The notes beneath the pieces are model-generated. The model was not told the origin of the DNA. It saw only the letters and a list, made by a program, of their open reading frames with translations, and searched no databases. Shown here piece after piece: positions 1 through 64,000 of a stretch of DNA of 64,000 bases. The first letter of the stretch is position 1. Each line of letters starts with the position of its first letter. The stretch lies in contig WANR01000040.1 in the NCBI GenBank assembly GCA_015521705.1, positions 1 to 64,000 of the forward strand. The letters are read 5' to 3'. The translations under genes were made by a program, and so were the position numbers. Source of the stretch: Desulfurococcales archaeon. Lineage in GTDB: Archaea > Thermoproteota > Thermoprotei_A > Sulfolobales > Acidilobaceae.

Positions 1-585
1 GTTGAACTTCCTATTCTCGACCCACTTACCGTCGAACGATACAACTATGTCTAGGAGGCTGGGCTCCAGGGGCTGGGAAGCGGGGAATAGTATCAGCCAT
101 GGAGCAAATAGGAGGGCTAGGGGCCCGGGGCCCACCTCCTCGCCGAACCCCGGAGCCTCCTCCTCGGAGACCTTCCTCCATGTAACCTCTACATAGACGT
201 ATACAGCCTCGCCAACTATCTCGGGCTCTCCACCACTCCATCTAGCCATGAAGGGGGTTTGCTTCACCACAAAAGTCCTCCCATCCCTCGTATAATTGTA
301 CTCCAGCACGTCCAAGACCCTCGCATCCTCCACCACCACCTCGAACCCCGCAATCCTGATCGCTTCGCCCAGCCCATAGACCGAGACGTTGCTAGCCAGG
401 TAACCCGCCATCTCCTGCCTCCACGATTTAATGCCCGAGACGTACTGGATCGCAGTACTAGTCTGGGTTACAACGCTAGGGCCGCCAAGACCACCCGAAA
501 AATAGAAGCCTGCTACAACCAGGACTACCAGGAGGGCTAAGGCGAGAAGCCTTAGAGCCCCCAACCCACTCCCTACTGTAACCAT
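1..585 (-). CDS. Exported or membrane-anchored protein, C-terminus cut by window edge
   Basis: An open minus-strand frame runs from an ATG at 585 to base 1 with no stop, giving the first 195 residues of a longer protein. Residues about 8-25 form a hydrophobic Leu/Ala/Val helix after a short N-terminus, so it looks like a signal anchor with the rest outside the cell. The exposed part is soluble and of mixed composition (an Asn-Tyr-Thr glycosylation sequon is present), with a second hydrophobic patch near residues 155-170. I do not recognise a family. The absence of stops and the clear N-terminal helix make this a better reading than the short overlapping plus-strand frames. Confidence 0.6.
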   Translation of the reverse strand, partial: MVTVGSGLGALRLLALALLVVLVVAGFYFSGGLGGPSVVTQTSTAIQYVSGIKSWRQEMAGYLASNVSVYGLGEAIRIAGFEVVVEDARVLDVLEYNYTRDGRTFVVKQTPFMARWSGGEPEIVGEAVYVYVEVTWRKVSEEEAPGFGEEVGPGPLALLFAPWLILFPASQPLEPSLLDIVVSFDGKWVENRKFN

Positions 586-1063
586 TCCAGGTAGAACTAA
601 TAAACCATAGATCAAGCGGCCAGGCGCGACAGCACAAGCCTAGAACCAGGCCTCGCAGCAACCTCCCAAAGAGACGTCGCTGCAGCCAACATAGAGACTG
701 CAGCCTAGCCTGTGTAAACCGGGGAGTTAACAGCCTAGATTCTAGTAGCCACTAGCAATCCCCCGGAGCCGGAGAACCTACCATTAGGCCCGCAGGGTAG
801 GCTGGGAGGCAGTAGCAGGGCTGCGAGAAGTCCTAAGCCCAAACACCCCGCGCCAACAACCCTCATGAGGCTTAACAGCTGCCTTCAGGCACGCATAGGC
901 CTTGATAGCTAGCGCCGCCGCGTCAACGAGGTAGCTGGGAAGCAGGGCTTATGGCAGGCATCGGGTTCTTGTCTGGGATAATCGCTAATGGACATATTGC
1001 GGCGGACTGATTATAGCCTGTGGAAGCGGATAAAGACGGCCCGCTGAGATGGTGTTTGGCTTG
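586..1063. other. Gene-free stretch of about 480 bases
   Basis: No frame here looks like protein. I see one modest inverted repeat (CCTACC near 778 with GGTAGG near 800) and no tRNA or clear box C/D motif. It may hold the promoter of the left-edge gene, the 3' end of the ferritin transcript, or decayed sequence. Confidence 0.4.
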
Positions 1064-1651
1064 CTAGCTTTTAGCTCTGGATAACAGGTTTTTGAATAGT
1101 GTGTAGTGCTCTATCTCGTCGGAGAGTATGTGCTCTATTAGCTCTTCCGTCCTTACATCCTTGTCTCTAACATAGTCGTAGATTTCCCTGTAGAATCGTA
1201 TGGCGCATTCTTCAGCCTCTATGGCCGCCTTGAGCCAGGCGTCTATATCGTATGGGTCGCTCGGTAGTGCTGGCTGCTTGCACCTTGAGAGTTTCCAGAA
1301 GTCTCTGAAATCTGGGATGTCGACGTTGTAGTCTTGGAGCCTCTCGGCTAGCTTCATGAAGTGGTCGTTGAGTTCGTCCTCAGCTATCTTCTTGAACTCC
1401 TCGCTGATCTCCATGGAGTTCGGGCCTTTCAGGGCGAATGCTGTCAAGACGTACTGGTGGTAGGCTAGTAGCTCGTCTGAGAGGGCTGCAAGGAGGTAGT
1501 CCACCACCTTTCTGGGATCCACGCCCTTCAAGTCGGGCGTAGACCATAGTTCCTCGGGCATGTACCTGTACCTAGGAGGCTCCTCCACGGTATCCACCCC
1601 TATAGTTTCTGTGCCGTTTAGAGAATAAAAGCTAACAGTACGGGCTAACAC
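1064..1651 (-). CDS. Dps-like ferritin (DPSL / thioferritin family)
   Basis: A 195-residue four-helix-bundle protein, probably a cytoplasmic cage that oxidises iron with peroxide and protects DNA. The metal-site pattern is visible: Glu near residue 60, Glu and His near 93/97, Glu near 145-148 and an E-x-x-H at 179-182. Cys124 and Cys149 are 25 residues apart and flank the third helix, matching the cysteine pair that defines the archaeal DPSL or thioferritin group. The start is a GTG at 1651 that lies about a dozen bases below the expected transcription start; a GTG 21 codons further in is an alternative. It is divergent from polB. Confidence 0.85.
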   Translation of the reverse strand: MLARTVSFYSLNGTETIGVDTVEEPPRYRYMPEELWSTPDLKGVDPRKVVDYLLAALSDELLAYHQYVLTAFALKGPNSMEISEEFKKIAEDELNDHFMKLAERLQDYNVDIPDFRDFWKLSRCKQPALPSDPYDIDAWLKAAIEAEECAIRFYREIYDYVRDKDVRTEELIEHILSDEIEHYTLFKNLLSRAKS

Positions 1652-1683
1652 TGCCCCCGGCTACACTAGGGGAGGGCTGGAGC

Positions 1684-1696
1684 CCTTAATTAATCT
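1684..1696. promoter_or_regulatory. Symmetric TATA-like element between ferritin and polB
   Basis: TTAATTAA at 1686-1693 is palindromic and could act as a TATA box both ways. On the minus strand it predicts a start near 1664, just ahead of the ferritin GTG at 1651. On the plus strand it would give a leader of about 90 nt for polB. Confidence 0.4.
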
Positions 1697-1804
1697 AGTA
1701 ATACCCGTAGGAATGAGAAACAAGGATGTATGCCCCGGCTACGCGAGGGGTTCCACGTAAAACCCCTCCAGACACAGTCACTAACCTGGGATGCGTGGTA
1801 GGCA

Positions 1805-4585
1805 TTGCCTAGAAGGAACAGGAGCATTGAGGAGTTCATAGGCAGAGCCTCTGCCAGGCCCGAAGAGGAGGCCAGGCGAGGTCGGGCCATAAAGGTTGGG
1901 GAGAACACTATAAGCGGTGAAGAGGCCGGAGAACGGGGAGAGAGGGAAGTACAAAGGCGTGGAGTCATTAGGGGGATCCTAGAGTTCGCCAGGCAGGCTG
2001 TGGAAGACAGAGGTGGGGAGAGAGGGGAAGAGGGTAGCGGGGAAGAGGTGCAAGAAAGCACCCCTACTCGGTGGCAGGTTCACACAAGCCAGGAGTACGT
2101 AACCGAGGCTTCCGGGTACTTGATGGAGGTCAGGTATAGCGGCTCGCTGAATAGAGTGGTGGCTTTCATATATGACCCTGACAGGGAGAGGCTGGTTAAG
2201 TGGATCGACTCGACCGGCCACAAGCCGTATCTCCTAGTGGAGAAAAGCCCCGACGAGCTGAGGGAGAACGGTATAGACCTCGAGTCGATGGAAGCCTACG
2301 AGCGCTCCTACCCCGTGGCCAAGTTTAACCCTATAACGAGGTCAAAGATTAAGGTTCACAGGGTCGAGGTCAAGGATCCCCTGGCAGTAAAGAAGATAAG
2401 GTCCCGCCTAGACGAGAAGGGGGTCAAGTACTGGGAGGCCGACATAAAGTACCACCTGAACTACATCTACGACAACCTGCTAGTCCCGGGCATGAAGTAC
2501 AGGGTCTCGAGGAGCTGGGAGAGGCTTGAGTGGGAAGTCTCGGAGAAGGCACTAGAAGAACTAAGGAGCACCTTAAAGGGCGAGAGCAGGGAAACCCTAG
2601 AGATGGCGGTGGAGTGGATGCCCCTCTTCGAGCAACCACCACCCTCCATGCCCCGCGTCTCGCTGGACATAGAGGTGTACACGCCGGAGGAGGGACAAGT
2701 GCCCGACACTGAGAAGGCCGAGTACCCCGTGATAAGCATAGCCATGGCAGACAATAGGGGGTGGTCGAAGGTCTACCTGCTATACAGGGAGGACTCCTCA
2801 ATATCGAGCGGGGACCTGGGAGATGCCAGCGAGGTCGAGATATACGATGACGAGCTATCGATGCTGCTGGACGCCCTAGAGAAGGCTACAAGCTATCCAG
2901 TCGTGGTGACATTCAACGGCGACAACTTCGACCTCCCCTACCTCAGGAATAGGCTCTCGAAGCTGGGCGTGGCTAGGCAGGATAACCCCATAGAGGCCCA
3001 CCAGGACTACTACACTTTCCGCGACTCCCTGCACGTGGACCTCTACAAGTTCTTCGACATAAGAGCACTCCAGGTCTACGCTTTCGGGAACAGGTACAGG
3101 GACAAGGGCCTAGACGCCATAGCCAGCGCCCTCATAGGGGTCTCAAAGGTCGAGCTTGAAGGGACAGTTAGTGAGGCCAGCCTAGACGAGCTCTCCAGGT
3201 ACAACCTGGGAGACGCCAAGATCACCATGGAGCTGACAACCTTCTCGAGGGATCTAGTGTGGAACCTGATAGTGCTACTAATGCGTATAAGCAAGATGGG
3301 CATAGAGGACGTTACCAGGACACAGGTCTCCAGCTGGGTCAGGAGCCTCATGAACTGGGAGCACAGGAGGAGGAGATGGCTGATCCCCAGCAGGAGCGAC
3401 ATAAGCGAGATGGCTGGAAAGGCTAGGAGCAGGGCCATAATTAAGGAGAAGAAGTACCAGGGCGCCATAGTTCTGACGCCGCCTCGAGGAGTGTTCTTCA
3501 ACGTCCTCGTACTGGACTTCGCCAGCCTATACCCCTCGATAATAAAGAACTGGAACCTGAGCTACGAGACCGTCAATAACCCCCATTGCGGCAAGTACGA
3601 GACGATACCCGAGGTTGGCCACAGGGTTTGCAGGAGCTTCAAGGGGATCTCCAGCGAGATAATAGGCTTGCTCAGAGACTTCAGGGTAAAGATCTACAAG
3701 AAGAGAGCCAAGGACCCAAGCATCAGTAGAGAGGAGAGGCTCTGGTTCGACGTGGCGCAGTCTGCCATGAAGGTCTACATAAACGCCAGCTACGGCGTCT
3801 TTGGCACCGAGGCTTTCCACCTCTACAGCCTGCCCGTAGCGGAGAGCGTGACGGCCATTGGAAGGACCGTGCTCAAGGAGACCCTGGCACTGGCCTCGAA
3901 GCTCAACCTCACTATACTCTACGGTGATACAGACTCCCTATTTCTATGGGACCCACCCCGTGACAGGCTCGAAGAGCTTGTTAGGATGGTTGAGGAGAGG
4001 TTCGGGCTGGAGCTCGAGGTGGACAAGACCTTCAGGATCTCCCTCTTCAGCGGCCTCAAGAAGAACTATATAGGCGTGACAGAGGAGGGGGACGTGATAA
4101 TAAAGGGCATGGTGGGGAAGAAGAGCAACACGCCCGAGTTCATAAAGGAGGAGTTCAAGAAAGCCGTGGAGATCCTAGCATCCATAAGGAGCCAGGAAGA
4201 CGTCTCTAAGGCGCTGGAGCTCTTGAGGAACCACGCATCAGAGATTAGCAGAAAGATCAGGAAGAGAGAATACACGCTCGAAGAGATGGCGATAAAGGTA
4301 ATGCTATCAAAGGAGCTCAGAGAATACACCAAAAACACGCCGCAGCACGTCAAGGCTGCAATGCTCCTGAAAAAGTACGTGCCGCACATGAGGTTCGAGA
4401 GGGGGACTATAATATCATACGTAAAGACGAGGGACAGGATCGGGGTGAAACCAGTAGCCCTGGCAAAACTCTCAGAAATAGACACGTCAAAGTACCTAGA
4501 ATACGTGAGAACAGCCTTTGAGCAAATGCTCCTAGCACTGGGGGCCCGATGGGAGGAAATATCGGGACAGAAACGCCTGATATAG
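1805..4585 (+). CDS. polB1: Family B DNA polymerase, PolB1 (Dpo1) type
   Basis: Replicative DNA polymerase with 3'-5' proofreading, 926 residues. Exonuclease motifs are present: DIE near 287, NGDNFD near 370 and Y-x3-D near 466. Polymerase motifs follow: DFASLYPS near 570, K-x6-YG near 656-664 and YGDTDS near 706. The sequence follows Sulfolobus Dpo1 closely from about residue 95 to the end, including the thumb segment NTPQHVKAA. Start is TTG at 1805. The first ~90 residues are an Arg/Glu/Gly-rich, probably disordered extension; Sulfolobus Dpo1 also has a poorly structured N-terminus but an unrelated one, so a later start is possible. It stands alone as a transcription unit. Confidence 0.97.
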   Translation: MPRRNRSIEEFIGRASARPEEEARRGRAIKVGENTISGEEAGERGEREVQRRGVIRGILEFARQAVEDRGGERGEEGSGEEVQESTPTRWQVHTSQEYVTEASGYLMEVRYSGSLNRVVAFIYDPDRERLVKWIDSTGHKPYLLVEKSPDELRENGIDLESMEAYERSYPVAKFNPITRSKIKVHRVEVKDPLAVKKIRSRLDEKGVKYWEADIKYHLNYIYDNLLVPGMKYRVSRSWERLEWEVSEKALEELRSTLKGESRETLEMAVEWMPLFEQPPPSMPRVSLDIEVYTPEEGQVPDTEKAEYPVISIAMADNRGWSKVYLLYREDSSISSGDLGDASEVEIYDDELSMLLDALEKATSYPVVVTFNGDNFDLPYLRNRLSKLGVARQDNPIEAHQDYYTFRDSLHVDLYKFFDIRALQVYAFGNRYRDKGLDAIASALIGVSKVELEGTVSEASLDELSRYNLGDAKITMELTTFSRDLVWNLIVLLMRISKMGIEDVTRTQVSSWVRSLMNWEHRRRRWLIPSRSDISEMAGKARSRAIIKEKKYQGAIVLTPPRGVFFNVLVLDFASLYPSIIKNWNLSYETVNNPHCGKYETIPEVGHRVCRSFKGISSEIIGLLRDFRVKIYKKRAKDPSISREERLWFDVAQSAMKVYINASYGVFGTEAFHLYSLPVAESVTAIGRTVLKETLALASKLNLTILYGDTDSLFLWDPPRDRLEELVRMVEERFGLELEVDKTFRISLFSGLKKNYIGVTEEGDVIIKGMVGKKSNTPEFIKEEFKKAVEILASIRSQEDVSKALELLRNHASEISRKIRKREYTLEEMAIKVMLSKELREYTKNTPQHVKAAMLLKKYVPHMRFERGTIISYVKTRDRIGVKPVALAKLSEIDTSKYLEYVRTAFEQMLLALGARWEEISGQKRLI

Positions 4586-4743
4586 CCGGGCCCCTCTTTC
4601 CGAGGACCCGTAGCCGCTTCCACGTATTTGCCTGAGCCCCATTATCCATCATAATAGCCATGGAATTATGCAGCCTTAGCGTCTAATCGTCTGCCTCCTA
4701 AGCGGCTCAGAGGGCGCGCTAGTAGGGGTCGCCGCGCTGGGGG

Positions 4744-5469
4744 TCAGTCTTCCTCGTGCTCTCCTTCTAGTAGTTCCGCCCCGTAACTGCCCCACTCGAT
4801 CTCTATTGCCGCGTATGCATCTACACCGTTGACCTTACTGTTTAGCCTTATGGCCTCTACCTCAGCGCTTGCCCCTAGTAGTTCTCGTGCCAGTGTCAAG
4901 GAGTCGACTATTCTTTCCCTGCCATTCTCTACTATCCAGTTGTTAACCAGCACTACTGCTACATCCCCTCCCCCGGTAGCTAGTAGTATGACGGCTACAC
5001 AGGCCTCGCACACGCCTTCAACGCTCGCCTCGTAAGCTTCCCTGACTATACCCCTCAGCGATACCTCATTCTCTTCCAGGTGTATTACAGAGAGGATGCT
5101 ATTGTAGAATGATACGCCGAGTTCTAATCCCTCTCTTGGGGCAGTAGTCTGAGGGGTCGTGGTGTTTGGCTGGCCCGTCTCTACTATACTGGTTCTGGTT
5201 GCCGTGGCGTTTCCGCCGGGCGGCTGCGTGTCCTGGGGGGCTTGTATCGGGGTTTCTGTAGTTGTTTCTATAGCCTCTTCTTCGGGTTCTTTGGGGGTTT
5301 TAGTGGGCTGGGTCTGTACTGGCTGCTCCCCGGCTGACGCGTTGAGGGGCCTCTCGATTCTTATCTCCGACTCTATCGAGGGTATCTCTGGATAGAGGGT
5401 TCTAGCGGCCAACATTAATACCAGGGCTAGCAGCACTAGGCCTGCTACTATCACGGCTTCTCTTTGCAT
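4744..5469 (-). CDS. Membrane-anchored exported protein with Thr/Pro-rich stalk
   Basis: 241 residues. Residues 5-24 are a single hydrophobic signal anchor. Residues about 45-110 are a low-complexity stalk rich in Thr, Pro, Glu and Gln, typical of an extracellular linker. The last ~130 residues form a compact mixed domain holding a C-E-A-C pair near 153-156, which could be a disulfide or metal site. I do not recognise the domain. The gene is divergent from the next one; a minus-strand A/T box (ATTAAACT, near 5513-5525) lies about 50 bases upstream of the ATG. Confidence 0.7.
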   Translation of the reverse strand: MQREAVIVAGLVLLALVLMLAARTLYPEIPSIESEIRIERPLNASAGEQPVQTQPTKTPKEPEEEAIETTTETPIQAPQDTQPPGGNATATRTSIVETGQPNTTTPQTTAPREGLELGVSFYNSILSVIHLEENEVSLRGIVREAYEASVEGVCEACVAVILLATGGGDVAVVLVNNWIVENGRERIVDSLTLARELLGASAEVEAIRLNSKVNGVDAYAAIEIEWGSYGAELLEGEHEED

Positions 5470-5617
5470 AGCGGATCACGAGCTCTCTGCTAGGCCTCTT
5501 GCCTGGGTGCACAGTTTAATAGAGTAAAGCCTATCTGCAATTATTAAATGATCCACCCAGGCAATAGCGCGGAGCCCTAGGCAGTTACTAGCGCGCCAGT
5601 TCACAGGGTGCCACGCA

Positions 5618-6193
5618 GTGAGCATCGGGGCTATACTGCTACTAGCAGCCGTGGCAGTGGGTGCCCTGGCTTTCCTAGTCATAGCGTCCTGGTTTGCTAG
5701 AATAGCCAAGCTGACAGCCATGCACAGGTTCTACCTGGTAGCCTCTGGTTTCGGGGTACTAGGCGTCGCCCAGGTCTTATCTGCATTGTCGTACTTATCG
5801 GGGAGCGAGCGAGACGCGTACACGTTCTATGTGGGATCCTCTAGTTTCTCCATGGCTGGCTACCTGATACTCTTAACGGCTTCTGGCAGGGAAAGCCGTG
5901 ATAGCGCCGTCTACGCAGTGAGCCCTGCCCTATTGTTGGCCTCGTCTGTGGACGTGGTTTCGGGCCTCTCCGCCGTGCTACTAGCCTATAACAGCAAGAG
6001 CATAGCTAGAGCCTGCTTCTCGGCCCTAGGAGTGTCCCACCTGCTCAAGGCCTTACCCCTGATCGGCGGCGGCCTCAACCTAGTATTCCTACCCCCCCTC
6101 CTCGTCCTCCTGGGAGAGGCCGTTAGAGCAGCCTCGGCCTCGGTCCTGGCCGCCTACTACATTAAGGGTGCTCTAGGTTATGAGGAGAAGTAA
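5618..6193 (+). CDS. Polytopic membrane protein, about six TM helices
   Basis: 191 residues, mostly hydrophobic, with about six predicted membrane spans and short polar loops. No catalytic motif is recognisable. Start is GTG at 5618, behind a GGGTG site. A TATA-like AATTATTAAAT near 5541-5551 gives a leader of about 50 nt. It overlaps the following winged-helix gene by 14 bases, so the pair is co-transcribed and may work together, for example as a sensor with its regulator; that link is inference. Confidence 0.7.
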   Translation: MSIGAILLLAAVAVGALAFLVIASWFARIAKLTAMHRFYLVASGFGVLGVAQVLSALSYLSGSERDAYTFYVGSSSFSMAGYLILLTASGRESRDSAVYAVSPALLLASSVDVVSGLSAVLLAYNSKSIARACFSALGVSHLLKALPLIGGGLNLVFLPPLLVLLGEAVRAASASVLAAYYIKGALGYEEK

Positions 6194-6452
6194 GGCCTCG
6201 ATCATCTACGAGGTGCTGAGCGTCATGGTTAGGAATGGGGGAGAGGCTAGCACGAGCCAAATATCTCTGGAGGCAAACCTCGCCTATGACAGGATGATGA
6301 GGCTGCTTGAAGAACTGGAGGAAAAGGGGCTCGTTGCTATACGCGAGAATAGAGGGCGAAAACTAGTGGTGATAACCGACAAGGGCAGGGAGCTATACAA
6401 GCACCTAGCCTACGTAAGGAGGATCCTTTCAGATTTCGGTATATCGATATAG
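6180..6452 (+). CDS. Winged-helix transcription regulator
   Basis: 90 residues spanning one winged helix-turn-helix domain of the small archaeal type (PF14947-like). Helices occupy about residues 5-20, 23-33 and 35-50; the wing (GRKLVVITDKG) is at 59-70, followed by a C-terminal helix suited to dimerisation. It begins inside the end of the upstream membrane-protein gene. Likely a local regulator, possibly of the exported-protein gene that follows. Confidence 0.8.
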   Translation: MRRSKASIIYEVLSVMVRNGGEASTSQISLEANLAYDRMMRLLEELEEKGLVAIRENRGRKLVVITDKGRELYKHLAYVRRILSDFGISI

Positions 6453-6493
6453 ATGTGCTAGTTGGAAAGGCCCCGCCGGCCACTAATGGTGGC

Positions 6494-6540
6494 TATTTAA
6501 GCTTTTCTCACCTCGGGTTAGTTTCCCTTTAATACATTAT
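6494..6540 (+). promoter_or_regulatory. Two tandem TATA-like boxes ahead of exported-protein gene
   Basis: TATTTAAG at 6494-6501 and TTTAATACATTAT at 6528-6540 are both good archaeal TATA boxes. The second predicts a start near 6560, about 11 nt before the TTG codon. Two boxes in 50 bases suggest strong or switchable expression. Confidence 0.45.
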
Positions 6541-6570
6541 AGGGGCACAGCTTTTCGCGAGGTCGGAGCC

Positions 6571-7059
6571 TTGAACAAGGAGGGAATAGCCGGGATCATA
6601 ATAGCCCTGCTAGCCGGGATAGGAGTAGGCATAGCAGCTAGCGGCGCCCTACAAGACATACTGGCAACCATAAGAGCGGAGATAGTGCAGGGAGAAGGCC
6701 AAGGAGGGAACGCCAGCCTCGCAGGAACCATATCTCTCGACGTAGGAAGCCTGGCTACGGGAACCACCTACTCCTTCGACGACGTGAGTGGAGAGACAAG
6801 ACTATACACAGGAAGCGGCGGTAACTTCACATTCACGCTATCCTACAACCAGACCGCCTTCCAATACGTCAGGGTTGAGATAGAGCTAAGCGACGGCTAT
6901 GACGTCGAGTTCTACCTGGACACCAACAACCCCACACAAACAATAGCACTACCAGGAGGCTATAACCTAGAAGTAGAAATAGAGGTCAAGGAGATAACAG
7001 TAAGCCCCGACGCCCCCCTCGGCCCACAGGAGATACAAGTCCTAATAACAGGGCCCTAA
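6571..7059 (+). CDS. Exported beta-rich surface protein (unknown family)
   Basis: 162 residues. Lys3-Glu4 is followed by a Gly/Ala/Ile hydrophobic segment (about 6-25), like the signal of exported or filament subunits. The rest alternates polar and hydrophobic residues, is rich in Thr, Gly, Tyr, Val and Asn, has no cysteine, and reads as a single beta-sandwich. Start is TTG at 6571 after a GAGGTCGG site. Two TATA boxes upstream and a T-rich tract downstream mark a single-gene transcript. It could be a surface-layer or filament subunit, but I see no family motif. Confidence 0.6.
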   Translation: MNKEGIAGIIIALLAGIGVGIAASGALQDILATIRAEIVQGEGQGGNASLAGTISLDVGSLATGTTYSFDDVSGETRLYTGSGGNFTFTLSYNQTAFQYVRVEIELSDGYDVEFYLDTNNPTQTIALPGGYNLEVEIEVKEITVSPDAPLGPQEIQVLITGP

Positions 7060-7082
7060 GAAGAACCCCACACATAAACGCA

Positions 7083-7099
7083 CCCTCTTTTTCCCTCCC
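7083..7099 (+). terminator. Pyrimidine/T-tract terminator
   Basis: A CCCTCTTTTTCCCTCCC tract lies about 25 bases after the stop of the exported-protein gene. Archaeal RNA polymerase stops at such T tracts without needing a hairpin. Confidence 0.45.
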
Positions 7100-7277
7100 A
7101 TCCTTCCATTTACCAGAACCCATGGTTTTATACTACTCTTGAGACATTAGGTTGGGGCAAAACTAGGCTTCAACCAGTTTTGAAGTCGATCGAGCCCCAG
7201 GTTTTGTAGCAGATCAGCTTGAAAGCCAGTATTACTAGGATTGAGGGGTCTAGTAGAAAGGCAAGGGTAGTCCCCAA

Positions 7278-7556
7278 ATGAGTGGGTACGGCTTGTACGT
7301 GTATATTAAGAGAGTTAGAGCCTTTGGGAGACTCTACTATTACCTGGTCGTGGAGGAGTACATTGGTAACGGTAAGAGGCGGAGGATAGCACACATATCA
7401 GTAAAGAGGATCCTGGAGCGGTTCAAGGATGAAGTGGGTGATATGGCGCTTAGCGTGGTGCGGGGGGCGGGATTTGAACCCGCGCAGGCCTACGCCATCG
7501 GGTCCTCAGCCCGACCCCTTTGGCCAGGCTCGGGCACCCCCGCCTTTCTCCAGTGA
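7278..7556 (+). pseudogene. N-terminal relic, int(N), of an SSV-type integrase overlapping tRNA-Leu
   Basis: A 92-codon frame. Its first ~60 residues have the small N-terminal domain style of fusellovirus (SSV1) integrases: a Tyr-rich strand, RLYYYLVVEEY, a G-N-G-K-R turn and a terminal helix. It then runs into the tRNA-Leu gene on the other strand, where the antisense T-loop is read as GFEP, as in the SSV1 integrase where the attachment site lies inside int. No catalytic R..HxxR..Y domain follows. In SSV-type integration the gene is split and the int(N) part stays at the tRNA. No second attachment site or int(C) is visible to the left in this window, so this is probably a scar of a lost element. 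Confidence 0.65.
7459..7543 (-). tRNA. tRNA-Leu (anticodon GAG)
   Basis: An 85-nt class II tRNA. The acceptor stem is 7537-7543 with 7460-7466, and the discriminator is A (7459). The T stem and loop span 7467-7483 on the plus strand. The anticodon loop CTGAGGA sits on a TCGGG/CCCGA stem, reading GAG for CTC codons. A long variable arm is present. CCA is not encoded and there is no intron. A minus-strand TATA-like CCTATAAAC lies near 7581-7589. Confidence 0.95.
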
Positions 7557-7669
7557 TTATAGACTATTGTATGGTTGGTGTTTATAGGGTTTTCCTGTGG
7601 GTTCTGATGCCTTGTCTATACTAAGGTTAATTTTGACAGATTCAAACTATTATTCGTAGGTGTGTAAAA

Positions 7670-7975
7670 ATGTTGTGGGGCAGGTTGCTTGGAGTGGTAG
7701 GCGGCTTGTTAGCGTTTATAGCAGGCATTGTTAGCATTGCTACTCGTGTGCCTCTTGTGACGCATCTAACGGGGGCTGAGCTATTATCTGGTGACGTATT
7801 AATCTTTCTGGGGGCTATAGGTGTTGTCGGGGGCCTGCTAGCCGTTTATGGTGGGCTCCAGTTAAAGGCCCCGCACACTATTGCAGGCGGTGTTTTGGGG
7901 CTGCTGGCGCCTTGCGGTCTCTCAGTGCTAGCAATCATTGGTGGGGCCCTGTTGCTTAGGTCGCCGAGTAAGTAG
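7670..7975 (+). CDS. Small membrane protein
   Basis: 101 residues with three or four hydrophobic helices separated by short loops, rich in Gly, Leu, Val and Ala. It resembles the many small archaeal four-helix membrane proteins with no assigned role. Start is ATG at 7670. It has no operon partner: the tRNA gene is on the left and an independent gene on the right. Confidence 0.6.
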   Translation: MLWGRLLGVVGGLLAFIAGIVSIATRVPLVTHLTGAELLSGDVLIFLGAIGVVGGLLAVYGGLQLKAPHTIAGGVLGLLAPCGLSVLAIIGGALLLRSPSK

Positions 7976-8056
7976 GACGGTGCTTTGCCCCAAGAATTAT
8001 TTACTAAAGTAATTACTGGGGGATCGCCTAGACGGGGAGAGGGTGCCTAGCCTGGG

Positions 8057-9226
8057 TTGAGAATAGGCGTTATAGGGGCAGGATTCGCAGGCCTAATGTT
8101 TGCCCTAAGCTTTGCTAGAGAAGGGTATAGCGTGGATGTTTTCGAGGAACATGGCAGAGTCGGTTATCCTCCCCACTGTACCGGAATAGTTTCCTCTAGA
8201 ACAATGGAGCTCATTGGGAGCCCTGCCAAGGAGTCGCTTGAGAGGCGCTACAGGGCTCTATGGATCGGGGCTAATGGGGTATATGCCAGGGTGGAGCCTA
8301 GCGGGTACGTGGCTAAGCTAGACAGGGAGCTGCTCGAGGCTCTCATGTTAGAGGAGCTAGAGTCCCTGGGGGTCAGGGTGTCTCTGGGAACCAGGGTCTC
8401 TCTTGTAAAGCCAGAGGGGAAGATTTGGGTTAGAGGATCCCCTAAGGCCTACGATGCAGTGATCCTGGCCGACGGGTTCCATGGCAGGATCCACAAGAGG
8501 CTAGGCATTGGATATGGGGGCGAAAAGCTTCTGGGGCTAAACGCTATAGCTAGGAGTAGGAGGGGATACGATGATATTGTAGTTGATTTCTCCGAGAGGC
8601 TAAGTGAGGGGTTTTTCTCGTGGATAGTGCCAGTAGAGGGGCATGTAGTGATAGGTACTGCCACCCGCGACCCAGCACTATTGAAGGTAAAGATGAGGGC
8701 GCTAGCCAGAAAGGCTGGTGTAGAGGAGTTTGAGAGGGTGTACGGCGGGCCCGTGCTTCTGGGCCCTCCAGCTGAAAGGCTTTATAGAGGGAGAGTCCTA
8801 GTAGTTGGGGACGCCGGCGGCCTGGTAAAGCCGTTGACGGGGGGAGGGCTTTACCCGAACGCTTTAGCCGCCTCTCTAGCCTCTCTTATGGCGAAGCGTG
8901 GGGTAGACCCGGCAGTAGCTGTGAGGAAGGCTCTCTGCAGGGTGAGTAGGGAACTGTGGGCCCAGTACTATGTTGCTCGGGCGATCCTGGAGAATAAAGG
9001 GGCTCTGGAGAAAGCCGTGTTATTATCTAATATTACCGGCTTAACCGGGGCACTCAAAGGCTCTATAGACTTTGACAGGCATGAAAGAATACCAGCAATA
9101 GGGCTCTCTAACCCCTTCAGGCTGGCGGGTGTCATTGCAGGCCTGGCAATACTGTCGCCAGGCATGCTGGGGCGTGCCGCAGAGTTAGCATCAGGCCTTG
9201 CCGGGAGCCGCAGGTTAAAGTGTTGA
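8057..9226 (+). CDS. FAD-dependent geranylgeranyl reductase family protein
   Basis: 389 residues. GAGFAGL at 7-13 starts an N-terminal FAD-binding Rossmann fold, and GDAGGLVKPLTGGG near residues 255-268 is the second FAD motif typical of geranylgeranyl reductases. Members saturate isoprenoid chains of archaeal ether lipids or related prenyl compounds, so a membrane-lipid role is likely; the exact substrate is not readable. Start is TTG at 8057. A TATA-like stretch (ATTATTTACTAAAGTAATTA) is near 7995-8015. Confidence 0.85.
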   Translation: MRIGVIGAGFAGLMFALSFAREGYSVDVFEEHGRVGYPPHCTGIVSSRTMELIGSPAKESLERRYRALWIGANGVYARVEPSGYVAKLDRELLEALMLEELESLGVRVSLGTRVSLVKPEGKIWVRGSPKAYDAVILADGFHGRIHKRLGIGYGGEKLLGLNAIARSRRGYDDIVVDFSERLSEGFFSWIVPVEGHVVIGTATRDPALLKVKMRALARKAGVEEFERVYGGPVLLGPPAERLYRGRVLVVGDAGGLVKPLTGGGLYPNALAASLASLMAKRGVDPAVAVRKALCRVSRELWAQYYVARAILENKGALEKAVLLSNITGLTGALKGSIDFDRHERIPAIGLSNPFRLAGVIAGLAILSPGMLGRAAELASGLAGSRRLKC

Positions 9227-9249
9227 CCCAAAGAAGCCAATGGCTCTAT

Positions 9250-9978
9250 CTACTGGGCTTGGAGCCCTAGCAGCTTAAGCGCTATTTCCCTGAAACCAGC
9301 TCCTCCAGGCTTTGACGCTACATAGTCTACAACCTCTTTAACCCTCTCATCAGCGTCGGAGGGTGCCGCTGAGAACCCTACAACCTCGAGCATCTCTATA
9401 TCATTCTCTCCATCACCCACCCCGCCCAGCTCGCTTAGCCCTACGCCAAGTAGCTTGGCTACTTTTCTGGCGCCGAGCGATTTGCCGCCGTGGGGCGGTA
9501 GTATGTGGAGGGCATAGCCGCTCCACTGAGGCTTATAGCCAGACTCGATCACTATCCTGGAGGCCTCGGCGAGCACGCGTCTATCCACTTTCTCGCCCCT
9601 GCGCGGTAGCAGTGCCAAGTCGTGGTGGCGGTATTGGTTCTGCCAGGACTCCACGAAGCCCAGCGACTCAATTTTCTTGATCAGGCTCTCTGGGGGCCTC
9701 CCTTCGCAGAAATGTATTACACGCCCCTGGTACAGGGCGACGCACCCATTCTCGCCTATCACGGGGCCGCTGGACCCTAGGTAGTAGGCTAGGCCGGCCG
9801 TTACTGGAAGACTGTTGCCAGAAACCAGAACCACAACGACACCCCTCCTCTCCAGCAGCCTCACGCCAGCCACCGCGTCGAGGCTAATGAGCTTACTCCC
9901 CCTAGCCTCTGTTAGAGTTCCATCCACATCCACCAGCACTGCCTTGATGGGCCCTGGCAACCCGGACCACCTTTGCAC
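9250..9978 (-). CDS. pgp: HAD-family phosphoglycolate phosphatase (archaeal type)
   Basis: 242 residues. Motif I DVDGTL lies near 16-21 with both catalytic aspartates, motif II (VSGNS) near 53-57, and a Lys (GGKS) precedes motif IV GDGENDIEM near 200-208. The cap lies between motifs II and III, as in the archaeal Thermoplasma-type phosphoglycolate phosphatases. The expected reaction is 2-phosphoglycolate to glycolate, clearing an oxygenation or DNA-repair by-product. The 3' end is convergent with the lipid reductase, and the 5' end is divergent from the RNA methylase. Confidence 0.82.
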   Translation of the reverse strand: MQRWSGLPGPIKAVLVDVDGTLTEARGSKLISLDAVAGVRLLERRGVVVVLVSGNSLPVTAGLAYYLGSSGPVIGENGCVALYQGRVIHFCEGRPPESLIKKIESLGFVESWQNQYRHHDLALLPRRGEKVDRRVLAEASRIVIESGYKPQWSGYALHILPPHGGKSLGARKVAKLLGVGLSELGGVGDGENDIEMLEVVGFSAAPSDADERVKEVVDYVASKPGGAGFREIALKLLGLQAQ

Positions 9979-10094
9979 TTGCCGCTCTGTGAGGGAGAGG
10001 CCAAGCCCCTTTTTAGCATCCTTATTAGTACCGCCATTTAATCTAATAAACCGCGGGCCTGGATGACTTGGCCGACATAGGCTGAGAGGATTTG

Positions 10095-11279
10095 ATGAAG
10101 GGTCAATGGGACGACAGGCCGCTTCTCTCCTGCGGTACCAGGATACGCTACGACACCGGGCTAGCAGAGGTGCTCGAAGCGTCTAGTGGTAACGTTTGCG
10201 TGCTGATGGACAGGCTCCAAAGGCCCCCCGACAGGATCTATGTGAGGGTTAACACGCTGAAGATAAGGCCTGAAGACTACCAGAGCCTCGCCAGGGATCA
10301 TGGCTTCTGGCTGGAGAGAGACGAGGAGCTAGGCGAGGCTCTCTGGGCCCCCGTCAAGGGGCCGCGGAGTCTTAAGAGGCTGGACAAGACAGTGGTGGCT
10401 GATAAGGCGGCTGCAGAGTCTGTAATGACGGGGAGCGACCTCTTCGCCCCGGGGGTGGTTTATGCTAAAGGCGTGGAGAGGGGCGATAGTGTGTCGATCG
10501 TCTCTCCTAACGGGGTTCACGTGGGTAACGGAGTAGCGGTTATGTCGTGGAGGGAAATAGCCTCTATAGGGGTGGGAGTAGCTGTTAGGGTGTATGAATC
10601 GCTCTATGAGGGCCCGAAGATCTCCGAGCTTCCGGGGTTGAAGGAGGGACTTGTATATGCCCAGAGCCTGCCAGCCATGTATGTTGCCCACGTCCTCGAC
10701 CCAAGGCCGGGGGAGACTATAGTAGACATGACTGCGGCTCCAGGGGGTAAAATAACGCATATAGCCCAGATCGTTAGGGGCAATGCAAGGCTCATAGCCA
10801 TAGACAGGCGTGGCAGGGTGGACAAGCTCGTTTCAAACCTGAAAAGGCTCGGCGTCAGCGAGCATGTCTCGGTATACGCCATAGACTCTAGGAGGGCCTC
10901 AGCCGAGCTGCCCTGGCTCAGAGATAGGGTGGACAGGGTCATTATAGACCCGCCATGCACGGATATAGGCGTGATCCCTAAAGTGTACGACAGGAAGACT
11001 CTTAGGGACGCCGTAGCCATGCACAGGTACCAGGTCCAGTTCGTTAGGGAAGCCCATAGACTTCTGAAGCGTGGAGGGGTCCTAGTATATTCTACGTGCA
11101 CCCTAACAAGCCTAGAAAACGAGGCCGTCATACTAAGGGCGCTTGATATGGGCTTCGAGCTAGATGAAGCAGTGGATGTAGGGAAACGCTATAGGACAGA
11201 TATGGGGCTGAGATTTAACCCAGTGAGAGACGGGACACCGGGGTTCTTCGTCAGTTATAGGCTAGTAAAGAAACGGTAA
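10095..11279 (+). CDS. RNA cytosine-C5 methyltransferase (NOL1/NOP2/Sun) with PUA domain
   Basis: 394 residues. Residues about 80-165 form a PUA RNA-binding domain, placed as in NSUN6-like enzymes. The C-terminal SAM-dependent fold has motif I DMTAAPGGK near 214-222, the DPPCTD motif near 284 and the catalytic STCT near 333; the two cysteines are the release and nucleophile residues of m5C methylases. Substrate is tRNA or rRNA. I chose ATG at 10095, four bases after GAGAGGA; a TTG immediately before it is possible. Confidence 0.92.
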   Translation: MKGQWDDRPLLSCGTRIRYDTGLAEVLEASSGNVCVLMDRLQRPPDRIYVRVNTLKIRPEDYQSLARDHGFWLERDEELGEALWAPVKGPRSLKRLDKTVVADKAAAESVMTGSDLFAPGVVYAKGVERGDSVSIVSPNGVHVGNGVAVMSWREIASIGVGVAVRVYESLYEGPKISELPGLKEGLVYAQSLPAMYVAHVLDPRPGETIVDMTAAPGGKITHIAQIVRGNARLIAIDRRGRVDKLVSNLKRLGVSEHVSVYAIDSRRASAELPWLRDRVDRVIIDPPCTDIGVIPKVYDRKTLRDAVAMHRYQVQFVREAHRLLKRGGVLVYSTCTLTSLENEAVILRALDMGFELDEAVDVGKRYRTDMGLRFNPVRDGTPGFFVSYRLVKKR

Positions 11280-11392
11280 CGGCCAGGGCGCGAGAGACCC
11301 CGGCGTAAAACAACCGTATATTTTCGGGTAAACTGTCATAATCACACCGCCTAGAAGCAATCATCATAGGCGCGTCTCATGGTGCAGCAACC

Positions 11393-11521
11393 TTGGGCTC
11401 CAAAAAGAGCGTGGGGAGGGGAGCCTTAGCCATAATGCTTGCCTGGGTCTTGGCGCTACTCATCACCTGGATAGTAGCTGTTAAGAAACTCCTTGCAGGG
11501 GGTTGGATCTATGGAGCATGA
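11393..11521 (+). CDS. cbaD: Cytochrome ba3 oxidase subunit IIa-like peptide (42 residues)
   Basis: A 42-codon frame from TTG (11393) to TGA (11519-11521). It has a short basic N-terminus (SKKSVGRG), one membrane helix rich in Leu, Trp, Ile and Val, and a Lys-Lys stop-transfer signal. Size, topology and position directly ahead of subunit II match the single-helix subunit IIa of Thermus ba3 oxidase. Its stop overlaps the start of the next gene by 11 bases, which supports translation coupling. GTG at 11411 is an alternative start. Confidence 0.65.
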   Translation: MGSKKSVGRGALAIMLAWVLALLITWIVAVKKLLAGGWIYGA

Positions 11522-12011
11522 GGAAGGTAGCACCCTGGAATTCGTCTGGATAACTATTGTCGCGGCAGTTATAGCAGGTCTCGCAGCGTCCATGGCATAC
11601 TACGGGTTCGCTAAGGGCTTTAACCCCGTATGCAATGCCACCCCCATCAGTATCGAGGATATAGAGGCTGGAAGATTCGAGCCGGGCGTCGAAGAGATCG
11701 CCCCAGGAATCTACAGGGTCAACATAGTTGCCAGGCAGTTCTCCTTCGAGCCCTCAGAAATAGTGCTCGTGGACCCCAAGAGGGTCGAGTTTAGGGTAGT
11801 AAGCATGGACGTCATACACGGGTTCCAGATACCAGGCACCAGCGTAAACTCGATGGTACTACCAGGCTACATTGGCGTGTTCGTGTGGGAGCCTCCCGAG
11901 GGCATCGAGGGCGAGTTCCTAATACTCTGCAACGAGTACTGCGGGCTCGGGCACGACTACATGAGAGCAGTCGTGAAGATCTCTTCGAGCAGCTCGTTGC
12001 TCGAGGGGTGA
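11511..12011 (+). CDS. cbaB: B-type cytochrome c oxidase subunit II (CuA)
   Basis: 166 residues from ATG at 11511, behind GGGGGTTGG. One N-terminal membrane helix (about 11-35) carries an extracellular cupredoxin domain. CuA ligands are His103, Cys140, Cys144, His148 and Met151, in the C-x3-C-x3-H-x2-M arrangement. A single helix is typical of B-type oxidases. It accepts electrons from a soluble or tethered donor; no cytochrome c gene is seen nearby. Confidence 0.93.
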   Translation: MEHEEGSTLEFVWITIVAAVIAGLAASMAYYGFAKGFNPVCNATPISIEDIEAGRFEPGVEEIAPGIYRVNIVARQFSFEPSEIVLVDPKRVEFRVVSMDVIHGFQIPGTSVNSMVLPGYIGVFVWEPPEGIEGEFLILCNEYCGLGHDYMRAVVKISSSSSLLEG

Positions 12012-12020
12012 ACATAAGGG

Positions 12021-13655
12021 ATGACGGGGAGTTATGGGGTGGAGGACAGGTTCGCTAGGATCACAATTACATTCTCCGTACTGCTCCTACTCTTAGGCGG
12101 CATTTTCGGGCTAGCGCAGGTGATCAATAGAGCCCCCTACTTTGAGCTGCCGAGCTTTCTCGAAGTCTCTCCAAAGACCTATTACACATTCCTTACAGGG
12201 CATGGGGTCTTCCTTGCAGTCGCTATTCCAATATTCTGGATAACCGGGTTCACTGCATACCTCGCCCCACGCGTTCTAGGCAAAAACCTTAGAGGCGGCC
12301 TGCTCCGCCTGTCGCTACTCATGATGTTTGCCGGCGCCATTATGGCGGCAGCCGCCATTCTCTCAGGGAGATCCGCGGTACTGTACACCTTCTATGCGCC
12401 TCTAAAGGCGCACCCACTATTCTATCTAGGGGCAGCACTGCTCGTTCTCGGGAGCTGGGTTTTCGCTGCAGCGTTCTTCCTACAGTACCTCGAGTGGAGG
12501 AGGGAGAACAGGGGTAGAGGTACGCCTATAGCGGTTTATGGCCTGTTAACAACGTTCATTGTATGGATAGAGGCTACCGTGCCACTGGTAATAGACGTCT
12601 TGAAGAACCTGCTGCCCATGAGCCTCTTCGGAGCCAAGGTTGACGCGCTAGAAGCAAGAACCTGGTTCTGGTTCTTCGGGCACCCTCTCGTGTACTTCTG
12701 GCTGCTACCTATAGTGACCCTCTGGTACTACATGATACCCAAAATGCTGGGGGTCAGGATCTTTAGCGAGAAAATGGCTAGAGTGGCTTTTATCATGTTC
12801 ATCATAGCCTCAACACCCGTAGGGCTGCACCACCAGCTGGTGGATCCAGGCGTTTCCGCGGTCTACAAGTATCTACAAGTACTCCTAACACTAGTAGTAG
12901 CATCTCCCAGCCTGTTGACAGCCTTCAACATACTGGCCACCATGGAGATGGGTGGGAAGGCCAGGGGAGGAGGCGCGCTTTCATGGATCCTGAAGCAGCC
13001 ATGGGGCAACCCGGTCTATGCAGGCCTGGCCGTGACGTTCATAGTATTCGGCATTGGAGGGCTCACCGGAATAATAAACGCGGGCTACCAGCTGAACCTC
13101 CTCGTGCATAACACTACCTGGATAGTGGGCCACTTCCACATGACCGTAGCCACTATAGTAGCCGTCGGCTATATAGCTGCCACGTACTCTCTACTAGCAG
13201 AGCTATTTGGTAAAGGCGTGAAGTGGCCCAGGCTAGCCCTGGCACAGCCCTACCTCTGGCTTGTAGGCATACTAATCTTCTCGTTCTCATACTACATTGC
13301 AGGCATGGAGGGTGCACCAAGGAGGATGCTCAACATAGAAGGGGCTGGGGGGCCACCGATCCCCAGCGAGTGGATTTACACCCTCCAGCTGGGGGCCGTG
13401 GGTGGCATAGTAATGAGCGCCTCCGGCGCCCTAGCAGTCCTGGTATTCTTCTACTCGCTACTAAGGGGAGGGATAGCAGTTGCAAGAATAGCTCCCAACC
13501 CGCACCCAGAAGAGGGAGACCCCTACCATCCCCTACTAGAGAACTGGAGACTATGGATAGCAGTAGCTATAGTACTGATCCTCGTAGCCTATATACCGAC
13601 GTTCTACGAGCTCTATTCTAGAGGACTCGCACCTGTCAGCCCTGTCGGCGTTTAA
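12021..13655 (+). CDS. cbaA: B-type (ba3) haem-copper oxidase subunit I
   Basis: 544 residues and about 13 membrane helices. Low-spin haem ligands are His60 (TGHG) and the second His of GHFHM near 372; the first His of that motif binds the high-spin haem. CuB ligands are the His of GHPLVY near 221, whose Tyr four residues on forms the His-Tyr crosslink, and His-His near 270-271. The sequence follows the Thermus ba3 and archaeal B family rather than the A type encoded at 30.7 kb. It starts nine bases after subunit II. Confidence 0.95.
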   Translation: MTGSYGVEDRFARITITFSVLLLLLGGIFGLAQVINRAPYFELPSFLEVSPKTYYTFLTGHGVFLAVAIPIFWITGFTAYLAPRVLGKNLRGGLLRLSLLMMFAGAIMAAAAILSGRSAVLYTFYAPLKAHPLFYLGAALLVLGSWVFAAAFFLQYLEWRRENRGRGTPIAVYGLLTTFIVWIEATVPLVIDVLKNLLPMSLFGAKVDALEARTWFWFFGHPLVYFWLLPIVTLWYYMIPKMLGVRIFSEKMARVAFIMFIIASTPVGLHHQLVDPGVSAVYKYLQVLLTLVVASPSLLTAFNILATMEMGGKARGGGALSWILKQPWGNPVYAGLAVTFIVFGIGGLTGIINAGYQLNLLVHNTTWIVGHFHMTVATIVAVGYIAATYSLLAELFGKGVKWPRLALAQPYLWLVGILIFSFSYYIAGMEGAPRRMLNIEGAGGPPIPSEWIYTLQLGAVGGIVMSASGALAVLVFFYSLLRGGIAVARIAPNPHPEEGDPYHPLLENWRLWIAVAIVLILVAYIPTFYELYSRGLAPVSPVGV

Positions 13656-13674
13656 CGCTGCCGAAATGTTTAGA

Positions 13675-13690
13675 CATTAATATATAATTT
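13675..13690 (+). promoter_or_regulatory. Strong TATA box ahead of SCO gene
   Basis: ATTAATATATAATTTT sits just before the first ATG (13696). A start about 26 bases below its centre would fall near 13708, downstream of that ATG and right at TTG 13711 or GTG 13714. Transcription from it would therefore give a leaderless SCO mRNA using a later start. Confidence 0.45.
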
Positions 13691-13695
13691 TTAAC

Positions 13696-14379
13696 ATGGA
13701 AATCCTGTCATTGGTGACCAAGTTGAGGCTGCGAACCCTTATACTAGTAGTGGCGATCGCATCCATCATAGGAGCGCTCTCCGGGTACGCTGTTATCAAG
13801 CTAGCGTTCCAACCCTCCGAGGAGGAAAGGCCCGTAGAGACGATCAGCGGCATAAACGTGCTCAAATGGAACAGGCCGGTAGAGAGCCTTAGAGTAGAAA
13901 CCAGCAAGGGCCCCATGGAGATCCCGGTGAAAGGCAAGGTCAACGTCGTAGTGCCCCAGTACGTTAACTGCCCAGATATTTGCCACTTGGAGTCGCTCAT
14001 GATGAAGTATGCCATGAAGAAGGCTATAGAGGAGGGGCTGGAAGACGAGGTTGTATGGGTCACTATTGACGTAGATCCATGGAACGGCTCTATGGAAGCC
14101 GCAGTGAACTATATGGAGAGCATAGCAGGGGAACTCCTCGGCGAGATAGAGTGGATCTGGGTGCTAGACGATCTGGACAACATGAGGAGGGTATACGACG
14201 CCTACACTATGGCCGTGGAGAGAGATAATGAAACAGGGCTTGTAACGCACACTGCTCTATTCTACATAGTAGACAGGAACGGGGTTCTAGTATATATTGT
14301 CCAGCCAAACTGGGACGACATAGCGGGCACAGGAGCAGTCTTATGGAGCAAGATTAAAGAGGTTATACAGAGAGACTAA
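13696..14379 (+). CDS. sco: SCO1/SenC-family copper chaperone
   Basis: 227 residues. A signal-anchor helix is at about 13-32, followed by an extracellular thioredoxin-fold domain. The copper ligands are Cys92 and Cys96 (C-P-D-I-C) with His185 (VTHT). SCO proteins load and reduce the CuA centre of subunit II, which fits its place after the ba3 genes. Start may be ATG 13696, or TTG 13711/GTG 13714 if the TATA box right upstream is used. The thioredoxin-CcdA fusion that could reduce it follows directly. Confidence 0.9.
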   Translation: MEILSLVTKLRLRTLILVVAIASIIGALSGYAVIKLAFQPSEEERPVETISGINVLKWNRPVESLRVETSKGPMEIPVKGKVNVVVPQYVNCPDICHLESLMMKYAMKKAIEEGLEDEVVWVTIDVDPWNGSMEAAVNYMESIAGELLGEIEWIWVLDDLDNMRRVYDAYTMAVERDNETGLVTHTALFYIVDRNGVLVYIVQPNWDDIAGTGAVLWSKIKEVIQRD

Positions 14380-14426
14380 GACATAGGCTAGGAGCCGACG
14401 GGTAAACGGGGAGGGTGTTTTCAGGC

Positions 14427-15599
14427 TTGACCAAGCAGAGACTACTGGAGACAAAGGAAAAATTGACCCTGGGGAGGCTAGCCCTGATAGCCCTTCTAGG
14501 CACAGTGCTTCTAGCCGCGACTAGCTATGCCATGAATTCCCTCCTAGACGTGCCGCAAGGACTGTACGGACCTTCCAACGTCATAAATTTGACATCGAAG
14601 AACCAAGACTTGTGGGGCTATATTGAATCCAATGAAAAGGTCGTCCTTTTCTGGGAAACAGAGTTCTGCCCCGGCTGTAAAATACTGAGACCCTACCTCT
14701 TAGACCTGGCACAGCAAATGCCCGACGTCCTCTTCGTGAGGGTTCACATAGATAAGCTGTTATCCGAGGACGCAGACTACGCCCTAGCCCTCGCGGACGA
14801 GTTCAAAGTCTACGGGACACCCACAATCATTGTCTACGTAAACGGCGTTGAGACCGGGCGGCATCTAGGACTCTTCAGAGAAGCATACGTATCGACGAGA
14901 AGTCAAGGATATTACCTCGAAAAGTTCATAAGGGACTCCCTCGAGAACAAGCCAGGCGGGCAAACCGAGGCCTCTCTGCAAAAACTCATGGGGACGGGCA
15001 TCCTGGCCCCCATGGTTTTCGGCGTTATCGGGGCACTGGCTCCCTGCAGTTTACCCATGATAGCATCATTCGCCGTAGTGAGTGGCCAGGGTGCCCAGAG
15101 GCGGGTCTGGGAGAGGATAGCCGTCAATACTGTAACACTAGTAAGCGCTACGATGACTATAGGCTTCGTACTAGCACTAGCCTACCTGGTCTCCACAGTA
15201 ATGGGTGTCCAGGTGCTTTACGCAGGCCTGCTTGCCTACATGGGCATCCTCATACTAGCATGGGGCCTGGCAAGCGTCCTAGGGACTAGCCCAGTGATAG
15301 TGGCGTCGCCCAAGCACAAGATAATATTTCCACTACTAGGCCTACAGTGCTCGCTACCCTTCCTGCTCGTAGCCATAGGAGCGGCGCCCAAAGACCCTTC
15401 AGGCGTGGTCGCTGCTTCAGCGTTCTTCGCCTTGGGATACTCAGCGCCCTACATAATAGCAGGGGTAGCCTCGCCCTCAACCATAGGCACTATGCAGAGA
15501 ATAGCATCTACCAGATGGTTCGGCACGCTTCAAGGCCTCGTCCTACTGGTTGCAGGAGCCTACCTCGTATACGAGAGCGGCTTATGGACCCTAGGATAG
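14427..15599 (+). CDS. Thioredoxin domain fused to CcdA/DsbD-type thiol transporter
   Basis: About 390 residues (numbering from a GTG at 14415). A signal anchor near 20-40 precedes an extracellular thioredoxin domain with C85-P-G-C88 and cis-Pro motif GTPT near 135. A six-helix CcdA-like domain (about 195-394) carries Cys211 (APCSLP) and Cys312 (LQCSLP), the redox pair of CcdA/DsbD. Electrons should pass from a cytoplasmic thiol donor through the membrane domain to the outer thioredoxin, which could reduce SCO or CuA cysteines. Start is TTG 14427, or GTG 14415 right after GGGGAGG. Confidence 0.88.
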   Translation: MTKQRLLETKEKLTLGRLALIALLGTVLLAATSYAMNSLLDVPQGLYGPSNVINLTSKNQDLWGYIESNEKVVLFWETEFCPGCKILRPYLLDLAQQMPDVLFVRVHIDKLLSEDADYALALADEFKVYGTPTIIVYVNGVETGRHLGLFREAYVSTRSQGYYLEKFIRDSLENKPGGQTEASLQKLMGTGILAPMVFGVIGALAPCSLPMIASFAVVSGQGAQRRVWERIAVNTVTLVSATMTIGFVLALAYLVSTVMGVQVLYAGLLAYMGILILAWGLASVLGTSPVIVASPKHKIIFPLLGLQCSLPFLLVAIGAAPKDPSGVVAASAFFALGYSAPYIIAGVASPSTIGTMQRIASTRWFGTLQGLVLLVAGAYLVYESGLWTLG

Positions 15600-15621
15600 G
15601 AAGCCTTGCCCTATAATGACC

Positions 15622-15933
15622 CTAGTAGCTAAACTTGAAAACCTGTACATGCTGGAGGCCCTTTATCTCCAACACGGAATCGGGGTTCACCAGCCCCATA
15701 TCTATAGCCTTCTTGATGACCCTCCTACCGGCCAATACCAGTACTGACGCCTCCCTCATCAACTCTTCAACCCTGTCATCGTCCACGAGATCTCCGCCGT
15801 AGAATTCCCGGGAAACTATTATCCTAACGCCGCTCTCCTCGTCGACAGCAGCTTTCCCCATGACTTCTTCGTCAGCTATAGAAACCATCAGGCCACCCTC
15901 AATCCTGATCACCCTGACATAGTACATGCCCAT
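15622..15933 (-). CDS. DUF424 family protein
   Basis: About 103 residues from ATG 15933; an upstream frame to 15999 exists but the family begins near this Met. The pattern is DUF424: a first strand YYVRVIR, a conserved EEVMGKA segment, then ISR-x-FYGG and a C-terminal VLEIKG. The family is nearly universal in archaea and has no settled function; in some genomes it neighbours translation factors. It is convergent with the CcdA fusion. Confidence 0.8.
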   Translation of the reverse strand: MGMYYVRVIRIEGGLMVSIADEEVMGKAAVDEESGVRIIVSREFYGGDLVDDDRVEELMREASVLVLAGRRVIKKAIDMGLVNPDSVLEIKGLQHVQVFKFSY

Positions 15934-16176
15934 TACAATAGCACCATGATAGGGATGTGACATGCAAAATATTAAGGGAAGCCTACATTGAAGCTTCAAG
16001 CCCCCCCGGGAGCCCTTGTGCTCAGTGACCGCCAGAACCCGTAACTATTAATCCACGTTACCGTCAACCCGTGAGACAATAACGAGCAGCCATGACGGGG
16101 CCCGAAGGAGGGTAGCTCAAAACACACGCACGAGCAACTACTGGTATGCTACCTAAGTAAAGTCACCGAACACGCG

Positions 16177-17133
16177 TCATACAACGGGTAGTTCAATTGT
16201 TTTTTCCCAGCCAGTAAGCGGCTGTATTATTCTCAGCTTATTGTCTTGCTCGATAAATACATCAACCACTCTCACCAGTTCAAAGCCTTTGCTTCTAAGC
16301 TTTTCTAGGCCTCCATACTGTGGCTTTGCTATAGTGCTTAGGACTCTGGCCACGTCTATCCCATTCTTTTGCATCGCCTCTATGACCGAGATCATGGCTC
16401 CACCCGTTGATACAGCGTCATCGACTACTGCCACCTTTTCCCCCGCCTCGACGCCATAGATATAGTGGGTTCCCGCCTCGTACCCTGACGAGTAAGGCGA
16501 CTCGAGCCCCTTGACAGGGTATTTCCTCTTCCTCACTATCGCTAGTGGAGCCCCAAGCCTTTGAGCGACCAGTGATGCTATGGGCAAGCCGAGGGCTTCC
16601 AGGCTGACAACCTTGTCTACTCTTTCTTTAACGTGTGACGCTAGGAACATTGAAACCAGTGACTGGAGCAGGGGGTGTGGAGGAGGTATGTTGTCTGTTA
16701 GGGGGTTAACCACGTAGAGGTAGCGAGCCAGGCCTCCCACTCCCGGCCTCCTGTAGAGCACTGCTTTTTCAAAGGCCTCAACTACCAGGCTCCAGAGAGT
16801 CTCTAAGACAGAATCGTGTAGCGGCCTGGAGAAGCATGAGTAGCTCCCGGTGTGGCACACGGGGCCCTCAGGGATCCCGTAGTATACAAGCGAGTCGCTG
16901 TCGCAGTCATGCTCCACTCTTAGAACCCTGATCCTCGAGCCGCTCGTAGCACCCTTGAGCCAGATAGTTGACCTCGACCTGGAATAGAAGTGCGCGTACC
17001 CTGTTTCAAGCGTCCTCTCGAGAGCCTCCCTATTAGTGTAGGCCAGCATCAGGGGCTGCATGGTGGCAGCGTCTATGACAACTACGGGCACGAGGCCCCG
17101 GCCTTTATCGAAGTCTATGCGCGGGAGATCCAA
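16177..17133 (-). CDS. hisI: HisI (phosphoribosyl-AMP cyclohydrolase) fused to a phosphoribosyltransferase
   Basis: 318 residues, two domains. Residues 1-115 are HisI, opening the PR-AMP ring in step 3 of histidine synthesis: the metal motif DCDSD is at 76-80 and the C-H-T-G..SC motif at 93-100. Residues about 120-318 are a type I phosphoribosyltransferase with the PRPP loop VAVVDDAVSTGG at 234-245 and a hood segment before it. HisI is normally alone or fused to HisE, not to a PRTase; hisE is separate here. The PRTase base is unknown. It is last in the his operon, six bases after hisH, start TTG. Confidence 0.88.
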   Translation of the reverse strand: MDLPRIDFDKGRGLVPVVVIDAATMQPLMLAYTNREALERTLETGYAHFYSRSRSTIWLKGATSGSRIRVLRVEHDCDSDSLVYYGIPEGPVCHTGSYSCFSRPLHDSVLETLWSLVVEAFEKAVLYRRPGVGGLARYLYVVNPLTDNIPPPHPLLQSLVSMFLASHVKERVDKVVSLEALGLPIASLVAQRLGAPLAIVRKRKYPVKGLESPYSSGYEAGTHYIYGVEAGEKVAVVDDAVSTGGAMISVIEAMQKNGIDVARVLSTIAKPQYGGLEKLRSKGFELVRVVDVFIEQDNKLRIIQPLTGWEKTIELPVV

Positions 17134-17139
17134 GGCAGG

Positions 17140-17751
17140 TCACCTAGATAATGCGACGAAGTTTGATATTATTGCCTGCCCCAAGCGGCCGCTCTTCTCT
17201 GGGTGAAACTGTGTCCCGTAAACAGAACCCTTCTCGACTACGGCCACGAACTCCTCGAAGCCCTCCCTTGTCAGGGCCCTCACATGCGGCGCCTCCGTAT
17301 TCTTGGGCGCATAGCTGTGGGCATAGTATGCATAGAACCTTTCAGGTAATCCCTCAAGCAGGGCCGAGCCCCTGACCCTCTCTACAACACTCCACCCCAT
17401 GTGTGGTAAGGGCTTAACTCTAAGCCTCTCGACAATACCCCGCAAGAGCCCCAGGCCCCTGGTGTAGCCGTGCTCCGTGCCCGCCTCGTACAGTAGCTGC
17501 ATGCCAAGGCATATTCCTAGCAGGGGTTTAGACTTCTCCACGAGCCTGTAGACGATGTCCTTCTCCCTCTCGAGCTTCCTCATGGCAGCCGGCATGGAGC
17601 CCACTCCAGGAAACACTACTGCATCCGCTTTTCCAGCCTCTGAGAGGGACTCGACAATCCTTACCCTGGCCCCAGCCCTTTCAAGCGAAGCCTTCACACT
17701 ATACACGTTGCCCACACCGTACTTGTAGACGATTATAAGGGGGGCCATCAC
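17140..17751 (-). CDS. hisH: Imidazole glycerol phosphate synthase, glutaminase subunit
   Basis: 203 residues, class I glutamine amidotransferase. Nucleophile Cys lies in GICLGMQ near residue 79; the catalytic His and Glu are in FHPEKSG near 183-185. It hydrolyses glutamine and channels ammonia to HisF. It overlaps hisE by four bases. Confidence 0.96.
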   Translation of the reverse strand: MMAPLIIVYKYGVGNVYSVKASLERAGARVRIVESLSEAGKADAVVFPGVGSMPAAMRKLEREKDIVYRLVEKSKPLLGICLGMQLLYEAGTEHGYTRGLGLLRGIVERLRVKPLPHMGWSVVERVRGSALLEGLPERFYAYYAHSYAPKNTEAPHVRALTREGFEEFVAVVEKGSVYGTQFHPEKSGRLGQAIISNFVALSR

Positions 17752-18050
17752 TTCATCCTCCTCCTTAACTCGGATCCAACATCGCCCGGCTTAACCCCGC
17801 ACATTGCCAGGAGCACTACTAGGTGGTAGAGCAGGTCAGAGGCCTCCCTAATCACCCCCTCACGGTTGCCCCTGAGAGCCTCTATCAGAGTCTCTACAGC
17901 CTCCTCGGCAACCTTCCTTGCCACATACTCCACCCCTCTGGAAGCTATGCTCCACGTATAGGATCCCCGAGGCTTCTCCTCCAACCTATCGGACACGACC
18001 CCGTAGAGGCTGTCGAGGACTCCAAAGCCATCCCTGTCCAAGCCTGTCAC
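17748..18050 (-). CDS. hisE: Phosphoribosyl-ATP pyrophosphatase
   Basis: 100 residues, all-helical MazG-like fold. The metal-binding pattern KVAEEAVE (about 66-73) and EASDLLYHL (about 87-95) identifies HisE. It converts PR-ATP to PR-AMP. Start is GTG; it overlaps hisD and hisH by four bases each. Confidence 0.95.
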   Translation of the reverse strand: MTGLDRDGFGVLDSLYGVVSDRLEEKPRGSYTWSIASRGVEYVARKVAEEAVETLIEALRGNREGVIREASDLLYHLVVLLAMCGVKPGDVGSELRRRMK

Positions 18051-19276
18051 CCCACAGCCATGGAGCTCTCGTGGAACTTGAACCCCTCGCTCCTGGCCAT
18101 GACCCTGGCCGCCTCTAAGGCTTCTCTATCGAGCCCTTCGACTATTTGTACGGGTTTCAGGAAGTCGTACACAGTTAATCCCCCCCTCCAAAGAGCGGCC
18201 CCCGAAGTCGGTAGCACGTGGCTGGGGCCCGCGGCGTAGTCTATATACGCTGTTGGGACCCCTATAGAGACTATTCCAGCATTGCGGATCTCCTCTATAA
18301 GGCCCTCTGGGTCGGAGGTCTCTAGTAGCAGGTGCTCTGGAGCCAACAAGTTTGAAGCCTTAACCGCTTCTTCGATGCTACTAGTTAGAAGCAAGTATAC
18401 GGGGGCAAAGTAGCTGCCGCGGCGCCTGTAAGACTCTCTGATAATATCCCTGGTCTTAGCCAGTACCGACTTGTCAGGCGAGGCTAGAACTATGACTGAT
18501 GAAGGGCCGTGCTCGCCCTGGGCCATAGCTTCGGCAGCGAGCCTCCTAGGATCAGCGCTCGAGTCAGCTATAATGAATAGCTCCGTAGGGCCAGCGACCA
18601 TGTCAATACCCACAATATGGGAAACGAGGAGCTTGGCTGCCTGTACATAGGGGCTACCAGGACCCACCACCTTATAGACCCCCGGCAGAGGCTTGCAGGC
18701 GTAGGCCACACCAGCTATAGCCTGAGGCCCCCCAACTGCGTAGACCCTTGAAGCACCCGCAAGGAAAGACGCTACAACCACTCTAGGGTCCGCCTTCCCC
18801 TTGCAACCCTTACAGGGGGGCGTCAGGACGTAAATCTCTCTGACACCAGCCACCTGGGCTGGAACCACGGCCATTATGGCTGTCGAGGGATAGGGGTTCA
18901 AGCCTCCGGGGACGTAGACGGCTACCTTCTCTATGGGCTCCCATCGCAGCCTGATGCCATTGTACTTAACGGGGCCAGGCATTAGGGCTTTACTATAGCC
19001 CTTCACCCTCTCCACGATCCTCATGGCGGCGTCTAAAAACTCCTCACTGACATAGGCCTCGTAGAGGGCTGCATCGCTCCTGGTAATTGTGGGGTCCTCG
19101 AATGACACTCCATCAAACCTTTCGGAGTAATCTTTCACAGCCTCGTAGCACCTTGAAGAAACGTCCCTCACAATGGGCTCTACCTTCTCTAGGTAGTTAT
19201 CGGGCCCTGCAGCCCTTCTAATCCTCCTGACGGCCTCAAGTAGGCCGCTCCTGGCATCAACCAAGACTATCTCCAC
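18047..19276 (-). CDS. hisD: Histidinol dehydrogenase
   Basis: 409 residues, full length for HisD. Visible motifs are the nucleotide-fold GGPQAIAG, the GPTELFIIAD segment and APEHLLLET near 310, which holds the conserved Glu-His of the active site. It is a zinc enzyme that oxidises histidinol to histidine, the last two steps. Its start overlaps the last base of hisF and its end overlaps hisE. Confidence 0.97.
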   Translation of the reverse strand: MEIVLVDARSGLLEAVRRIRRAAGPDNYLEKVEPIVRDVSSRCYEAVKDYSERFDGVSFEDPTITRSDAALYEAYVSEEFLDAAMRIVERVKGYSKALMPGPVKYNGIRLRWEPIEKVAVYVPGGLNPYPSTAIMAVVPAQVAGVREIYVLTPPCKGCKGKADPRVVVASFLAGASRVYAVGGPQAIAGVAYACKPLPGVYKVVGPGSPYVQAAKLLVSHIVGIDMVAGPTELFIIADSSADPRRLAAEAMAQGEHGPSSVIVLASPDKSVLAKTRDIIRESYRRRGSYFAPVYLLLTSSIEEAVKASNLLAPEHLLLETSDPEGLIEEIRNAGIVSIGVPTAYIDYAAGPSHVLPTSGAALWRGGLTVYDFLKPVQIVEGLDREALEAARVMARSEGFKFHESSMAVG

Positions 19277-20028
19277 TATGGCCTCACCTCGACACCCATC
19301 CTGGCCAGGTACTTCTTCACCTGAAACGGGGACAGTATCCCATCATGGAAGAGGCCGGCAGCCAAGACTGCCGAGGCACCAGCCCTTACCGCCTGGTAGA
19401 AGTGCTCAAGCGTCCCGGCTCCTCCGCTAGCTATGACTGGAACCCTGACACGGCTGGTGACAGCCTCTAGTAGTCCTAGGTCGTAGCCCTCCCTTGTCCC
19501 ATCCCTATCTATACTAGTTAGAAGTACCTCGCCTGCTCCCAGGGAAACCGCCTTCACGGCCCAAATAACAGCGTCTAGGCCGGTGGGCACCCTGCCACTA
19601 GCAATGTAGACCTCCCATGAGTCGCCACTCCTTTTAGCGTCTATAGCAACCACCACGGCCTGGCTGCCGTACTCGAGCGAGGCGCGCTCTAGTATGCGGG
19701 GATTCCTCACAGCGGCAGTATTTATTGAAACCTTGTCGGCACCCGAGTCCAGGAGCCTCCCAACGTCTTCAATGGATCTAACGCCGCCGCCCACGGTAAG
19801 AGGAATCGATATAGTAGACGCCACGTCCTTGATAAGAGAATATATGGGCCCCCTATCCTCTATCGTGGCCGACACGTCGAGAAGGACGAGTTCGTCAGCC
19901 CCCTCGTCCTCGTACCTCCCGGCCAGGCTAACAGGATCCCCTTTTGAGTCGAGATCCCTAAACCTAACACCCTTTACTACGAGCCTGCCATCGACGTCGA
20001 GGCACGGTATAACCCTTACAGCAACCAA
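19276..20028 (-). CDS. hisF: Imidazole glycerol phosphate synthase, cyclase subunit
   Basis: 250 residues, TIM barrel. Catalytic Asp residues are in IPCLDVD near 10-12 and VVAIDAK near 129-131; phosphate loops GGG and SGGAGT are present. It makes imidazole glycerol phosphate and AICAR from PRFAR using ammonia from HisH. Start is TTG at 20028, 15 bases after hisB. Confidence 0.97.
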   Translation of the reverse strand: MVAVRVIPCLDVDGRLVVKGVRFRDLDSKGDPVSLAGRYEDEGADELVLLDVSATIEDRGPIYSLIKDVASTISIPLTVGGGVRSIEDVGRLLDSGADKVSINTAAVRNPRILERASLEYGSQAVVVAIDAKRSGDSWEVYIASGRVPTGLDAVIWAVKAVSLGAGEVLLTSIDRDGTREGYDLGLLEAVTSRVRVPVIASGGAGTLEHFYQAVRAGASAVLAAGLFHDGILSPFQVKKYLARMGVEVRP

Positions 20029-20043
20029 GACTGCCCACCCATC

Positions 20044-20607
20044 CTAGAGAGAGCCTTTGGTGCTCAGGAGCCTGTCAGCGCTCTTCGTTGCCTGGCCCAG
20101 AGCCATCCCCAGGGCTTTGAAAACAGCCTCCACGTCGTGGTGCCTATTGCCTCTACGCATCAGCATCACGTGTATAGAAGCCCTCATAGCCGACGCGATG
20201 GATTCTATGAAGTGCGAGAGATCCTCCACGGGAACCCCGCCCACGCTGCCACCACCCATCTCTACGACCCACCTAGGCCTCCCGGAGATGTCTACAGCGG
20301 CTAGGGCGAGGGATTCATCCATCGGCACTATAGCATAGCCAAACCTCGCATACCCCCGGCCTAGGGCTTCCCTAACCGCCTGGCCCAGGACAAGCCCCAC
20401 GTCTTCAATAACGTGGTGCCCCCCCACAGCCTTCTTCTCGAGGGCCCTCACGGAGGCATCATAGCTGGCGTAGAACAGCATAGTCTCGACCATGTGGTCA
20501 AAGAAGCCTAGTCCCGTAGAGGCTTCTACCTCGCCTCTACCGTCAAGCCTAACCCACACTTCTACCCTAGTCTCCAGGGTCTCCCTGGACACCCGGGCCT
20601 CACGCAT
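20044..20607 (-). CDS. hisB: Imidazoleglycerol-phosphate dehydratase
   Basis: 187 residues, monofunctional IGPD with no phosphatase domain. Signature motifs are FFDHM near 36, GGHHVIED near 63-70 and RGNRHHDVEA near 150-160, which supply the manganese-binding histidines. The missing phosphatase half means histidinol-phosphate phosphatase must be encoded elsewhere. Overlaps hisA by eight bases. Confidence 0.97.
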   Translation of the reverse strand: MREARVSRETLETRVEVWVRLDGRGEVEASTGLGFFDHMVETMLFYASYDASVRALEKKAVGGHHVIEDVGLVLGQAVREALGRGYARFGYAIVPMDESLALAAVDISGRPRWVVEMGGGSVGGVPVEDLSHFIESIASAMRASIHVMLMRRGNRHHDVEAVFKALGMALGQATKSADRLLSTKGSL

Positions 20608-21319
20608 AGCTGGTAGCCACCTCCCAGGGTATGGACCCCGTATACAGCGACATCCCCAAGACGACCTCGTCTACTCCCAGGGTGTCCAGTAGTTCCAGGT
20701 CCCTCAGCGAAGACACTCCACCAGAGTATATGAAGTAGAGTCCCTTGGATAGCAGCAGCGCTTCCCTGACCTCCCGAGGATCCACGCCGACCATGCGGCC
20801 CTCCCTGTCGATCCTCGTGTAGAGGATCCCGTCGAATCCTAGCTCTTTCACCACGCGTAGAGCCCTCACGAGGCTGACGCCCGACCTAGCGGTCCATCCC
20901 GAGACTCTGAGGAACCCGTCGCTCCCCACATCGACAGCTGCTATCACCCTGCAATCCCTAACACCTTTTACTATGCGCGCCGCTGACTGGGGGTTTGAAA
21001 CCCAGAGTGTCCCAATAACTATCTCAGAAGCACCACTATTGCAGGCAGCAAGAGCCTCGCCCAGGCTCCTTATTCCGCCGCCAAGCCTCACAGTGAAGCC
21101 TCTCTCAGACAGGCGCCTAGACAGTTCTAGGGCTTTTCCAGTGATCCTCCCGATCCTGGCCCCTGTTAGGTCTACTACGTGTAGTTTCCTGAAACCAGCG
21201 ACACGCAGCCTCTCCGAGAGCTCTATGGGGTCACCCAGTATGAGGCCCGTTCCAGGCTTTCCGCCAACCCACTTGACAGCGACGCCTCTATCCAGGTCTA
21301 TCGAGGGCGTAATTATCAT
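20600..21319 (-). CDS. hisA: ProFAR isomerase
   Basis: 239 residues, TIM barrel homologous to HisF. Catalytic Asp residues are in PSIDLD near 6-9 and AAVDVG near 129; phosphate loops LGGGIRS and YSGGVSS are clear. It isomerises ProFAR to PRFAR. The short length fits archaeal HisA. Overlaps hisG by four bases. Confidence 0.94.
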   Translation of the reverse strand: MIITPSIDLDRGVAVKWVGGKPGTGLILGDPIELSERLRVAGFRKLHVVDLTGARIGRITGKALELSRRLSERGFTVRLGGGIRSLGEALAACNSGASEIVIGTLWVSNPQSAARIVKGVRDCRVIAAVDVGSDGFLRVSGWTARSGVSLVRALRVVKELGFDGILYTRIDREGRMVGVDPREVREALLLSKGLYFIYSGGVSSLRDLELLDTLGVDEVVLGMSLYTGSIPWEVATSYA

Positions 21320-22173
21320 GGCACAACCCTCTCAGCACCCAAGACTACTATGTCCCTCGCACCCCTCCTCTTAGCCTCGTACACAACCCTGTGGAGCTCT
21401 GCCACAGGTACAGCGGTTATCACCTCCCACATGGGCTCCCGCGACTCCAGCTTGGTGACTGCCGGCCCTCCCATGCTGGGCAGGATCCTCAACACGTCAA
21501 CCAGCTTTTCTCCAGGCACGTTCATCATGACCATCTTTATACTCCTAGCATTGACCACGCCTCGGAGGGTCTCTACTATGGCCTCTACCTCCCTGTTTCC
21601 AGTGCAATTCCTGGCTATGAGGACAGCCTCCGTCTTCAGAATGCCCTCGACCGGCCTTAAACCGTGCATCCTGAGGGTGACCCCTGTGGATACCGTGTCT
21701 ACTATAGCGTCTGCAGCCCCCAACTTTGGGAGGACCTCTGCGGACCCGTTAACCCTAAAGATGAGGGGGCTGACGCCGCGCGACTCGAAGAACCGCCTAG
21801 CTATGTTAACGTATTTCGTGGCGATCCTGGCACCCTCCCCCAGGTCTTCAGCCCTTTCTATGCCAGACTCCTCCGGGGCCGCGAGCACTATCGAGGCATT
21901 ACCATATCCCAGCCTTAGACAGACATCAACGTCGACCCCTGACTCGGCCACATAGTCGAGGCCCGTTATGCCAAGGTCCGAGGCTCCAAGGTATACGAGG
22001 GAAGGTATATCCTCGGGCCTTAGGAAGGCCAGCCTCACGTCATCCATCAGAGTCGGCACTATCAAGCTCCTATCACCGGTATCCCCGTATATGGGGTCAA
22101 TCCCGGCCCTGGACAGTAGCGAGAGAGTGGGCTCCCTCAGCCGCCCCTTGCTAGGAACAGCTATCTTAGCCAA
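21316..22173 (-). CDS. hisG: ATP phosphoribosyltransferase, long form
   Basis: 285 residues from TTG at 22173, which places the start at the family-typical AKIAVPSKGRL; an upstream ATG at 22230 in the same frame would add 19 unrelated residues. AGGGTG lies about eight bases before the TTG. The catalytic core has GITGLDY and the PRPP-binding AIVDTVSTG near 180. The last ~75 residues form the HisG_C regulatory domain that binds histidine in long-form enzymes. First gene of the operon and the committed, probably feedback-inhibited step. Confidence 0.93.
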   Translation of the reverse strand: MAKIAVPSKGRLREPTLSLLSRAGIDPIYGDTGDRSLIVPTLMDDVRLAFLRPEDIPSLVYLGASDLGITGLDYVAESGVDVDVCLRLGYGNASIVLAAPEESGIERAEDLGEGARIATKYVNIARRFFESRGVSPLIFRVNGSAEVLPKLGAADAIVDTVSTGVTLRMHGLRPVEGILKTEAVLIARNCTGNREVEAIVETLRGVVNARSIKMVMMNVPGEKLVDVLRILPSMGGPAVTKLESREPMWEVITAVPVAELHRVVYEAKRRGARDIVVLGAERVVP

Positions 22174-22500
22174 GCCAGAGACACCCCTGCCTGTTCGTGG
22201 AAGAGAGGCCTGGCTGTAGCTGTGGGGCAACGTCTAGGACTCCTGGGTAGGCCTCGAAGCGTAGGGTACCAGAAGGCGCTTTGGTAGAGCCTCTAGGATA
22301 GGCTAAGGGAGGATCCAGGCTAGGAGGGGCCAGGAGATCCCGCGCCCCTAAGAGGCTAGTCGTGAACGCACATTACCTTCCCACCTGAGCTACCTGGAGT
22401 CGCCACTGATCCTTTAAAAGCTTTACTATCCACTGAGTGCTGGGGCCACGCTTAAAGCCCTTAATGCCAGGGAAGTGACGCTGGAGGCGATCGCGGGGTA
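22174..22500. promoter_or_regulatory. Divergent hisG / hisC control region
   Basis: CTTTAAAAGCTTTA at 22412-22425 is a near-symmetric A/T box. To the right it predicts hisC transcription from about 22440 with a 60-nt leader. To the left it would give hisG a leader of over 200 nt, which is long for this genome and is rich in CCTAG/CCTAGCC-like repeats. I see no obvious leader peptide. Confidence 0.45.
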
Positions 22501-23493
22501 ATGGCTGGAGTAGCCAGGCTGGATCTCAACGAGTCCCCATTCGCGCCGCCACGAGAGGTAACTAGGAGGGTCGAGGAGGAGCTGGCAAGGATAAACAGGT
22601 ACCCCGAGAGAGGATTGATCGACAAGGCATACGAGGCCCTATCAACGTACACAGGCGTCGAGAAGGACTATATAACAATAACGTGCGGAGGGGACTCAGC
22701 CCTCTACATGCTCTTCACGATGCTAGCAAGCCAGGGGGATAGGGTTGCCATACCAAGGTACTCCTTCTCTACGATAAAGAAGCTGGCCCGGAGCCTAGGC
22801 TTCCGAGTCTCTGAAGTCCCTCTATGGGAGGACGGCGAGTGGTGGTCCATAGACCGTGAAGCCCTCTTCGAAGCAGCCAGAGGGGCCTCGCTGACCGTTA
22901 TAGATAACCCGAACAACCCCACAGGTTCCATGCTTCTCCAGGAAATAACTGTAGAGGAGCTAGCCCGGGAATCTAAGGGTTTCCTGGTGATAGATGAGGC
23001 ATACTACGAGTTCTCGCGCGAGACGGTAGCAGGACTGGTACCAGAAAGCTCCAACCTAGTAGTAGTCAGGACGCTGAGCAAGGCCTTCTCACTGGCTGGT
23101 TTAAGGGTGGGCTACGTAGTAGCCCCTAAGGAGATAGCTGAGCGCATAAGGTACCTGAACCCCTACTCCACAAGCAGGCTCTCGCTAGCAGCCATAATCG
23201 CTTACATGAGCCCAGAGAACCTAAAACACGTGAGAACAGTCGTGGAATACGTTGACCGCTGGAAGGAAAAGCTGCGCAGGGAAACGTATAAGATGGGAGT
23301 AAAAACGTACAAAAGCAAGGCCAACTTCATCCTAATGGATACAGGAGTAGAGAAAGCCGGAGAAAAGCTGGAGAACCTAGGGGTCAAGGTGAGAAGGGTA
23401 GAAATAAGTGATACCATGGTGAGAGCCTCAATAGGCATGGAGTGGGAGAACGAAAAACTACTAGAAGCACTGCAAGAGCTCAAAACAAGATAG
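22501..23493 (+). CDS. hisC: Histidinol-phosphate aminotransferase
   Basis: 330 residues, fold-type I PLP aminotransferase. The N-terminal LDLNESP, the NPNNPTGS motif near 139-146, DEAYYEF near 164 and the Schiff-base Lys in RTLSKAFSLAG near 195 match HisC. It converts imidazole acetol phosphate and glutamate to histidinol phosphate. Divergent from the his operon, it completes the pathway except for the phosphatase. Start is ATG after GGGGTA. Confidence 0.93.
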   Translation: MAGVARLDLNESPFAPPREVTRRVEEELARINRYPERGLIDKAYEALSTYTGVEKDYITITCGGDSALYMLFTMLASQGDRVAIPRYSFSTIKKLARSLGFRVSEVPLWEDGEWWSIDREALFEAARGASLTVIDNPNNPTGSMLLQEITVEELARESKGFLVIDEAYYEFSRETVAGLVPESSNLVVVRTLSKAFSLAGLRVGYVVAPKEIAERIRYLNPYSTSRLSLAAIIAYMSPENLKHVRTVVEYVDRWKEKLRRETYKMGVKTYKSKANFILMDTGVEKAGEKLENLGVKVRRVEISDTMVRASIGMEWENEKLLEALQELKTR

Positions 23494-23689
23494 AGACCTT
23501 CCCCTCTCCTCCTTTACTAGCACCTCTAGCCCTTAAGCTAGAAACCGGGCAAAAAATGATCGACTCATACTCCAGAGCCGCGGTCAAAACCTAATAATAC
23601 CCAGGTACTCCAGAGCCTCTGGCACTATCCGGAAGGCGCCGTTGTTAGATCACTTACAGCCCTAGAGGCTTCCTGGAAGGTGCCGTCTC

Positions 23690-24265
23690 TTGCAGGGTGC
23701 ACTAGTACTGGCTGGGGCCGCGGCCACCGGTAAGACTACAGTGGCTAAGATGCTGGGCAGCCTGGTTCCCGGAGCAGTATATGTGGAAGTAGAGGCCAGG
23801 GAGTGCTGGCCCATAAGTGATCCAGCCCTGAGAGAGGAATGTTTCATCGAGTCATTCATCTCAACGATAACCCCGAGAGGCCTCTACATACACGACAACG
23901 CCCTCCTCTCAGTATACGGCTACTCCAGAGCCCTCGAAGCCCTTGCAACTGGCAGCGAAGCGGAGAGGCTTAGGCTTGTAGCCAGGAAAGCGCTTGAAGC
24001 CCAGGAAGAGCTGGTAGTAAAAGGGTCTAGGACCGTTCTACTAACAGCATCACACCACGCGATGACCCAAAGGATCCTGGCCAGGACAGCGGCGGAAACG
24101 GAGAGAACAAGCAACAGCGTAGAACACCTGATCCCAATACACATAGACGCACAAAAACACATGAAAGAGGCGGCGTCCAAAATAGGGATCCCAATAATAG
24201 ACACCACAGAGCTACCGCCACAACAAATAGCAATAAACCTGCTCAAACTCTGGGAAAAACGATAA
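23690..24265 (+). CDS. P-loop nucleotide kinase-like protein
   Basis: 191 residues. Walker A is GAAATGKTT at 8-16 after a first strand LVLAG. A helical middle and VLLTAS near 116-121 followed by polar helices resemble small P-loop kinases of the adenylate-kinase type; no specific substrate motif is recognised. Start is TTG behind GGAAGGTG. Codon use in its last third is AAA/ACA-rich compared with neighbours. The gene lies between hisC and a tRNA gene with no operon partner. Confidence 0.65.
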   Translation: MQGALVLAGAAATGKTTVAKMLGSLVPGAVYVEVEARECWPISDPALREECFIESFISTITPRGLYIHDNALLSVYGYSRALEALATGSEAERLRLVARKALEAQEELVVKGSRTVLLTASHHAMTQRILARTAAETERTSNSVEHLIPIHIDAQKHMKEAASKIGIPIIDTTELPPQQIAINLLKLWEKR

Positions 24266-24373
24266 AACCAGGCATAGACGAGGCAAAGAAGGCCATGAAA
24301 CAGGCAATAGAAGAGAAGGAAACGGGGAGAAAACACTATTAACCACCCAGACCAGACACTATGAAACATGGAA

Positions 24374-24449
24374 GCCGCCGTAGCTCAGCTGGCAGAGCGC
24401 CGCCCTGGTAAGGCGGAGGTCCCGGGTTCAAAGCCCGGCGGCGGCTCCA
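24374..24449 (+). tRNA. tRNA-Thr (anticodon GGT)
   Basis: A complete cloverleaf: acceptor GCCGCCG (24374-24380) with CGGCGGC (24439-24445), D arm GCTC/GAGC, anticodon stem CCGCC/GGCGG with loop CTGGTAA, T arm CCGGG-TTCAAAG-CCCGG, discriminator T and an encoded CCA (24447-24449). The anticodon GGT reads ACC. No intron. Confidence 0.97.
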
Positions 24450-24540
24450 ACCCGCCACGACCCACGCACAATTTAACTACTAAGCGCTTACAGGCTTCTA
24501 ACAAAATATAGGCGTCTGCAACGCGTTATACTTGCATGAT

Positions 24541-24586
24541 TATTTTTATATATCTCACATATTAGCGGGTCCGCTGCGAGATATAT
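24541..24586 (+). promoter_or_regulatory. TATA box inside a nested inverted repeat (operator-like)
   Basis: ATATATCTC at 24548-24556 and GAGATATAT at 24578-24586 are perfect 9-bp inverted repeats, 30 bases centre to centre. Between them AGCGG (24564-24568) and CCGCT (24571-24575) form a second palindrome. The left arm is the TATA box, so a bound repressor would block TBP and the start near 24573. The downstream protein has a ribbon-helix-helix-like N-terminus and may bind here. Confidence 0.55.
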
Positions 24587-24659
24587 GGCCTCGTAGCCCT
24601 CTTCAGCCTTAAGACCATCTACTCAGGAGGCTTTTTAGCCTTGATGGAAAGGATGTTCC

Positions 24660-25169
24660 ATGTGGGGTGCTTGGTTGTTGAGCGGGACTGTGACTCTTCG
24701 CGGCTGGCTGGCTGAACGGGTTAGGAGGGAGGCTGAGAGGCTGGGTGTTAGCGTTGAGGAGTACTTGGTGGAGCTACTTAGCCAGAGCCTAGACCCCAAG
24801 GACAGAGCAGTGGAGTACGTAAAGGCTGCAGGGGATTTACTGGAGGAGGCTCGGGTGGAGCTAGGGGAGGGTAATGTTAGGCAGGCGGCTGAGAAGCTCT
24901 GGGGCGCGGCGGCGCTGGCTGTTAAGGCCTACGCTTACTGGAGAGATGGGAAGCGCCTATCCAGCCATGGGGAGCTGTGGGAGTATAAGAGAAGGCTCGA
25001 GGAGGAGCTTGGAGAGTGGGTGCACGACTCCTGGGCAAGCGCTACCGAGATGCACGTCTGCTTCTACGAGGCCTGGTGCGCCGAGAGGGACGTAACTACG
25101 GCTCATAAGAGGATAGAGAGGCTGGTGAGGGAAGCAGCCTCATTGATAAAAAAGAGTAACCCAGACTAG
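24660..25169 (+). CDS. RHH-HEPN protein of the PaREP1 type
   Basis: 169 residues. Residues about 11-42 (a VTL strand, then two helices with ERLGVSVEEYL) look like a ribbon-helix-helix DNA-binding or dimer motif. Residues about 48-160 are helical and match the PaREP1/HEPN-like domain common in hyperthermophilic crenarchaea, with EKLWGAAALAVKAYA as the core helix. The classical HEPN R-x4-6-H RNase motif is not clear. Start is ATG 24660 behind GGAAAGG. HEPN proteins often pair with nucleotidyltransferases as toxin-antitoxin systems; none is adjacent here. Confidence 0.7.
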   Translation: MWGAWLLSGTVTLRGWLAERVRREAERLGVSVEEYLVELLSQSLDPKDRAVEYVKAAGDLLEEARVELGEGNVRQAAEKLWGAAALAVKAYAYWRDGKRLSSHGELWEYKRRLEEELGEWVHDSWASATEMHVCFYEAWCAERDVTTAHKRIERLVREAASLIKKSNPD

Positions 25170-25267
25170 GTCAGAGCAAACCGTCGATGTGGATAACCTA
25201 CAATATGCACTAGTCTCTGACTCCTGGTCTCTAGATTTGAGATAGCAGGCCCAGGTCATAAGACTCT

Positions 25268-25335
25268 CTCTAGGCATGATGAAGCTCATGGAGCCCAGCC
25301 GGGTATTGCTGCTTCGGTTAGCCCTGAGAATAGAG
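25268..25335 (+). ncRNA. Possible box C/D guide RNA
   Basis: ATGATGA (25276-25282, perfect box C) and CTGA (25324-25327, box D) are each three bases inside a 5-bp stem CTCTA/TAGAG (25268-25272 with 25331-25335). Internal D' and C' boxes are not convincing, so this is weak. It lies between the PaREP1-type gene and the broken queC. Confidence 0.2.
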
Positions 25336-25381
25336 TGCGGACTAATGGGGCATTGTCAGGTTCCGAGGAGAATGATAATCA

Positions 25382-26087
25382 GTGACTTGTAGCGCCACGG
25401 ATCCCAGGGCGGGGGTGCTGGCTGTGGGTGCCAGGGGTGTTGGGCCTGTAGTTGCTAGGCCATGCAGAGTCGTCGCTATAGCTAGTGGTGGCCCGGACAG
25501 CTTCGGCCATATGGTTAGATGGCTCGTGCGGGTGCATGATCCATGTACTAACACTCAATTACGGGCAGAGGGCTTCAAAGGAGGTTGACGTGGCGTTCAA
25601 GCTAGTATCGTTGCTGAAGGGTATGCTACCGTGCGAGGGTTGGGGGAGCATAGTTGAATACAAGCTTGTCGATCTGTCAACCCTGAAGAGCGTGTGGAGG
25701 GGGGCACAGCTCACAGACGAGTCGGTGAGGATCGAGGAGGAGTATGCTACGTCGGTAGTTGTCCCTGTCAGGAACGTTGTGGCGCTGAGCGTGGCGGTAG
25801 CTTACGCCTACACGCTGTCAGAGTTGTACCCGGGGGGATCAAGTTTACATTATCTACGGGGCACACTAGTGGGCAGCCTACTATATGAAACCTGGAGCTG
25901 CTACCTAAGCGGCGAGCACCACTGCGGTGCTTGCGAGAGCTGTAGGAATAGGCATAAAGCCTTCAGGGAAGCAGGGATCCCGGACTGCACAATCTACAAG
26001 GAGCCACCGGGGGATCCGTCGGAGTTAGAGCGGACTGGAGAGTACTACGTGCATAAGTGTTGCGTGGAAGAGTTCGTAAGCGGCTAG
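25382..26087 (+). pseudogene. queC: Decayed queC (7-cyano-7-deazaguanine synthase)
   Basis: Pieces of one crenarchaeal QueC lie in different frames. The ATP-loop SGGPDS and MVRWLV are in the frame opening at 25382. LTLNYGQRASKEV, QLTDESV and VPVRNVVALS lie in the next frame from about 25533, so one base is extra or missing near 25525-25535. A second shift near 25840 exposes VYIIYGAH in another frame. About 50 residues are then missing before ETWSCYLSGEHHCGACESC, the zinc-cysteine end. The intact enzyme makes preQ0 for tRNA archaeosine. Two shifts plus a deletion point to a true pseudogene rather than one sequencing error. Confidence 0.8.
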
Positions 26088-26147
26088 ACCTGAAGCTGGA
26101 GGGGATCCCGTTCGAGAGTGGCAGCTAGGATTACTTTTATGGGTGGG

Positions 26148-28169
26148 CTATTTGAGGAGGCTAGCGTTAATGGCTACTATCACAGTGCTCATTGACATGA
26201 ATAGCGCTCCCAGGGCTGGAGGTAGTAGGAAGCCTATAGTGTATAGGGCTCCAGCCGCCGCTGGTATGGCGAACGCGTTGTACGCGGTCGCCCATACCAG
26301 GTTTTGCCTCATCTTGCTGTATGTCTTCTTTGATAGCTCTACTAGCTTGGGGACGTCTCGCGGATCGTTTTTCACTAGTACCACGTCAGCCGACTCTATA
26401 GCTATGTCTGTCCCAGCACCTATAGCTATCCCCACGTCGGCCGCCATCAGTGCTGGCGCATCGTTGACTCCATCGCCAACCATCGCGGTCACGTAGCCCT
26501 TAGCCTTAACGTCTTCTATTACAGCAGCCTTCTCGTGTGGCAATACCTCTGCGTAAAAGTCGTCTATGCCAAGCTCCCTGGCAACCCTTGCTGCTACGTG
26601 CCTGTTATCTCCTGTAAGCATGAATACCTTAATGCCCATCTCTTTAAGTCTAGCAACTGCCTCGCGGGACTCCTCCCTGATAACGTCCGAGAGGGCTATG
26701 GCTGCTACCGGCCTGCCGTCTAGCATGACGAAGACCACAGTCTTACCCTCCCCGAGTACTCCGCCAACCTCCTCTAGGGTTCTTGGAGATCTCTCAGCAA
26801 CATATCCAGGGCTTACTACCATCGCCTTTAACCCGTCGACGCGGCCCTCGACACCTATGCCGGGAAGCGCGCGGAACTCTTCTACTCGTGCAGGCTTCAC
26901 CCCTCTCTTCTCAGCGTATTCTAGGATGCCCTTAGCTATGGGATGCTCGCTTCCCTGCTCCAGTGATGCAGCGATCCGGAGAACCTCTTCTTCGCCCAAT
27001 CTCTTGTCAATAACTATGACGGATTCAACTCCGAGCTCTCCCTTAGTCAGCGTGCCCGTCTTGTCGAAGACCACGGCACTCAAATCCTTGGCCCTCTCAA
27101 AGGCCCTGCGATTCCTCACCAGGATCCCATTGCTAGCAGATATGGCTGACGACCTGGCCACGACTAGGGGGACTGCGAGGCCCAAGGCGTGGGGGCACGC
27201 TATAACCATGACCGTGACGGCTCTTTCGAGGGCGAATACTGTATCAAACCCTAGAGCTAGCCATATAGCAAAGGTTGCAGAGCCCGCTCCAAGAGCTATC
27301 AATGTCAGCCACTTGGCAGCCCTGTTAGCGAGATCCTGGGCTCTAGACCTGCTACGCTGTATTTGCTGCACAAGCTCTATGACCTGGGACAGGTAGGTGT
27401 CCCTGCCCACACCCTTGGCTCTCACCTTTATAGAGCCGTCGAGGTTTATGGTCCCAGCTATAACCTCGTCTCCCGGCTTCTTATATACAGGCTTTGACTC
27501 ACCCGTTATCATAGACTCGTCAACACTAGTCATGCCATCAACAATGACTCCATCCACTGGAACCCTCTCGCCTGGCTTGACTAACACCAGGTCTCCGGGC
27601 TTAACCTCGGAGACGTGAACATCCACATAGCCTCCGTTCTTAACGAGGTGGGCTGTAGTGGGCAGGGCTTCGACCAGTTTCTCCAGGGCCCTGGAAGCTC
27701 CTAGGATGCTCTTCATTTCGACCCAGTGGCCGAGAAGCATAACCACTATCAGCGTAGCTAGCTCCCAGAAGAAGGTCCTGCCAGGTATGAAGAAGGCGAC
27801 GGCAGTACTGTAGAAGTAGGCAACAGAGATAGCTATACCGACAAGCGTCATCATGCCGGGCTCTCTACGCCTAATCTCACCAATTAGGCCTACAAGGAAA
27901 GGCCTGCCACCATAGAAGTACACTATAGTAGATAAGAGCCACAACAAAACAATACTACCTGGAAAACGAAGCGAGTAGTCAAGAAAACCCTGCACCTCTG
28001 GAGATAATGCGAGAATAGGCACTGTAAGCAGTAACGATACAAGGAAGCGGCGCTTATACTCCTCAGTCATTGCCCGGTGGTGCTCCCCCGGACTCGCTAG
28101 ATGGACCCTATGGCCGTGAGACCCACGTCTCTTCTCGTGGCGGCCTTCATGGCCGTGGTGGTGAGACAA
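26148..28169 (-). CDS. copB: Copper-exporting P1B-3 ATPase (CopB type)
   Basis: 673 residues. The N-terminus is His-rich (about 1-32, runs of His with Gly/Arg) in place of a CxxC domain. Eight membrane helices follow. Transport motif CPH is near 323, the actuator TGES near 215, phosphorylation motif DKTGTLT near 369, and GDGVNDAP near 590. The last helix has MSMST, the MSxST signature of the P1B-3 subgroup, which exports Cu(I) or Cu(II). In a cell with two copper oxidases and blue-copper proteins it probably sets cytoplasmic copper. It stands alone, convergent with the queC relic. Confidence 0.93.
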   Translation of the reverse strand: MSHHHGHEGRHEKRRGSHGHRVHLASPGEHHRAMTEEYKRRFLVSLLLTVPILALSPEVQGFLDYSLRFPGSIVLLWLLSTIVYFYGGRPFLVGLIGEIRRREPGMMTLVGIAISVAYFYSTAVAFFIPGRTFFWELATLIVVMLLGHWVEMKSILGASRALEKLVEALPTTAHLVKNGGYVDVHVSEVKPGDLVLVKPGERVPVDGVIVDGMTSVDESMITGESKPVYKKPGDEVIAGTINLDGSIKVRAKGVGRDTYLSQVIELVQQIQRSRSRAQDLANRAAKWLTLIALGAGSATFAIWLALGFDTVFALERAVTVMVIACPHALGLAVPLVVARSSAISASNGILVRNRRAFERAKDLSAVVFDKTGTLTKGELGVESVIVIDKRLGEEEVLRIAASLEQGSEHPIAKGILEYAEKRGVKPARVEEFRALPGIGVEGRVDGLKAMVVSPGYVAERSPRTLEEVGGVLGEGKTVVFVMLDGRPVAAIALSDVIREESREAVARLKEMGIKVFMLTGDNRHVAARVARELGIDDFYAEVLPHEKAAVIEDVKAKGYVTAMVGDGVNDAPALMAADVGIAIGAGTDIAIESADVVLVKNDPRDVPKLVELSKKTYSKMRQNLVWATAYNAFAIPAAAGALYTIGFLLPPALGALFMSMSTVIVAINASLLK

Positions 28170-28286
28170 AGAGCCTATGCACCTGTTAGTCCCTGAGAGG
28201 TCTAGTCCTTATAAATGCCGAGCCTCAATAGTGAGCGCCGGGGGCTCAGTGCAACTCGTCCTCTCCTGCTAACATGTTGAAGAAGC

Positions 28287-29027
28287 TTACGATGTTTTGA
28301 AGAACTCGCTAAACATGCTTGTCTCCAGCTTTTCATACCTCTCCAGGCTCCCCACATCGTACCATGGGCCCTTGTATGTGTAGGCTTTGACCTTCATGTT
28401 TTGGCTTATCAGCCATGGAATGAGATCCCCCATTATGTCTAGCTCCCTGCCTAGAGACTTTTCTACCAGTCCTAGAGTCTCTGGGTCTAAAGCTAGGATT
28501 CCTATGGTGGCGTTCACTTCAAGCCAGGGCTTCTCTTTGAGCTCTTTGATGTAGCCAGATTTGTCGACTTGAGCTATGCCTACTGGCACCTGATACTTGT
28601 CCGTGACTACTACAGTGGCGTGGGCCCCTTCTTCTAAATGGGTATATGCCAGATCCCCCACGTTTACCAGCGATATAATGTCGCCGTACCAGACTAGTAA
28701 AACGTCATAGTTTGCTAGAAGCCCGCCGGCCCAGGCCTTTAGTAAAGCTCCACCGGTACCCTTGTATCCCCCACCGTCCACGCTGTACTCGATCCTTACG
28801 CCCAGCCTGGAACCATCTCCTAGATAGTTTGCCAGCTGCCTCCACCTGTAACCTACAAGGAGGATGAAATCTTGTATCCCGTGCCTGGAGATCCACCTTA
28901 TAATGTACTCTATAAGAGGCTTCTCTTCGGGTCCTAGGGGTATCATCGGTTTGGGTATTATATCTGTGTACGGCCTAAACCTCCTACCTTCTCCCCCTGC
29001 CAGGATGACGGCCCCGATCCTAGCCAT
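28287..29027 (-). CDS. Sugar-phosphate nucleotidyltransferase
   Basis: 246 residues, single GT-A-like nucleotidyltransferase domain. The signature AVILAGGEGRRFRPYT is at 6-21 with IPKPMIPL after it; the metal Asp lies in YGDI near 115 and the C-terminal WYDVGS near 222. Such enzymes make UDP-, dTDP- or GDP-sugars from sugar 1-phosphates. There is no left-handed beta-helix acyltransferase domain. Without a glycan cluster nearby the sugar cannot be named. Confidence 0.85.
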   Translation of the reverse strand: MARIGAVILAGGEGRRFRPYTDIIPKPMIPLGPEEKPLIEYIIRWISRHGIQDFILLVGYRWRQLANYLGDGSRLGVRIEYSVDGGGYKGTGGALLKAWAGGLLANYDVLLVWYGDIISLVNVGDLAYTHLEEGAHATVVVTDKYQVPVGIAQVDKSGYIKELKEKPWLEVNATIGILALDPETLGLVEKSLGRELDIMGDLIPWLISQNMKVKAYTYKGPWYDVGSLERYEKLETSMFSEFFKTS

Positions 29028-29330
29028 GACTTTGTCTAGCCCTCCTCAGGGTCTATGCATTACCTCTGCATGGGATATATGTATTGCGTTATTAGAGTGG
29101 GCCAAGCCTCTGAGCCATTGGAGGGCTAGGGTGAGGAAAAAATTGTTTTAGGACATATATACCCTCCGTATATATCTCCACCTTATAATACATTTATTTA
29201 TATTTTAAAACGTTTGTTCCCAGTTCTATACTTATAATAGTATGTAATCTCGTTTCAGATAAGATTTCCCTTTTATCACACAATTCAATATGTTTAAAAC
29301 CCTCACAATAGTATAGTTATATATGAAAGG
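29028..29330 (+). promoter_or_regulatory. AT-rich control region of the A-type oxidase operon
   Basis: Much more AT-rich than its surroundings. It holds a perfect inverted repeat, ATATATAC (29155-29162) and GTATATAT (29168-29175), spaced by CCTCC. Several TATA-like tracts follow; GTTTAAAA at 29292-29299 predicts a start near 29321, ten bases before the GTG. GTTATATAT at 29316-29324 is an alternative that would start transcription near GTG 29340. A minus-strand ACATATATCCC near 29073-29083 could serve the nucleotidyltransferase gene. Confidence 0.5.
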
Positions 29331-29954
29331 GTGAGTGCGGTGAAAGCCCCTCAACACTCACCCAGCGGCTCCAGCCTCAGAAGAGGATCCTACCTCGCAG
29401 GGCTCATAGTCGTCGCCACCATACTCTTCGCGTTCGCCGCCGTCGCTTTCAGCTACTTCGTCGTCTTCGGCTCGACCAAGTTCCAGACGCTCCCCGAGGG
29501 AGTATACATCGTGAGGTTGTCAGAGTACGAGATCAGCTCAGAGCCCGAGCCGATAATAGTTAAGGCGGGCGAGCCTGTGATACTGCAAATAGTCAACGAG
29601 GGCACCGTAGAGCACGAGCTAATGTTCGTCGCCGACCTAGGCATGATGGCGAACATGATAAAAACCAACGCCATGAAGCTGGCAGAGCAAAACCCTGATC
29701 TCAGCGAAGAAGACATTATAGCCATGATCGATGAAATACACGACGAGATGATAGAGAACATGATGAAAGCGTTCCAGGGCAAGGTTGATGGCGATCTAAT
29801 GATAGAGCTGGAGCCAGGCGAGAGGAAAACCGTGACATACACGTTCTATCAGCCCGGCGTCTACACGATAGCGTGCTTCGAGCTAGAAGGAACGTTCCCG
29901 TCGCCGCACGCGGAGAACGGCATGTTCAACCAGGTCATAGTGGTTCAGGGGTGA
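29331..29954 (+). CDS. Membrane-tethered blue-copper protein with acidic Met-rich insert
   Basis: 207 residues. A signal anchor at about 20-45 is followed by a cupredoxin fold. Type 1 copper ligands read as His95 (VEHE), Cys182 (ACFE), His193 and Met198. Between the first and second ligand regions, residues about 104-152 form an inserted helical segment rich in Met, Asp and Glu (nine Met), unusual for a plastocyanin-like protein. It probably passes electrons to CuA of the next gene product. First gene of the oxidase operon; GTG 29331 or GTG 29340. Confidence 0.8.
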   Translation: MSAVKAPQHSPSGSSLRRGSYLAGLIVVATILFAFAAVAFSYFVVFGSTKFQTLPEGVYIVRLSEYEISSEPEPIIVKAGEPVILQIVNEGTVEHELMFVADLGMMANMIKTNAMKLAEQNPDLSEEDIIAMIDEIHDEMIENMMKAFQGKVDGDLMIELEPGERKTVTYTFYQPGVYTIACFELEGTFPSPHAENGMFNQVIVVQG

Positions 29955-29963
29955 TAAAGCAAA

Positions 29964-30686
29964 ATGTTCCACTATCCCTTCGATCCCAGCTCTTTAGCTG
30001 AGACCGCCAGGATCTGGTGGAACCTCTATGGGTACTACCTTCTACTAGCCATAGTTATAGGCACGGCAGTAATGACCCTACTAGTAGCTATACCCCTGGC
30101 CTACAGGTACAAGCCAGGAAGCCATAACCCCAACGCGAAGGACGAGATCAAACCTGGCGAGATACCTAGCGAGAGGGGTAGGACTGCTGGTGTCCTGCTA
30201 ATAGCAGTCCTCCTCCTAGGCGTCTTCTTCGGGCTACTAACACAGAGCCTGGAGGCCACTAAAGAGTTCAAGAAGATCGAGTTGAACGGCGAGATACCAG
30301 ACGATGCTCTTGTGATCCAGGTTATAGGGTTCCAGTGGGGATGGACGTTCAGGTACCCCAACGGGGTTGAGACAGATGTTCTCATAATCCCCGTAAACAG
30401 GATGGTAGTGTTCAACGTGACCAGCGAGGACGTGTTCCACGCATTCTCGATACAGGACTTGAGAGTCAAGATCGACGCAATACCAGGAAAATATAACATA
30501 GCGTGGACCAAGGCCTACCAGCCAGGCATCTATAGGGTGCAATGCTACGAGCTCTGCGGCGTGGGCCATGCAGAAATGATAACCAAGGTGATGGTAGTCA
30601 CAGAGGACGTCTTCGACTTCTGGTACAACTCGCAAGGAGCAACATTAGAAGAGGCCATGGAAGAAGCAGCCCATACTGAGGGTTAG
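29964..30686 (+). CDS. coxB: A-type cytochrome oxidase subunit II (CuA)
   Basis: 240 residues. Two membrane helices (about 22-46 and 74-93) and an extracellular CuA domain with His159, Cys194, Cys198, His202 and Met205. The conserved aromatic cluster QWGW is at 124-127. Two helices and the position before a fused subunit I/III are as in crenarchaeal aa3-type oxidases. Confidence 0.96.
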   Translation: MFHYPFDPSSLAETARIWWNLYGYYLLLAIVIGTAVMTLLVAIPLAYRYKPGSHNPNAKDEIKPGEIPSERGRTAGVLLIAVLLLGVFFGLLTQSLEATKEFKKIELNGEIPDDALVIQVIGFQWGWTFRYPNGVETDVLIIPVNRMVVFNVTSEDVFHAFSIQDLRVKIDAIPGKYNIAWTKAYQPGIYRVQCYELCGVGHAEMITKVMVVTEDVFDFWYNSQGATLEEAMEEAAHTEG

Positions 30687-30699
30687 GAGGTGAGAAGAA

Positions 30700-33060
30700 A
30701 TGGCCGAGACAAGTAGCCTCAAAAGGTGGCTGATGACTACTAACCACAAGGACGTGGGCATACTATACCTAGTGACCTCCCTGTACTTCTTCATAGTAGC
30801 CGGGAGCCTGGCCCTACTAATGAGGCTACAGCTAGCTGTCCCAGAGAACAACTTCTTGACGGCTGCCAACTACAACGCTGCAGTCACCAACCATGGACTA
30901 TTAATGGTGTTCTGGTTCCTTTCACCGCTGGGCTTCGCCTTTGCCAACTACTTCGTGCCCATACAGATCGGAGCCAAAGACATGGCCTTCCCCAGGCTGA
31001 ACGCCCTAAGCTACTGGCTCCTACTCTTCGGCGGCCTGCTAGTACTAGCAGGCTTCTTCATGCCAGGAGGCACCGCAGACTTCGGGTGGACGGTCTACGC
31101 GCCTCTGAACACCGACGAATTCACGCCCAATCCTGGAGCTAACCTGGTGGCTTTCGGCCTGCTAATGCTGGTAGCCTCAGTAACTGTCGGGACAGTAAAC
31201 TTCGTGACGACCATAGCTCTCCTGAGGGCTAAGGGGTACAGGTACACTCAGCTGCCCATGTTCACCATAGGCATACTGATAACAGTTCTACTAATGCTCT
31301 GGGCCTTCCCATCGCTACAGGCAGGCCTAGTCATCCTGGGTGCCGATAGGCTTCTCGATGCCCAGGTGTTCTCGGCCCCAGAGGGAGGGGCAATCCTGTG
31401 GGACCACCTCTTCTGGTTCTTCGGCCACCCAGAGGTCTACATTGTCTTGATACCAGCGCTGGGCGCGGTGCTCGACATAATACCTGTATTCTCTAGGAAG
31501 CCGCTGTACGCCAGGAAGACTATCATAATATCGCTTATCGTCGCGGGCATACTGAGCTACATGGTGTACGCACACCACATGTTCATGACCGGTGTACCAA
31601 CGTTCTACCTGGAGATCCACAGCCTCACAACTGAAGCCATATCCGTCCCCTTCGGCGTCATAACGATACTAGCCATAGCCACGATGATCGGGGGGGCTAT
31701 CAGGCTGTCAACGCCGATGCTATTCGCTCTCGGCTCAATAGCCGTATTCATCATAGGTGGCATAACTGGAGTGTTCAACTCGTCCATGGTTCTGGACACG
31801 GCTAACAGGGGTACCTACTGGATCGTGGGCCACTTCCACTACGTCATGGTAGGAGCCGCCCTCTTCGGACTATTCGGCGCCTTCTACTACTGGTTCCCTA
31901 AGATGACTGGCAGAATGTACAACGAGTCCCTTGGAAGGCTCCACTTCATCATATCATTCATAGGCTTCAACCTACTCTACTTCCCGATGTTCCTACTGAT
32001 AGACATGCCCAGGAGGGTATTCACGTACCCCGAGTGGACTGGCTGGGGCCCATTGAACTTCATAGCCTCTGTAGGAGCATTCATATTCGGGCTCTCACAC
32101 CTAATAATGTTCGCCAACTTCCTCTACAGCATGAAGAAGGGACCGCTTGCCGACAACAACCCATGGGGCTCCTGGACGTACGAGTGGCTCATAGACTCTC
32201 CACCCTCAGAGTTCAACTTCGACGGGATACCGATAGTCTCTGGCAATAAGCTATCAATAGCGATGGCTAACGGCGCCTCTCACTCGCACCACGAGGGCGA
32301 CCACTACAGTATATGGCCATTCGCAATATCCGCAGGGCCCTTCCTGGCACTACTAGGACTAGGCATGATGGTGGCTGGTGTCAGCGGTGGAGTCCCGCTG
32401 CTGGCGCTCGGAGTAATAGTGTCCCTCGTAGCCGTAATTGGGTGGGCTAGGGAAGACTACAAGGAGAAGTTCCACGACCTGGAACCCCTAGAAGTGAAGG
32501 AGACATGGCCATTCCAGGGTATCAGCAAGTACAAGCTAGGAATGTGGGTGTTCCTCTTCGGCGACGCAGTATTCTTCGCCGGGCTACTAGGCAGTAACTT
32601 CTTCGTACGAGCCAATAACCCGCTACTCCCATCAGGGCCCGAGGTGAAGAACCTGATAGTGGGGGCCCTCTCAACGATCGTCATGATAATGGCTGCCCTC
32701 GGAGTCTACATCGCCGCTAAGGCTGCAAGGCTAGGTAACTCGCGCATGGCACTCCAAGGTCTAGGCATGGGCCTGGTCCTGGGCATCTCGTTCGTAATAA
32801 TATCGGCTCTAGACTGGATACAGACGTTTAGCCAAGGCTTCACACTAGAGAACCCGGCCATAGCCACGGGCTTCATAGCAGTATTCTCGCACCTGCTACA
32901 CCTAGGCGCTGGCTTCATACCGCTAATATACTTCATGATCAAGATAGCAGCAAAGGGCATAAGGGGCGCGATGCCAGATGCTATGGACGCTCTCTCGCTA
33001 TACTGGAGCTTCCTGGCACTAGTGAGCATAGGCATCTACGCGGTGCTCTACCTGTTCTAG
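30700..33060 (+). CDS. coxA: A-type cytochrome oxidase, fused subunits I and III
   Basis: 786 residues. Residues about 1-520 are subunit I: low-spin haem His65 (NHG), CuB His in GHPEVY near 242 with the crosslinking Tyr, His-His near 292-293 and HFHY near 378-380. A His-rich loop (about 527-534) links to a subunit III-like part (about 600-786) with five helices. The I-III fusion is known from Aeropyrum (aoxB), Sulfolobus SoxM and some bacteria. It should reduce oxygen to water and pump protons. Confidence 0.96.
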   Translation: MAETSSLKRWLMTTNHKDVGILYLVTSLYFFIVAGSLALLMRLQLAVPENNFLTAANYNAAVTNHGLLMVFWFLSPLGFAFANYFVPIQIGAKDMAFPRLNALSYWLLLFGGLLVLAGFFMPGGTADFGWTVYAPLNTDEFTPNPGANLVAFGLLMLVASVTVGTVNFVTTIALLRAKGYRYTQLPMFTIGILITVLLMLWAFPSLQAGLVILGADRLLDAQVFSAPEGGAILWDHLFWFFGHPEVYIVLIPALGAVLDIIPVFSRKPLYARKTIIISLIVAGILSYMVYAHHMFMTGVPTFYLEIHSLTTEAISVPFGVITILAIATMIGGAIRLSTPMLFALGSIAVFIIGGITGVFNSSMVLDTANRGTYWIVGHFHYVMVGAALFGLFGAFYYWFPKMTGRMYNESLGRLHFIISFIGFNLLYFPMFLLIDMPRRVFTYPEWTGWGPLNFIASVGAFIFGLSHLIMFANFLYSMKKGPLADNNPWGSWTYEWLIDSPPSEFNFDGIPIVSGNKLSIAMANGASHSHHEGDHYSIWPFAISAGPFLALLGLGMMVAGVSGGVPLLALGVIVSLVAVIGWAREDYKEKFHDLEPLEVKETWPFQGISKYKLGMWVFLFGDAVFFAGLLGSNFFVRANNPLLPSGPEVKNLIVGALSTIVMIMAALGVYIAAKAARLGNSRMALQGLGMGLVLGISFVIISALDWIQTFSQGFTLENPAIATGFIAVFSHLLHLGAGFIPLIYFMIKIAAKGIRGAMPDAMDALSLYWSFLALVSIGIYAVLYLF

Positions 33061-33071
33061 GGGTGGCCAAG

Positions 33072-33362
33072 ATGCCTGAAGAAGGAAAGGGAAATGTTAA
33101 CCCGGTTCTGGAGCAGAGGAAGATAGCTTATGCAACAGTGGCAGCCCTGCTGGCATCAGCACTAATACTAGTAGCCCCCATTCTCATAGCCACGGGAGCC
33201 TCGGTAACTACTTCCCTAATACTAGTACTAGCTCTAGCCATATTCCTCGTGAGCGCCTTCATGATGGAGCTAGCATGGGACTCCTGGGGGCTAAAATTCG
33301 GAGCCATACTGACAGCCCTAGTAGTGGTATGGATGATACTAAACCTAAACTACGGGCGGTGA
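33072..33362 (+). CDS. Small oxidase subunit (subunit IV-like), three TM helices
   Basis: 96 residues from ATG 33072, six bases after GGGGTGG; GTG 33063 is possible. A charged N-terminus is followed by three hydrophobic helices (about 20-42, 46-68 and 73-94). Its place directly after the fused subunit I/III and its size match the small fourth subunit in A-type oxidase operons. Confidence 0.7.
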   Translation: MPEEGKGNVNPVLEQRKIAYATVAALLASALILVAPILIATGASVTTSLILVLALAIFLVSAFMMELAWDSWGLKFGAILTALVVVWMILNLNYGR

Positions 33363-33369
33363 ACAAGAA

Positions 33370-33918
33370 ATGTCGGAGAGAGTATGGAGAGCCCTCGATA
33401 AGATATATCTGCCAGCCACCATGCTAGTAGCCGCTTTCATCTGGATAGCAATAATTGTCTCGGTAGCTTTCGACATCGAACTAATAAGCCTAGGAGGCCA
33501 GGAAGCAGGAGGAGGGGTTCCAGTCCCAGCGCAGGTCGCAGGGCCCCCAACAGTAGTCATAACAGTCTACGGAGGCGAACTGCCTGGAGGAAAGTTCGGC
33601 TTCGGGCTCTCGCCAGACAACATAACAACGCCAGGACCCACGATAAGGGTTAGACAGGGGGACATAGTGGAGATCAGGTTCGTTAACCTAGGAGACCTAA
33701 GACACGGCTTCGTGGTCACGCCGGCAGTCTCTAAGACCAACCCAGAAGTCCTCTTTGGAGCAATCATAGGGACGGCATCGAACCCCATAGCGCCAAACGG
33801 AGAGGGCTCAGTAGTATTCGTGGCCGACAGGCCCGGAGAGTTCTTCTACCAGTGCCCCGTGGCAAACCACGGCCCCAAGGGCATGTGGGGCAAATTCATA
33901 GTGGAGCCTGCTGGCTAA
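33370..33918 (+). CDS. Membrane-tethered blue-copper protein (sulfocyanin-like)
   Basis: 182 residues. A signal anchor (about 14-34) is followed by a Gly-rich linker and a cupredoxin domain. Ligands are His112 (RHGF), Cys162, His167 and Met172 (C-x4-H-x4-M). The style recalls sulfocyanin and nitrite-reductase-type cupredoxins. It is the second blue-copper gene of the operon and, as no cytochrome c is encoded here, a candidate electron carrier to the oxidase. A T-rich tract follows the stop. Confidence 0.82.
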   Translation: MSERVWRALDKIYLPATMLVAAFIWIAIIVSVAFDIELISLGGQEAGGGVPVPAQVAGPPTVVITVYGGELPGGKFGFGLSPDNITTPGPTIRVRQGDIVEIRFVNLGDLRHGFVVTPAVSKTNPEVLFGAIIGTASNPIAPNGEGSVVFVADRPGEFFYQCPVANHGPKGMWGKFIVEPAG

Positions 33919-33945
33919 ACCCTCTTTTCAAACATTTACTAAATG

Positions 33946-33955
33946 GTTTTTTAAG
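33946..33955 (+). promoter_or_regulatory. TATA box of ctaB
   Basis: GTTTTTTAAG lies about 50 bases before the TTG start of ctaB, predicting a leader of about 20 nt that contains the GGAGAGGGG ribosome site (33983-33991). So ctaB has its own promoter apart from the oxidase operon. Confidence 0.4.
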
Positions 33956-33996
33956 CGCTGCCTTTGAATTCAAGCCCTTGAAGGAGAGGGGTAAGC

Positions 33997-34890
33997 TTGG
34001 CAGTGTTGAAGGCCCTCATAGCGCTCATGAAGCCTAGGCAGACTCTACTCATGATGCTTACAATGGTTGGCTCTTACGTGGTGGCTGGGGGTAGCCTGGC
34101 CAGCCAGGTTTTTATCCTACTATTGTTGATAGGTTTATCCTCTATTGGGGGAGCCACTGCTCTAAACATGTATATGGAGGAGGATATAGACAAGGCTATG
34201 AAGAGGACAAGTAAAAGGCCGCTGCCGTCGAGGCTTATCACTAAAAGGCTTGCCCTCCTATTCTCGGTATCGCTTATGGCTCTGGGAGTTATCCTGGCCT
34301 CTATGATTGGAGAGGCAGTGGCTCTAAGCGTAATGGGAGGCTACTACTTCTACATCCTATCCTATACATCGTTGACCAAGAGGTATTACCCCCTCGCATC
34401 GCTGATACTGGGGAGCATAGCTGGCAGCATGCCAGCCCTTGGCGGGTGGGCAGCTGCGAGGGGGTATATATCTGTAGAAGGGGTCTTACTAGCCTCTCTC
34501 GTATTCCTCTGGCAACCCGCCCATGTAGCCCTCCTGAACTACTATTACAGGGAGGACTACCTATCAGCAGGCGTGAGGGTTCTCACCGAGAAAAACCCTG
34601 AGAAGAGCCTTAGAATGGCCCTCGTAGTCTCACCCCTACTCGTAGCCCTAGCTATGTGGGTTTTCGTCTATCTAGAGAAAATAGGCTTCCTCGGAGCCCT
34701 GATCCTCTCCCTACTATCACTGAAGATAGTGAGGGAAGCAGAGAGGATAAAGGCTAAGCCGGCCAAGGTCCAGCTGGTGGCGCTTTTCAAGAACGTGGGC
34801 ATATTGATAGCAGTGCCCTACACGCTGGTCCCCATTGAGAGCCTCCTAGTCGAGCCCTTCTACCTCACGCTGGCATCTCTACTGGAGTGA
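33997..34890 (+). CDS. ctaB: Protohaem IX farnesyltransferase (UbiA family)
   Basis: 297 residues, nine membrane helices. The prenyl-diphosphate-binding motif is N-M-Y-M-E-E-D-I-D-K-A-M-K-R-T near 55-69 with RPLPS after it; the second Asp-containing loop (YYYREDY) is near 181-187. It makes haem O, the precursor of haem A, needed by the oxidase encoded upstream. Start is TTG 33997. No ctaA (haem A synthase) is seen in the window. Confidence 0.9.
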   Translation: MAVLKALIALMKPRQTLLMMLTMVGSYVVAGGSLASQVFILLLLIGLSSIGGATALNMYMEEDIDKAMKRTSKRPLPSRLITKRLALLFSVSLMALGVILASMIGEAVALSVMGGYYFYILSYTSLTKRYYPLASLILGSIAGSMPALGGWAAARGYISVEGVLLASLVFLWQPAHVALLNYYYREDYLSAGVRVLTEKNPEKSLRMALVVSPLLVALAMWVFVYLEKIGFLGALILSLLSLKIVREAERIKAKPAKVQLVALFKNVGILIAVPYTLVPIESLLVEPFYLTLASLLE

Positions 34891-34957
34891 CAGAAGGCAA
34901 ATAATCCTTAATAAACCCCCAAGAGTAAGAAAACTTGCTGGGGAGGCCGGCACGCGT

Positions 34958-35063
<106 letters not shown>

Positions 35064-35101
35064 CAGAGGCTCTCTGGGCTCCTCGCTGCTACCACCACTA
35101 C

Positions 35102-35614
35102 CTACTTACAGTTGCTTAGAAGCCTGCTAATCAATAGTACTGCCCCGTTAAAGTCCCTGAAGTCCCTCCACGCCTGGAGAAAAGATATATTGCCCACCCT
35201 ACCCCTAACCTCCTCTAGATGTATGTCCCTGTCATCCACGTATATGATCCTGCAGGGCTTGAACACGAGGCCCCTTTCCTCGCGGATCCGGGCCAGAACC
35301 TTTTCAGCCATCAAGCCTTTCATAGGATGGGGCTCTATAGCGTGATAGTCGAAGGCATCCGAGAGTCCGAGAGCCCTAAGCGCCTCTAAAGCTATTACTG
35401 GGTCGTTCCAGCTGAGGGTAGACGCTATGGCCCCGTTTTTCCTGGCCCAGCTAAGTATCTTGAGGGAGTCCTCGTAGACTCTTACCCTAGCACCCTGCGA
35501 GTCAACTATTTCTAATAGCCCAAGCTTCTTGAAAGGAGGCTTCAGGCTGGAGATGTCTTTATGATCCCACAGTGTCCCGTCGAGATCGAAAAATAGGAGC
35601 CACTCGCCTCCCAA
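35102..35614 (-). CDS. HAD-superfamily phosphatase, MDP-1-like
   Basis: 170 residues. Motif I DLDGTLWD at 10-17 gives both catalytic aspartates; TLSWND near 66-71 is motif II with Ser; YVDDRD near 126-131 is motif IV. No cap insertion is present, as in the magnesium-dependent phosphatase 1 (subfamily IIIC) group, which acts on protein phosphotyrosine or small substrates. It is a remote candidate for the missing histidinol phosphatase, without specific support. Confidence 0.8.
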   Translation of the reverse strand: MGGEWLLFFDLDGTLWDHKDISSLKPPFKKLGLLEIVDSQGARVRVYEDSLKILSWARKNGAIASTLSWNDPVIALEALRALGLSDAFDYHAIEPHPMKGLMAEKVLARIREERGLVFKPCRIIYVDDRDIHLEEVRGRVGNISFLQAWRDFRDFNGAVLLISRLLSNCK

Positions 35615-35694
35615 GATAGGGTCACCTAGCTTTCTACCCGATACCCCTCAAGATTAAAAATAATGTAGCCTTAGTAACTAGCAAGGGCTCTTTT

Positions 35695-37020
35695 CTAGCC
35701 AGACGGTAATGGTATCTCTGGCAGAGTAGATTCGTCTACAAGCCTGGGAATGGCTGCATAGTCCTCGCCGAATAGGTTGGGATGCAGTATGTAGAGCAGT
35801 AGGGCTAGGCCCATAGCGGCTCTAGGGCTGGGCCGTACTAGCAGGTCTTCATAGGTCCCATTTATGGTAAACACTAGGCCCTCACTTACTGCTGGTATCT
35901 CGTTTATAGCGTCCCCTAGAGTTGACTGTAGCACGTTTAGGAGCTCCTCGCCCATTATAGACTGCGACTTGGAATTGGTCACTATTATAACGTCCGGGGC
36001 CGTCTCTAGTAGAGCTTCCGGGGAGACTTGTGGCCACCCTGTTATATTGGCGAACACGTTGACACCCCCAACCCTTCCTATCATATCGTTCTGCCACGTC
36101 CCGCCGCCCGCCACGAATATAGGGTTCACCCAGACAACTAAGGCTACTCTGGCTGGCTCCAGATTCATGGCTGCTTGCTCTATCCTGGATACGAGGGCCT
36201 CGAACTCTACCGCGGCCCTTGCTGCTTCCACCACGTTACCTGTAGCTGTGCCTGCTATGAGAAGGGACTTCACAATGTCTTCGAGCGTAGAGTCTGGCAA
36301 CAGTATAACAGGGATGCCGTGGGCCTTAAGCGCCTCCTTTATCTGGTAGTGAGCGGGTATGCTGGCAGACCCAAATACTATGTCGGGATCGGCGGCTAGG
36401 ACAGACTCGGGGCTTTGGGTATAGGCCCCGCCGACGTCAACTATTTCCCCCCTTTCACGCTTCTCCCTAATCTCCGGCGGGAAGTCGGAGAAACTGTCTG
36501 TACCTACTATCCTGTCGGCCGCACCCACGAAGTAGACTATTTCCGTGGCGCTCGGGACTAGGGTGACTATTCTCTCAGGCCTCGAAGCTATGACAACCTC
36601 CTCCCCGCTCCCATCAATAACTGTTACGGGGAACCTGATCGACTCCTCTACCCTCTCCAGCCTCTCCCTCAGCTCGTCGACTCTCAGGAGAAGGCTCTTA
36701 TTAGCTGACTGGAGAGACGATGACAGGGACTCGATATCGCGGGAAAGCCTCTCTATCTCGAGGGCAATACCTGCAAGATCATCTAGGGTAGCGACGTTGG
36801 AAAGCCTTTCTTCCAGGGACTCGATCCTGCCTTGCAAATCCTCTATGTCCGAGGCTCTGGGCGACTCGGCTAGCCTTTCCTCGAGGGTTTTCAGAAGCTC
36901 TCTATTGGCTTCTATTCTTTCGCTAATAGAGGAGAGAACATAGCCAGAGAATATTAGTGATATAACGGCGATAACTATGGCCGCTCCTAGCAGGGCTCTT
37001 TCCAGCGACACCCTGGACAC
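35695..37020 (-). CDS. ABC-type binding protein (BtuF/FecB fold) on a coiled-coil stalk
   Basis: 441 residues. A signal anchor at about 8-30 is followed by a heptad-like coiled coil (about 33-128, rich in Leu, Glu and Arg). Residues about 130-425 are a type III periplasmic binding protein: RIVTLVPSATEIVYFVGAADRIVG and later APDVIIVT are typical of cobalamin, haem or siderophore binders. The long coiled coil between membrane and receptor is unusual. No permease or ATPase gene is adjacent, so its transporter must lie elsewhere. Confidence 0.82.
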   Translation of the reverse strand: MSRVSLERALLGAAIVIAVISLIFSGYVLSSISERIEANRELLKTLEERLAESPRASDIEDLQGRIESLEERLSNVATLDDLAGIALEIERLSRDIESLSSSLQSANKSLLLRVDELRERLERVEESIRFPVTVIDGSGEEVVIASRPERIVTLVPSATEIVYFVGAADRIVGTDSFSDFPPEIREKRERGEIVDVGGAYTQSPESVLAADPDIVFGSASIPAHYQIKEALKAHGIPVILLPDSTLEDIVKSLLIAGTATGNVVEAARAAVEFEALVSRIEQAAMNLEPARVALVVWVNPIFVAGGGTWQNDMIGRVGGVNVFANITGWPQVSPEALLETAPDVIIVTNSKSQSIMGEELLNVLQSTLGDAINEIPAVSEGLVFTINGTYEDLLVRPSPRAAMGLALLLYILHPNLFGEDYAAIPRLVDESTLPEIPLPSG

Positions 37021-37105
37021 CGTATCCAGGTAGCTATTTCGGGGTTAAATAGTTATCCCAACAAGACACCTCCAATCAGCAGTTCCCGGATCCCAGCAGG
37101 GCAAC

Positions 37106-38209
37106 CTAGCTGTACTCGAAAACAATGACATGCGTTATGGGAGAAAGCGTGGCCTCCACTACAGTTACCACGATCTCTGGCTCTGGATCGCCGTCGAGCT
37201 CGAAGCTTCTAAGCCCTGTATAGGGGTCCCACTCTACGTCACCCGCTATAAAGCCTAGATCCCCTAAGACAACACTGTCCAGAATTGCGCCAGTCGACGG
37301 ATCTACGACTTCTAGAAGATCCGTGTCTCCACTACTCACGAGAGCAGCCACTAAAACCCTTCCCTCGACTTGTAGAAGCGATAAGGCTGGAGGAGTATCG
37401 CTACTTATAACGAAACTACCATACTTGGTAGCTGTCTCACCATCAAACTTGTAGATCTCCACGTTGTAAAGGGAACCGTTCATCCAGGAGGCACACAGGA
37501 CTAGTATATCCCCGAAAGCCTCCTTCGAGTCTGCCGGCGTACAGTTTAAGGTAGCCAATACGTTGAGCCCCCTATCCACGATTAGAGTCAGGGGCCCTTC
37601 ACTTAACAGCAGCACGCCTAAAACAGTATAGTCACCCATAGTATAGGCTACGATGCCACCAAGATCCCTAGGCGAGGAGTTGAGGGCTACGGCGCCTAGC
37701 AGCTTTGACGTGTAAGAATAAAGCTGGATCCCGGGGAAGCCCGGCACCCAGACGCCCCAGTCGGTGGCCACAGCCCTGGAATCAGGCGGGACCTCGATAG
37801 AGAAATTATACCAAGACCCGCCACCATAGTCCACCCTATACGTTATAACATACCTCCCGGCCAGGGGATCCCTGGGCTCCCTGAAGAGTAGCAGGGTAAC
37901 ATTAGACCCCTGATAGGAGAAGCCTAGGTATGCATAAGGGAAGCCTACCCTGGCACCTCCCAGCACCTCTCCATCACTAGCATCAAGCAGTACGAGAGCG
38001 CCTGGTATCGGCAAGACCAGGACTCTCTCGGAGCTATTCAGCAACAAGGGGTGAGGGGCTGAGAGAGGGCCATTAGCGAATTCCGCGGACCTCCATTCTT
38101 CCCTTAAGCCACTATCAGTAAATAGCACGTACTTAGAGACGGCAACGGCGAGCAAAAATGCTAAGAATAAAGAAACTATAAGGACTCTCCAGCTCCTAGC
38201 ACGAGGCAG
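37106..38209 (-). CDS. Exported protein, propeller-like; probable CTG start
   Basis: 367 residues if read from CTG at 38209; the first standard start is a TTG at 38155. The longer reading restores a basic segment plus hydrophobic helix (RARSWRVLIVSLFLAFLL), a signal anchor that the TTG start would cut in half. GGAGGGAG lies seven bases before the CTG. The exported part has repeated blade-like strands (VDPSTGAILDSV, DASDGEVLGGA, FELDGDPEPEIVV), suggesting a beta-propeller of PQQ/FG-GAP type. Function is unknown. Next to the DsbA-like gene. Confidence 0.6.
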   Translation of the reverse strand: MPRARSWRVLIVSLFLAFLLAVAVSKYVLFTDSGLREEWRSAEFANGPLSAPHPLLLNSSERVLVLPIPGALVLLDASDGEVLGGARVGFPYAYLGFSYQGSNVTLLLFREPRDPLAGRYVITYRVDYGGGSWYNFSIEVPPDSRAVATDWGVWVPGFPGIQLYSYTSKLLGAVALNSSPRDLGGIVAYTMGDYTVLGVLLLSEGPLTLIVDRGLNVLATLNCTPADSKEAFGDILVLCASWMNGSLYNVEIYKFDGETATKYGSFVISSDTPPALSLLQVEGRVLVAALVSSGDTDLLEVVDPSTGAILDSVVLGDLGFIAGDVEWDPYTGLRSFELDGDPEPEIVVTVVEATLSPITHVIVFEYS

Positions 38210-38276
38210 GCTGCATCTCCCTCCACTCTATACAGGTCTTGGCTCTCCTAGGCTTGGAGGGTTGGAAGCCTATGAG

Positions 38277-38954
38277 TTACTCGATCCCCTTCATCAGAGT
38301 CTCAATAGAGTTCCTAAGGGTTTCAGGCCCTATAGCCCCGATCATGACGAAGCCTTTCCCCGTCTCCGCGTCGTAGAAGATGTATGTTGGGGTCCCCCTT
38401 ATGCCTAGCTCGGTCAGTAGCCTATAAGCCTGCCCGCTTATGTCCCACCTCACGTTATCCACACACGCCTGATCAGGGTAGTCTATGCCTAGCTCATTCA
38501 TCACTGTCAAGACGTCCAGCATTGTCGGCGGATTACCCGTGGCCATGTATAGCGCATAGATCCCCTTCAATAGCTCCAAGAACTCTCCAGTTCCTCTCTC
38601 CTTGTAGACGCACCTGGCTATAGAGTGTATCGGGACAGAGGCTTCGTGAGTGGGGAAGTCCACGAAGACTACCTTCACGCCTTTACTAGCATATTCCTCT
38701 AGGTCATCTATGCTCTCATTTAGGTCTTCCGCGCAGAACGGGCATAGGAAGTCGTAAAACACGTATACCCTGTAGCGCGACGAGGCATCGCCTATGTAGG
38801 GTAGGCTTTGCTCTTCTATCACGCTCACATCTATCCTTTCGGCGCCTTCAACCCTGCCTCCCGTGCCTAGAAGGCTCGGCCCGACTGCTAGTATAGAGGA
38901 CGCTACGAGTGCCACAGCTATTAGTATGGCGCCGACCACTACTGTTTTACCCAA
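38277..38954 (-). CDS. DsbA-like thiol-disulfide oxidoreductase, exported
   Basis: 225 residues. Signal anchor at about 4-24; thioredoxin-like fold with C71-P-F-C74 in YDFLCPFC, a helical insert, and cis-Pro loop GTPTYIF near 187. Two further cysteines (about 114 and 164) may form a structural disulfide. It probably oxidises or isomerises cysteines of exported proteins and could be re-oxidised by the VKOR encoded at 44.3 kb. Confidence 0.88.
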   Translation of the reverse strand: MGKTVVVGAILIAVALVASSILAVGPSLLGTGGRVEGAERIDVSVIEEQSLPYIGDASSRYRVYVFYDFLCPFCAEDLNESIDDLEEYASKGVKVVFVDFPTHEASVPIHSIARCVYKERGTGEFLELLKGIYALYMATGNPPTMLDVLTVMNELGIDYPDQACVDNVRWDISGQAYRLLTELGIRGTPTYIFYDAETGKGFVMIGAIGPETLRNSIETLMKGIE

Positions 38955-39035
38955 ACGGTTACACCACTTATGGTACCTGCTATCATCCCGGTCTAATAAA
39001 TAATAGCCAAAAAGTATCCTACCGCTTTAGCTAGC

Positions 39036-40466
39036 CTAGAAACCGTAGAGAGGCCTAAGGGGCCCCTTCCACTTATGGCTCAGGGGATCGCTTGGAGTAT
39101 AAGACAGAACCGCTACGGACCCAGGAGTGAGGCTCCCCATGTGCCTTGTCAGGAGGCCCGTGGCCTTAGCCGCTCCTATGGTGTAAAGCCTAATGACTGT
39201 TCTAGGATCCAGGCTCTCACCATACTCGCAAGGCCTGCCACCGCAGTCACCTATAGCTGCCCTAAAAGTCTCCCAAGGCTCAAACCTCTCCACAGGGGCA
39301 TCGCTCGACACTGCTAGTCTCACGTCCTTGTCGGCCATTGTTTTAAACCTGTAGGCGAGCCTGGCCCTATCACCTAGCCTCTTATCTATCCACCAGTCAC
39401 TCAGCCGGAACCTTGGCTGGATCACTACGTAAACAAGGAGCCTAGCCAGCTTATCTATCTGACTGTCATGGGCGATGCTGGCGTGCTCCACCCTTGCCAT
39501 GTGCTGGGGGTCGAGCTTTTCCAGGACGTCTATAACCTCGTCGAGCGCCGCGTCGCCTATGGCATGGATTGCTATTCTCAGCTTTTTCCTGAAAATGACC
39601 TCCCTGGCTATAGCCTCTATGTCTCTGGAGGATAGCAATTTCTTACCCCTATTACCCGGGTCATCGCTGTAAGGCTCCCTGAGGAACGCCGTGCGGGCCC
39701 CCAAACTGCCGTCGGCAAAGAGCTTAACGCCTTCTATAGAGAACCTGTAGCCCAGGTAATGGACTGTCCTATAGGCAAGATCCTTGTGTACATAGCAGGA
39801 AACATATATCGGTAGCTCGCGGTCGAAATCGAGCTTCTTCAAAGCTTCTATCTGCTCGCTGGAGCAGGCCATCGAGCCCACGCCAGCTATGCCGGCCTCC
39901 CTTAGTGCCTTAACTGCCAGGCGCACAAGGTTTATAACACTAAGTCTCCTCATTATCTTGTTAACCACGTAGTATACCGCGTCCTCGAAGAGCCAGCCGT
40001 TCTCCATGTCAACGAACCTTCTATACTTCATAGGTATACGGAACGCTCTTAGAGCCGTAGTGTTTACTACAGCCGCGTGGCCACAGACCCTAACAGCTAT
40101 TGCGGGCCTGTCGGGGACATACTTGTCTAGGTCATGCCTAGTGGGGAACCTCTTCTCCTCCAAGGCCTCCTGGTTCCAACCCCTAGCGAAGACTATTCGG
40201 CGCACGGACTTAGCCATTCTGCGGCCCATCTCCTCTATACTCTTGACTTTGGACAGGTCTATCCCGTAGAGACTAGCACCTATACCTACTAGGTGTAGAT
40301 GAGCATCTATGAAGGCCGGGAGAATGTAGCCGTCAACCTCAACTAGCTTAGAGTACTTTGACTTAGAGACGCCCCGGATCTTGTCGTCCTCGACCTTAAT
40401 AGAATCCCCTACCACGTCGCCATTCTCGTCTATGACCCCTAGCCCCCTAAACACTATGGATGGCAA
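39036..40466 (-). CDS. Amidohydrolase, YtcJ-like (Amidohydro_3)
   Basis: 476 residues. Metal-binding DAHLHL is near 54-59, AIHAIGDAALDEV near 300-312, VEHAS near 327 and SSDAPV near 400-405, the pattern of YtcJ-like metal-dependent hydrolases. A small beta-sandwich is made from both ends. These enzymes hydrolyse C-N bonds of unknown physiological substrates. Start is TTG. Monocistronic. Confidence 0.85.
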   Translation of the reverse strand: MPSIVFRGLGVIDENGDVVGDSIKVEDDKIRGVSKSKYSKLVEVDGYILPAFIDAHLHLVGIGASLYGIDLSKVKSIEEMGRRMAKSVRRIVFARGWNQEALEEKRFPTRHDLDKYVPDRPAIAVRVCGHAAVVNTTALRAFRIPMKYRRFVDMENGWLFEDAVYYVVNKIMRRLSVINLVRLAVKALREAGIAGVGSMACSSEQIEALKKLDFDRELPIYVSCYVHKDLAYRTVHYLGYRFSIEGVKLFADGSLGARTAFLREPYSDDPGNRGKKLLSSRDIEAIAREVIFRKKLRIAIHAIGDAALDEVIDVLEKLDPQHMARVEHASIAHDSQIDKLARLLVYVVIQPRFRLSDWWIDKRLGDRARLAYRFKTMADKDVRLAVSSDAPVERFEPWETFRAAIGDCGGRPCEYGESLDPRTVIRLYTIGAAKATGLLTRHMGSLTPGSVAVLSYTPSDPLSHKWKGPLRPLYGF

Positions 40467-40598
40467 CAGGGCCGCCCTCCGAGAGGCCAGGCTTATGGGG
40501 AAACAAGCCCGTTCTTTATGGAACCCATGCCTAATCTTTATCTTTTTATTGCCAGCGTTCCCCGGGTATCCCTCAGGTAATTCAACGGAGCTCAGACA

Positions 40599-42131
40599 TC
40601 AGAACCTGACCGGCCCAGAACCGTGCCTGCTTCTAACCAGGGACAAGAATATTCTTGCCACCAGGAACCTGGCCCAGGGGTCTATCGCTAGTAGTGTTGC
40701 AGAGTAGAGCGCGAAGCCAGCAACTACCTCCACGGCGAGTGAGGGGGCTTGTCTTGTGAAGTCTGTAACGATCACTTCACTGGTTCCCGCTATATTGAAG
40801 AAGAGAAGCGGGGCCAGGGAGGCTAAGAGGCACTTAGCTATGAAAGCTATTGGAGGCGCTTGCACACCATAAACCCTGCCCCTGTAGTAGTTATAGGCTA
40901 GAAGTATTACTGACCCCGCGAGGAGCCCTTCCATCACGCCTAAAGCCTTAATTATAGGATCTTGTGGACCGGCCTGCGACACTAGCGTGGCTGCTGGTAG
41001 GAAGAGCGACAGCGCTACGGGCTGGAATGCTAGAAACCGTGTAAGCTCCCTCTTTTCCTCTCCATAGTCTAGAAGGCTGCCCGCGATGTAGAAGCGGTAT
41101 ATATTGGCTACGCTCAAGATGGATGCAAAGAGAGCTGCCGAGGCTACCACGGGTGACGCATCCACGTACACCGGGCTGAAAATAGAGGCGACAGGCCTGG
41201 CAAGATACATGGCTGACGTGGCTATAAAAACTACTAGAAGCAGGACTATTCTAAGAGTCTCGGCGAGATCCGTGGGTGAGGGGGACCTCAGGCTCCGGGC
41301 ATATAGTGGCATGGAGCCGAATCTAGCTATCGACAGTACTGGCTGGTAGACAAAAGCCGCCACGCTGAGGTAGGCCGTGGCTCTTTCGTCGTTGAGTATG
41401 GGGGCGGTTAACGCTACTACACCACCTATTAGTAGGGTATAAAGGAGCTGTGAGAACGGGGTCTTGAATGACAAGAGCCAGTCTCTAGCAAGGTAGAGGC
41501 GGGGTCTTGAGACGAAGATGTATTTCCTGAGGGCTACAAGGTAAACGTAAAGCCCCGACGCTAGATAGGATAAAGACATGGAAACCACGGCGCCAGGAAC
41601 GCCATAGCCCAAAGCCGACACGAGGATCAGGGCTAAGAGTAGCCTTGTAACGTCGTAAATGAAGCCAGAATAGCCTACTACCTGTGGCCTAATAGTGTTG
41701 GAAAGGCTAGTAGCGTACTGAGCCATAACAAGTACCGGAGCCAGTATGGATCCGGTAACCAGAACCCTAAAACCGTAACCCAGCAGGCTAGCCTCAACAA
41801 AGGAAAGTAAAGCGAAAAGGGGCATAGAGGCGATGGCGTACAGGATCGTTAACAGTAGCCCCGTAGAAGCAGCTTCAGGAGACCCCCTAGCAGCAGCCCT
41901 AGAAGCCCAGAAACTCCAAAGAGCCGTCAAGGATCCGATAACCGATGCAAGCGACAGTATGATACCATAAAGGGCTAGCTCGCTCACAGACACAGCCCTA
42001 GCCACTATAATAGTGAATAGAAGCCCCGCAAGGATCCTGAAGAGGGCATAAACCACGTTTACTATAGCAGCAAACCTAAGCCTAACATCCTCTATTTCCA
42101 CAGCAACTCGGCCTCCACAGACTACTTCCAA
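40599..42131 (-). CDS. Polysaccharide-type flippase (MOP superfamily)
   Basis: 510 residues with about 12-14 membrane helices and short charged loops, the profile of Wzx/PST lipid-linked oligosaccharide flippases; VNVVYALFRILAGLLFTIIVARAVS at the start is the typical first-helix pattern, shown here by its key residues Arg, Gly and the ARA turn. It may move dolichol-linked sugars for glycosylation of surface proteins. No glycosyltransferase is adjacent. Confidence 0.78.
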   Translation of the reverse strand: MEVVCGGRVAVEIEDVRLRFAAIVNVVYALFRILAGLLFTIIVARAVSVSELALYGIILSLASVIGSLTALWSFWASRAAARGSPEAASTGLLLTILYAIASMPLFALLSFVEASLLGYGFRVLVTGSILAPVLVMAQYATSLSNTIRPQVVGYSGFIYDVTRLLLALILVSALGYGVPGAVVSMSLSYLASGLYVYLVALRKYIFVSRPRLYLARDWLLSFKTPFSQLLYTLLIGGVVALTAPILNDERATAYLSVAAFVYQPVLSIARFGSMPLYARSLRSPSPTDLAETLRIVLLLVVFIATSAMYLARPVASIFSPVYVDASPVVASAALFASILSVANIYRFYIAGSLLDYGEEKRELTRFLAFQPVALSLFLPAATLVSQAGPQDPIIKALGVMEGLLAGSVILLAYNYYRGRVYGVQAPPIAFIAKCLLASLAPLLFFNIAGTSEVIVTDFTRQAPSLAVEVVAGFALYSATLLAIDPWARFLVARIFLSLVRSRHGSGPVRF

Positions 42132-42372
42132 GTCCTACCGTTACAGTTGACGCACTCCACGCGTTCTAGCCTATGAAAACAGAATCCCGCCTAGACCACT
42201 AAAAAGTCTCCGGGCTCATCCATCCATAATGTGTTGCCCTAAGGCCCGGGGAAACCCTAGGCCCTCCCCTCAATATGACATGGAGTTGTCTTAGACCTCT
42301 CCGTGACTCTAGTGTAGGCAGCTCCTCTATACGATTGAATATTGGGTCTACAGCTAAAATCTATGTTAGGGT

Positions 42373-43428
42373 ATGGATGTGTTGACGAGTAACCTATTAC
42401 GGGGCTGTAAGCTATACTATAATGGGTTACTCAGCAGTATAGATCTGCCGCTAGTTTTCGAGTGCTCCCCTATAGGCTCTACAAGCTATGGAGGCTTGAA
42501 GGATCTAGCCAGCTCCGCGGCCCAGATATTAGGCGAGATGGTTGGCTACAAAATAAAGCTGGAGTGGCACGACCTCGAGATCGTAGGAAGAAAGTTTAGA
42601 GTAGACAAGTTTTTCGTGTTGGCCGATAGTGAGGGTATTCTGGGAGAGCTTAGAGTAGTAGAGCGAGACGGGTATCCTCTAGTAGTCTCAGGAGCCATGA
42701 CCAGGAAAGCTGTAAACCTCATGGACAGCGACGTCGTCGACGAGCTCAGGAAGGGAGTCCTGGTCTGGGGAGAGGAGCCCCTACCTATATACATGGAAGA
42801 GGGGGAGACGGGCTCGATGCCTCCAGGACAGAGAAAGGCTTCCAGGTTCGTTATCTACGCTGCAGAAGGCATACCGTACGTCAGAGAGGAGTCGTGGAGC
42901 CTATTAGTCAGGGACGAATCCTCCAAAAGCAGAAGATTCACGCTGGAAGAGTTATACGGGCTAGGTGTCGAGGAAAAGACCCTCGATTTCCACTGCGTTA
43001 CAGGCTGGAGCGTTAAAAGCGTGAAACTAGCGGGAGTGCCAGTAAAAACTCTCCTCAGCAAGGCAGGCATAAGTGCCCGTGACGGTTGGCTTGTAGTAGT
43101 GAGTGTTAAGGGATACTCCACGGTAATACCTCTGAAAGAGGCTCTAGAGAAAAACTCGATCATAGTGCTGAAAATTAACGGGAAACCCCTAACGCCCGAG
43201 CAAGGGGCACCAGCTAGAATATTCGTGCCAGGGCTTTACGGCTGGAAATCCGCTAAGTGGCTCTCTGAAATAATGGTGTTTAAAGAGTACATTGACGGCT
43301 TCTGGGAAGCCCTTGGCTACCACGAAAGAGGCAGGGCAGATTACGAGGAAAGATTCAAGATAAGAAACCTAGACTACGTAGACTCTGCAAAAAGAACAGC
43401 CAGACAAATAGGAAACAAAAACACGTAG
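42373..43428 (+). CDS. Molybdopterin oxidoreductase (YedY/sulfite oxidase fold) with extra N-terminal domain
   Basis: 351 residues. Residues about 165-350 are the molybdopterin-binding domain of the YedY/MsrP type: metal ligand Cys208 in FHCVTGW, GVPVKTLL near 221-228, VPGLYGWKSAKW near 285-296 and GFWEALGYHERG near 309-320. Residues 1-160 form a separate alpha/beta domain (SSIDLPLVFECSP, VDKFFVLADS, GAMTRKAVNLM) that I do not recognise. There is no signal or Tat motif, so the enzyme is cytoplasmic, unlike MsrP. Confidence 0.78.
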   Translation: MDVLTSNLLRGCKLYYNGLLSSIDLPLVFECSPIGSTSYGGLKDLASSAAQILGEMVGYKIKLEWHDLEIVGRKFRVDKFFVLADSEGILGELRVVERDGYPLVVSGAMTRKAVNLMDSDVVDELRKGVLVWGEEPLPIYMEEGETGSMPPGQRKASRFVIYAAEGIPYVREESWSLLVRDESSKSRRFTLEELYGLGVEEKTLDFHCVTGWSVKSVKLAGVPVKTLLSKAGISARDGWLVVVSVKGYSTVIPLKEALEKNSIIVLKINGKPLTPEQGAPARIFVPGLYGWKSAKWLSEIMVFKEYIDGFWEALGYHERGRADYEERFKIRNLDYVDSAKRTARQIGNKNT

Positions 43429-43510
43429 AATCATTTCCCTGCTTCACAGGCAGTGCAATGATTGAGTAGTGGACGTCCTCCCAGCTTTTAGGTTTGGGCT
43501 TGGGAGGCGT

Positions 43511-43933
43511 CTATGGGGATCTCCTGGGTTTAGCAAAAACCACAGCCCTACCCACCATGTTTGATAGAACCTCGAAAGCTTCAACACCTATAATGGGGCG
43601 AGCGCTGCCAGCATATATTCCAGCCACGCCTATTCTCCCCCCTTCTATGACAAGCCTGATGTCTATGTTGTCCCTCGTAATCAGGCCAACTATTCTATCG
43701 TACTCTGGCAGCTCCTTCTCTACCAGTGCTAGGAGATCTGCTAGAGAGATGCTACCATCAAAGATCTTGCCATAATCCCCGCTAATCAATTCCTCGCTCA
43801 GGAAGTCGTTGTTAGAGCACAGCTGGACGCTTAGTCTATGGTCGATGCTAGGCTTCTTAGGGGAGGTCTTAGAACCCCCGCCCGCCTCTCCACTCCTCTT
43901 TAATTGCCTCTCTCTGCTATCAAGACTAAACAA
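43511..43933 (-). CDS. Small soluble protein of unknown function
   Basis: 140 residues from TTG 43933. The first ~35 are polar and Ser/Lys/Arg-rich, probably disordered. The rest alternates strands and helices (VEKELPEYDRIVGLI, IDIRLVIEGGRIGVAGIY) as a compact alpha/beta domain. I recognise no family. A palindromic TATA box lies about 26 bases before the start, so the mRNA may be leaderless. Convergent with the molybdopterin gene. Confidence 0.55.
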   Translation of the reverse strand: MFSLDSRERQLKRSGEAGGGSKTSPKKPSIDHRLSVQLCSNNDFLSEELISGDYGKIFDGSISLADLLALVEKELPEYDRIVGLITRDNIDIRLVIEGGRIGVAGIYAGSARPIIGVEAFEVLSNMVGRAVVFAKPRRSP

Positions 43934-43951
43934 TTTAGTGGCACACTCGGT

Positions 43952-43963
43952 GGTATATATACC
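43952..43963 (-). promoter_or_regulatory. Palindromic TATA box
   Basis: GGTATATATACC is a perfect 12-bp palindrome centred at 43957. On the minus strand it predicts transcription from about 43931-43933, exactly the TTG of the small unknown gene, consistent with a leaderless transcript. Its symmetry means plus-strand transcription into the empty region to the right is also possible. Confidence 0.45.
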
Positions 43964-44322
43964 CCTTAGCCGTTGTTCTCTCTTTTCTGGTTATACACCG
44001 TACATTTCTAGTCCTTATAAGTTATCATTAAAGGTGTAAAATGGTAGTATTACGTTACAGCTCAGGCGGTAAAGGAGGGAGCGAAGCTATTCTACGATAA
44101 AGGTTTAAACCAATAGTCGAGCAGTGTGGAACTATATAACCAGGCAGACTAAGCAGTAACCTGTGTTTTAAACTCTAAAGGTCTGGGGCAGCTGTTTCTA
44201 AGCATTCCCAAACCATGTGTTACTATATTGAGACCCTGTCGCGGCTTGCCAGAAAAGCGCTGGGGGCCTGGATAAGCTATAAAGCGTTATAGTAAAAGGC
44301 TGGAGCACTCAAAGGAAGCAGC
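43964..44322. other. Gene-free AT-rich stretch
   Basis: About 360 bases without a convincing frame on either strand. It has several A/T boxes (TTATAAGTTATCATTAAA near 44017-44034, CTATATAACC near 44131-44140, GCTATAAAGCGTTATAGTAA near 44276-44295) and could hold an unannotated small RNA started from the palindromic TATA box. I see no defined RNA structure. Confidence 0.35.
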
Positions 44323-44763
44323 CTATCTTAAGAGTAGCGTGTACATGGTATACGATGCCATGACGACCACTATTACATGCATTATTGTACACCAAATGCA
44401 GACCGCTCTAGCCACCCTCAGTTCAAGGTAGACCAGGTAGGGTATGAAAGGCAATGCAAGGAGCCATAGAGTCTTTGACGCGTAATCCGCCAGCATGGCC
44501 AGCTGCGGCTCGTGATTCCAGGCGCCTAGTAGCATCCTTAACGTTGCCAAAACCGCTACCAATCCAAAGAATACCAGTGATAGAGAGGAGAAATGTATTC
44601 TCCCTAGGAAGAATGCTTGGGGTATAGAATATAGTATCTTGCAGGAGGAAGGTTTTTCCGTGGACACGCATACTATGTTGCTAGCCTCGCTCTTATAGCC
44701 TCTATAGGACATCACGGCGGAGACTAGGCCAATATAGCTAAGCACTATCTCGACGTGGATCAT
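44323..44763 (-). CDS. VKOR-family disulfide-forming membrane enzyme
   Basis: 146 residues, four membrane helices. Redox cysteines are Cys32 and Cys41 in the first extracellular loop and C122-I-W-C125 at the start of the last helix, the vitamin K epoxide reductase pattern. Archaeal and bacterial VKORs oxidise a DsbA-like partner and pass electrons to quinone. The likely partner is encoded at 38.3 kb; quinol would feed the oxidases. Confidence 0.88.
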   Translation of the reverse strand: MIHVEIVLSYIGLVSAVMSYRGYKSEASNIVCVSTEKPSSCKILYSIPQAFFLGRIHFSSLSLVFFGLVAVLATLRMLLGAWNHEPQLAMLADYASKTLWLLALPFIPYLVYLELRVARAVCIWCTIMHVIVVVMASYTMYTLLLR

Positions 44764-44905
44764 TGTCCCACCCAGGCCCTCCAGACTCCAGCCCCTTTCA
44801 TAGCAAGCAAGCCACTACCCTAACCGTGAACCTTGGACGTGCCATGACAGTAGCTTGTCCCCCATGTATGGAATAGTGGGGAAAAGGAGAATAAATAATA
44901 AAGGG

Positions 44906-44917
44906 TTATAATTTATA
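44906..44917 (+). promoter_or_regulatory. TATA box of leucyl aminopeptidase gene
   Basis: TTATAATTTATA predicts transcription from about 44938 and a 35-nt leader that contains the GGTAGGGGGCGGG ribosome site (44955-44967) six bases before ATG 44973. Confidence 0.5.
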
Positions 44918-44972
44918 CTCAGCCAGTACTATACAGTCTACAACCGGGGTCGAAGGTAGGGGGCGGGTTGCA

Positions 44973-46493
44973 ATGCTTTACACGAAGCCTCCTAGTATAT
45001 CTGTTGAGAGGGAGGATCCGTTAAGCCTGGACTATGAGCATATAGCTGTTCTAGTATGGCAAGAAGGCGATGGCAGGCCCTTACTCAGAGGCGCCGCTAA
45101 GAGGCTTGACGAGAAAACTGGGGAATCTCTCTCGAACGCTATCAAGGCCGGAGGATTTAGTGCGTCACCGGGAGAGTCGTACACCGTTTATTACAATGCC
45201 AAGAGGATAGACTTCATAGGTCTTGGACGCTTGGATCTGTCGTTAAGCGAGAGGCTTGAGAATGCGCGAAGAGCTGGAGCCCGCGCGGTCAAAAATTCTG
45301 TGGAGAGATACAGGGGCTCTCTCATAGTGGCGGATCAGCTGGGAGAGCTGGAAGCCATGGAGGCAGTCATGGCTGGGTTGTCTATGGCCTATAGGCTTGA
45401 AGCCTTCAAGAAGGCTAGAAAGAGGAGGCTAGAAAGGATTGGCGTGGTGCCAGGGGCTAGACTAGACGTCGATTATATAGTAGCTGTTTCTGAAGGATTA
45501 TACCTTGCCAGGGACATAGCAAACGCTCCTCCCAACGAGCTGCCTCCAAGGACTCTTGGGGAGAAACTAAAGAAGCTCTTCCAGGGGCTTAAGGGTGTTG
45601 AAGTAGAAGTTATAGAGTACGAGGATCTCCTGGCTAGGGGGTTTGGAGGTATAGTTAGCGTGGGTAAGGGTAGCGAGGAGAAGCCTGTGCTTATTATTAT
45701 CAGGTACAAGGGTTCAGGCGGGAAGCCTAAGGCCCTTGTAGGGAAAACCGTTGTGTTTGATACGGGGGGGATCAACCTGAAACCGTCCCAGGGTATGACA
45801 TATATGAGAGCAGATAAGGCTGGCGGCGCCGCGGTGGCTGGGACTCTGTGGGCTCTTGCCAGGATGGGGGCTAAGATCGATGTGGTGGGGCTTCTTCCCG
45901 CAGTGATAAACGCTCCCAGTGGCTCCGCTTATTTGCCGAGCGACGTCATAAGGATGTGGGATGGGACCCCGGTGGAGATAACAAACACTGACGCCGAAGG
46001 CAGGCTTATAGTAGCTGACGCGATAGCGTTCGCAGCTAAAGAGCTGGAGGCCTCAGAGATAATAGAGCTGTCAACCCTAACAGGGGCTATTGTCGTAGCC
46101 CTGGGCCCCCTGATTTCAGGGCTCTTCACGAGAGATACAAGGATAAAAGAGAGAATACTGGAAGCCTCGAGACTGACCGGGGAGAAAGTGTGGCCGATGC
46201 CGATGGAGGACGCCTACAAGGTCTACCTAACAAAATCGGCGTCGCTGGGGGAGATAGCCAACTCGGGGACAAGATATGGGGGAGCGATCTATGGTGCGCT
46301 ATTCCTGGAAAGGTTCTCCCATGGAAGGCCATTCGCCCACCTAGACATAGCAGGCCCAGGAATGGCCTACGAGGTGGGGGCAGCGCAGCCAGAGCACTGG
46401 CCAGTAGGACTGGCTCCTGGCTATGGTGTAAGATTGCTCGTAGAGTATTTCACAGAGAAGGCAAAAACCCTGTCGAGGGAAGGGGCAAGATAG
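44973..46493 (+). CDS. pepA: Leucyl aminopeptidase (peptidase family M17)
   Basis: 506 residues. N-terminal macro-like domain, then the catalytic domain with VFDTGGINLKPS near 265-276, the metal ligands Lys and Asp in MRADKAGG near 282-289, and the family signature NTDAEGRL near 338-345. Expected to be a cytoplasmic hexameric di-zinc enzyme that releases N-terminal residues. Its own promoter is clear; it is convergent with the gamma-glutamyl operon. Confidence 0.95.
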   Translation: MLYTKPPSISVEREDPLSLDYEHIAVLVWQEGDGRPLLRGAAKRLDEKTGESLSNAIKAGGFSASPGESYTVYYNAKRIDFIGLGRLDLSLSERLENARRAGARAVKNSVERYRGSLIVADQLGELEAMEAVMAGLSMAYRLEAFKKARKRRLERIGVVPGARLDVDYIVAVSEGLYLARDIANAPPNELPPRTLGEKLKKLFQGLKGVEVEVIEYEDLLARGFGGIVSVGKGSEEKPVLIIIRYKGSGGKPKALVGKTVVFDTGGINLKPSQGMTYMRADKAGGAAVAGTLWALARMGAKIDVVGLLPAVINAPSGSAYLPSDVIRMWDGTPVEITNTDAEGRLIVADAIAFAAKELEASEIIELSTLTGAIVVALGPLISGLFTRDTRIKERILEASRLTGEKVWPMPMEDAYKVYLTKSASLGEIANSGTRYGGAIYGALFLERFSHGRPFAHLDIAGPGMAYEVGAAQPEHWPVGLAPGYGVRLLVEYFTEKAKTLSREGAR

Positions 46494-46558
46494 AGGCCCT
46501 CCCAGGTTCCAGGCAGGATTCGCCGTGATCCCTGAGCTGAAACGAAACGGTAGCGCCT

Positions 46559-47362
46559 CTATCTAGTGACTTCCTCTACCTGCCTATACCACGGCTTCGC
46601 TGTACCCACCTTGGCCCTTTTGAGCCACTTCTTGCTCTTCGGTTCCTCCTCTATCAGAGCTTTTAGTTTCTGGATCCTCTCAGCGATTATATTAGCCATG
46701 GCTTGTGGTATTTTGCCTGTGCCTGTAGAGGCCCTGACTAGGTTTTCCAGCCTGTTTAAATTCGTGGTCGCATCATACCAGAAGCCCCAGTCGTCTGCAA
46801 GCACTACAGCGATCCTCTTGCCATTTATGCAGTATGGAGACTCGGCCTCGCAAACGTCGTATCTAGCGAAAAGAACTGCCAAGTCTACTAGGTCCTTCCT
46901 GTTTATCTCGTGTATTTGGAGTTTTTCGAGGACAAGGTCCTCTAGGGGTATTGTGGGGTAGTCTAGCTCCAGTCTTCCTTTAAGCACCACGTCGTGGCTA
47001 AACTCTAGCTTGTCCAGAAACACGTCGACCTTCACCTTATCCCTAGGATCCTGGAATATAAGCCTCTTATCGCCAAAGAGTCTGTTAACGTAGAAGTCTG
47101 GCTCGTATCCCAGTCTTTCCTCGAAGAACCTCCTTATCTGCTTTCTCTGCTTCGAATAGCCGGCCAAGTCTATGTCTGTGAAGAGTAGGCCTGAGCCTAG
47201 CCTTCCCAGAGCCCTCACCGCCTCTATGCATTCCTCGCAGTCTCTTATCTTAAGGAATACTGCAAGAGCCCCAAGGATCCTCAGGATCACACCCTCGGAG
47301 GAGGCTCTCTCCACTATCTCTATGGCCCGCTCAGCTATTAGGGAGTCCCTCTCGCTAATCAT
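46559..47362 (-). CDS. Predicted nucleotidyltransferase (Pol beta-like fold)
   Basis: 267 residues. A helical start leads to LFTDIDLAGYS near 59-69, the D-x-D metal pair, and VKVDVFLD near 110-117 with the third Asp; VLEKLQIHEINRKDLVDL near 144-161 is the helix that follows in AbiEii-like and related nucleotidyltransferases. Last gene of a six-gene operon, overlapping the amidotransferase by four bases. Its substrate is unknown. Being with a glutamine-synthetase-like enzyme it could modify that protein, as the NTase-fold GlnE does in bacteria, but this is inference. Confidence 0.72.
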   Translation of the reverse strand: MISERDSLIAERAIEIVERASSEGVILRILGALAVFLKIRDCEECIEAVRALGRLGSGLLFTDIDLAGYSKQRKQIRRFFEERLGYEPDFYVNRLFGDKRLIFQDPRDKVKVDVFLDKLEFSHDVVLKGRLELDYPTIPLEDLVLEKLQIHEINRKDLVDLAVLFARYDVCEAESPYCINGKRIAVVLADDWGFWYDATTNLNRLENLVRASTGTGKIPQAMANIIAERIQKLKALIEEEPKSKKWLKRAKVGTAKPWYRQVEEVTR

Positions 47363-48198
47363 TGATAGTCACCTATACTAATTCTCCCCTCGTAGACGAC
47401 CTCAGCCCCGGAGACCTTATAGATGTCAAAGCTCCCATTGGGGAACTCAGCCCACTCTATGTACCCAGGGGCTGGATTATAGTAATCCACTATAGTCGAT
47501 GAAGCATACACGATGCTACCACCTGCCCTGCCTATATAGAGCTTGTAGTACCCCCTCCTCTCCTCAGGCTTGTCAAGCAGCTTATAGTAGCTTCCAACGA
47601 CTAGCAAAGCCTTTTCAGGCGATAGAAGGAATGCTGCAATATTCATTGCGGTTTTAGTGTAACGGGCAGCTTCCTCGAAGAGGGAGGCGTTGGCTAGGTT
47701 GCTTGCCCTCGATGCTAGGAATCTAGCTAGAAAATACGAGTCGTTATAGATAGATTTTTCCCTCTTGCTAGCTCCAACAGCTCTTGCCAGCCCTTCTTTA
47801 TCGACGGAGCCGTTATGGATCAGGAGTAGCCTGTAGCCGTCGGGGGAGCTGGCCTCAACTGGGTGGACCGAGAACATGTTTACAGGCATGCCCGTGCTCG
47901 CGGCTCTCGCGTGGATCATTTCCACTAGAGGGCCCTCATAAGCCAGGAAGGGGGGCTCCACGTCGTCCTCAAATATGGGCTTTAGGCTTCGATAGACCGT
48001 GTAGCTCTCAACGCCTGCCTCGCCTATTTTGGCGGCGAAGAGGCCCCAACCGTCTCTATGGCTTTCCTCGTCTTCGCCGAATAGTCTCCTAGAGTATGGG
48101 TCTCTGCGTGCCGCTCTTATAAGGGAGTTGTACAGCTTCCTCCTAAAGTCGCGCCTCACACCGTTCTTGCCACCGACTAGTACAAGCATCCTGCACAT
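47359..48198 (-). CDS. Class II (Ntn) glutamine amidotransferase-like protein
   Basis: 279 residues. MCRM places Cys2 as the N-terminal nucleophile after Met removal; HRDGWG near 47-52, MIHARAAS near 93-100 and LIHNGSV near 124-130 are the class II amidotransferase motifs (YafJ-like). No synthetase domain is fused, so it may act as a gamma-glutamyl amide hydrolase or lend ammonia to a partner. Seven bases after the FluG-like gene. Confidence 0.85.
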   Translation of the reverse strand: MCRMLVLVGGKNGVRRDFRRKLYNSLIRAARRDPYSRRLFGEDEESHRDGWGLFAAKIGEAGVESYTVYRSLKPIFEDDVEPPFLAYEGPLVEMIHARAASTGMPVNMFSVHPVEASSPDGYRLLLIHNGSVDKEGLARAVGASKREKSIYNDSYFLARFLASRASNLANASLFEEAARYTKTAMNIAAFLLSPEKALLVVGSYYKLLDKPEERRGYYKLYIGRAGGSIVYASSTIVDYYNPAPGYIEWAEFPNGSFDIYKVSGAEVVYEGRISIGDYQ

Positions 48199-48205
48199 GG
48201 AGGCC

Positions 48206-49384
48206 TCACACCTCTACCCCGTAAACTCTTTCAGCGTTCCTGTAAAGCATGGCCTCTGCTATTTCGAGGGCCTCGCCGCTGGTTATAATCCCCTTAGATT
48301 CGAGGTCTGACAGGACTCTTGACAGGGACTCTTTAAAGGCTAGCGCTGAGATCCACGCTATCTCTGGCACGTAATAGCCGTCGGAAGCATACATGACTTT
48401 AGTAAAGGGGGCCAGCTCTATTGACTCCCTTATCCTGTTATCAAGGTTAGCTATGCCGAACGGCGTGGCTATCGAGAGATCCATGTAGACGTTGGGAAAA
48501 GCATTTACCAGGTAGGATGCCAAAGGCGTCCACGGATAGCCTCCATGGACCAGCACTATTTTGGTCTTCCTAGTCCTTTCGTCTTTAAGGAACCTGAAGA
48601 TACTAGTGGGGGAGGCTTTTTCTAGTACAATATCCTTGTCACCTATGCCTGTGTGGATCTGGATCACTTTCCCGTGCCTGGCAGCTTTCTCCACGGCTAG
48701 GGATACCACGTACTCCCTTAACGACTTTACTACGGGGCCGAACCATTCCCTGGAAGCCTTGCCCCGCTTAACGTCTTCGAAGTCTCTCCTGGCCTTCGAT
48801 TCCTCGCCCCACTCGATGGCCAAGCCTACCCGGTACGCTATTATAGTCTTATAGCCTACGTACCTGGGATTTCTAGCATAAGAGTCCAGTGAGTTCTCTA
48901 TTAGGCTCTGGAAGTCGCTGAAAGTCTCTGACTCGGAGAGCGCCCTAGCTATATCCGGCTCGAGGCGGTGCAAGTACCAGACCTTAACGCCGGCCGGGAG
49001 GTTGGCTTCGAACTCTTTCAAATCAACCATCGGCAGCGCATGCTCACCTACAGCCTCGGAGTGGCCGTCATCCACTATGAGCCCTGATATGTTAGCACTC
49101 GCGAATAGTCTTGCTACATAGGACTTGAAGCTCCTGGAAGCCTCTAAGCGCCTAGCTTCCATTACTGCCTTCTCATTAGCAGGAACGCCCAGCAGGCTAG
49201 CGAGGCGTCTAACCGTGTACCTGTATATTACTAGGTCTGTGGTTCCACCCACAGATTTTCCAGGTTCATAACCAGGCCCTCCGATAGCTAGGAGCGCAGC
49301 TAAATGCTCAGGAGACAAAGAGTCTAGCTCAGGATTGAAAGGGTGCACATGAGTGTCTATGACACTGATCCCGGCTACTGCCAT
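48206..49384 (-). CDS. FluG-like amidohydrolase (TIM barrel)
   Basis: 392 residues, amidohydrolase-2 family. DTHVHP at 10-15 gives the first metal histidines, IQIHTGIGD near 245-253 and LVHGGYPW near 281-288 further ligands, and YASDGYYVPE near 338-347 the catalytic Asp. Fungal FluG and its bacterial relatives join such a domain to a glutamine-synthetase domain; here the two are neighbouring genes. It may hydrolyse the gamma-glutamyl product. Confidence 0.85.
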   Translation of the reverse strand: MAVAGISVIDTHVHPFNPELDSLSPEHLAALLAIGGPGYEPGKSVGGTTDLVIYRYTVRRLASLLGVPANEKAVMEARRLEASRSFKSYVARLFASANISGLIVDDGHSEAVGEHALPMVDLKEFEANLPAGVKVWYLHRLEPDIARALSESETFSDFQSLIENSLDSYARNPRYVGYKTIIAYRVGLAIEWGEESKARRDFEDVKRGKASREWFGPVVKSLREYVVSLAVEKAARHGKVIQIHTGIGDKDIVLEKASPTSIFRFLKDERTRKTKIVLVHGGYPWTPLASYLVNAFPNVYMDLSIATPFGIANLDNRIRESIELAPFTKVMYASDGYYVPEIAWISALAFKESLSRVLSDLESKGIITSGEALEIAEAMLYRNAERVYGVEV

Positions 49385-49414
49385 CGATCGACCCCTTTCC
49401 TAGAGATGCCAGTC

Positions 49415-50758
49415 TCAAAAAGCTTCGAGGAAAACCTTTCTCTCCCAATCAGTAACAATGCCGTGGTAGAGGTCCCACTGGAACTTCTTCAGGTTATAAT
49501 ACTCGTTGACGAGCGTGTCGCCCCATGTCTTCCTCATAAGGTCGCTCTTATGGAACTCTCTTATAGCGTCTAGGAGGTTCTCCGGGTACCTATACCATCC
49601 CTTCTTCTCGCGCTCTTCCTCGGGAACTGTTGCTGGGTTCTCCAGGCAGGGCTCTCCGGGATCTATCTTCTTATCGATACCCTCGAGGCCCGCAGCTATT
49701 ATGCTACCTATGGCCAGGTAGGGATTGGAGGTTGCGTCGACGAATTTTAACTCTAGCCTGAGAGCCTTCTCCTCCTTCCCCTGCGGCTGTTTAGGGATCC
49801 TGATCGCTGCCTCCCTGTTTTCTGGACCCCAGCAGGCATAGGCTGAAGACCACGAGTTGGGCTTGAGCCTTTTATAGGAGTTAACGGAGGCGGCTGTCAC
49901 CGCTATTATTTCCTTTAAGTGCCTGAGTATTCCTCCAATGAAATAGTATCCCTCCTCGCTGAGGCCGTACTTGTCCTTATCAGAGTAGAGGGCGTTCGTG
50001 CCGTCGCGCCAGACGCTAACATGTACGTGAAGCCCAGACCCTGGGAGGTTCTCTGAGGGCTTGGGCATAAATGAGGCGTAGAGGCCGTGCCTCCCTAGAA
50101 CGCCTCTGAGGGTTTCCCTGAAGTACACTAGCTTGTCGGCCGCTACTAACGGCTCGTAGGGTGACATGGATAATTCGTGCTGCCCGGACCCGTATTCTGG
50201 GTAGTAGTGCTCCACGCCTATCCCCTGCTGCCTTAGCGCCTCTATTACCTCTAACAGTATACCGTGAATATTCTGCATTCCATGAGTTGAGAAGCAGAGG
50301 TGGCTCTCAAACATCTCAACTACGCCTCTTTCAGCCTTCCTTAGGACATAGAACTCAGGCTCGAACCCTACCAGGAAGGAGTACCTGGTGTCTTCCAACA
50401 TGGCTCTAAGCTTAGGCCTGGGATCCACCTCGTGCGGTTTCCCATCGACATACTGGTCAACGATCATGGCTGCGGTAGCTTCGGCGTAGGGGAGCACAAC
50501 TAGGGTCGAAGGGTCGGGCTTCAACGTTACCTCTCCCCGAGGACCGTAGACTGTGCCTGGGGGGACCAGGTCTGTCAAGCTAAAGCCCGACTGCATTATC
50601 ATGGCGAGGGTTAGGCCTCCGTCGAGGTCGCTCTCGAGGGATTCTACCTTCGATACTCTGCCACGGATCATGTTGTCTAGGTCCACGTAGAGGTACCTGA
50701 TGAGCCTGACTCCTCTATCCTCGAGGAAACGCTTTATCTCCCCAACATCTAGGGGCAT
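49415..50758 (-). CDS. Glutamine-synthetase-like ligase (gamma-glutamyl amine synthetase?)
   Basis: 447 residues, glutamine synthetase fold. GFEPEFYVL near 131-139 and PEYGSGQHELS near 191-201 hold the metal Glu/His residues, LHVHVS near 248-253 the catalytic His, NSYKRLKPNSW near 294-304 and ENREAAIRIP near 313-322 the ATP/glutamate arginines. The short, divergent N-terminus with ...LYVDLDNMIRGR and the operon partners (APC permease, FluG-like hydrolase) suggest a GlnA3/PuuA-like gamma-glutamyl-amine synthetase rather than the housekeeping GlnA. Confidence 0.82.
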   Translation of the reverse strand: MPLDVGEIKRFLEDRGVRLIRYLYVDLDNMIRGRVSKVESLESDLDGGLTLAMIMQSGFSLTDLVPPGTVYGPRGEVTLKPDPSTLVVLPYAEATAAMIVDQYVDGKPHEVDPRPKLRAMLEDTRYSFLVGFEPEFYVLRKAERGVVEMFESHLCFSTHGMQNIHGILLEVIEALRQQGIGVEHYYPEYGSGQHELSMSPYEPLVAADKLVYFRETLRGVLGRHGLYASFMPKPSENLPGSGLHVHVSVWRDGTNALYSDKDKYGLSEEGYYFIGGILRHLKEIIAVTAASVNSYKRLKPNSWSSAYACWGPENREAAIRIPKQPQGKEEKALRLELKFVDATSNPYLAIGSIIAAGLEGIDKKIDPGEPCLENPATVPEEEREKKGWYRYPENLLDAIREFHKSDLMRKTWGDTLVNEYYNLKKFQWDLYHGIVTDWERKVFLEAF

Positions 50759-50774
50759 TGCCTGGACACCCCCG

Positions 50775-51725
50775 CTAGCCTATCTTGAACCACTTGTCAA
50801 TGCCGTCCCTGGTCAAGTCTACTATCACCCCCTTAAGTACTCCGTTCCAGTACTCGGATCCTGGATTTATGACCAGGGTCTTTTTGACCTTATCGTAGCC
50901 TTCAGACTCGTGTATGTGGCCGTGTAGGCCTAGGAGGGGCTTATGCTTCTCCATGAATTTCCTGACGGCCCGGCAACCGACGTGCTCCATCTCTAGCTCG
51001 CCGAACCTATATACCGGCTTGAGGTTCTTATCGAGCTTGGGGGCCAGGTCTATGTTGGTCTTGTACGGTGGGCAGTGGAAGTTGCAGATCGTCCTATCCC
51101 AGTCTGTGACCCCGCTAGAGGCCCTTTCCAGCATCTTACCAAGCTCCTTCTCGCCGGCCTCCCGTGGAGTGCCCCATGGTGTGGGGTTCACGTAGTCCAT
51201 GCTCACGACCTGGTATCCCAGGCCTATATCTAGGGTTCTACCCAGAGGGTAGATCACCCTCTCGCTCGACTCGATCACGGCGTCTATGTCCTTAATGTCA
51301 TCGTTGCCCGGCATCATGATCACTGTCACCTCAGGACTTATAGACTCCTCAAGCACCTCTACCCACTCCTTGATCCTCTCTACCATGAGTCTCCTGAAAA
51401 TCCTGTCAACCTTCTCTGGGCTCTGCTTTAGCTCCTCAACCTCGTCTCTGGTAGTTACGTAGGGGTAAACGCCCTTGTCTAGCAGAGCCCTCTTAACCTC
51501 AGCCAGGCCCTTCTCTCCCTCGCCAGAATACTTCCTTCCCTGGTAGACGGCCGTGTACTTGCCTCCCGGCTCTTCTATAACTGGGACCATGGCCTTTCCG
51601 GTGAGGTCACCTGCTATTATCATGACGTCGGGCTTGTAAATTGCTGGGATCGAGAGTACCTTCCTGAAAACGGCCTCGCTGTTATGAATATCTGCCACGT
51701 AGAATAGCCTGAGCCTATCGCTCAA
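50775..51725 (-). CDS. Metallophosphoesterase (calcineurin-like)
   Basis: 316 residues. Metal motifs in order: ADIH near 11-14, AGDLT near 38-42, PGNDD near 140-144, NFHCPPYK near 213-220 and GLHGHIHE near 260-267, all present. Four-base overlap with the permease gene and a 16-base gap to the ligase tie it to the operon. It may act on a nucleotide, phosphodiester or protein-linked AMP; the substrate is unknown. Phosphoesterases are not part of known gamma-glutamylation pathways, which makes its place here odd. Confidence 0.85.
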   Translation of the reverse strand: MSDRLRLFYVADIHNSEAVFRKVLSIPAIYKPDVMIIAGDLTGKAMVPVIEEPGGKYTAVYQGRKYSGEGEKGLAEVKRALLDKGVYPYVTTRDEVEELKQSPEKVDRIFRRLMVERIKEWVEVLEESISPEVTVIMMPGNDDIKDIDAVIESSERVIYPLGRTLDIGLGYQVVSMDYVNPTPWGTPREAGEKELGKMLERASSGVTDWDRTICNFHCPPYKTNIDLAPKLDKNLKPVYRFGELEMEHVGCRAVRKFMEKHKPLLGLHGHIHESEGYDKVKKTLVINPGSEYWNGVLKGVIVDLTRDGIDKWFKIG

Positions 51726-53362
51726 AGCGGCGGCACCTCCTTGTAGATCCTCGATATATCTATCCCCCGCTTCTTGTTCTTATTACTATAATAAAGGTAT
51801 AGAACGACGGCCAGGGCTATCCATAACACCATCCAGGCCGTGGAGACCGGGTCTCCAATGATCTGCGACGTGCCAAGCCCTATAACTGCCAGAGAAAAGG
51901 CTGTAGCTATGGCGCCAACTATGGTGACAACCGGTATTCCTGCAACCTTTCTCGTAACACCCTGAGCGTAGAGGTCGGGCCTCCTGAAAGGTAGCAGCAT
52001 TAGAGCTATGGCTGAGAAGAGCCATCTGACCGAGATGGCTGTTATCACGGAGATCAGGTAGACCCATGGACTATAAGCCGTCAATAGAACCATGATGACC
52101 CCCAGTATCATGACTAGAAGTATAGACCAGTGGGGAGACCTAAACCTGTCATTGACCTCTGCAAGCTTCTCGGGGAACATTCTATCGAAGCTCAGAGCAA
52201 AGACTATCCTAGTAGGCACCATTATGTACACAGGCAACCCGTCCATAACCAGTAGGGGGACAGCAAGTGTTATGAGCACCGCCAGCAGGGGGAGCGAGTC
52301 GCCCAACAGTCCTGCAAGGAAGACCGCCCACGTGGGCGTCTGGGCAGGGTTGATCTCCAGCATTTCGACGGCTTCAGGCGTGTTCATGACATAGTTGTAG
52401 GCTGAGTAGAACTCCCTGAAGCCTAATAGTGTGAAGGTGCTGACGACCAGGTAGTAGCCGACTATGAGCAGTATGGCCCCAGTAACACCTACAAGGAATG
52501 ACCTCCTTGGATTAACGACCTCCCCCGCCATGTAGTTGGCGAACTCGAATCCCCAGAAAGCGTAGACGGAGGCCAATAGCCCTGTGAATAGAGTGACCCC
52601 GAGACTCCAGGGCCCCGGCCACCCCCAAGCTCCTGGGATCCCGGAGGATTCCTGCACATAGGACTCCCAGCCAGTCTGCCTTGCCACGCTCATTATCTCG
52701 TCGTAAGCGCCTGCCCCGAAAGTGGCGTCCCATAGCGCCTTGACCTCGGCCTGGGAGAGGGTAGAGGCATACACGGCTGCGGCAACGTTGGAGACGCCGG
52801 CCGCTATAGCTACCAGGAAGAACACGTTTACTACATACTTGAAAACGTTGGTCCCAAGTATTTGCAAGACACTGAAAACTATTACGGAGACTATGCCTAT
52901 CAGTACTTGGAGATTGACGTCTGTAGACAACAGCTCGCCCCACGCTATGAGGCTATTCGAGCCAAGCAGTATACCCGCCTGGACTAGGAATGCACCCCAG
53001 AACCATGCAAGGAAGAAGGAGAGAGCGCCCACGATCCAGATATGCACGCCTATAGTCAGTATGGCTTCCAGGTAGCCAAGGAACGGGTGGAGAACCCTGG
53101 AAATGGCCACGTAGTCCGAAGCTGTTCTAGGGACTGTGACAGTGAGTAGAACAACTGCAAACGCCATGAAACCCATCATAACAGCGCCCACTACCAGGGC
53201 TAGAGGGATATTAGAGCCGGGAGCCTGGTAGCCCAAGCCTGCCACGAAATAGTAGAAGCCGTCGGCTATGACGTAGCTGCCTGCTATAGAGAGGATCGTT
53301 AGGGGGCCTATGGTTCTTACAAGGCCGGAGGCTCTTCTAACGAATACTACCTCTTCACCCAT
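51722..53362 (-). CDS. APC-superfamily amino acid/amine permease
   Basis: 546 residues, about 12 membrane helices. GPLTILSIAGSYVIADGFYY near 19-38 is the first-helix substrate-ion loop, and FWGFEFANYMAGEVVNPRR near 259-277 holds the conserved helix-6 break and Glu of APC carriers (FEXXXXXXXEXXNPRR). First gene of the operon, importing an amino acid, polyamine or related amine. A long external loop (about 205-245) lies between helices 5 and 6. Confidence 0.88.
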   Translation of the reverse strand: MGEEVVFVRRASGLVRTIGPLTILSIAGSYVIADGFYYFVAGLGYQAPGSNIPLALVVGAVMMGFMAFAVVLLTVTVPRTASDYVAISRVLHPFLGYLEAILTIGVHIWIVGALSFFLAWFWGAFLVQAGILLGSNSLIAWGELLSTDVNLQVLIGIVSVIVFSVLQILGTNVFKYVVNVFFLVAIAAGVSNVAAAVYASTLSQAEVKALWDATFGAGAYDEIMSVARQTGWESYVQESSGIPGAWGWPGPWSLGVTLFTGLLASVYAFWGFEFANYMAGEVVNPRRSFLVGVTGAILLIVGYYLVVSTFTLLGFREFYSAYNYVMNTPEAVEMLEINPAQTPTWAVFLAGLLGDSLPLLAVLITLAVPLLVMDGLPVYIMVPTRIVFALSFDRMFPEKLAEVNDRFRSPHWSILLVMILGVIMVLLTAYSPWVYLISVITAISVRWLFSAIALMLLPFRRPDLYAQGVTRKVAGIPVVTIVGAIATAFSLAVIGLGTSQIIGDPVSTAWMVLWIALAVVLYLYYSNKNKKRGIDISRIYKEVPPL

Positions 53363-53385
53363 TATTCCACCCGAGACAGGTATCA

Positions 53386-53421
53386 GTATAATATAGTAAG
53401 ATAGATCTTGCCCTTAAAAAA
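53386..53421 (-). promoter_or_regulatory. Promoter region of the permease/ligase operon
   Basis: Read on the minus strand, GTTTTTTAAGGG (near 53411-53421) predicts a start near 53390 with a leader of about 28 nt that carries GGGTGG; ACTATATTATAC (53386-53398) predicts a start near 53366, almost at the ATG. Either way the six-gene operon has its own promoter separate from pdxT. Confidence 0.45.
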
Positions 53422-53551
53422 CTACCGTGACAAGTGTAACAAAACCCCAGACAATGCTGACGTAAAACGAGTAAGGCTAACACCCTAAGAAGCCATAATA
53501 CCTGAAAGGCGGGAAGGGGGTTCTTAAAACAGCTAGGCTAACTAGTGGCAT

Positions 53552-54175
53552 TTATTTCTTTACAAAAGCCAGCGCCCTCTCTATCCAGAACCTGTGAATC
53601 CTCGTATCTCCAGCTAGCTCCGGGTGAAAAGCGGTAGCCATTAGCCCGTCTTGCACCGCTACAGCGCCTACCTTCTCGCCGCGATAATTCACCCATCCAA
53701 CTATCCGGGCCCTCCCCCATGCCGACTTAATGGCGGGGCTTCTAATGAAGACTCCCCGGAAGGCCTTTTCAAACCCTTCAATGCTGATCTCAGCCTCGAA
53801 GCTCTCCCTCTGTCTGCCAAAATAGTTCCTCACAACTTCGATGCTCATGGATCCTATTAGTGGCTGGCTCTTCTCGCCCAGAACTCTGTCTGATACCTTT
53901 TCAGCCATTATTATTGCTCCTGCACAAGTGCCCAGAACAGGCATTCCACCCGCCACTCTCTCCCTAATCCTGTCTAAGACTCCCGTCCTGTGAGCTAGAA
54001 TACCAATCGTGGTAGACTCGCCTCCAGGTATTATCAGGGCGTCTACCGCATCCACGTCTGCAGGCTTCTTTACAATACCGACACTACCCGAAACACCCAC
54101 TTCTTCGAGAGCCCTCCTAGTCGTGTATACATGCTCATACACGCCTCCCTGGAAGCCGAGGACTCCAACCCTCAA
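53552..54175 (-). CDS. pdxT: PLP synthase glutaminase subunit
   Basis: 207 residues, class I amidotransferase. [12 protein letters not shown] near 4-15, IPGGESTT near 49-56 (oxyanion loop), nucleophile Cys in GTCAGA near 82-87, and FHPEL near 188-192 for His and Glu. It supplies ammonia to PdxS. Overlaps pdxS by four bases. Confidence 0.96.
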
Positions 54176-55284
54176 GACTCTGCCCCCCTCACCTGGAGTA
54201 GTTCCTCAGGTTTTAGCTTCCTCACATCTATCCCCATCATGCTTTTCTCCTCACTTATCATCCTCTGCGCCTCCGCTACACTCTCTGGGTCGTCCCACAT
54301 GCTAGTGGCTAGCACTATTGCAGCAGCCCTTTCTGCCGGGTCCCTGCTCTTGAATATACCGCTCCCTACAAAGACGCCGTCGGCGCCAAGCCACATCATG
54401 AGAGCTGCGTCGGCAGGAGTAGCTATGCCCCCGGCCGCGAAATTGACTACAGGCAGCCTGCCCAGCTTGGCTGTAAACTCGACAAGCTGGCTGGGCACGC
54501 CTAGTTCCCTAGACACCCTGAGTAGCTCCTCTGATGGAAGGCTCCGGAGCCTCCACACCTCATTCATTATTTGCTTCATGTGCCTAACGGCTTCGGCAAC
54601 ATTGCCTGTCCCTGCTTCACCCTTTGTCCGTATCATTGAGGCTCCCTCATAGATCCTCCTAAGAGCCTCCCCCAGGCTCCTTGCACCGTTAACAAAGGGG
54701 ACCTTGAAAGCCCACTTGTTTATGTGATGCGCCTCGTCTACAGGGGTTAGAACCTCGCTCTCGTCTATCATGTCCACTCCTATGGCTTCAAGTATCCTGG
54801 CCTCATAGTAATGACCTATCCTAACCTTGGCCATGACCGGTATCGTAACGGCCTCCATAACCTGTTCTATAACCTTGACATCAGCCATCCTAGCAACGCC
54901 GCCAGCACGCCTCACATCATAGGGCAACTTGTCGAGAACCATCACAGCCACGGCACCTGCGTCTTCAGCTATACCCGCCTGTTCAGTGTTAGTTACATCC
55001 ATGACAACCCCTCCCTTCTGGAACACCGGGAAACCATGCTTCACGCTAATAGTGCCTTCCACGGGCTCTAAGAGGTCGCTAGGAGGCTTCGCAGGTGCAT
55101 AAGGGAGCGGGCGGTCTTCCCCCTTGAGAATATCTGCTGCCTCTGCCAGTTTGTAGAAGAACTCGACTATCTCGTGGAAGCCAACCTCGTAAAGCCTGAT
55201 AGACCTGCTAAGGGGCCCGTAAAGTGGCTCCACAAGCTCCCACCCAAAACCCAATTTATACTTTGGATCCCGGTATTTAAGCAA
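54172..55284 (-). CDS. pdxS: PLP synthase lyase subunit, N-terminally extended
   Basis: 370 residues. From about residue 85 it follows PdxS closely: [10 protein letters not shown] with the catalytic Asp near 98, [11 protein letters not shown] with the first Lys near 155, and [11 protein letters not shown] with the second near 222. It makes PLP from ribose 5-phosphate, glyceraldehyde 3-phosphate and ammonia. The first ~80 residues (helical, Pro-rich near 60-70) are extra compared with bacterial PdxS; a later GTG/ATG is possible but no good one lies before the core. Starts 34 bases after the aminotransferase. Confidence 0.95.
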
Positions 55285-55318
55285 CTAGCAGAGGGATCCG
55301 GAGATCTTTCAACACCCC

Positions 55319-56662
55319 CTACCAGCCCACGTAGTCTTTAATAGCGCTGTCCGGCACCCTGCCTTTCTCCACGTCGTCTATAGCTTTGTCCAGTATGCCT
55401 AGCGCTTCGTCAACTTCTCTTCCACCTATTATGAGGGGGGGTGTTAGCTCTATAACGTTAGAGTAGAGCCCAGTATAGGCTGTTACTAGCCCGAGCTCCC
55501 ACGCTCTGTAAACTATCTTGGCCGTCTCCCTAGCGCCGGGCTCTCTAGATTCCTTGTCCTTCACCACTTCTATGCCAGCAATGAGCCCCAACCCGCGGAC
55601 TTCCCCCACTATACTCTTCTCCCTTTCCAGTTTACGAAGCCCCTCAAGCATGTACTTGCCAGTCCTTTCGGCGTTACCCACTAGATCCTCTCCCTCTATA
55701 ACATCTATAGTGGCGAGGGCTGCAGCCGCTATGGCTGGATGGGGGGATAAGGTGAAGAGGTGCATTACCTTGTTACAGTCTGCGAGCTCCGAGGGCATTA
55801 TGACCGCGCTTAAAGGAAGCCCCGAAGCCAGAGGCTTACCCAGAACTATTATGTCTGGAGCTATACCGCTATGCTCGAACGCGAACATCCTGCCAGTCCT
55901 CCCCATGCCTACTTTAACCTCGTCAACTGCCAAGTAGATACCATGCTTTCTGGCTATCCTTTCTAGCTCCCTCAGGAATCTAGGAGTAGGAATAATGTCC
56001 CCGGCGTCGCTTTGCAGAGGCTCTACTATGATCACCGACACGGTCTCTGGCGGCGCTATAGTGTTGAATATGTAGTCCTCCAGGAACCCTATACAAGCCT
56101 CCTCGCACTCTGGCTGCCCCGCTACACCCTTGAAGGGACACCTATAGCCGTAGGGATATGGAACTTTCACTACGTTGGGGAGCCCTACTATCCCGCTTTG
56201 GGCCTTGTGGCCGCTGATGCTATAGGAGCCCATGGTTTGGCCATGGTAAGATCCTATGAATGATAGTATCCTTGGCCTCCCAGTGCATGCCGGCAGGATC
56301 TTTGCGATAGAATCGTTAGCGTCCGATCCCGAATGCCCGAAGATCACTTTCTTACCATCCCCGTCAGCCACTAGTCCTAGGAGCCTCTCGGCTAGACTCA
56401 CAACAGTTTTGCTTGAGAAGCTCGTATAGGAGAGGGCTGTAAGCTTAGAGTACTCCCTGAGGAACGCCTCTATAACCCTCTTGTGGCCGTAACCCGTGTT
56501 TGCCACGGCCCATGCAGCATTAAAGTCGAGAAGCTTGCGCCCGGCAGCATCATACACATAGGCGCCTCCTGCTTTCTCTATGACTGCAGGATAGAACCTT
56601 ATCTGGGATATGCTTCCTACAGCTCTTTTCTCCCTCTCCAAAACCTCTCTCGTATAGCCCAT
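55319..56662 (-). CDS. Class III PLP aminotransferase or amino-acid racemase
   Basis: 447 residues, fold-type I subgroup II (GABA aminotransferase, ornithine aminotransferase and archaeal amino-acid racemases). GHSGSDANDSIAK near 109-121, the YHGQTMGS motif near 138-145, DEVKVGMGRTG near 248-258 and the Schiff-base Lys in LGKPLASGLPL near 279-289. It precedes pdxST on one transcript, so PLP supply and use are linked. It may transaminate an amine or omega-amino acid released by the neighbouring gamma-glutamyl pathway. Confidence 0.88.
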   Translation of the reverse strand: MGYTREVLEREKRAVGSISQIRFYPAVIEKAGGAYVYDAAGRKLLDFNAAWAVANTGYGHKRVIEAFLREYSKLTALSYTSFSSKTVVSLAERLLGLVADGDGKKVIFGHSGSDANDSIAKILPACTGRPRILSFIGSYHGQTMGSYSISGHKAQSGIVGLPNVVKVPYPYGYRCPFKGVAGQPECEEACIGFLEDYIFNTIAPPETVSVIIVEPLQSDAGDIIPTPRFLRELERIARKHGIYLAVDEVKVGMGRTGRMFAFEHSGIAPDIIVLGKPLASGLPLSAVIMPSELADCNKVMHLFTLSPHPAIAAAALATIDVIEGEDLVGNAERTGKYMLEGLRKLEREKSIVGEVRGLGLIAGIEVVKDKESREPGARETAKIVYRAWELGLVTAYTGLYSNVIELTPPLIIGGREVDEALGILDKAIDDVEKGRVPDSAIKDYVGW

Positions 56663-56840
56663 AATAGAAGGACACCCGCTTCCGAGGTTCTAATAGTAGA
56701 TCCCGGTAGTCCCGGGGGTTATTTTTGCTTAAGGTGGCTAGTTACGCGCATCAACCTCCCCCGGCTTCCCTTGAAGGCATTAGCTAGTAGGTGTTAGGCG
56801 CTGAGGCGCCACGTGCTATTTAGTACTATTTAGTAACATT

Positions 56841-56850
56841 ATTTATATTA
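56841..56850 (+). promoter_or_regulatory. TATA box of S9 peptidase gene
   Basis: ATTTATATTA predicts transcription from about 56872, a leader of about 27 nt, with GGCGGTGG as ribosome site before GTG 56899. Confidence 0.5.
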
Positions 56851-56898
56851 CCTGTCCTAGCATATTCACCGGGTTTTAAGGCGCGGCGGTGGTTAACT

Positions 56899-58671
56899 GT
56901 GGGCATAGAGTTCTTGGTAAAACGCTTCATGGCTATTAGGAGTGCTTCTCTGGGAAGATATAGCCCTGCGGACGGGTGCATATATTACCTGTCCGACATT
57001 ACTGGGACCTACCAGTTATGGCGTAGCTGTGGCGGGAGGCACGACATAGTAGTTCCCTGGGACAGGAGGGTGGGCGACTACGTTATTTCGAGCAAGGGAT
57101 CCCTGGCCTTCGCCAGCGACTTTGACGGCGACGAGAAATGGGCAATATACGTGTACGAGGGTAATGACGTGTGGAGAATAGCCGGGGAAGACGGCAGCAT
57201 GAACCTTCTAGGCGCTTGGAGCCCTGATGGAAAGCGCTTGGCGTACACGAGTAACGCCAGGAATGGAGTGGATTTCGACTTGTATATCTACGATGCTGTG
57301 AGGAGGGAGTCCAGGCTGGTATATGAGGGTGACGGAATGATAGTGCCTCAGGCTTGGATTGGGGACAGGGTGGTCTCCGTGAAGAGAAACAGTAACCTAG
57401 ACAGCGACATATTAGTCATAGACGCGGAGACCGGGAAGGCGGAGAACATAACAAAGCACGAGGGAGAGGCTGAGAACACTAACCCTGTTCCTGTGGATTC
57501 CTCCAGGCTACTCTACATTACCAACCATGAGAGAGAATTCAAGGCCCTATCACTCTACGACTTAGAAAAGAATAGTTCCAGGATACTGTTCAGCCCTGAG
57601 GGGGATGTTGAGCTCGTGGACTACTATGAAGGCACAGTAATCGCTTCCGTCAACTCGATGGGATCCAGTAGGATTTACAGGTTGAGGCTAGGAACCGACA
57701 GAGCCGCCCAGATCCTGGGAGTCTATGATGGAAACTGGGTTGTCACCAGTATTCACTCGGAAGGCGGGGTTACAGTACTCTCTGCAAGCTCGCCCCGGGA
57801 AGGCAACGAGGTGTACCTGCTTAGGGAGAGGGTCGAGAGGGTTACATGGAGCCCAAAGCTGGGCCTCGAGGAGAACTTCGTGGAGCCCAGGCATTTCGAG
57901 TACGAGAGCTTCGACGGCTTAAGGATCCACGGGCTCCTATATGAGCCCTCTAAGAACAGGCGCGTTAAGACACCGTACCCTGCAGTCCTATGGCTCCACG
58001 GGGGGCCCGAGAGCCAGTCGAGACCCTCCTTCAACACCCTACAACAGGCTATGACAAGCCTTGGCATAGGCGTTGTTGCCCCCAATTTCAGGGGATCCAC
58101 GGGTTACGGGAAGACTTTTGTCCACCTAGATGATTTAGAAAAGAGGATAAACGCTGTGAAGGACGTCTACTACGCTGTAAAGCACCTGACCAGCGAGGGC
58201 ATAATTGACCCTGAAAGACTATGCGTTATGGGCGGTAGTTATGGGGGCTATCTTACGCTGATGAGCCTAGCGCTCTATCCCGACACCTGGAGGTGTGGCG
58301 TCGAGATCGTTGGTATAGTAAACCTTGTAACGTTCATAAGGAACACGAGCCCATACAGGAGAAGATACAGGATCCCGGAGTACGGCGATCCAGATAAGCA
58401 CGCCGACATAATGCTGGAACTAAGCCCTATAACGCATGCCCACAAGATAAGAGCGCCGCTAATGGTTATACACGGAGCCAATGATCCGCGAGTCCCACTA
58501 AGCGAGGCAAAGCAAATAGTGGAAACACTCAAGGAGAAAGGCGTGGAGGTCAGGTACATAGAGCTGAAGGACGAGGGCCACGGCATAGCTAAGATAGAGA
58601 ACAGGATCAAGGTTTACACGGAGGCCCTAAAGTTCCTAGCCGAAAAACTCCTGGATAAGCGAGAGGCATAA
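56899..58671 (+). CDS. S9 family peptidase (acylaminoacyl/prolyl oligopeptidase type)
   Basis: 590 residues. The N-terminal ~320 residues form a beta-propeller with TolB/WD-like repeats (GAWSPDGKRLAYTSNA). The C-terminal alpha/beta hydrolase has HGGPES near 372-377, nucleophile Ser in GGSYGGY near 446, Asp in GANDPRVP near 529 and His in DEGHGI near 559. It resembles the Aeropyrum acylpeptide hydrolase. No signal peptide, so cytoplasmic peptide turnover. Confidence 0.92.
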   Translation: MGIEFLVKRFMAIRSASLGRYSPADGCIYYLSDITGTYQLWRSCGGRHDIVVPWDRRVGDYVISSKGSLAFASDFDGDEKWAIYVYEGNDVWRIAGEDGSMNLLGAWSPDGKRLAYTSNARNGVDFDLYIYDAVRRESRLVYEGDGMIVPQAWIGDRVVSVKRNSNLDSDILVIDAETGKAENITKHEGEAENTNPVPVDSSRLLYITNHEREFKALSLYDLEKNSSRILFSPEGDVELVDYYEGTVIASVNSMGSSRIYRLRLGTDRAAQILGVYDGNWVVTSIHSEGGVTVLSASSPREGNEVYLLRERVERVTWSPKLGLEENFVEPRHFEYESFDGLRIHGLLYEPSKNRRVKTPYPAVLWLHGGPESQSRPSFNTLQQAMTSLGIGVVAPNFRGSTGYGKTFVHLDDLEKRINAVKDVYYAVKHLTSEGIIDPERLCVMGGSYGGYLTLMSLALYPDTWRCGVEIVGIVNLVTFIRNTSPYRRRYRIPEYGDPDKHADIMLELSPITHAHKIRAPLMVIHGANDPRVPLSEAKQIVETLKEKGVEVRYIELKDEGHGIAKIENRIKVYTEALKFLAEKLLDKREA

Positions 58672-58732
58672 CGCTAACCCGCCCGCCATGCTCCATGACG
58701 TGTTTAGTGGAGTAACCCGGCGGTGACGCGAG

Positions 58733-59590
58733 GTGGGTGGCGAGAGGGATCTGCCCAGGATAATATTCTATGGATCCGGGTCAATGGCTAGGGCGCTTGC
58801 ACGCATGGCTGTGGAGTCTGGGTTTGAAGTCGCTTTCTACGACAGGGATCCCTCAAGAGCGGAAGAGGCCGTGAGGGAAGTCGGGGGAGGCAGGCTCATA
58901 GATCTTGCAAGCGCTTATCCAGGATCCCTAGTCATAGTAGCTACTCCTGGTAGCGAGGCAGGCAGCGCCATCTCAGGCATGGCTAAACTAGACAGGCCTC
59001 CTTTGGCAGTAAGCGACATAGCCACTTTCAAGCTGGGGCTTATAAATGCTTACGAAAAACTGCCCCGAAGCACTAGGGCATGCTCTATGCACCCACTCTT
59101 TGGGCCAAGGGCTAGGCTGAAGGAGGCGCACTGGGTAGCCTTAGTCGAGCTCCCCGGGAGAAGGGAGGACTGCCACTGGCTTGCAACCATTATAGACCGT
59201 ATGGGTTTGAGATACTTCCAAGTAGACCCTGAGACCCACGACGAGCTAGTGGGGCTGACCATTGGAACCTCGTACACGCTGGGGGTAGCTATAGCACACA
59301 GAGCAAAGGGGCTAGGCGTTAGCCCAGGCCTGCTGGAGAAGCACATGGGCACCACCTATAGGCTGCTACACCTACTTTCCGAGGCCGTGGCAAGCGATCC
59401 CCCCCACCTGGTAGAGGAGATCATTGGGAACAGCTACACTAGGAAGGCTATAGAGAGGCTCATAGAGTCCATAGAACGGGTTCTCAGGGACCCCGCCGGA
59501 GCCCTGGAGGGGCAAGTGAATAGGGGATGCCGCGACCCGTACGGGGCGCTCTACGAAGTAGTTGAGGGAGTTATTGCTAGGCACTGCTAG
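58733..59590 (+). CDS. tyrA: Prephenate dehydrogenase
   Basis: 285 residues. N-terminal NAD(P) fold with YGSGSMARA near 13-21, SDIATFK near 91-97 and MHPLFGP near 116-122, the TyrA signature holding the catalytic His. A helical dimer domain follows (about 165-285). It oxidatively decarboxylates prephenate to 4-hydroxyphenylpyruvate for tyrosine. Start is GTG. Convergent with the shikimate operon. Confidence 0.9.
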   Translation: MGGERDLPRIIFYGSGSMARALARMAVESGFEVAFYDRDPSRAEEAVREVGGGRLIDLASAYPGSLVIVATPGSEAGSAISGMAKLDRPPLAVSDIATFKLGLINAYEKLPRSTRACSMHPLFGPRARLKEAHWVALVELPGRREDCHWLATIIDRMGLRYFQVDPETHDELVGLTIGTSYTLGVAIAHRAKGLGVSPGLLEKHMGTTYRLLHLLSEAVASDPPHLVEEIIGNSYTRKAIERLIESIERVLRDPAGALEGQVNRGCRDPYGALYEVVEGVIARHC

Positions 59591-59610
59591 AACAAATTCT
59601 CGCCAAGGAG

Positions 59611-60888
59611 TTACTTGTGTAGCCATGCGGCGGCACCTATTCTGGAAAGATCCTCAATGAAGGAGGGGTAAGAGTCCTTCACGCACTCGATCCCAGCGAC
59701 TCTAACGCCTCTCTTGGCCCTTAGCCCGGCTATGGCAAAGGCCATGGCTATCCTGTGATCCCCCTCGGGGTCTACGGTTCCTCCCTCGACGTGTTCACCC
59801 CCTTTGATCGTTATCGTTTCCTTATCGACTACGGAGGCATGGACCCCTATTCTTCTGAGGTTGCCCACTATAGATCTTATCCTGTCTGACTCCTTGTAGA
59901 CAAGGTGTCCCAGCCCTGTTAACACACTAACTCCTTTAGCATAGGCTGCAACTACTGCAAGTATGGGGGCCAGGTCTGGGCTGTCTGAAAGGTCTGCCTC
60001 GACGGCGTCCAACAATCCCCCACCTTCAACTACTACTCTCTCCACGCCCACCCTCACTTTGGCCCCCATTCTACGGAGAATGTCTAGGATAGCCTTATCG
60101 GCCTGGGGGTCTGAGGGGTCTAGATTACGCACAGTGACCCTTCCAGCGATGGCCCCCGCAGCTAGCATGAAGGAGGCGGAAGAGTAGTCCCCTGGCACTG
60201 TGTAGGTTGTCGGCCTGTAGCTCCCCCTTACCCTGAAAGACCTGTAGCCGCGGGCATTTACTGTGACGCCGAAGGCTTCTAGAACCCTCGCAGTGACATC
60301 TATGTAGGGCCTAGACCTAACGGGCCCCCTGGTGTGGACTTCCAGGCCTATAAGAGGAGCTATCATGAGAAGGGCTGTCACGAACTGGCTACTGATACTC
60401 GCGTCAACAAAGACACTGCCCGTCTTGGGTCTCAACCCGTAGCCTTTAACAGTTACAGGTGGTGTGCATCCATGACCACAAGTGACGCTAGCTCCAAGTC
60501 TCCTCAGAGCCTCTACCAGGGGGCCCATCGGCCTCCTATTGAGCGATCTGTTCCCGTAAAGGGTCACGGGATCATCGAGTAGAGAGGCTATGGCAGCTGC
60601 TATTCGGATCGTCGTCCCCGAGCCTCTGCAGTTGATGACTCCTGGGGCAACGAGGCTACGCGAAGCTATAACGAAATGGCCCCTTCCCCGAGTTACATGT
60701 GCTCCGAATAGTCTAATAGCTTCTATCGTGGCTTCAGTGTCATTGGAAACTAGTGGATCTACGAGCCTTGACTCGCCGCCCGCAAGAAGGGATGCAAAGA
60801 GTGCTCTATGGGTATAGCTCTTAGAGGGGGGCGCCCTTAGAAGCCCCTCAACACTGCTAGGCATAACGACTAGATCCATGGCTGCCAC
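59611..60888 (-). CDS. aroA: EPSP synthase
   Basis: 425 residues. APPSKSYTHRAL near 19-30 binds phosphate of shikimate 3-phosphate; GSGTTIR near 88-94, RRPMGPL near 121-127 and the later DPEGDHRIAMAFAI near 380-393 are family signatures. It joins shikimate 3-phosphate and PEP. Start ATG 60888, or the internal Met at 60879 or 60864, since the gene overlaps aroK. Confidence 0.96.
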   Translation of the reverse strand: MAAMDLVVMPSSVEGLLRAPPSKSYTHRALFASLLAGGESRLVDPLVSNDTEATIEAIRLFGAHVTRGRGHFVIASRSLVAPGVINCRGSGTTIRIAAAIASLLDDPVTLYGNRSLNRRPMGPLVEALRRLGASVTCGHGCTPPVTVKGYGLRPKTGSVFVDASISSQFVTALLMIAPLIGLEVHTRGPVRSRPYIDVTARVLEAFGVTVNARGYRSFRVRGSYRPTTYTVPGDYSSASFMLAAGAIAGRVTVRNLDPSDPQADKAILDILRRMGAKVRVGVERVVVEGGGLLDAVEADLSDSPDLAPILAVVAAYAKGVSVLTGLGHLVYKESDRIRSIVGNLRRIGVHASVVDKETITIKGGEHVEGGTVDPEGDHRIAMAFAIAGLRAKRGVRVAGIECVKDSYPSFIEDLSRIGAAAWLHK

Positions 60889-61732
60889 CGTTCTTCAACG
60901 CGGTTACAATAGTAACGCCGCCGAGATCCCCCCAGATCTCCTGGATAATACCCGGATCCCTGGTGACAGCAAAAACCGCGGGCCCCTTACCACTAACCCC
61001 AGCAGCTATAACGTGCTCGGACAAGAGGGCTCTCTCTACAGCCTCGAGGCCAACGCCTGTGACTAAGCTGGTTAAAACGCCGTTAAGAGCCATGGCTTTG
61101 AGCCAGTCCCCCTTCAAAGCCAGCTCGGCTGCTATAGCGTAGGGTCTCGCGTACTTACGGAAAACGCTGGGATCCCTCGTGGAGGCTTCATAAGCGTGGT
61201 TAGGAAGCCAGATGGCCACGTGGTACTTCTCCGGTTCATAGACCCTCAAAACCTTCAAATACCTGTTATCCGTTATGAAGACCCCGCTGCACGCGACGGC
61301 CAGATGGTCATCGTAGGCTCCGGTAACTGTTATGCGGGCCATCTTAGAAGCCTTAACCCCGGCCAGGGCCGCTTCCTCGCAGCTCCCACCAAAGCCCATA
61401 GCGTCCAGCAGTGCTCTGATCATAGAAACCACTAGTGAGCTACTACTCTTAAGCCCTGACGCCACAGGCACCTCTGACTCGACAACCACCCTAAAACGCG
61501 GCTCTTGCCCCACAATCTCGCCGACAGAGCTAGCAACAGCCTTTAGGATCCTTGCCTCGATGGAGCGCTTCCTGCCATAGACTATGGAGTAGCCCTCAAG
61601 GGATTTAACGTGCTCTCCTACCCATGCCTGGGCCCTGACCCTCAGCTCTATACCCACGGCGCCCCCGATCATTGTGGGTATAGCGTTGAGCACGGAAACG
61701 GCGCCAGTCGCCTCACCGACTCCCAACGCCAT
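60857..61732 (-). CDS. aroK: Shikimate kinase, archaeal GHMP type
   Basis: 291 residues. The GHMP ATP motif VPVASGLKSSSSL is near 88-100, with the C-terminal GVSGKGPAVFA near 255-265. This non-homologous replacement of the P-loop AroK is specific to archaea. Overlaps aroE by 20 bases and aroA by up to 32. Confidence 0.95.
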   Translation of the reverse strand: MALGVGEATGAVSVLNAIPTMIGGAVGIELRVRAQAWVGEHVKSLEGYSIVYGRKRSIEARILKAVASSVGEIVGQEPRFRVVVESEVPVASGLKSSSSLVVSMIRALLDAMGFGGSCEEAALAGVKASKMARITVTGAYDDHLAVACSGVFITDNRYLKVLRVYEPEKYHVAIWLPNHAYEASTRDPSVFRKYARPYAIAAELALKGDWLKAMALNGVLTSLVTGVGLEAVERALLSEHVIAAGVSGKGPAVFAVTRDPGIIQEIWGDLGGVTIVTALKNGGSHGSSRYA

Positions 61733-62546
61733 GCTTTAACCCCCTCAAAGCCGCCTCCCTAAGTTTCTCCGGGCTAGCCCTAGCCCCGAGCCATATCCAG
61801 AGATTCTCAGAGGCCTGCCCTGCAAGCATCCAAAGGCCATCAACTGTCCTACAGCCAGCCCTTCTGGAGGCTTTGAGTAGAGGGGTTTCCAAGGGCCTGT
61901 AAACCATGTCTATAACGGTACAGGGCTCTCTGAGTAATGCAGGGTCTATAGGCGTGGAGGCACCGTCGCTACCCACGGGTGAAGCGTTAACTATAAGGTC
62001 TGATCCAGATGTGGCTTCTTTAACGAGTGGATCGCCCTGCCTGAGCCCCAGCGAGCCTCTAAAGCCCCAGGAAAGAGCCAGCCTAGCCAGTTCTCTAGCG
62101 CTGACGCCACTCCTACTCACTATATAGACCCGCCTTGCCAGCCCTCTGAGAGCGTATAATGCGGCCCTGGCGGCTCCCCCGGCCCCTATCATGAGTACCG
62201 TATCGTAGCCGGGGGCACCAGCAATGGATAGAGCCTTCAAGAAGCCCCTATAGTCAGTGTTATAACCGACTAGCACTCCCTCTTCGTTCTTAACAGTATT
62301 GACGGCCCCTATCTCGGCTGCAGGCCCTCTAACCTCGTCCAGGTACCTGAGTATATCCTTCTTGTAGGGTATTGTAACGTTGAAGCCGTCAAGCCTCTTG
62401 AGGAGTTCTGCGATTCCGTCGAGGCCTTCAGAGGGCTCTATCACTGTGTAGCGGGCCTCGTAGCCCTTCTCCCTGAAGAACCAGTTATAAATTATAGGGC
62501 TAAGGCTTTGGGAGACACCTCTACCTATTAGGGCAAAGCGCCGCAC
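61713..62546 (-). CDS. aroE: Shikimate dehydrogenase
   Basis: 277 residues. Substrate site SQSLSPIIYN near 13-22, catalytic Lys in VTIPYKKD near 58-65, NTVK near 86, NADP loop GAGGAARAAL near 122-131 and VNASPVG near 190-196. Overlaps aroD by 19 bases. Confidence 0.96.
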   Translation of the reverse strand: MRRFALIGRGVSQSLSPIIYNWFFREKGYEARYTVIEPSEGLDGIAELLKRLDGFNVTIPYKKDILRYLDEVRGPAAEIGAVNTVKNEEGVLVGYNTDYRGFLKALSIAGAPGYDTVLMIGAGGAARAALYALRGLARRVYIVSRSGVSARELARLALSWGFRGSLGLRQGDPLVKEATSGSDLIVNASPVGSDGASTPIDPALLREPCTVIDMVYRPLETPLLKASRRAGCRTVDGLWMLAGQASENLWIWLGARASPEKLREAALRGLKHGVGSR

Positions 62547-63217
62547 GAGGACTTCACCAGCCTATAAACCTCTATTATGTCGCGGGGGAGGGGCTGCCCG
62601 GGAGCCACTCTCGGGCCCTCAGGGTGGGCGGCAAATGTTAGGCTACTGCCCCTGAGTAAGGAGAGAACCCTTGAGATTAGGGAGTATCTCCCCATGCCTA
62701 CAATAGTTACTCTCTCACCGGCAAGCCTGATCAGGCGGGATAATGTGTCGGAGTCATCTATCACCAGGGCTATTTTTGCAAGCATCCCGTATCTGCCCGC
62801 ATCTTCAACCAGTACCTCAGCATCCTCCAAGTCCTTCCTGCTCGGGGAATAGCTGTGGAGGGACAGGATGCCTATACCGGCAAACTCTTCGAGGAACCTC
62901 CTGTCGAAGCGCCTATACTCGAGATCAACGTGGTCCGAACCCGCCTCGATCAAGGCCCTGTACAGGCCTGCTATTTCCCCGGACGCCAGATCTGAAGCTC
63001 CTCCTTCGCCGCGACTTCTAACAGTGGATACTACTCTAAAGCCCCTCTTCTTCAATGCCGAGACAAGCCTGGGGGAATCCTTCAGGCTTCCTTCCGGGAG
63101 ATAATCCAGCCTGAGCTCTACACACTTTGTGGGAGACGATGAAGCCTTTAGCAGCGCTTCTTTGATAGAAGAGGCAGCTATCACTGTGCACACTTTTTCA
63201 AGTAGCCCCAGAGCCAT
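62528..63217 (-). CDS. aroD: 3-dehydroquinate dehydratase, type I
   Basis: 229 residues by the longest frame; GTG at 63193, giving a start at the family-typical CTVIAAS, may be the real one and reduces overlap with aroB. ELRLDYLPEG near 34-43 and STVRSRGEGG near 64-73 bind substrate; the class I His is in LSLHSYS near 117-123 and the Schiff-base Lys in AKIAL near 147-151. Confidence 0.92.
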   Translation of the reverse strand: MALGLLEKVCTVIAASSIKEALLKASSSPTKCVELRLDYLPEGSLKDSPRLVSALKKRGFRVVSTVRSRGEGGASDLASGEIAGLYRALIEAGSDHVDLEYRRFDRRFLEEFAGIGILSLHSYSPSRKDLEDAEVLVEDAGRYGMLAKIALVIDDSDTLSRLIRLAGERVTIVGMGRYSLISRVLSLLRGSSLTFAAHPEGPRVAPGQPLPRDIIEVYRLVKSSCGALP

Positions 63218-64000
63218 TCCTCTATAACCCCCAGGCTTACCCTCGACAATCGTATGAGGCCAATACGCTCAACCAGAGGCATTACTACAGAATCCCCCTC
63301 CCTCTTCTTATCCCGAGCAATATGCGCCATGAGGTCGTTCACCCCAAAACCGCAGGGAACCGTTGTCGGCAGCCCTATGCTGGATAAGAGCCTTTCGACC
63401 CTGTCAGCGCTCGAAGGATCCAGGCCAGCCAGCCTGGCAGACAGTCGAAGCTCACCCGAGAGGCCCATAGAGACGCTTCTGCCGTGGCTTATTGAATAGG
63501 CTGAGGCAGCCTCTATGGCGTGGCCGAGGGTGTGGCCCAGGTTTAGGACCCTCCTTAGGCCTGACTCTAGAAAGTCCTGGGAGACTATATCCATTTTGAC
63601 CCTCAAGCTCCTCTCTATAAGGGCCATGACGACTTCTGGATCCCTCGATAGTATCCCGTTTACGTTCTTCTCTATGAGGCTCAGGAATCCCTCGCCTTCG
63701 ATCACGGCGTGTTTTACTACCTCGGCAAACCCCTCCAAGTATACATCGCTTGGCATAGTCTTGAGGAAGACGGGATCCACGACTACGTAGTCTGGGTGGT
63801 AGAAGGTCCCTATAATGTTCTTTGACCCGAGATTAACGCCGTTCTTGCCGCCGACGGCAGCGTCGGCCATTGAAAGCGTTGTAGTGGGTATAAGGGCAAG
63901 CCTGACCCCTCTCATAAAGGTGGAGGCGACGAATCCGGCAAGATCTAGGAGCGAGCCGCCGCCTATGGCTACTAGTAGCGAGCCCCTGCCAAGCCCGTCC
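63181..64000 (-). CDS. aroB: 3-dehydroquinate synthase, 5' end beyond window
   Basis: The frame stays open to the right edge, so the N-terminal part (roughly 80 residues) is missing. Visible: the NAD loop AIGGGSLLDLAGFVA just inside the edge, then PTTTLSMADAAVGGKNGVN with substrate-binding Lys and Asn, the zinc ligands Glu (EGFAEVVKH), His (NLGHTLGHA) and His (SHGRSV). It makes 3-dehydroquinate from DAHP. First visible gene of the shikimate operon; DAHP synthase could lie just outside. Confidence 0.95.
   Translation of the reverse strand, partial: DGLGRGSLLVAIGGGSLLDLAGFVASTFMRGVRLALIPTTTLSMADAAVGGKNGVNLGSKNIIGTFYHPDYVVVDPVFLKTMPSDVYLEGFAEVVKHAVIEGEGFLSLIEKNVNGILSRDPEVVMALIERSLRVKMDIVSQDFLESGLRRVLNLGHTLGHAIEAASAYSISHGRSVSMGLSGELRLSARLAGLDPSSADRVERLLSSIGLPTTVPCGFGVNDLMAHIARDKKREGDSVVMPLVERIGLIRLSRVSLGVIEEWLWGYLKKCAQ

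Follow-up and report, generated by a model that had tools for sequence, protein, structure and literature searches.

A probable orphan int(N) scar of an SSV-type integrase at tRNA-Leu(GAG), and its counterparts at other tRNA-Leu genes of a Desulfurococcales archaeon

The att site of SSV1 lies in tRNA-Arg, a different tRNA from those considered here, and the SSV1 integrase reads PPGFEPG through its own att site. PF16795 is given as the domain of the suicidal integrases by Badel et al. (2021; PMC8371274), who also discuss chimeric integrases formed by homologous recombination, as well as rescue by superinfection. Among the known systems closest to the present locus is APOV1, which is integrated in A. 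pernix at tRNA-Leu(TAA) with a split integrase (loci L128 and L049). The locus considered here lies in a window of 64,000 nucleotides (positions 1 to 64,000 of contig WANR01000040.1, assembly GCA_015521705.1), in which an ORF entering a tRNA-Leu(GAG) gene had been read, from the DNA sequence, as the scar of an SSV-type integrated element (hereafter the original prediction).

This ORF (7278-7556, forward strand; 92 aa) comprises an int(N) fragment followed by approximately 33 residues read antisense through the intact tRNA-Leu(GAG) gene (7456-7543, reverse strand; ARAGORN). Its frame gives VVRGAGFEPAQ within the tRNA, and both the coordinates and the antisense GFEP reading of the original prediction were confirmed. 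The int(N) fragment, encoding the N-terminal domain of an SSV-type integrase, occupies positions 7293-7454 of the forward strand, and its translation probably begins at the TTG at 7293, not at the ATG at 7278; in the aligned upstream DNA of all copies a conserved ATG/TTG start immediately precedes LYVY/MYIF. The conserved domain, LYVYIKRVRAFGRLYYYLVVEEYIGNGKRRRIAHISVKRILERF, is approximately 50 residues long. AlphaFold2 modelled it (28 homologues) as three strands and one helix with a mean pLDDT of 92, and Foldseek comparison of this model against the PDB returned no significant match (best E about 1).

Taken alone, the N domain matches curated libraries weakly, with no match in a Pfam search of the window ORF and a weak match to PHROG 5127 (0.12), and this counts against reading it as a scar. 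Two sister copies in the same genome match the N terminus of PHROG 5127 at 2e-3 and 3e-4, and the only match to the N domain among phage records is the APOV1 integrase, the N terminus of which is homologous to the window int(N) (43%, E 6e-7). Full-length relatives that share this N domain contain PF16795, the archaeal integrase catalytic domain (1e-26 to 1e-54), have the tRNA-Leu att inside the integrase gene, and match PHROG 5127 (1e-71 to 1e-100), the SSV1 integrase gene (2e-23, 29% identity) and the structures of its catalytic domain (3uxu, 3vcf and 4dks; 1e-20). Judged by these sequence matches, the domain is very probably the int(N) of an SSV-type suicidal integrase. The original assignment as an int(N) remnant is thus borne out by the APOV1 homology and the PF16795 domain of the full-length relatives, the match being to SSV-type integrase rather than to an unrelated family. 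A profile built from the four copies in the window's own genome detected homologues in 20/60 genomes, nearly all of the same family (Acidilobaceae, Aeropyrum, Desulfurococcales), and all but a few of the homologous fragments abut a tRNA-Leu gene in antisense. Antisense tRNA yields peptides of the DLNP/GFEP kind in many genomes, and these are often mis-annotated over tRNA genes, but it is exceedingly improbable that the window ORF is such a chance reading, which is refuted by homology to a known viral integrase in the N domain, a part of the ORF that precedes the tRNA.

Chance is likewise excluded by the three further copies which the N-domain profile recovered in the window's genome (E 6e-25 to 9e-28), each of them at a tRNA-Leu gene. 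Fragments of int(N) are consequently found at 4/5 of its tRNA-Leu genes, namely GAG (window), CAG (C25), TAG (C30) and TAA (C54). The scar at tRNA-Leu(GAG) is therefore real as predicted but does not stand alone, with sister int(N) fragments at three of the other four tRNA-Leu genes. For these four int(N), neither an int(C) of their family nor an attL was found in the window, contig or genome (82% complete, 55 contigs), in agreement with the original observation that no catalytic domain follows and that no second tRNA 3' half was seen; none lies on the contig either. The locus is thus claimed to be an orphan scar and not an intact provirus, although against this the missing int(C) and attL may lie in the unassembled part of this incomplete genome. 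Beside the TAA and CAG scars there are host-type genes, read from their sequences as Spt5 and a superoxide dismutase-like gene, respectively, so that no element remains at either site. The fifth gene, tRNA-Leu(CAA) (L144:13225-13813, on contig C21 of this genome, G000), is cut by the contig end. Its locus contains two att copies approximately 530 bp apart, the second a partial copy of the tRNA 3' half, with a 65-aa ORF between them, and up to the contig end neither int(N) nor int(C) was found. With int(N) at four tRNA-Leu genes and two att copies at the CAA gene, all five were probably integration targets.

The sole PF16795 match in this genome, on C51, was considered as the missing int(C) and rejected, as it belongs to another integrase, the N terminus of which contains an HTH. 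This gene (L174:377-1717) encodes a full-length tyrosine integrase of another family than the window int(N), with PF16795 and an HTH-like N terminus, and near it lies an ORF starting RRDLNPGPPAPKAG, as expected from an antisense tRNA reading.

Elements in which the integrase is split in the classical manner, with attL and int(C) at one end and int(N) with the intact tRNA at the other, were observed in seven relatives, the split proviruses in the family spanning about 5-14 kb (4.8-14.2 kb). Besides APOV1, split integrases occur in L129 (TAA; 14.2 kb), L130 (CAA; 11.8 kb), L131 (CAG; 8.1 kb) and L133 (TAA; 10.4 kb), while the int(C) of L145 (CAG; 4.8 kb) is apparently frameshifted and an eighth element, L135, is degraded. 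The 12.5-kb element at tRNA-Leu(GAG) of genome G007 (L137) is the counterpart of the window, with a tRNA identical at 88/88 positions and an attL identical at 61/61 positions to window 7456-7516. By analogy with this attL, the attB/attR core of the window probably extends over 7456-7516 (reverse strand), a stretch of 61 bp that covers the 3' part of the tRNA with its anticodon loop. An att within the integrase gene, split between attL and attR, is thus seen in the relatives, and the window has only the int(N)/attR half. Guttavirus genes lie beside int(N) in A. pernix and G008, and partly in G020, G002, G013, G011 and G026; none is present to the left of the window int(N). The right flank of the window locus has no match to that of any tRNA-Leu locus compared.

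Several further observations concern the anticodons at these loci. The attL copies of L145 (5062-5002) and L135 (18107-18166) have anticodons (GAG and TAG) which differ from the CAG tRNA at the other end, and are either fossils of an earlier anticodon or products of integration across isoacceptors. In G014 a second, inverted int(N) (L059:2906-3082) is nearly identical to the tRNA-Leu(CAG) copy approximately 3 kb away. At some loci the host flank is common to several genomes and the tRNA-Leu anticodon differs (L051/L058/L124, L059/L100, L099/L117, L023/L024 and L072/L089), the sets on common flanks being GAG/CAG/TAG or TAA/CAA; between G014 and G001, of one genus, CAG and TAG are apparently swapped between two loci, one with both flanks conserved. 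A link between anticodon change and int(N) was not adopted, as anticodons also differ at sites which lack int(N).

The reading frame across att is highly uniform. The tRNA 3' end is met on a codon boundary in 32/33 surveyed int(N), which would read WCGG[WR]xxNPRxPTP (the DLNPRRP frame), and in 9/9 int(C) checked, att and the int(C) match are separated by a number of bases divisible by three. Alone among the 33, the window int(N) is one base out (frame 1 versus frame 0) and takes the GFEP reading, the family frame being lost at the junction of int(N) and the tRNA 3' end (7445-7455), where the window linker was compared with that of L058 (FKDEVDDKALAL followed by WCGG). The GFEP segment had been predicted to arise exactly as in SSV1; SSV1 does read GFEP, but the likeness is misleading, given that 32 of the 33 relatives use the DLNP frame. 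The GFEP frame could be native to an unsampled integrase lineage which, as SSV1 itself does, uses this frame, but it is simpler, and probably correct, to assume a frameshift at the junction. With its frame lost there, the window copy is probably a dead pseudogene, a loss that bears on function and not on ancestry.

Orphan copies are also broken elsewhere, in L039 (two stops), L066 (stop) and L065 (truncated). By hand tally, broken int(N) make up 0/9 of those with int(C) in cis versus 4/~13 of those without (Fisher p 0.11), which is suggestive only of greater decay where int(C) is lacking. This pattern, with the window (frame), L039, L066 and L065 all decayed and none of the nine with int(C) nearby, weighs against a role for the orphan fragments in which the four int(N) have been kept since stand-alone Int(N), the multimerisation and arm-binding part, poisons incoming integrases or occupies their sites and so protects the host. 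Such a role would be in keeping with the multimerisation function of the SSV integrase, which is carried by Int(N), with int(N) transcription in some hosts as mentioned in PMC8371274, with the intact domains in family frame of 3/4 own copies, and with pN well below pS between copies (0.18-0.42 vs 0.61-0.86). A low pN/pS would, however, also follow from the time when these fragments belonged to active integrases, and host protection appears unlikely.

In the 200 bases upstream of the int(N) copies, taken together, the motif CTTCAA/TTGAAG is strongly enriched (55 observed vs 3.8 expected), with fixed spacing in one subgroup (-128, -114, -91, -20 and -7). In the window just the first pair is preserved, as the inverted repeat CTTCAACCAGTTTTGAAG (7168-7185), the sole such repeat in the 64 kb and a putative remnant of the arm-type sites. 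The repeats are candidate arm-type binding sites of the integrase N domain, the arm-binding reading of which draws on two features, its topology and these upstream repeats. The scar begins to the left of 7278, the start originally given, and includes the repeat at 7168-7185. The element was also predicted to have lain to the left, which is retained, and to be represented there by accessory genes at 4.7-7.1 kb, which is not. These genes form a block of four (4744-7059), of which two encode membrane-associated proteins, one a winged-helix regulator and one a protein of 162 aa whose N terminus is signal-like. All four recur in the same order in G020:C145 (related genus), and the synteny largely extends to G068:C148, with neither a tRNA nor an integrase seen at these blocks. 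On account of this synteny away from tRNA the block was rejected as the lost element, and the genes are probably not part of it.

The homology, the location, the absence of int(C) and the frame difference are direct observations, and a history of integration, element loss and frame loss accounts for the scar as a whole with high confidence. A circular virus or plasmid resembling APOV1, with a betaguttavirus-type integrase and attP inside the integrase gene, would have integrated by recombination at the 3' half of tRNA-Leu(GAG), and its integrase gene would have been divided such that int(N) was fused to the tRNA and int(C) placed at the far left end. A later deletion, a step which we infer together with the order of events, would have removed the element with int(C) and attL, while the arm sites, int(N) and the intact tRNA remained. 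The N/att junction would then have lost its reading frame to leave the present, presumably defunct copy.

Compatible with this history, and concerning the later fate of scars which are still in frame, is a proposal on which we are divided and lean slightly towards doubt: orphan in-frame int(N) would re-complete an integrase when an incoming int(C) is joined to them in frame, forming an intact chimera at the left border, so that integration is not suicidal. Where the host side already has an int(N), the integration there of another element must link the resident fragment to a new int(C), and as one frame across att is common to int(N) and int(C) (32/33 and 9/9), the product is a full-length chimera. 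Two loci fit this pattern. In L048 (G011:C10) a 9-kb element is bordered on the left by a full-length N1-att-C2 ORF and on the right, on the same contig, by a different N2 fused to tRNA-Leu(TAG). In L050 (G029:C155) a full-length N1-att(TAA)-C2 lies directly beside host genes, named from their sequences as kinase-like, lipoyl synthase (LipA-like) and lipoate ligase, and the contig with the matching tRNA-Leu(TAA), L096, terminates in an int(N) of the N2 type. A part of the flank to the left of L050 can be matched to L090, the TAA locus of G011, in which int(N) is absent. However, both loci come from draft MAGs, one at about 1.4x coverage, in which a free circle and a scar might have been joined by the assembler across the ~60-bp att repeat, and the left neighbour of L048 is itself mobile-element-like, which implies tandem integration. 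The window copy is out of frame and could not re-complete an integrase, whereas on their sequences the CAG, TAG and TAA scars of its genome could. The wider proposition, held with somewhat less confidence still, is that in-frame tRNA-Leu scars may together serve as permanently available docking sites, where N domains would be swapped by site-specific recombination alone and every new provirus would regain a full-length chimera at its left border. An att-based route to chimeras was not found in the portions of Badel et al. (PMC8371274) drawn on here. If general, in-frame scars would, on the evidence of these draft assemblies, stop integration being suicidal, and if true, this would provide a simple in-cis answer to the persistence and diversification of suicidal integrases.

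The tRNA-Leu genes of this genome are thus a repeatedly used docking place for viruses, and those of its archaeal family form a record of past virus integrations. While int(N) scars are known, their presence at 4/5 tRNA-Leu genes of one genome, with one frame across att common to nearly all int(N) and all int(C) found in the family, makes the survival paradox of suicidal integrases directly testable. The window scar resembles APOV1 in its N domain (43%), tRNA-Leu target, att inside the gene and placement of int(N) relative to the tRNA, but APOV1 uses tRNA-Leu(TAA), keeps int(C) and reads the DLNP frame, whereas the window has GAG, no int(C) and the GFEP frame. With the SSV1 integrase and the int(N) remnants of Sulfolobus (suicidal, type I) it shares a tRNA-split gene and a short beta-rich N domain before att, and with SSV1 also the GFEP reading, although the full-length relatives of the window int(N) are only 29% identical to SSV1. 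The pT26-2/pTN3 suicidal integrases of Thermococcales, as described in PMC8371274, are alike in their modular int(N)/att/int(C) arrangement, in-frame compensation and chimeras; there the chimeras are proposed to result from homologous recombination between elements, and here they would arise at att itself with int(N) already on the host side. The window int(N) scar is well supported, ordinary in kind and of a known type, and is unusual in the number of such scars and in what the family suggests about their re-use.

Follow-up and report, generated by a model that had tools for sequence, protein, structure and literature searches.

Gene content and arrangement

The 64,000-nt stretch of DNA analyzed here (the window), from a thermophilic archaeon of the Desulfurococcales, carries six intact ORFs arranged head to tail on its minus strand between positions 46559 and 53362. 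In order of transcription, these encode an APC-type permease (51722–53362; 546 aa; Pfam AA_permease, 39.5 bits), predicted to import an amine or amino acid; a metallophosphoesterase (MPE; 50775–51725; 316 aa); a glutamine synthetase (GS)-like protein (49415–50758), predicted to be a gamma-glutamyl-amine ligase; a FluG-N-like Amidohydro_2 hydrolase (AH; 48206–49384; PF04909, 67.5 bits); a class II GATase-like Ntn hydrolase (GAT; 47359–48198), predicted to cleave gamma-glutamyl amides; and an MNT-type nucleotidyltransferase (NT; 46559–47362). The MPE gene has a TTG start and overlaps the permease gene by 4 bases, as GAT overlaps NT; the intervening gaps are 16 (MPE to GS-like), 30 (GS-like to AH), and 7 (AH to GAT) bases, within the 7–30 given in the preliminary description of this locus. 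AA_permease, Metallophos (25.9 bits, cut-off 21.5), Metallophos_2 (27.4, cut-off 27), Gln-synt_C (on the GS-like protein), and Amidohydro_2 matches are all above the Pfam cut-offs, while those of GATase_6 to GAT (26.6, cut-off 27) and of an AbiEii-type nucleotidyltransferase to NT (16.6, cut-off 22.5) are below them.

Upstream on the same strand are a class III aminotransferase-fold PLP enzyme (AT3; 55319–56662), PdxS (54172–55284), and PdxT (53552–54175), followed by a 189-base gap before the permease. PdxS and PdxT were identified by eye from their translations, and the pair (53552–55284) is presumably a PLP synthase. Neither was found in two sets of 20 related loci inspected, and their pairing with AT3 and the permease was seen only here. 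AT3, on the other hand, belongs by sequence comparison to the same recurrent gene set as the permease and ligase, and the unit appears to extend upstream to include it; the six genes originally proposed as an operon are real, but that proposal left AT3 out. The GC content is level throughout the operon (0.51–0.55), so composition gives no support for a foreign origin. A scan for sigma-70 promoters and terminators gave counts no higher than in shuffled sequences, and archaea do not use promoters of the sigma-70 type. Visual inspection shows a TTTTTAAG stretch 58 bases ahead of the permease start.

The glutamine synthetase-like ligase

In alignments, the ligase has lost the ammonium site of GS: Glu327 is replaced by Trp, the DGSS motif is gone, and Tyr179 and Tyr397 are replaced by Cys and Ala. 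An Asp is aligned at position 50, but outside any DGSS context. Most of the glutamate, metal, and ATP residues are retained, with Pro at N264 and Lys at R359; loss of the one set of residues and retention of the other are the features used to recognize such ligases in the available text of PMC8394153. The E327 flap and DGSS of canonical type I GS, absent here, are present in E. coli GlnA, in four archaeal GS taken as canonical, and in two aligned Bacillota sequences, which are likewise canonical GS. The best NCBIfam match is to GGputSyn (NF045547), at 448.9 bits vs. 286 for GlnA; this is below the GGputSyn equivalog cut-off of 650, so the protein was not classified as a putrescine enzyme. Phylogenetically it groups with Haladaptatus GlnA2 (42.5% identity) and GS-like proteins of the type paired with AH (100/99), apart from the canonical clade, and E. 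coli PuuA is distant (26% identity). The combined alignment, profile, and tree results favor a ligase of the gamma-glutamyl-amine type over a glutamine synthetase, as originally suggested.

The nearest characterized counterpart is GlnA-2 of Haloferax mediterranei, a glutamate-putrescine ligase in which E327, D50, Y179, and Y397 are lost; the first such activity in Archaea was described, in this haloarchaeon, only in 2021 (available text of PMC8394153). The ligase here is altered at the same positions and has GGputSyn as its best family. It differs in that it falls under the equivalog cut-off, and the tree and identity comparison is through the Haladaptatus member, whose gene adjoins one for a DUF6885 protein rather than AH and GAT. 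Adenylylation of the ligase by NT at a GlnE-type site was considered and rejected because Tyr397 is absent.

The putative hydrolases

AH matches PDB 2qpx (E 6e-27), the structure used for FluG-N. Residues K179, H244, H280, and D335 are invariant in 13 sequences, and H12 and H14 are found in 12 of these, the exception being one (G136) whose called ORF begins after them. An Amidohydro_2 gene with its metal ligands thus lies beside a GS-like gene, as in FluG of Aspergillus nidulans, but here as two separate genes and with an additional hydrolase, a permease, and an aminotransferase-fold enzyme. The preliminary description presented this split as a feature of the locus; the pair is as described, but the arrangement was already known from glnA3-SCO6961 of Streptomyces coelicolor, in which the gene for a GS-like gamma-glutamylpolyamine ligase is followed directly by an Amidohydro_2 gene and both are polyamine-induced. 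The available text on that operon (PMC5403932) describes no permease, EgtC-like hydrolase, aminotransferase, or MPE/NT. Among relatives of the present locus, AH is a broken remnant in one genome (G052) and has no match in another (G036).

An AlphaFold2 model of GAT (pLDDT 81.8) has EgtC (4zfl) as its top Foldseek match, nearly tied with GlmS; against 4zfl_A the Z-score is 19.6 over 219 residues (rmsd 3.2), with PurF tied. The modeled Ntn fold with an N-terminal Cys is that of EgtC and the class II GATases, and the motifs MCR, HARAAS, and HNG are invariant in four sequences; in three others the called ORF starts upstream of MCR. EgtC is the Ntn hydrolase of ergothioneine synthesis. GAT scores just 22.8 bits against the EgtC equivalog TIGR03442 (cut-off 218.65) and has 22% identity to EgtC, with the PurF and GlmS glutaminase domains fitting nearly as well, so it was not classified as EgtC, though it may work like it. 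The model thus supports an Ntn hydrolase of EgtC-like fold, consistent with the earlier proposal that an Ntn hydrolase takes the place of PuuD. The GAT family is found in 107 of 147 genomes. Relatives with at least 42% identity occur in six others besides this one, three of which (G015, G026, and G004) have no close ligase orthologue, so GAT does not go exclusively with the ligase; it is near the ligase in three of four close relatives. A search for GAT relatives on plasmids found none at E 1e-5.

The permease, its partners, and AT3

The permease is 56–58% identical to those of all eight loci found in family f21, a distant one of the same phylum; the next best matches are 34% among the loci compared and 33% in the order search. 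The best relatives of MPE are in the same eight loci (55–58%, next at most 49% among the loci compared). Its residues D12, H14, D40, N141, H217, H268, and H270 are kept at 99–100% in 69 aligned sequences, and in NT, G31, D63, and D65 are kept at 100% and D113 at 97% of 87. A structure predicted for NT from its single sequence had a pLDDT of 38. Both APC and MPE genes are within 5 kb of NT in 58 of 89 NT loci, and neither was seen in any of 40 control regions; a ligase is as close in only ten of the 89. Here the three genes lie within about 5 kb of each other with catalytic motifs intact, and from these neighborhoods they belong to what is evidently a widespread archaeal cassette. A literature search, with subscription papers mostly outside its reach, found no description of an archaeal operon of amino acid permease, nucleotidyltransferase, and metallophosphoesterase.

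AT3 is 66% identical to a homolog in G036 located between a permease and a GS-like ligase, 48–51% to those of the eight f21 loci, and 49% to one from a gammaproteobacterial MAG, where it adjoins a GS-like gene. Other relatives are at most 43% identical in the order search and up to 46% on rhizobial plasmids, and the family is a common one, with members in 119 of 147 genomes at E ≤ 1e-60. The closest solved chains include caprolactam and amino-acid-amide racemases as well as class III aminotransferases, so AT3 may be a racemase rather than a transaminase.

Conservation in other genomes

The preliminary description looked to conserved synteny for support. None of the other genomes searched has the six genes in exactly this order, but the link between permease and ligase does recur. 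The eight f21 loci, in seven genomes, have homologs of the permease, MPE, ligase, and AT3 in one neighborhood, with NT in all seven whose contig continues; they differ from the locus here in having opposing transcription units and ligases only 37–39% identical to this one. A gamma-glutamyltranspeptidase is beside MPE in all eight, and this and DUF6885 stand in place of the EgtC-like and FluG-like proteins, indicating that other proteins can substitute for the two putative hydrolases.

GS and AH genes adjoin each other in all 15 genomes of family f11 that have a ligase of this type, and also in Haladaptatus and Meiothermus. NT is directly before the GS-AH pair in three genomes (G136, G146, and G050), other APC permeases are near the ligase in two (G068 and G036), and two Ignisphaera MAGs, one of which also has an intact AH, have GS and GAT but no MPE or NT in the 12–16 kb examined. 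Of 76 loci beyond the four close relatives, some only 3–7 kb long, 71 contain no other homolog of genes in the window; the exceptions have AH (L180, L193, and L211) or AT3 (L181 and L216). Overall, the locus appears to combine a widespread transporter cassette with a ligase/hydrolase set that occurs elsewhere without it.

A possible pathway and its alternatives

The locus probably serves to take up an amine and metabolize it in a gamma-glutamyl-dependent way; the amine is likely a di- or polyamine or one derived from an amino acid. Gene content, active-site state, and conserved linkage are direct observations; we infer the substrate, the direction, the order of steps, and every reaction. The permease would import the amine, and the ligase, at the expense of ATP, would link the amine through its amino group to the glutamate gamma-carboxyl. 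AT3, with PLP, would act on the free or capped amine, and GAT, with or without AH, would cut the gamma-glutamyl amide and return glutamate. MPE and NT would be accessories of the permease, probably regulatory and outside the gamma-glutamyl chemistry. The E. coli Puu locus also combines permease, GS-like ligase, hydrolase, and aminotransferase (PuuE), but no PuuB, PuuC, or class I PuuD is found among the genes here, and the Ntn hydrolase replaces PuuD. The earlier statement that this is not the Puu route, with neither oxidase nor aldehyde dehydrogenase in the set, therefore stands; since the dehydrogenase is missing, the set does not encode a complete route from putrescine to GABA. An FAD-dependent oxidoreductase-like gene is present 37 kb away (8057–9226). 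Chemically this would be a variation on a known route; the set of partner genes is new.

An ordinary ammonia-dependent GS within an amino acid operon is very improbable. No other PF00120 gene was found in the genome, which is 82% complete, and this one has the aligned Asp50, but Trp at E327, the loss of DGSS, and placement outside the canonical clade all argue otherwise. In addition, a GS homolog (at most 40% identical to the ligase) is present in 19 of 20 relatives from the same family, and the one aligned (G111) retains both E327 and DGSS; the true GS of this genome thus probably lies in sequence that the assembly lacks. Chance contact between two unrelated cassettes, APC-MPE-NT for amino acid transport and GS-AH-GAT for metabolism, with no common substrate, would account for the unique gene order, the many NT loci without a ligase, and the Ignisphaera arrangement. 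It is nonetheless unlikely given that the same permease and MPE subfamilies, AT3, and a related ligase occur together in every f21 locus, that NT immediately precedes GS-AH in three genomes, and that the ligase is near other APC permeases in two.

There is a similarly small chance that the system is biosynthetic or protective, making a gamma-glutamyl-capped amine that is an osmolyte, a signal, or the product of detoxification, along the lines proposed for fungal FluG, with the hydrolases doing no more than setting its level. FluG is considered to work by way of a gamma-glutamylated intermediate not yet identified (available text of PMC6478659), and the locus has no oxidase or dehydrogenase. 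The Streptomyces relative has, however, been assigned to polyamine breakdown (available text of PMC5403932), and consumption fits better because a permease, an aminotransferase-fold enzyme, and a gamma-glutamyl-cleaving candidate co-occur here, in G036, and in all eight f21 loci.

If amine consumption is correct, gamma-glutamyl-amine metabolism would extend to thermophilic crenarchaeota, with the hydrolase step filled by non-homologous enzymes in different lineages. The comparison also exposes the permease/phosphoesterase/nucleotidyltransferase cassette as a widespread one. A more speculative and rather doubtful extension is that NT and MPE are a writer/eraser pair whose target, nucleotidylated reversibly, is either the APC transporter or a small molecule that signals the imported amine. 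This would be a new form of control of archaeal amine uptake, joined here to a gamma-glutamylation pathway in which several unrelated enzymes could each serve for deglutamylation (EgtC-like, FluG-N-like, transpeptidase, perhaps DUF6885). The literature search, limited as above, found no paper bringing together a class II glutamine amidotransferase, a GS-like protein, and a gamma-glutamyl hydrolase, and nothing on DUF6885. The latter gains a first functional context: in the 18 genomes searched, all 12 matches adjoin a GS-like ligase.

Gene content of the operon

The preliminary description of six intact, closely packed ORFs at 46559-53362 (minus strand) was borne out; in order of transcription they encode an APC permease, a metallophosphoesterase (MPE), a glutamine synthetase (GS)-like ligase, a FluG-N-like Amidohydro_2 hydrolase (AH), a class II GATase-like Ntn hydrolase (GAT) and an MNT-type nucleotidyltransferase (NT). 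Most of its family assignments also stand; the GATase_6 match of GAT and the AbiEii match of NT fall below their curated cut-offs (26.6 against 27 bits and 16.6 against 22.5 bits). PdxS-PdxT and a class III aminotransferase-fold gene (AT3, 55319-56662) are directly upstream on the same strand.

The ligase

The best NCBIfam family for the ligase is gamma-glutamylputrescine synthetase (448.9 bits, under the cut-off of 650), followed by type III GS (287 bits) and GlnA (286 bits). When it was aligned with E. coli GlnA and PuuA, with four archaeal GS assumed to be canonical and with further GS-like proteins, residues E129, E131, E212, E220, G265, H269, H271, S273, R321, R339, R344, R355 and E357 were kept; E327 is replaced by W, Y179 by C, N264 by P, R359 by K and Y397 by A. 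The DGSS motif is absent, with an Asp still aligned at position 50 and P at S53. Haloferax GlnA-2, a demonstrated glutamate-putrescine ligase, has likewise lost E327, D50, Y179 and Y397 (PMC8394153). A 38-row tree joins the ligase to four close relatives (support 100/100); the next to join them are Haladaptatus GlnA2, a Haladaptatus FluG-like GS and a Meiothermus GS (100/99). Canonical GS and PuuA fall outside this grouping; the branches of Meiothermus and PuuA are long and their placement is unsure.

On sequence, an ordinary GS was rejected; the ligase is very probably not a GS, and is predicted to be an amine ligase. A second GS gene was not found in the 55 contigs of its own genome (82% complete); a GS homologue is present in 19 of 20 same-family relatives, and the genome's own copy probably lies in sequence that the assembly lacks.

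Close relatives and the two hydrolases

A pattern-seeded, non-exhaustive scan of one genome per species (84,980 species; 103 relatives confirmed, 80 kept) gave only four records at least 59% identical to the ligase, from two Ignisphaera MAGs, one Crenarchaeota MAG and one Desulfurococcales MAG; these four are presumed to correspond to G068, G052, G332 and G036. The ligase was present in three of the 146 other genomes of the order search, and the 20 same-family relatives lacked both an orthologue-strength ligase and any match to AH or NT at E <= 0.001. With so few carriers the locus is patchy, and was probably acquired by horizontal transfer, though GC is flat across the operon.

GAT is near the ligase in three of the four close relatives, and an intact AH beside it in two. 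In G068, GAT faces AH-GS-APC, with an APC that scores differently (PF13520); in G052, taken to be an Ignisphaera MAG, GAT faces GS, and the AH between them is reduced to a remnant with three stops (L123:923-1222); in G036 the order is GAT-APC-AT3-GS-DUF6885, and AH had no match; and in G332, GS-AH lies close to where the contig begins, and the 4.3 kb downstream of AH contain no GAT.

K179, H244, H280 and D335 of AH are found in all 13 sequences compared and H12/H14 in 12, and AH is paired with the ligase in all 15 genomes of family f11 that carry this ligase type. A GS-like/AH pair in Streptomyces is polyamine-induced, with AH as the predicted hydrolase (PMC5403932). The MCR start of GAT is invariant. 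A structure model built from a four-sequence alignment (pLDDT 81.8) retrieved EgtC first with Foldseek (E 1.5e-10), then GlmS (1.7e-10); since the Z scores of PurF (19.4) and GlmS (18.4) are close to that of EgtC (19.6), the modelled fold does not distinguish the three. The GAT family is represented in 107 of 147 genomes, and of six other genomes with a GAT at least 42% identical, three have no close ligase orthologue; both observations speak against a dedicated role for GAT.

The APC-MPE-NT cassette

For NT, 89 loci were compared (85 of 106 places outside the window, and four from a separate search). MPE is within 5 kb in 62, APC in 66 and both in 58; neither was found in 40 regions taken at an offset in these genomes. 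The 27 loci without MPE in this range comprise seven of family f21, where it is 5.5-5.8 kb off, three of f11, where NT precedes GS-AH, one with APC only, and 16 without MPE, APC or ligase (eight f11, seven f31 and one f21 close to the end of its contig). In both NT and MPE the catalytic residues show almost no variation. Regulation of the ligase by NT and MPE in the manner of GlnE, at Tyr397, is ruled out by the absence of that residue from the ligase; because the two accompany many permease types, with the ligase within 5 kb in just 10 of the 89 loci, they are most simply transporter accessories. APC-MPE-NT is a recurrent archaeal cassette with varying permeases and gene orders (e.g., L125-L128, L138, L139, L245-L249); the L245 contig stretch has three copies of each gene.

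Distant loci with the same transporter set

Family f21, in the same phylum, has eight such loci in seven genomes (a further ligase match, in G378, is outside these). In all eight, one strand carries a gamma-glutamyltranspeptidase, MPE and APC, adjoined by GS-DUF6885 and AT3, and NT is present in the seven where the contig continues (one DUF6885 and one transpeptidase were checked against Pfam; family searches covered all eight). Their permeases are 56-58% identical to that of the window (next best 34%) and their MPEs 55-58% (next best 49%), but the ligases just 37-39%. The f21 AT3 proteins are 48-51% identical; that of G036 reaches 66% and a gammaproteobacterial copy adjoining a GS-like gene 49%. 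Their lead over others is small, with rhizobial plasmids at up to 46% and the order search at up to 43%.

The transporter and phosphoesterase subfamilies are thus common to the window and f21, but the window's ligase is of the Ignisphaera type and is accompanied by AH and GAT where f21 has transpeptidase and DUF6885. That one kind of locus carries alternative candidates for gamma-glutamyl cleavage is the strongest argument for gamma-glutamyl chemistry. A transpeptidase is also encoded on another contig of the window's genome. The operon, earlier described as uncharacterised, is judged to be a known type of gamma-glutamyl-amine system, new in its configuration; a role in amine uptake and metabolism is somewhat favored, while confidence in any particular substrate is low.

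DUF6885, AT3 and other genes

DUF6885 had 12 matches in 11 of 18 genomes, each adjoining a GS-like gene, while 14 control genomes had no match; because the 18 were selected for carrying GS-like genes, this indicates linkage where DUF6885 is present, not exclusivity. The pairing occurs across several archaeal families, one instance being on a haloarchaeal (Haladaptatus) plasmid. Loci with this function-unknown family (PF21819) directly beside GS-like ligases are L231-L237, L250, L124, L242-L244 and L227; none of the papers covered by a literature search names it.

AT3 is linked with GS-like genes in the window, G036, f21 and one gammaproteobacterial MAG, and a homologue is ~8 kb from a GS-like gene on the three rhizobial plasmids examined. 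Its closest solved relatives are class III aminotransferases and caprolactam or amino-acid-amide racemases, so it may catalyse either reaction. The conserved rhizobial cluster (L224, L225, L226) also contains an N-formylglutamate amidohydrolase, two isochorismatase-family hydrolases and a branched-chain-type ABC transporter.

Elsewhere in the window, two heme-copper oxidase subunit I genes (12021-13655 and 30700-33060) suggest an oxygen-respiring member of the order, and an FAD-dependent oxidoreductase-like gene (8057-9226; DAO, 40 bits) is located 37 kb from the operon.
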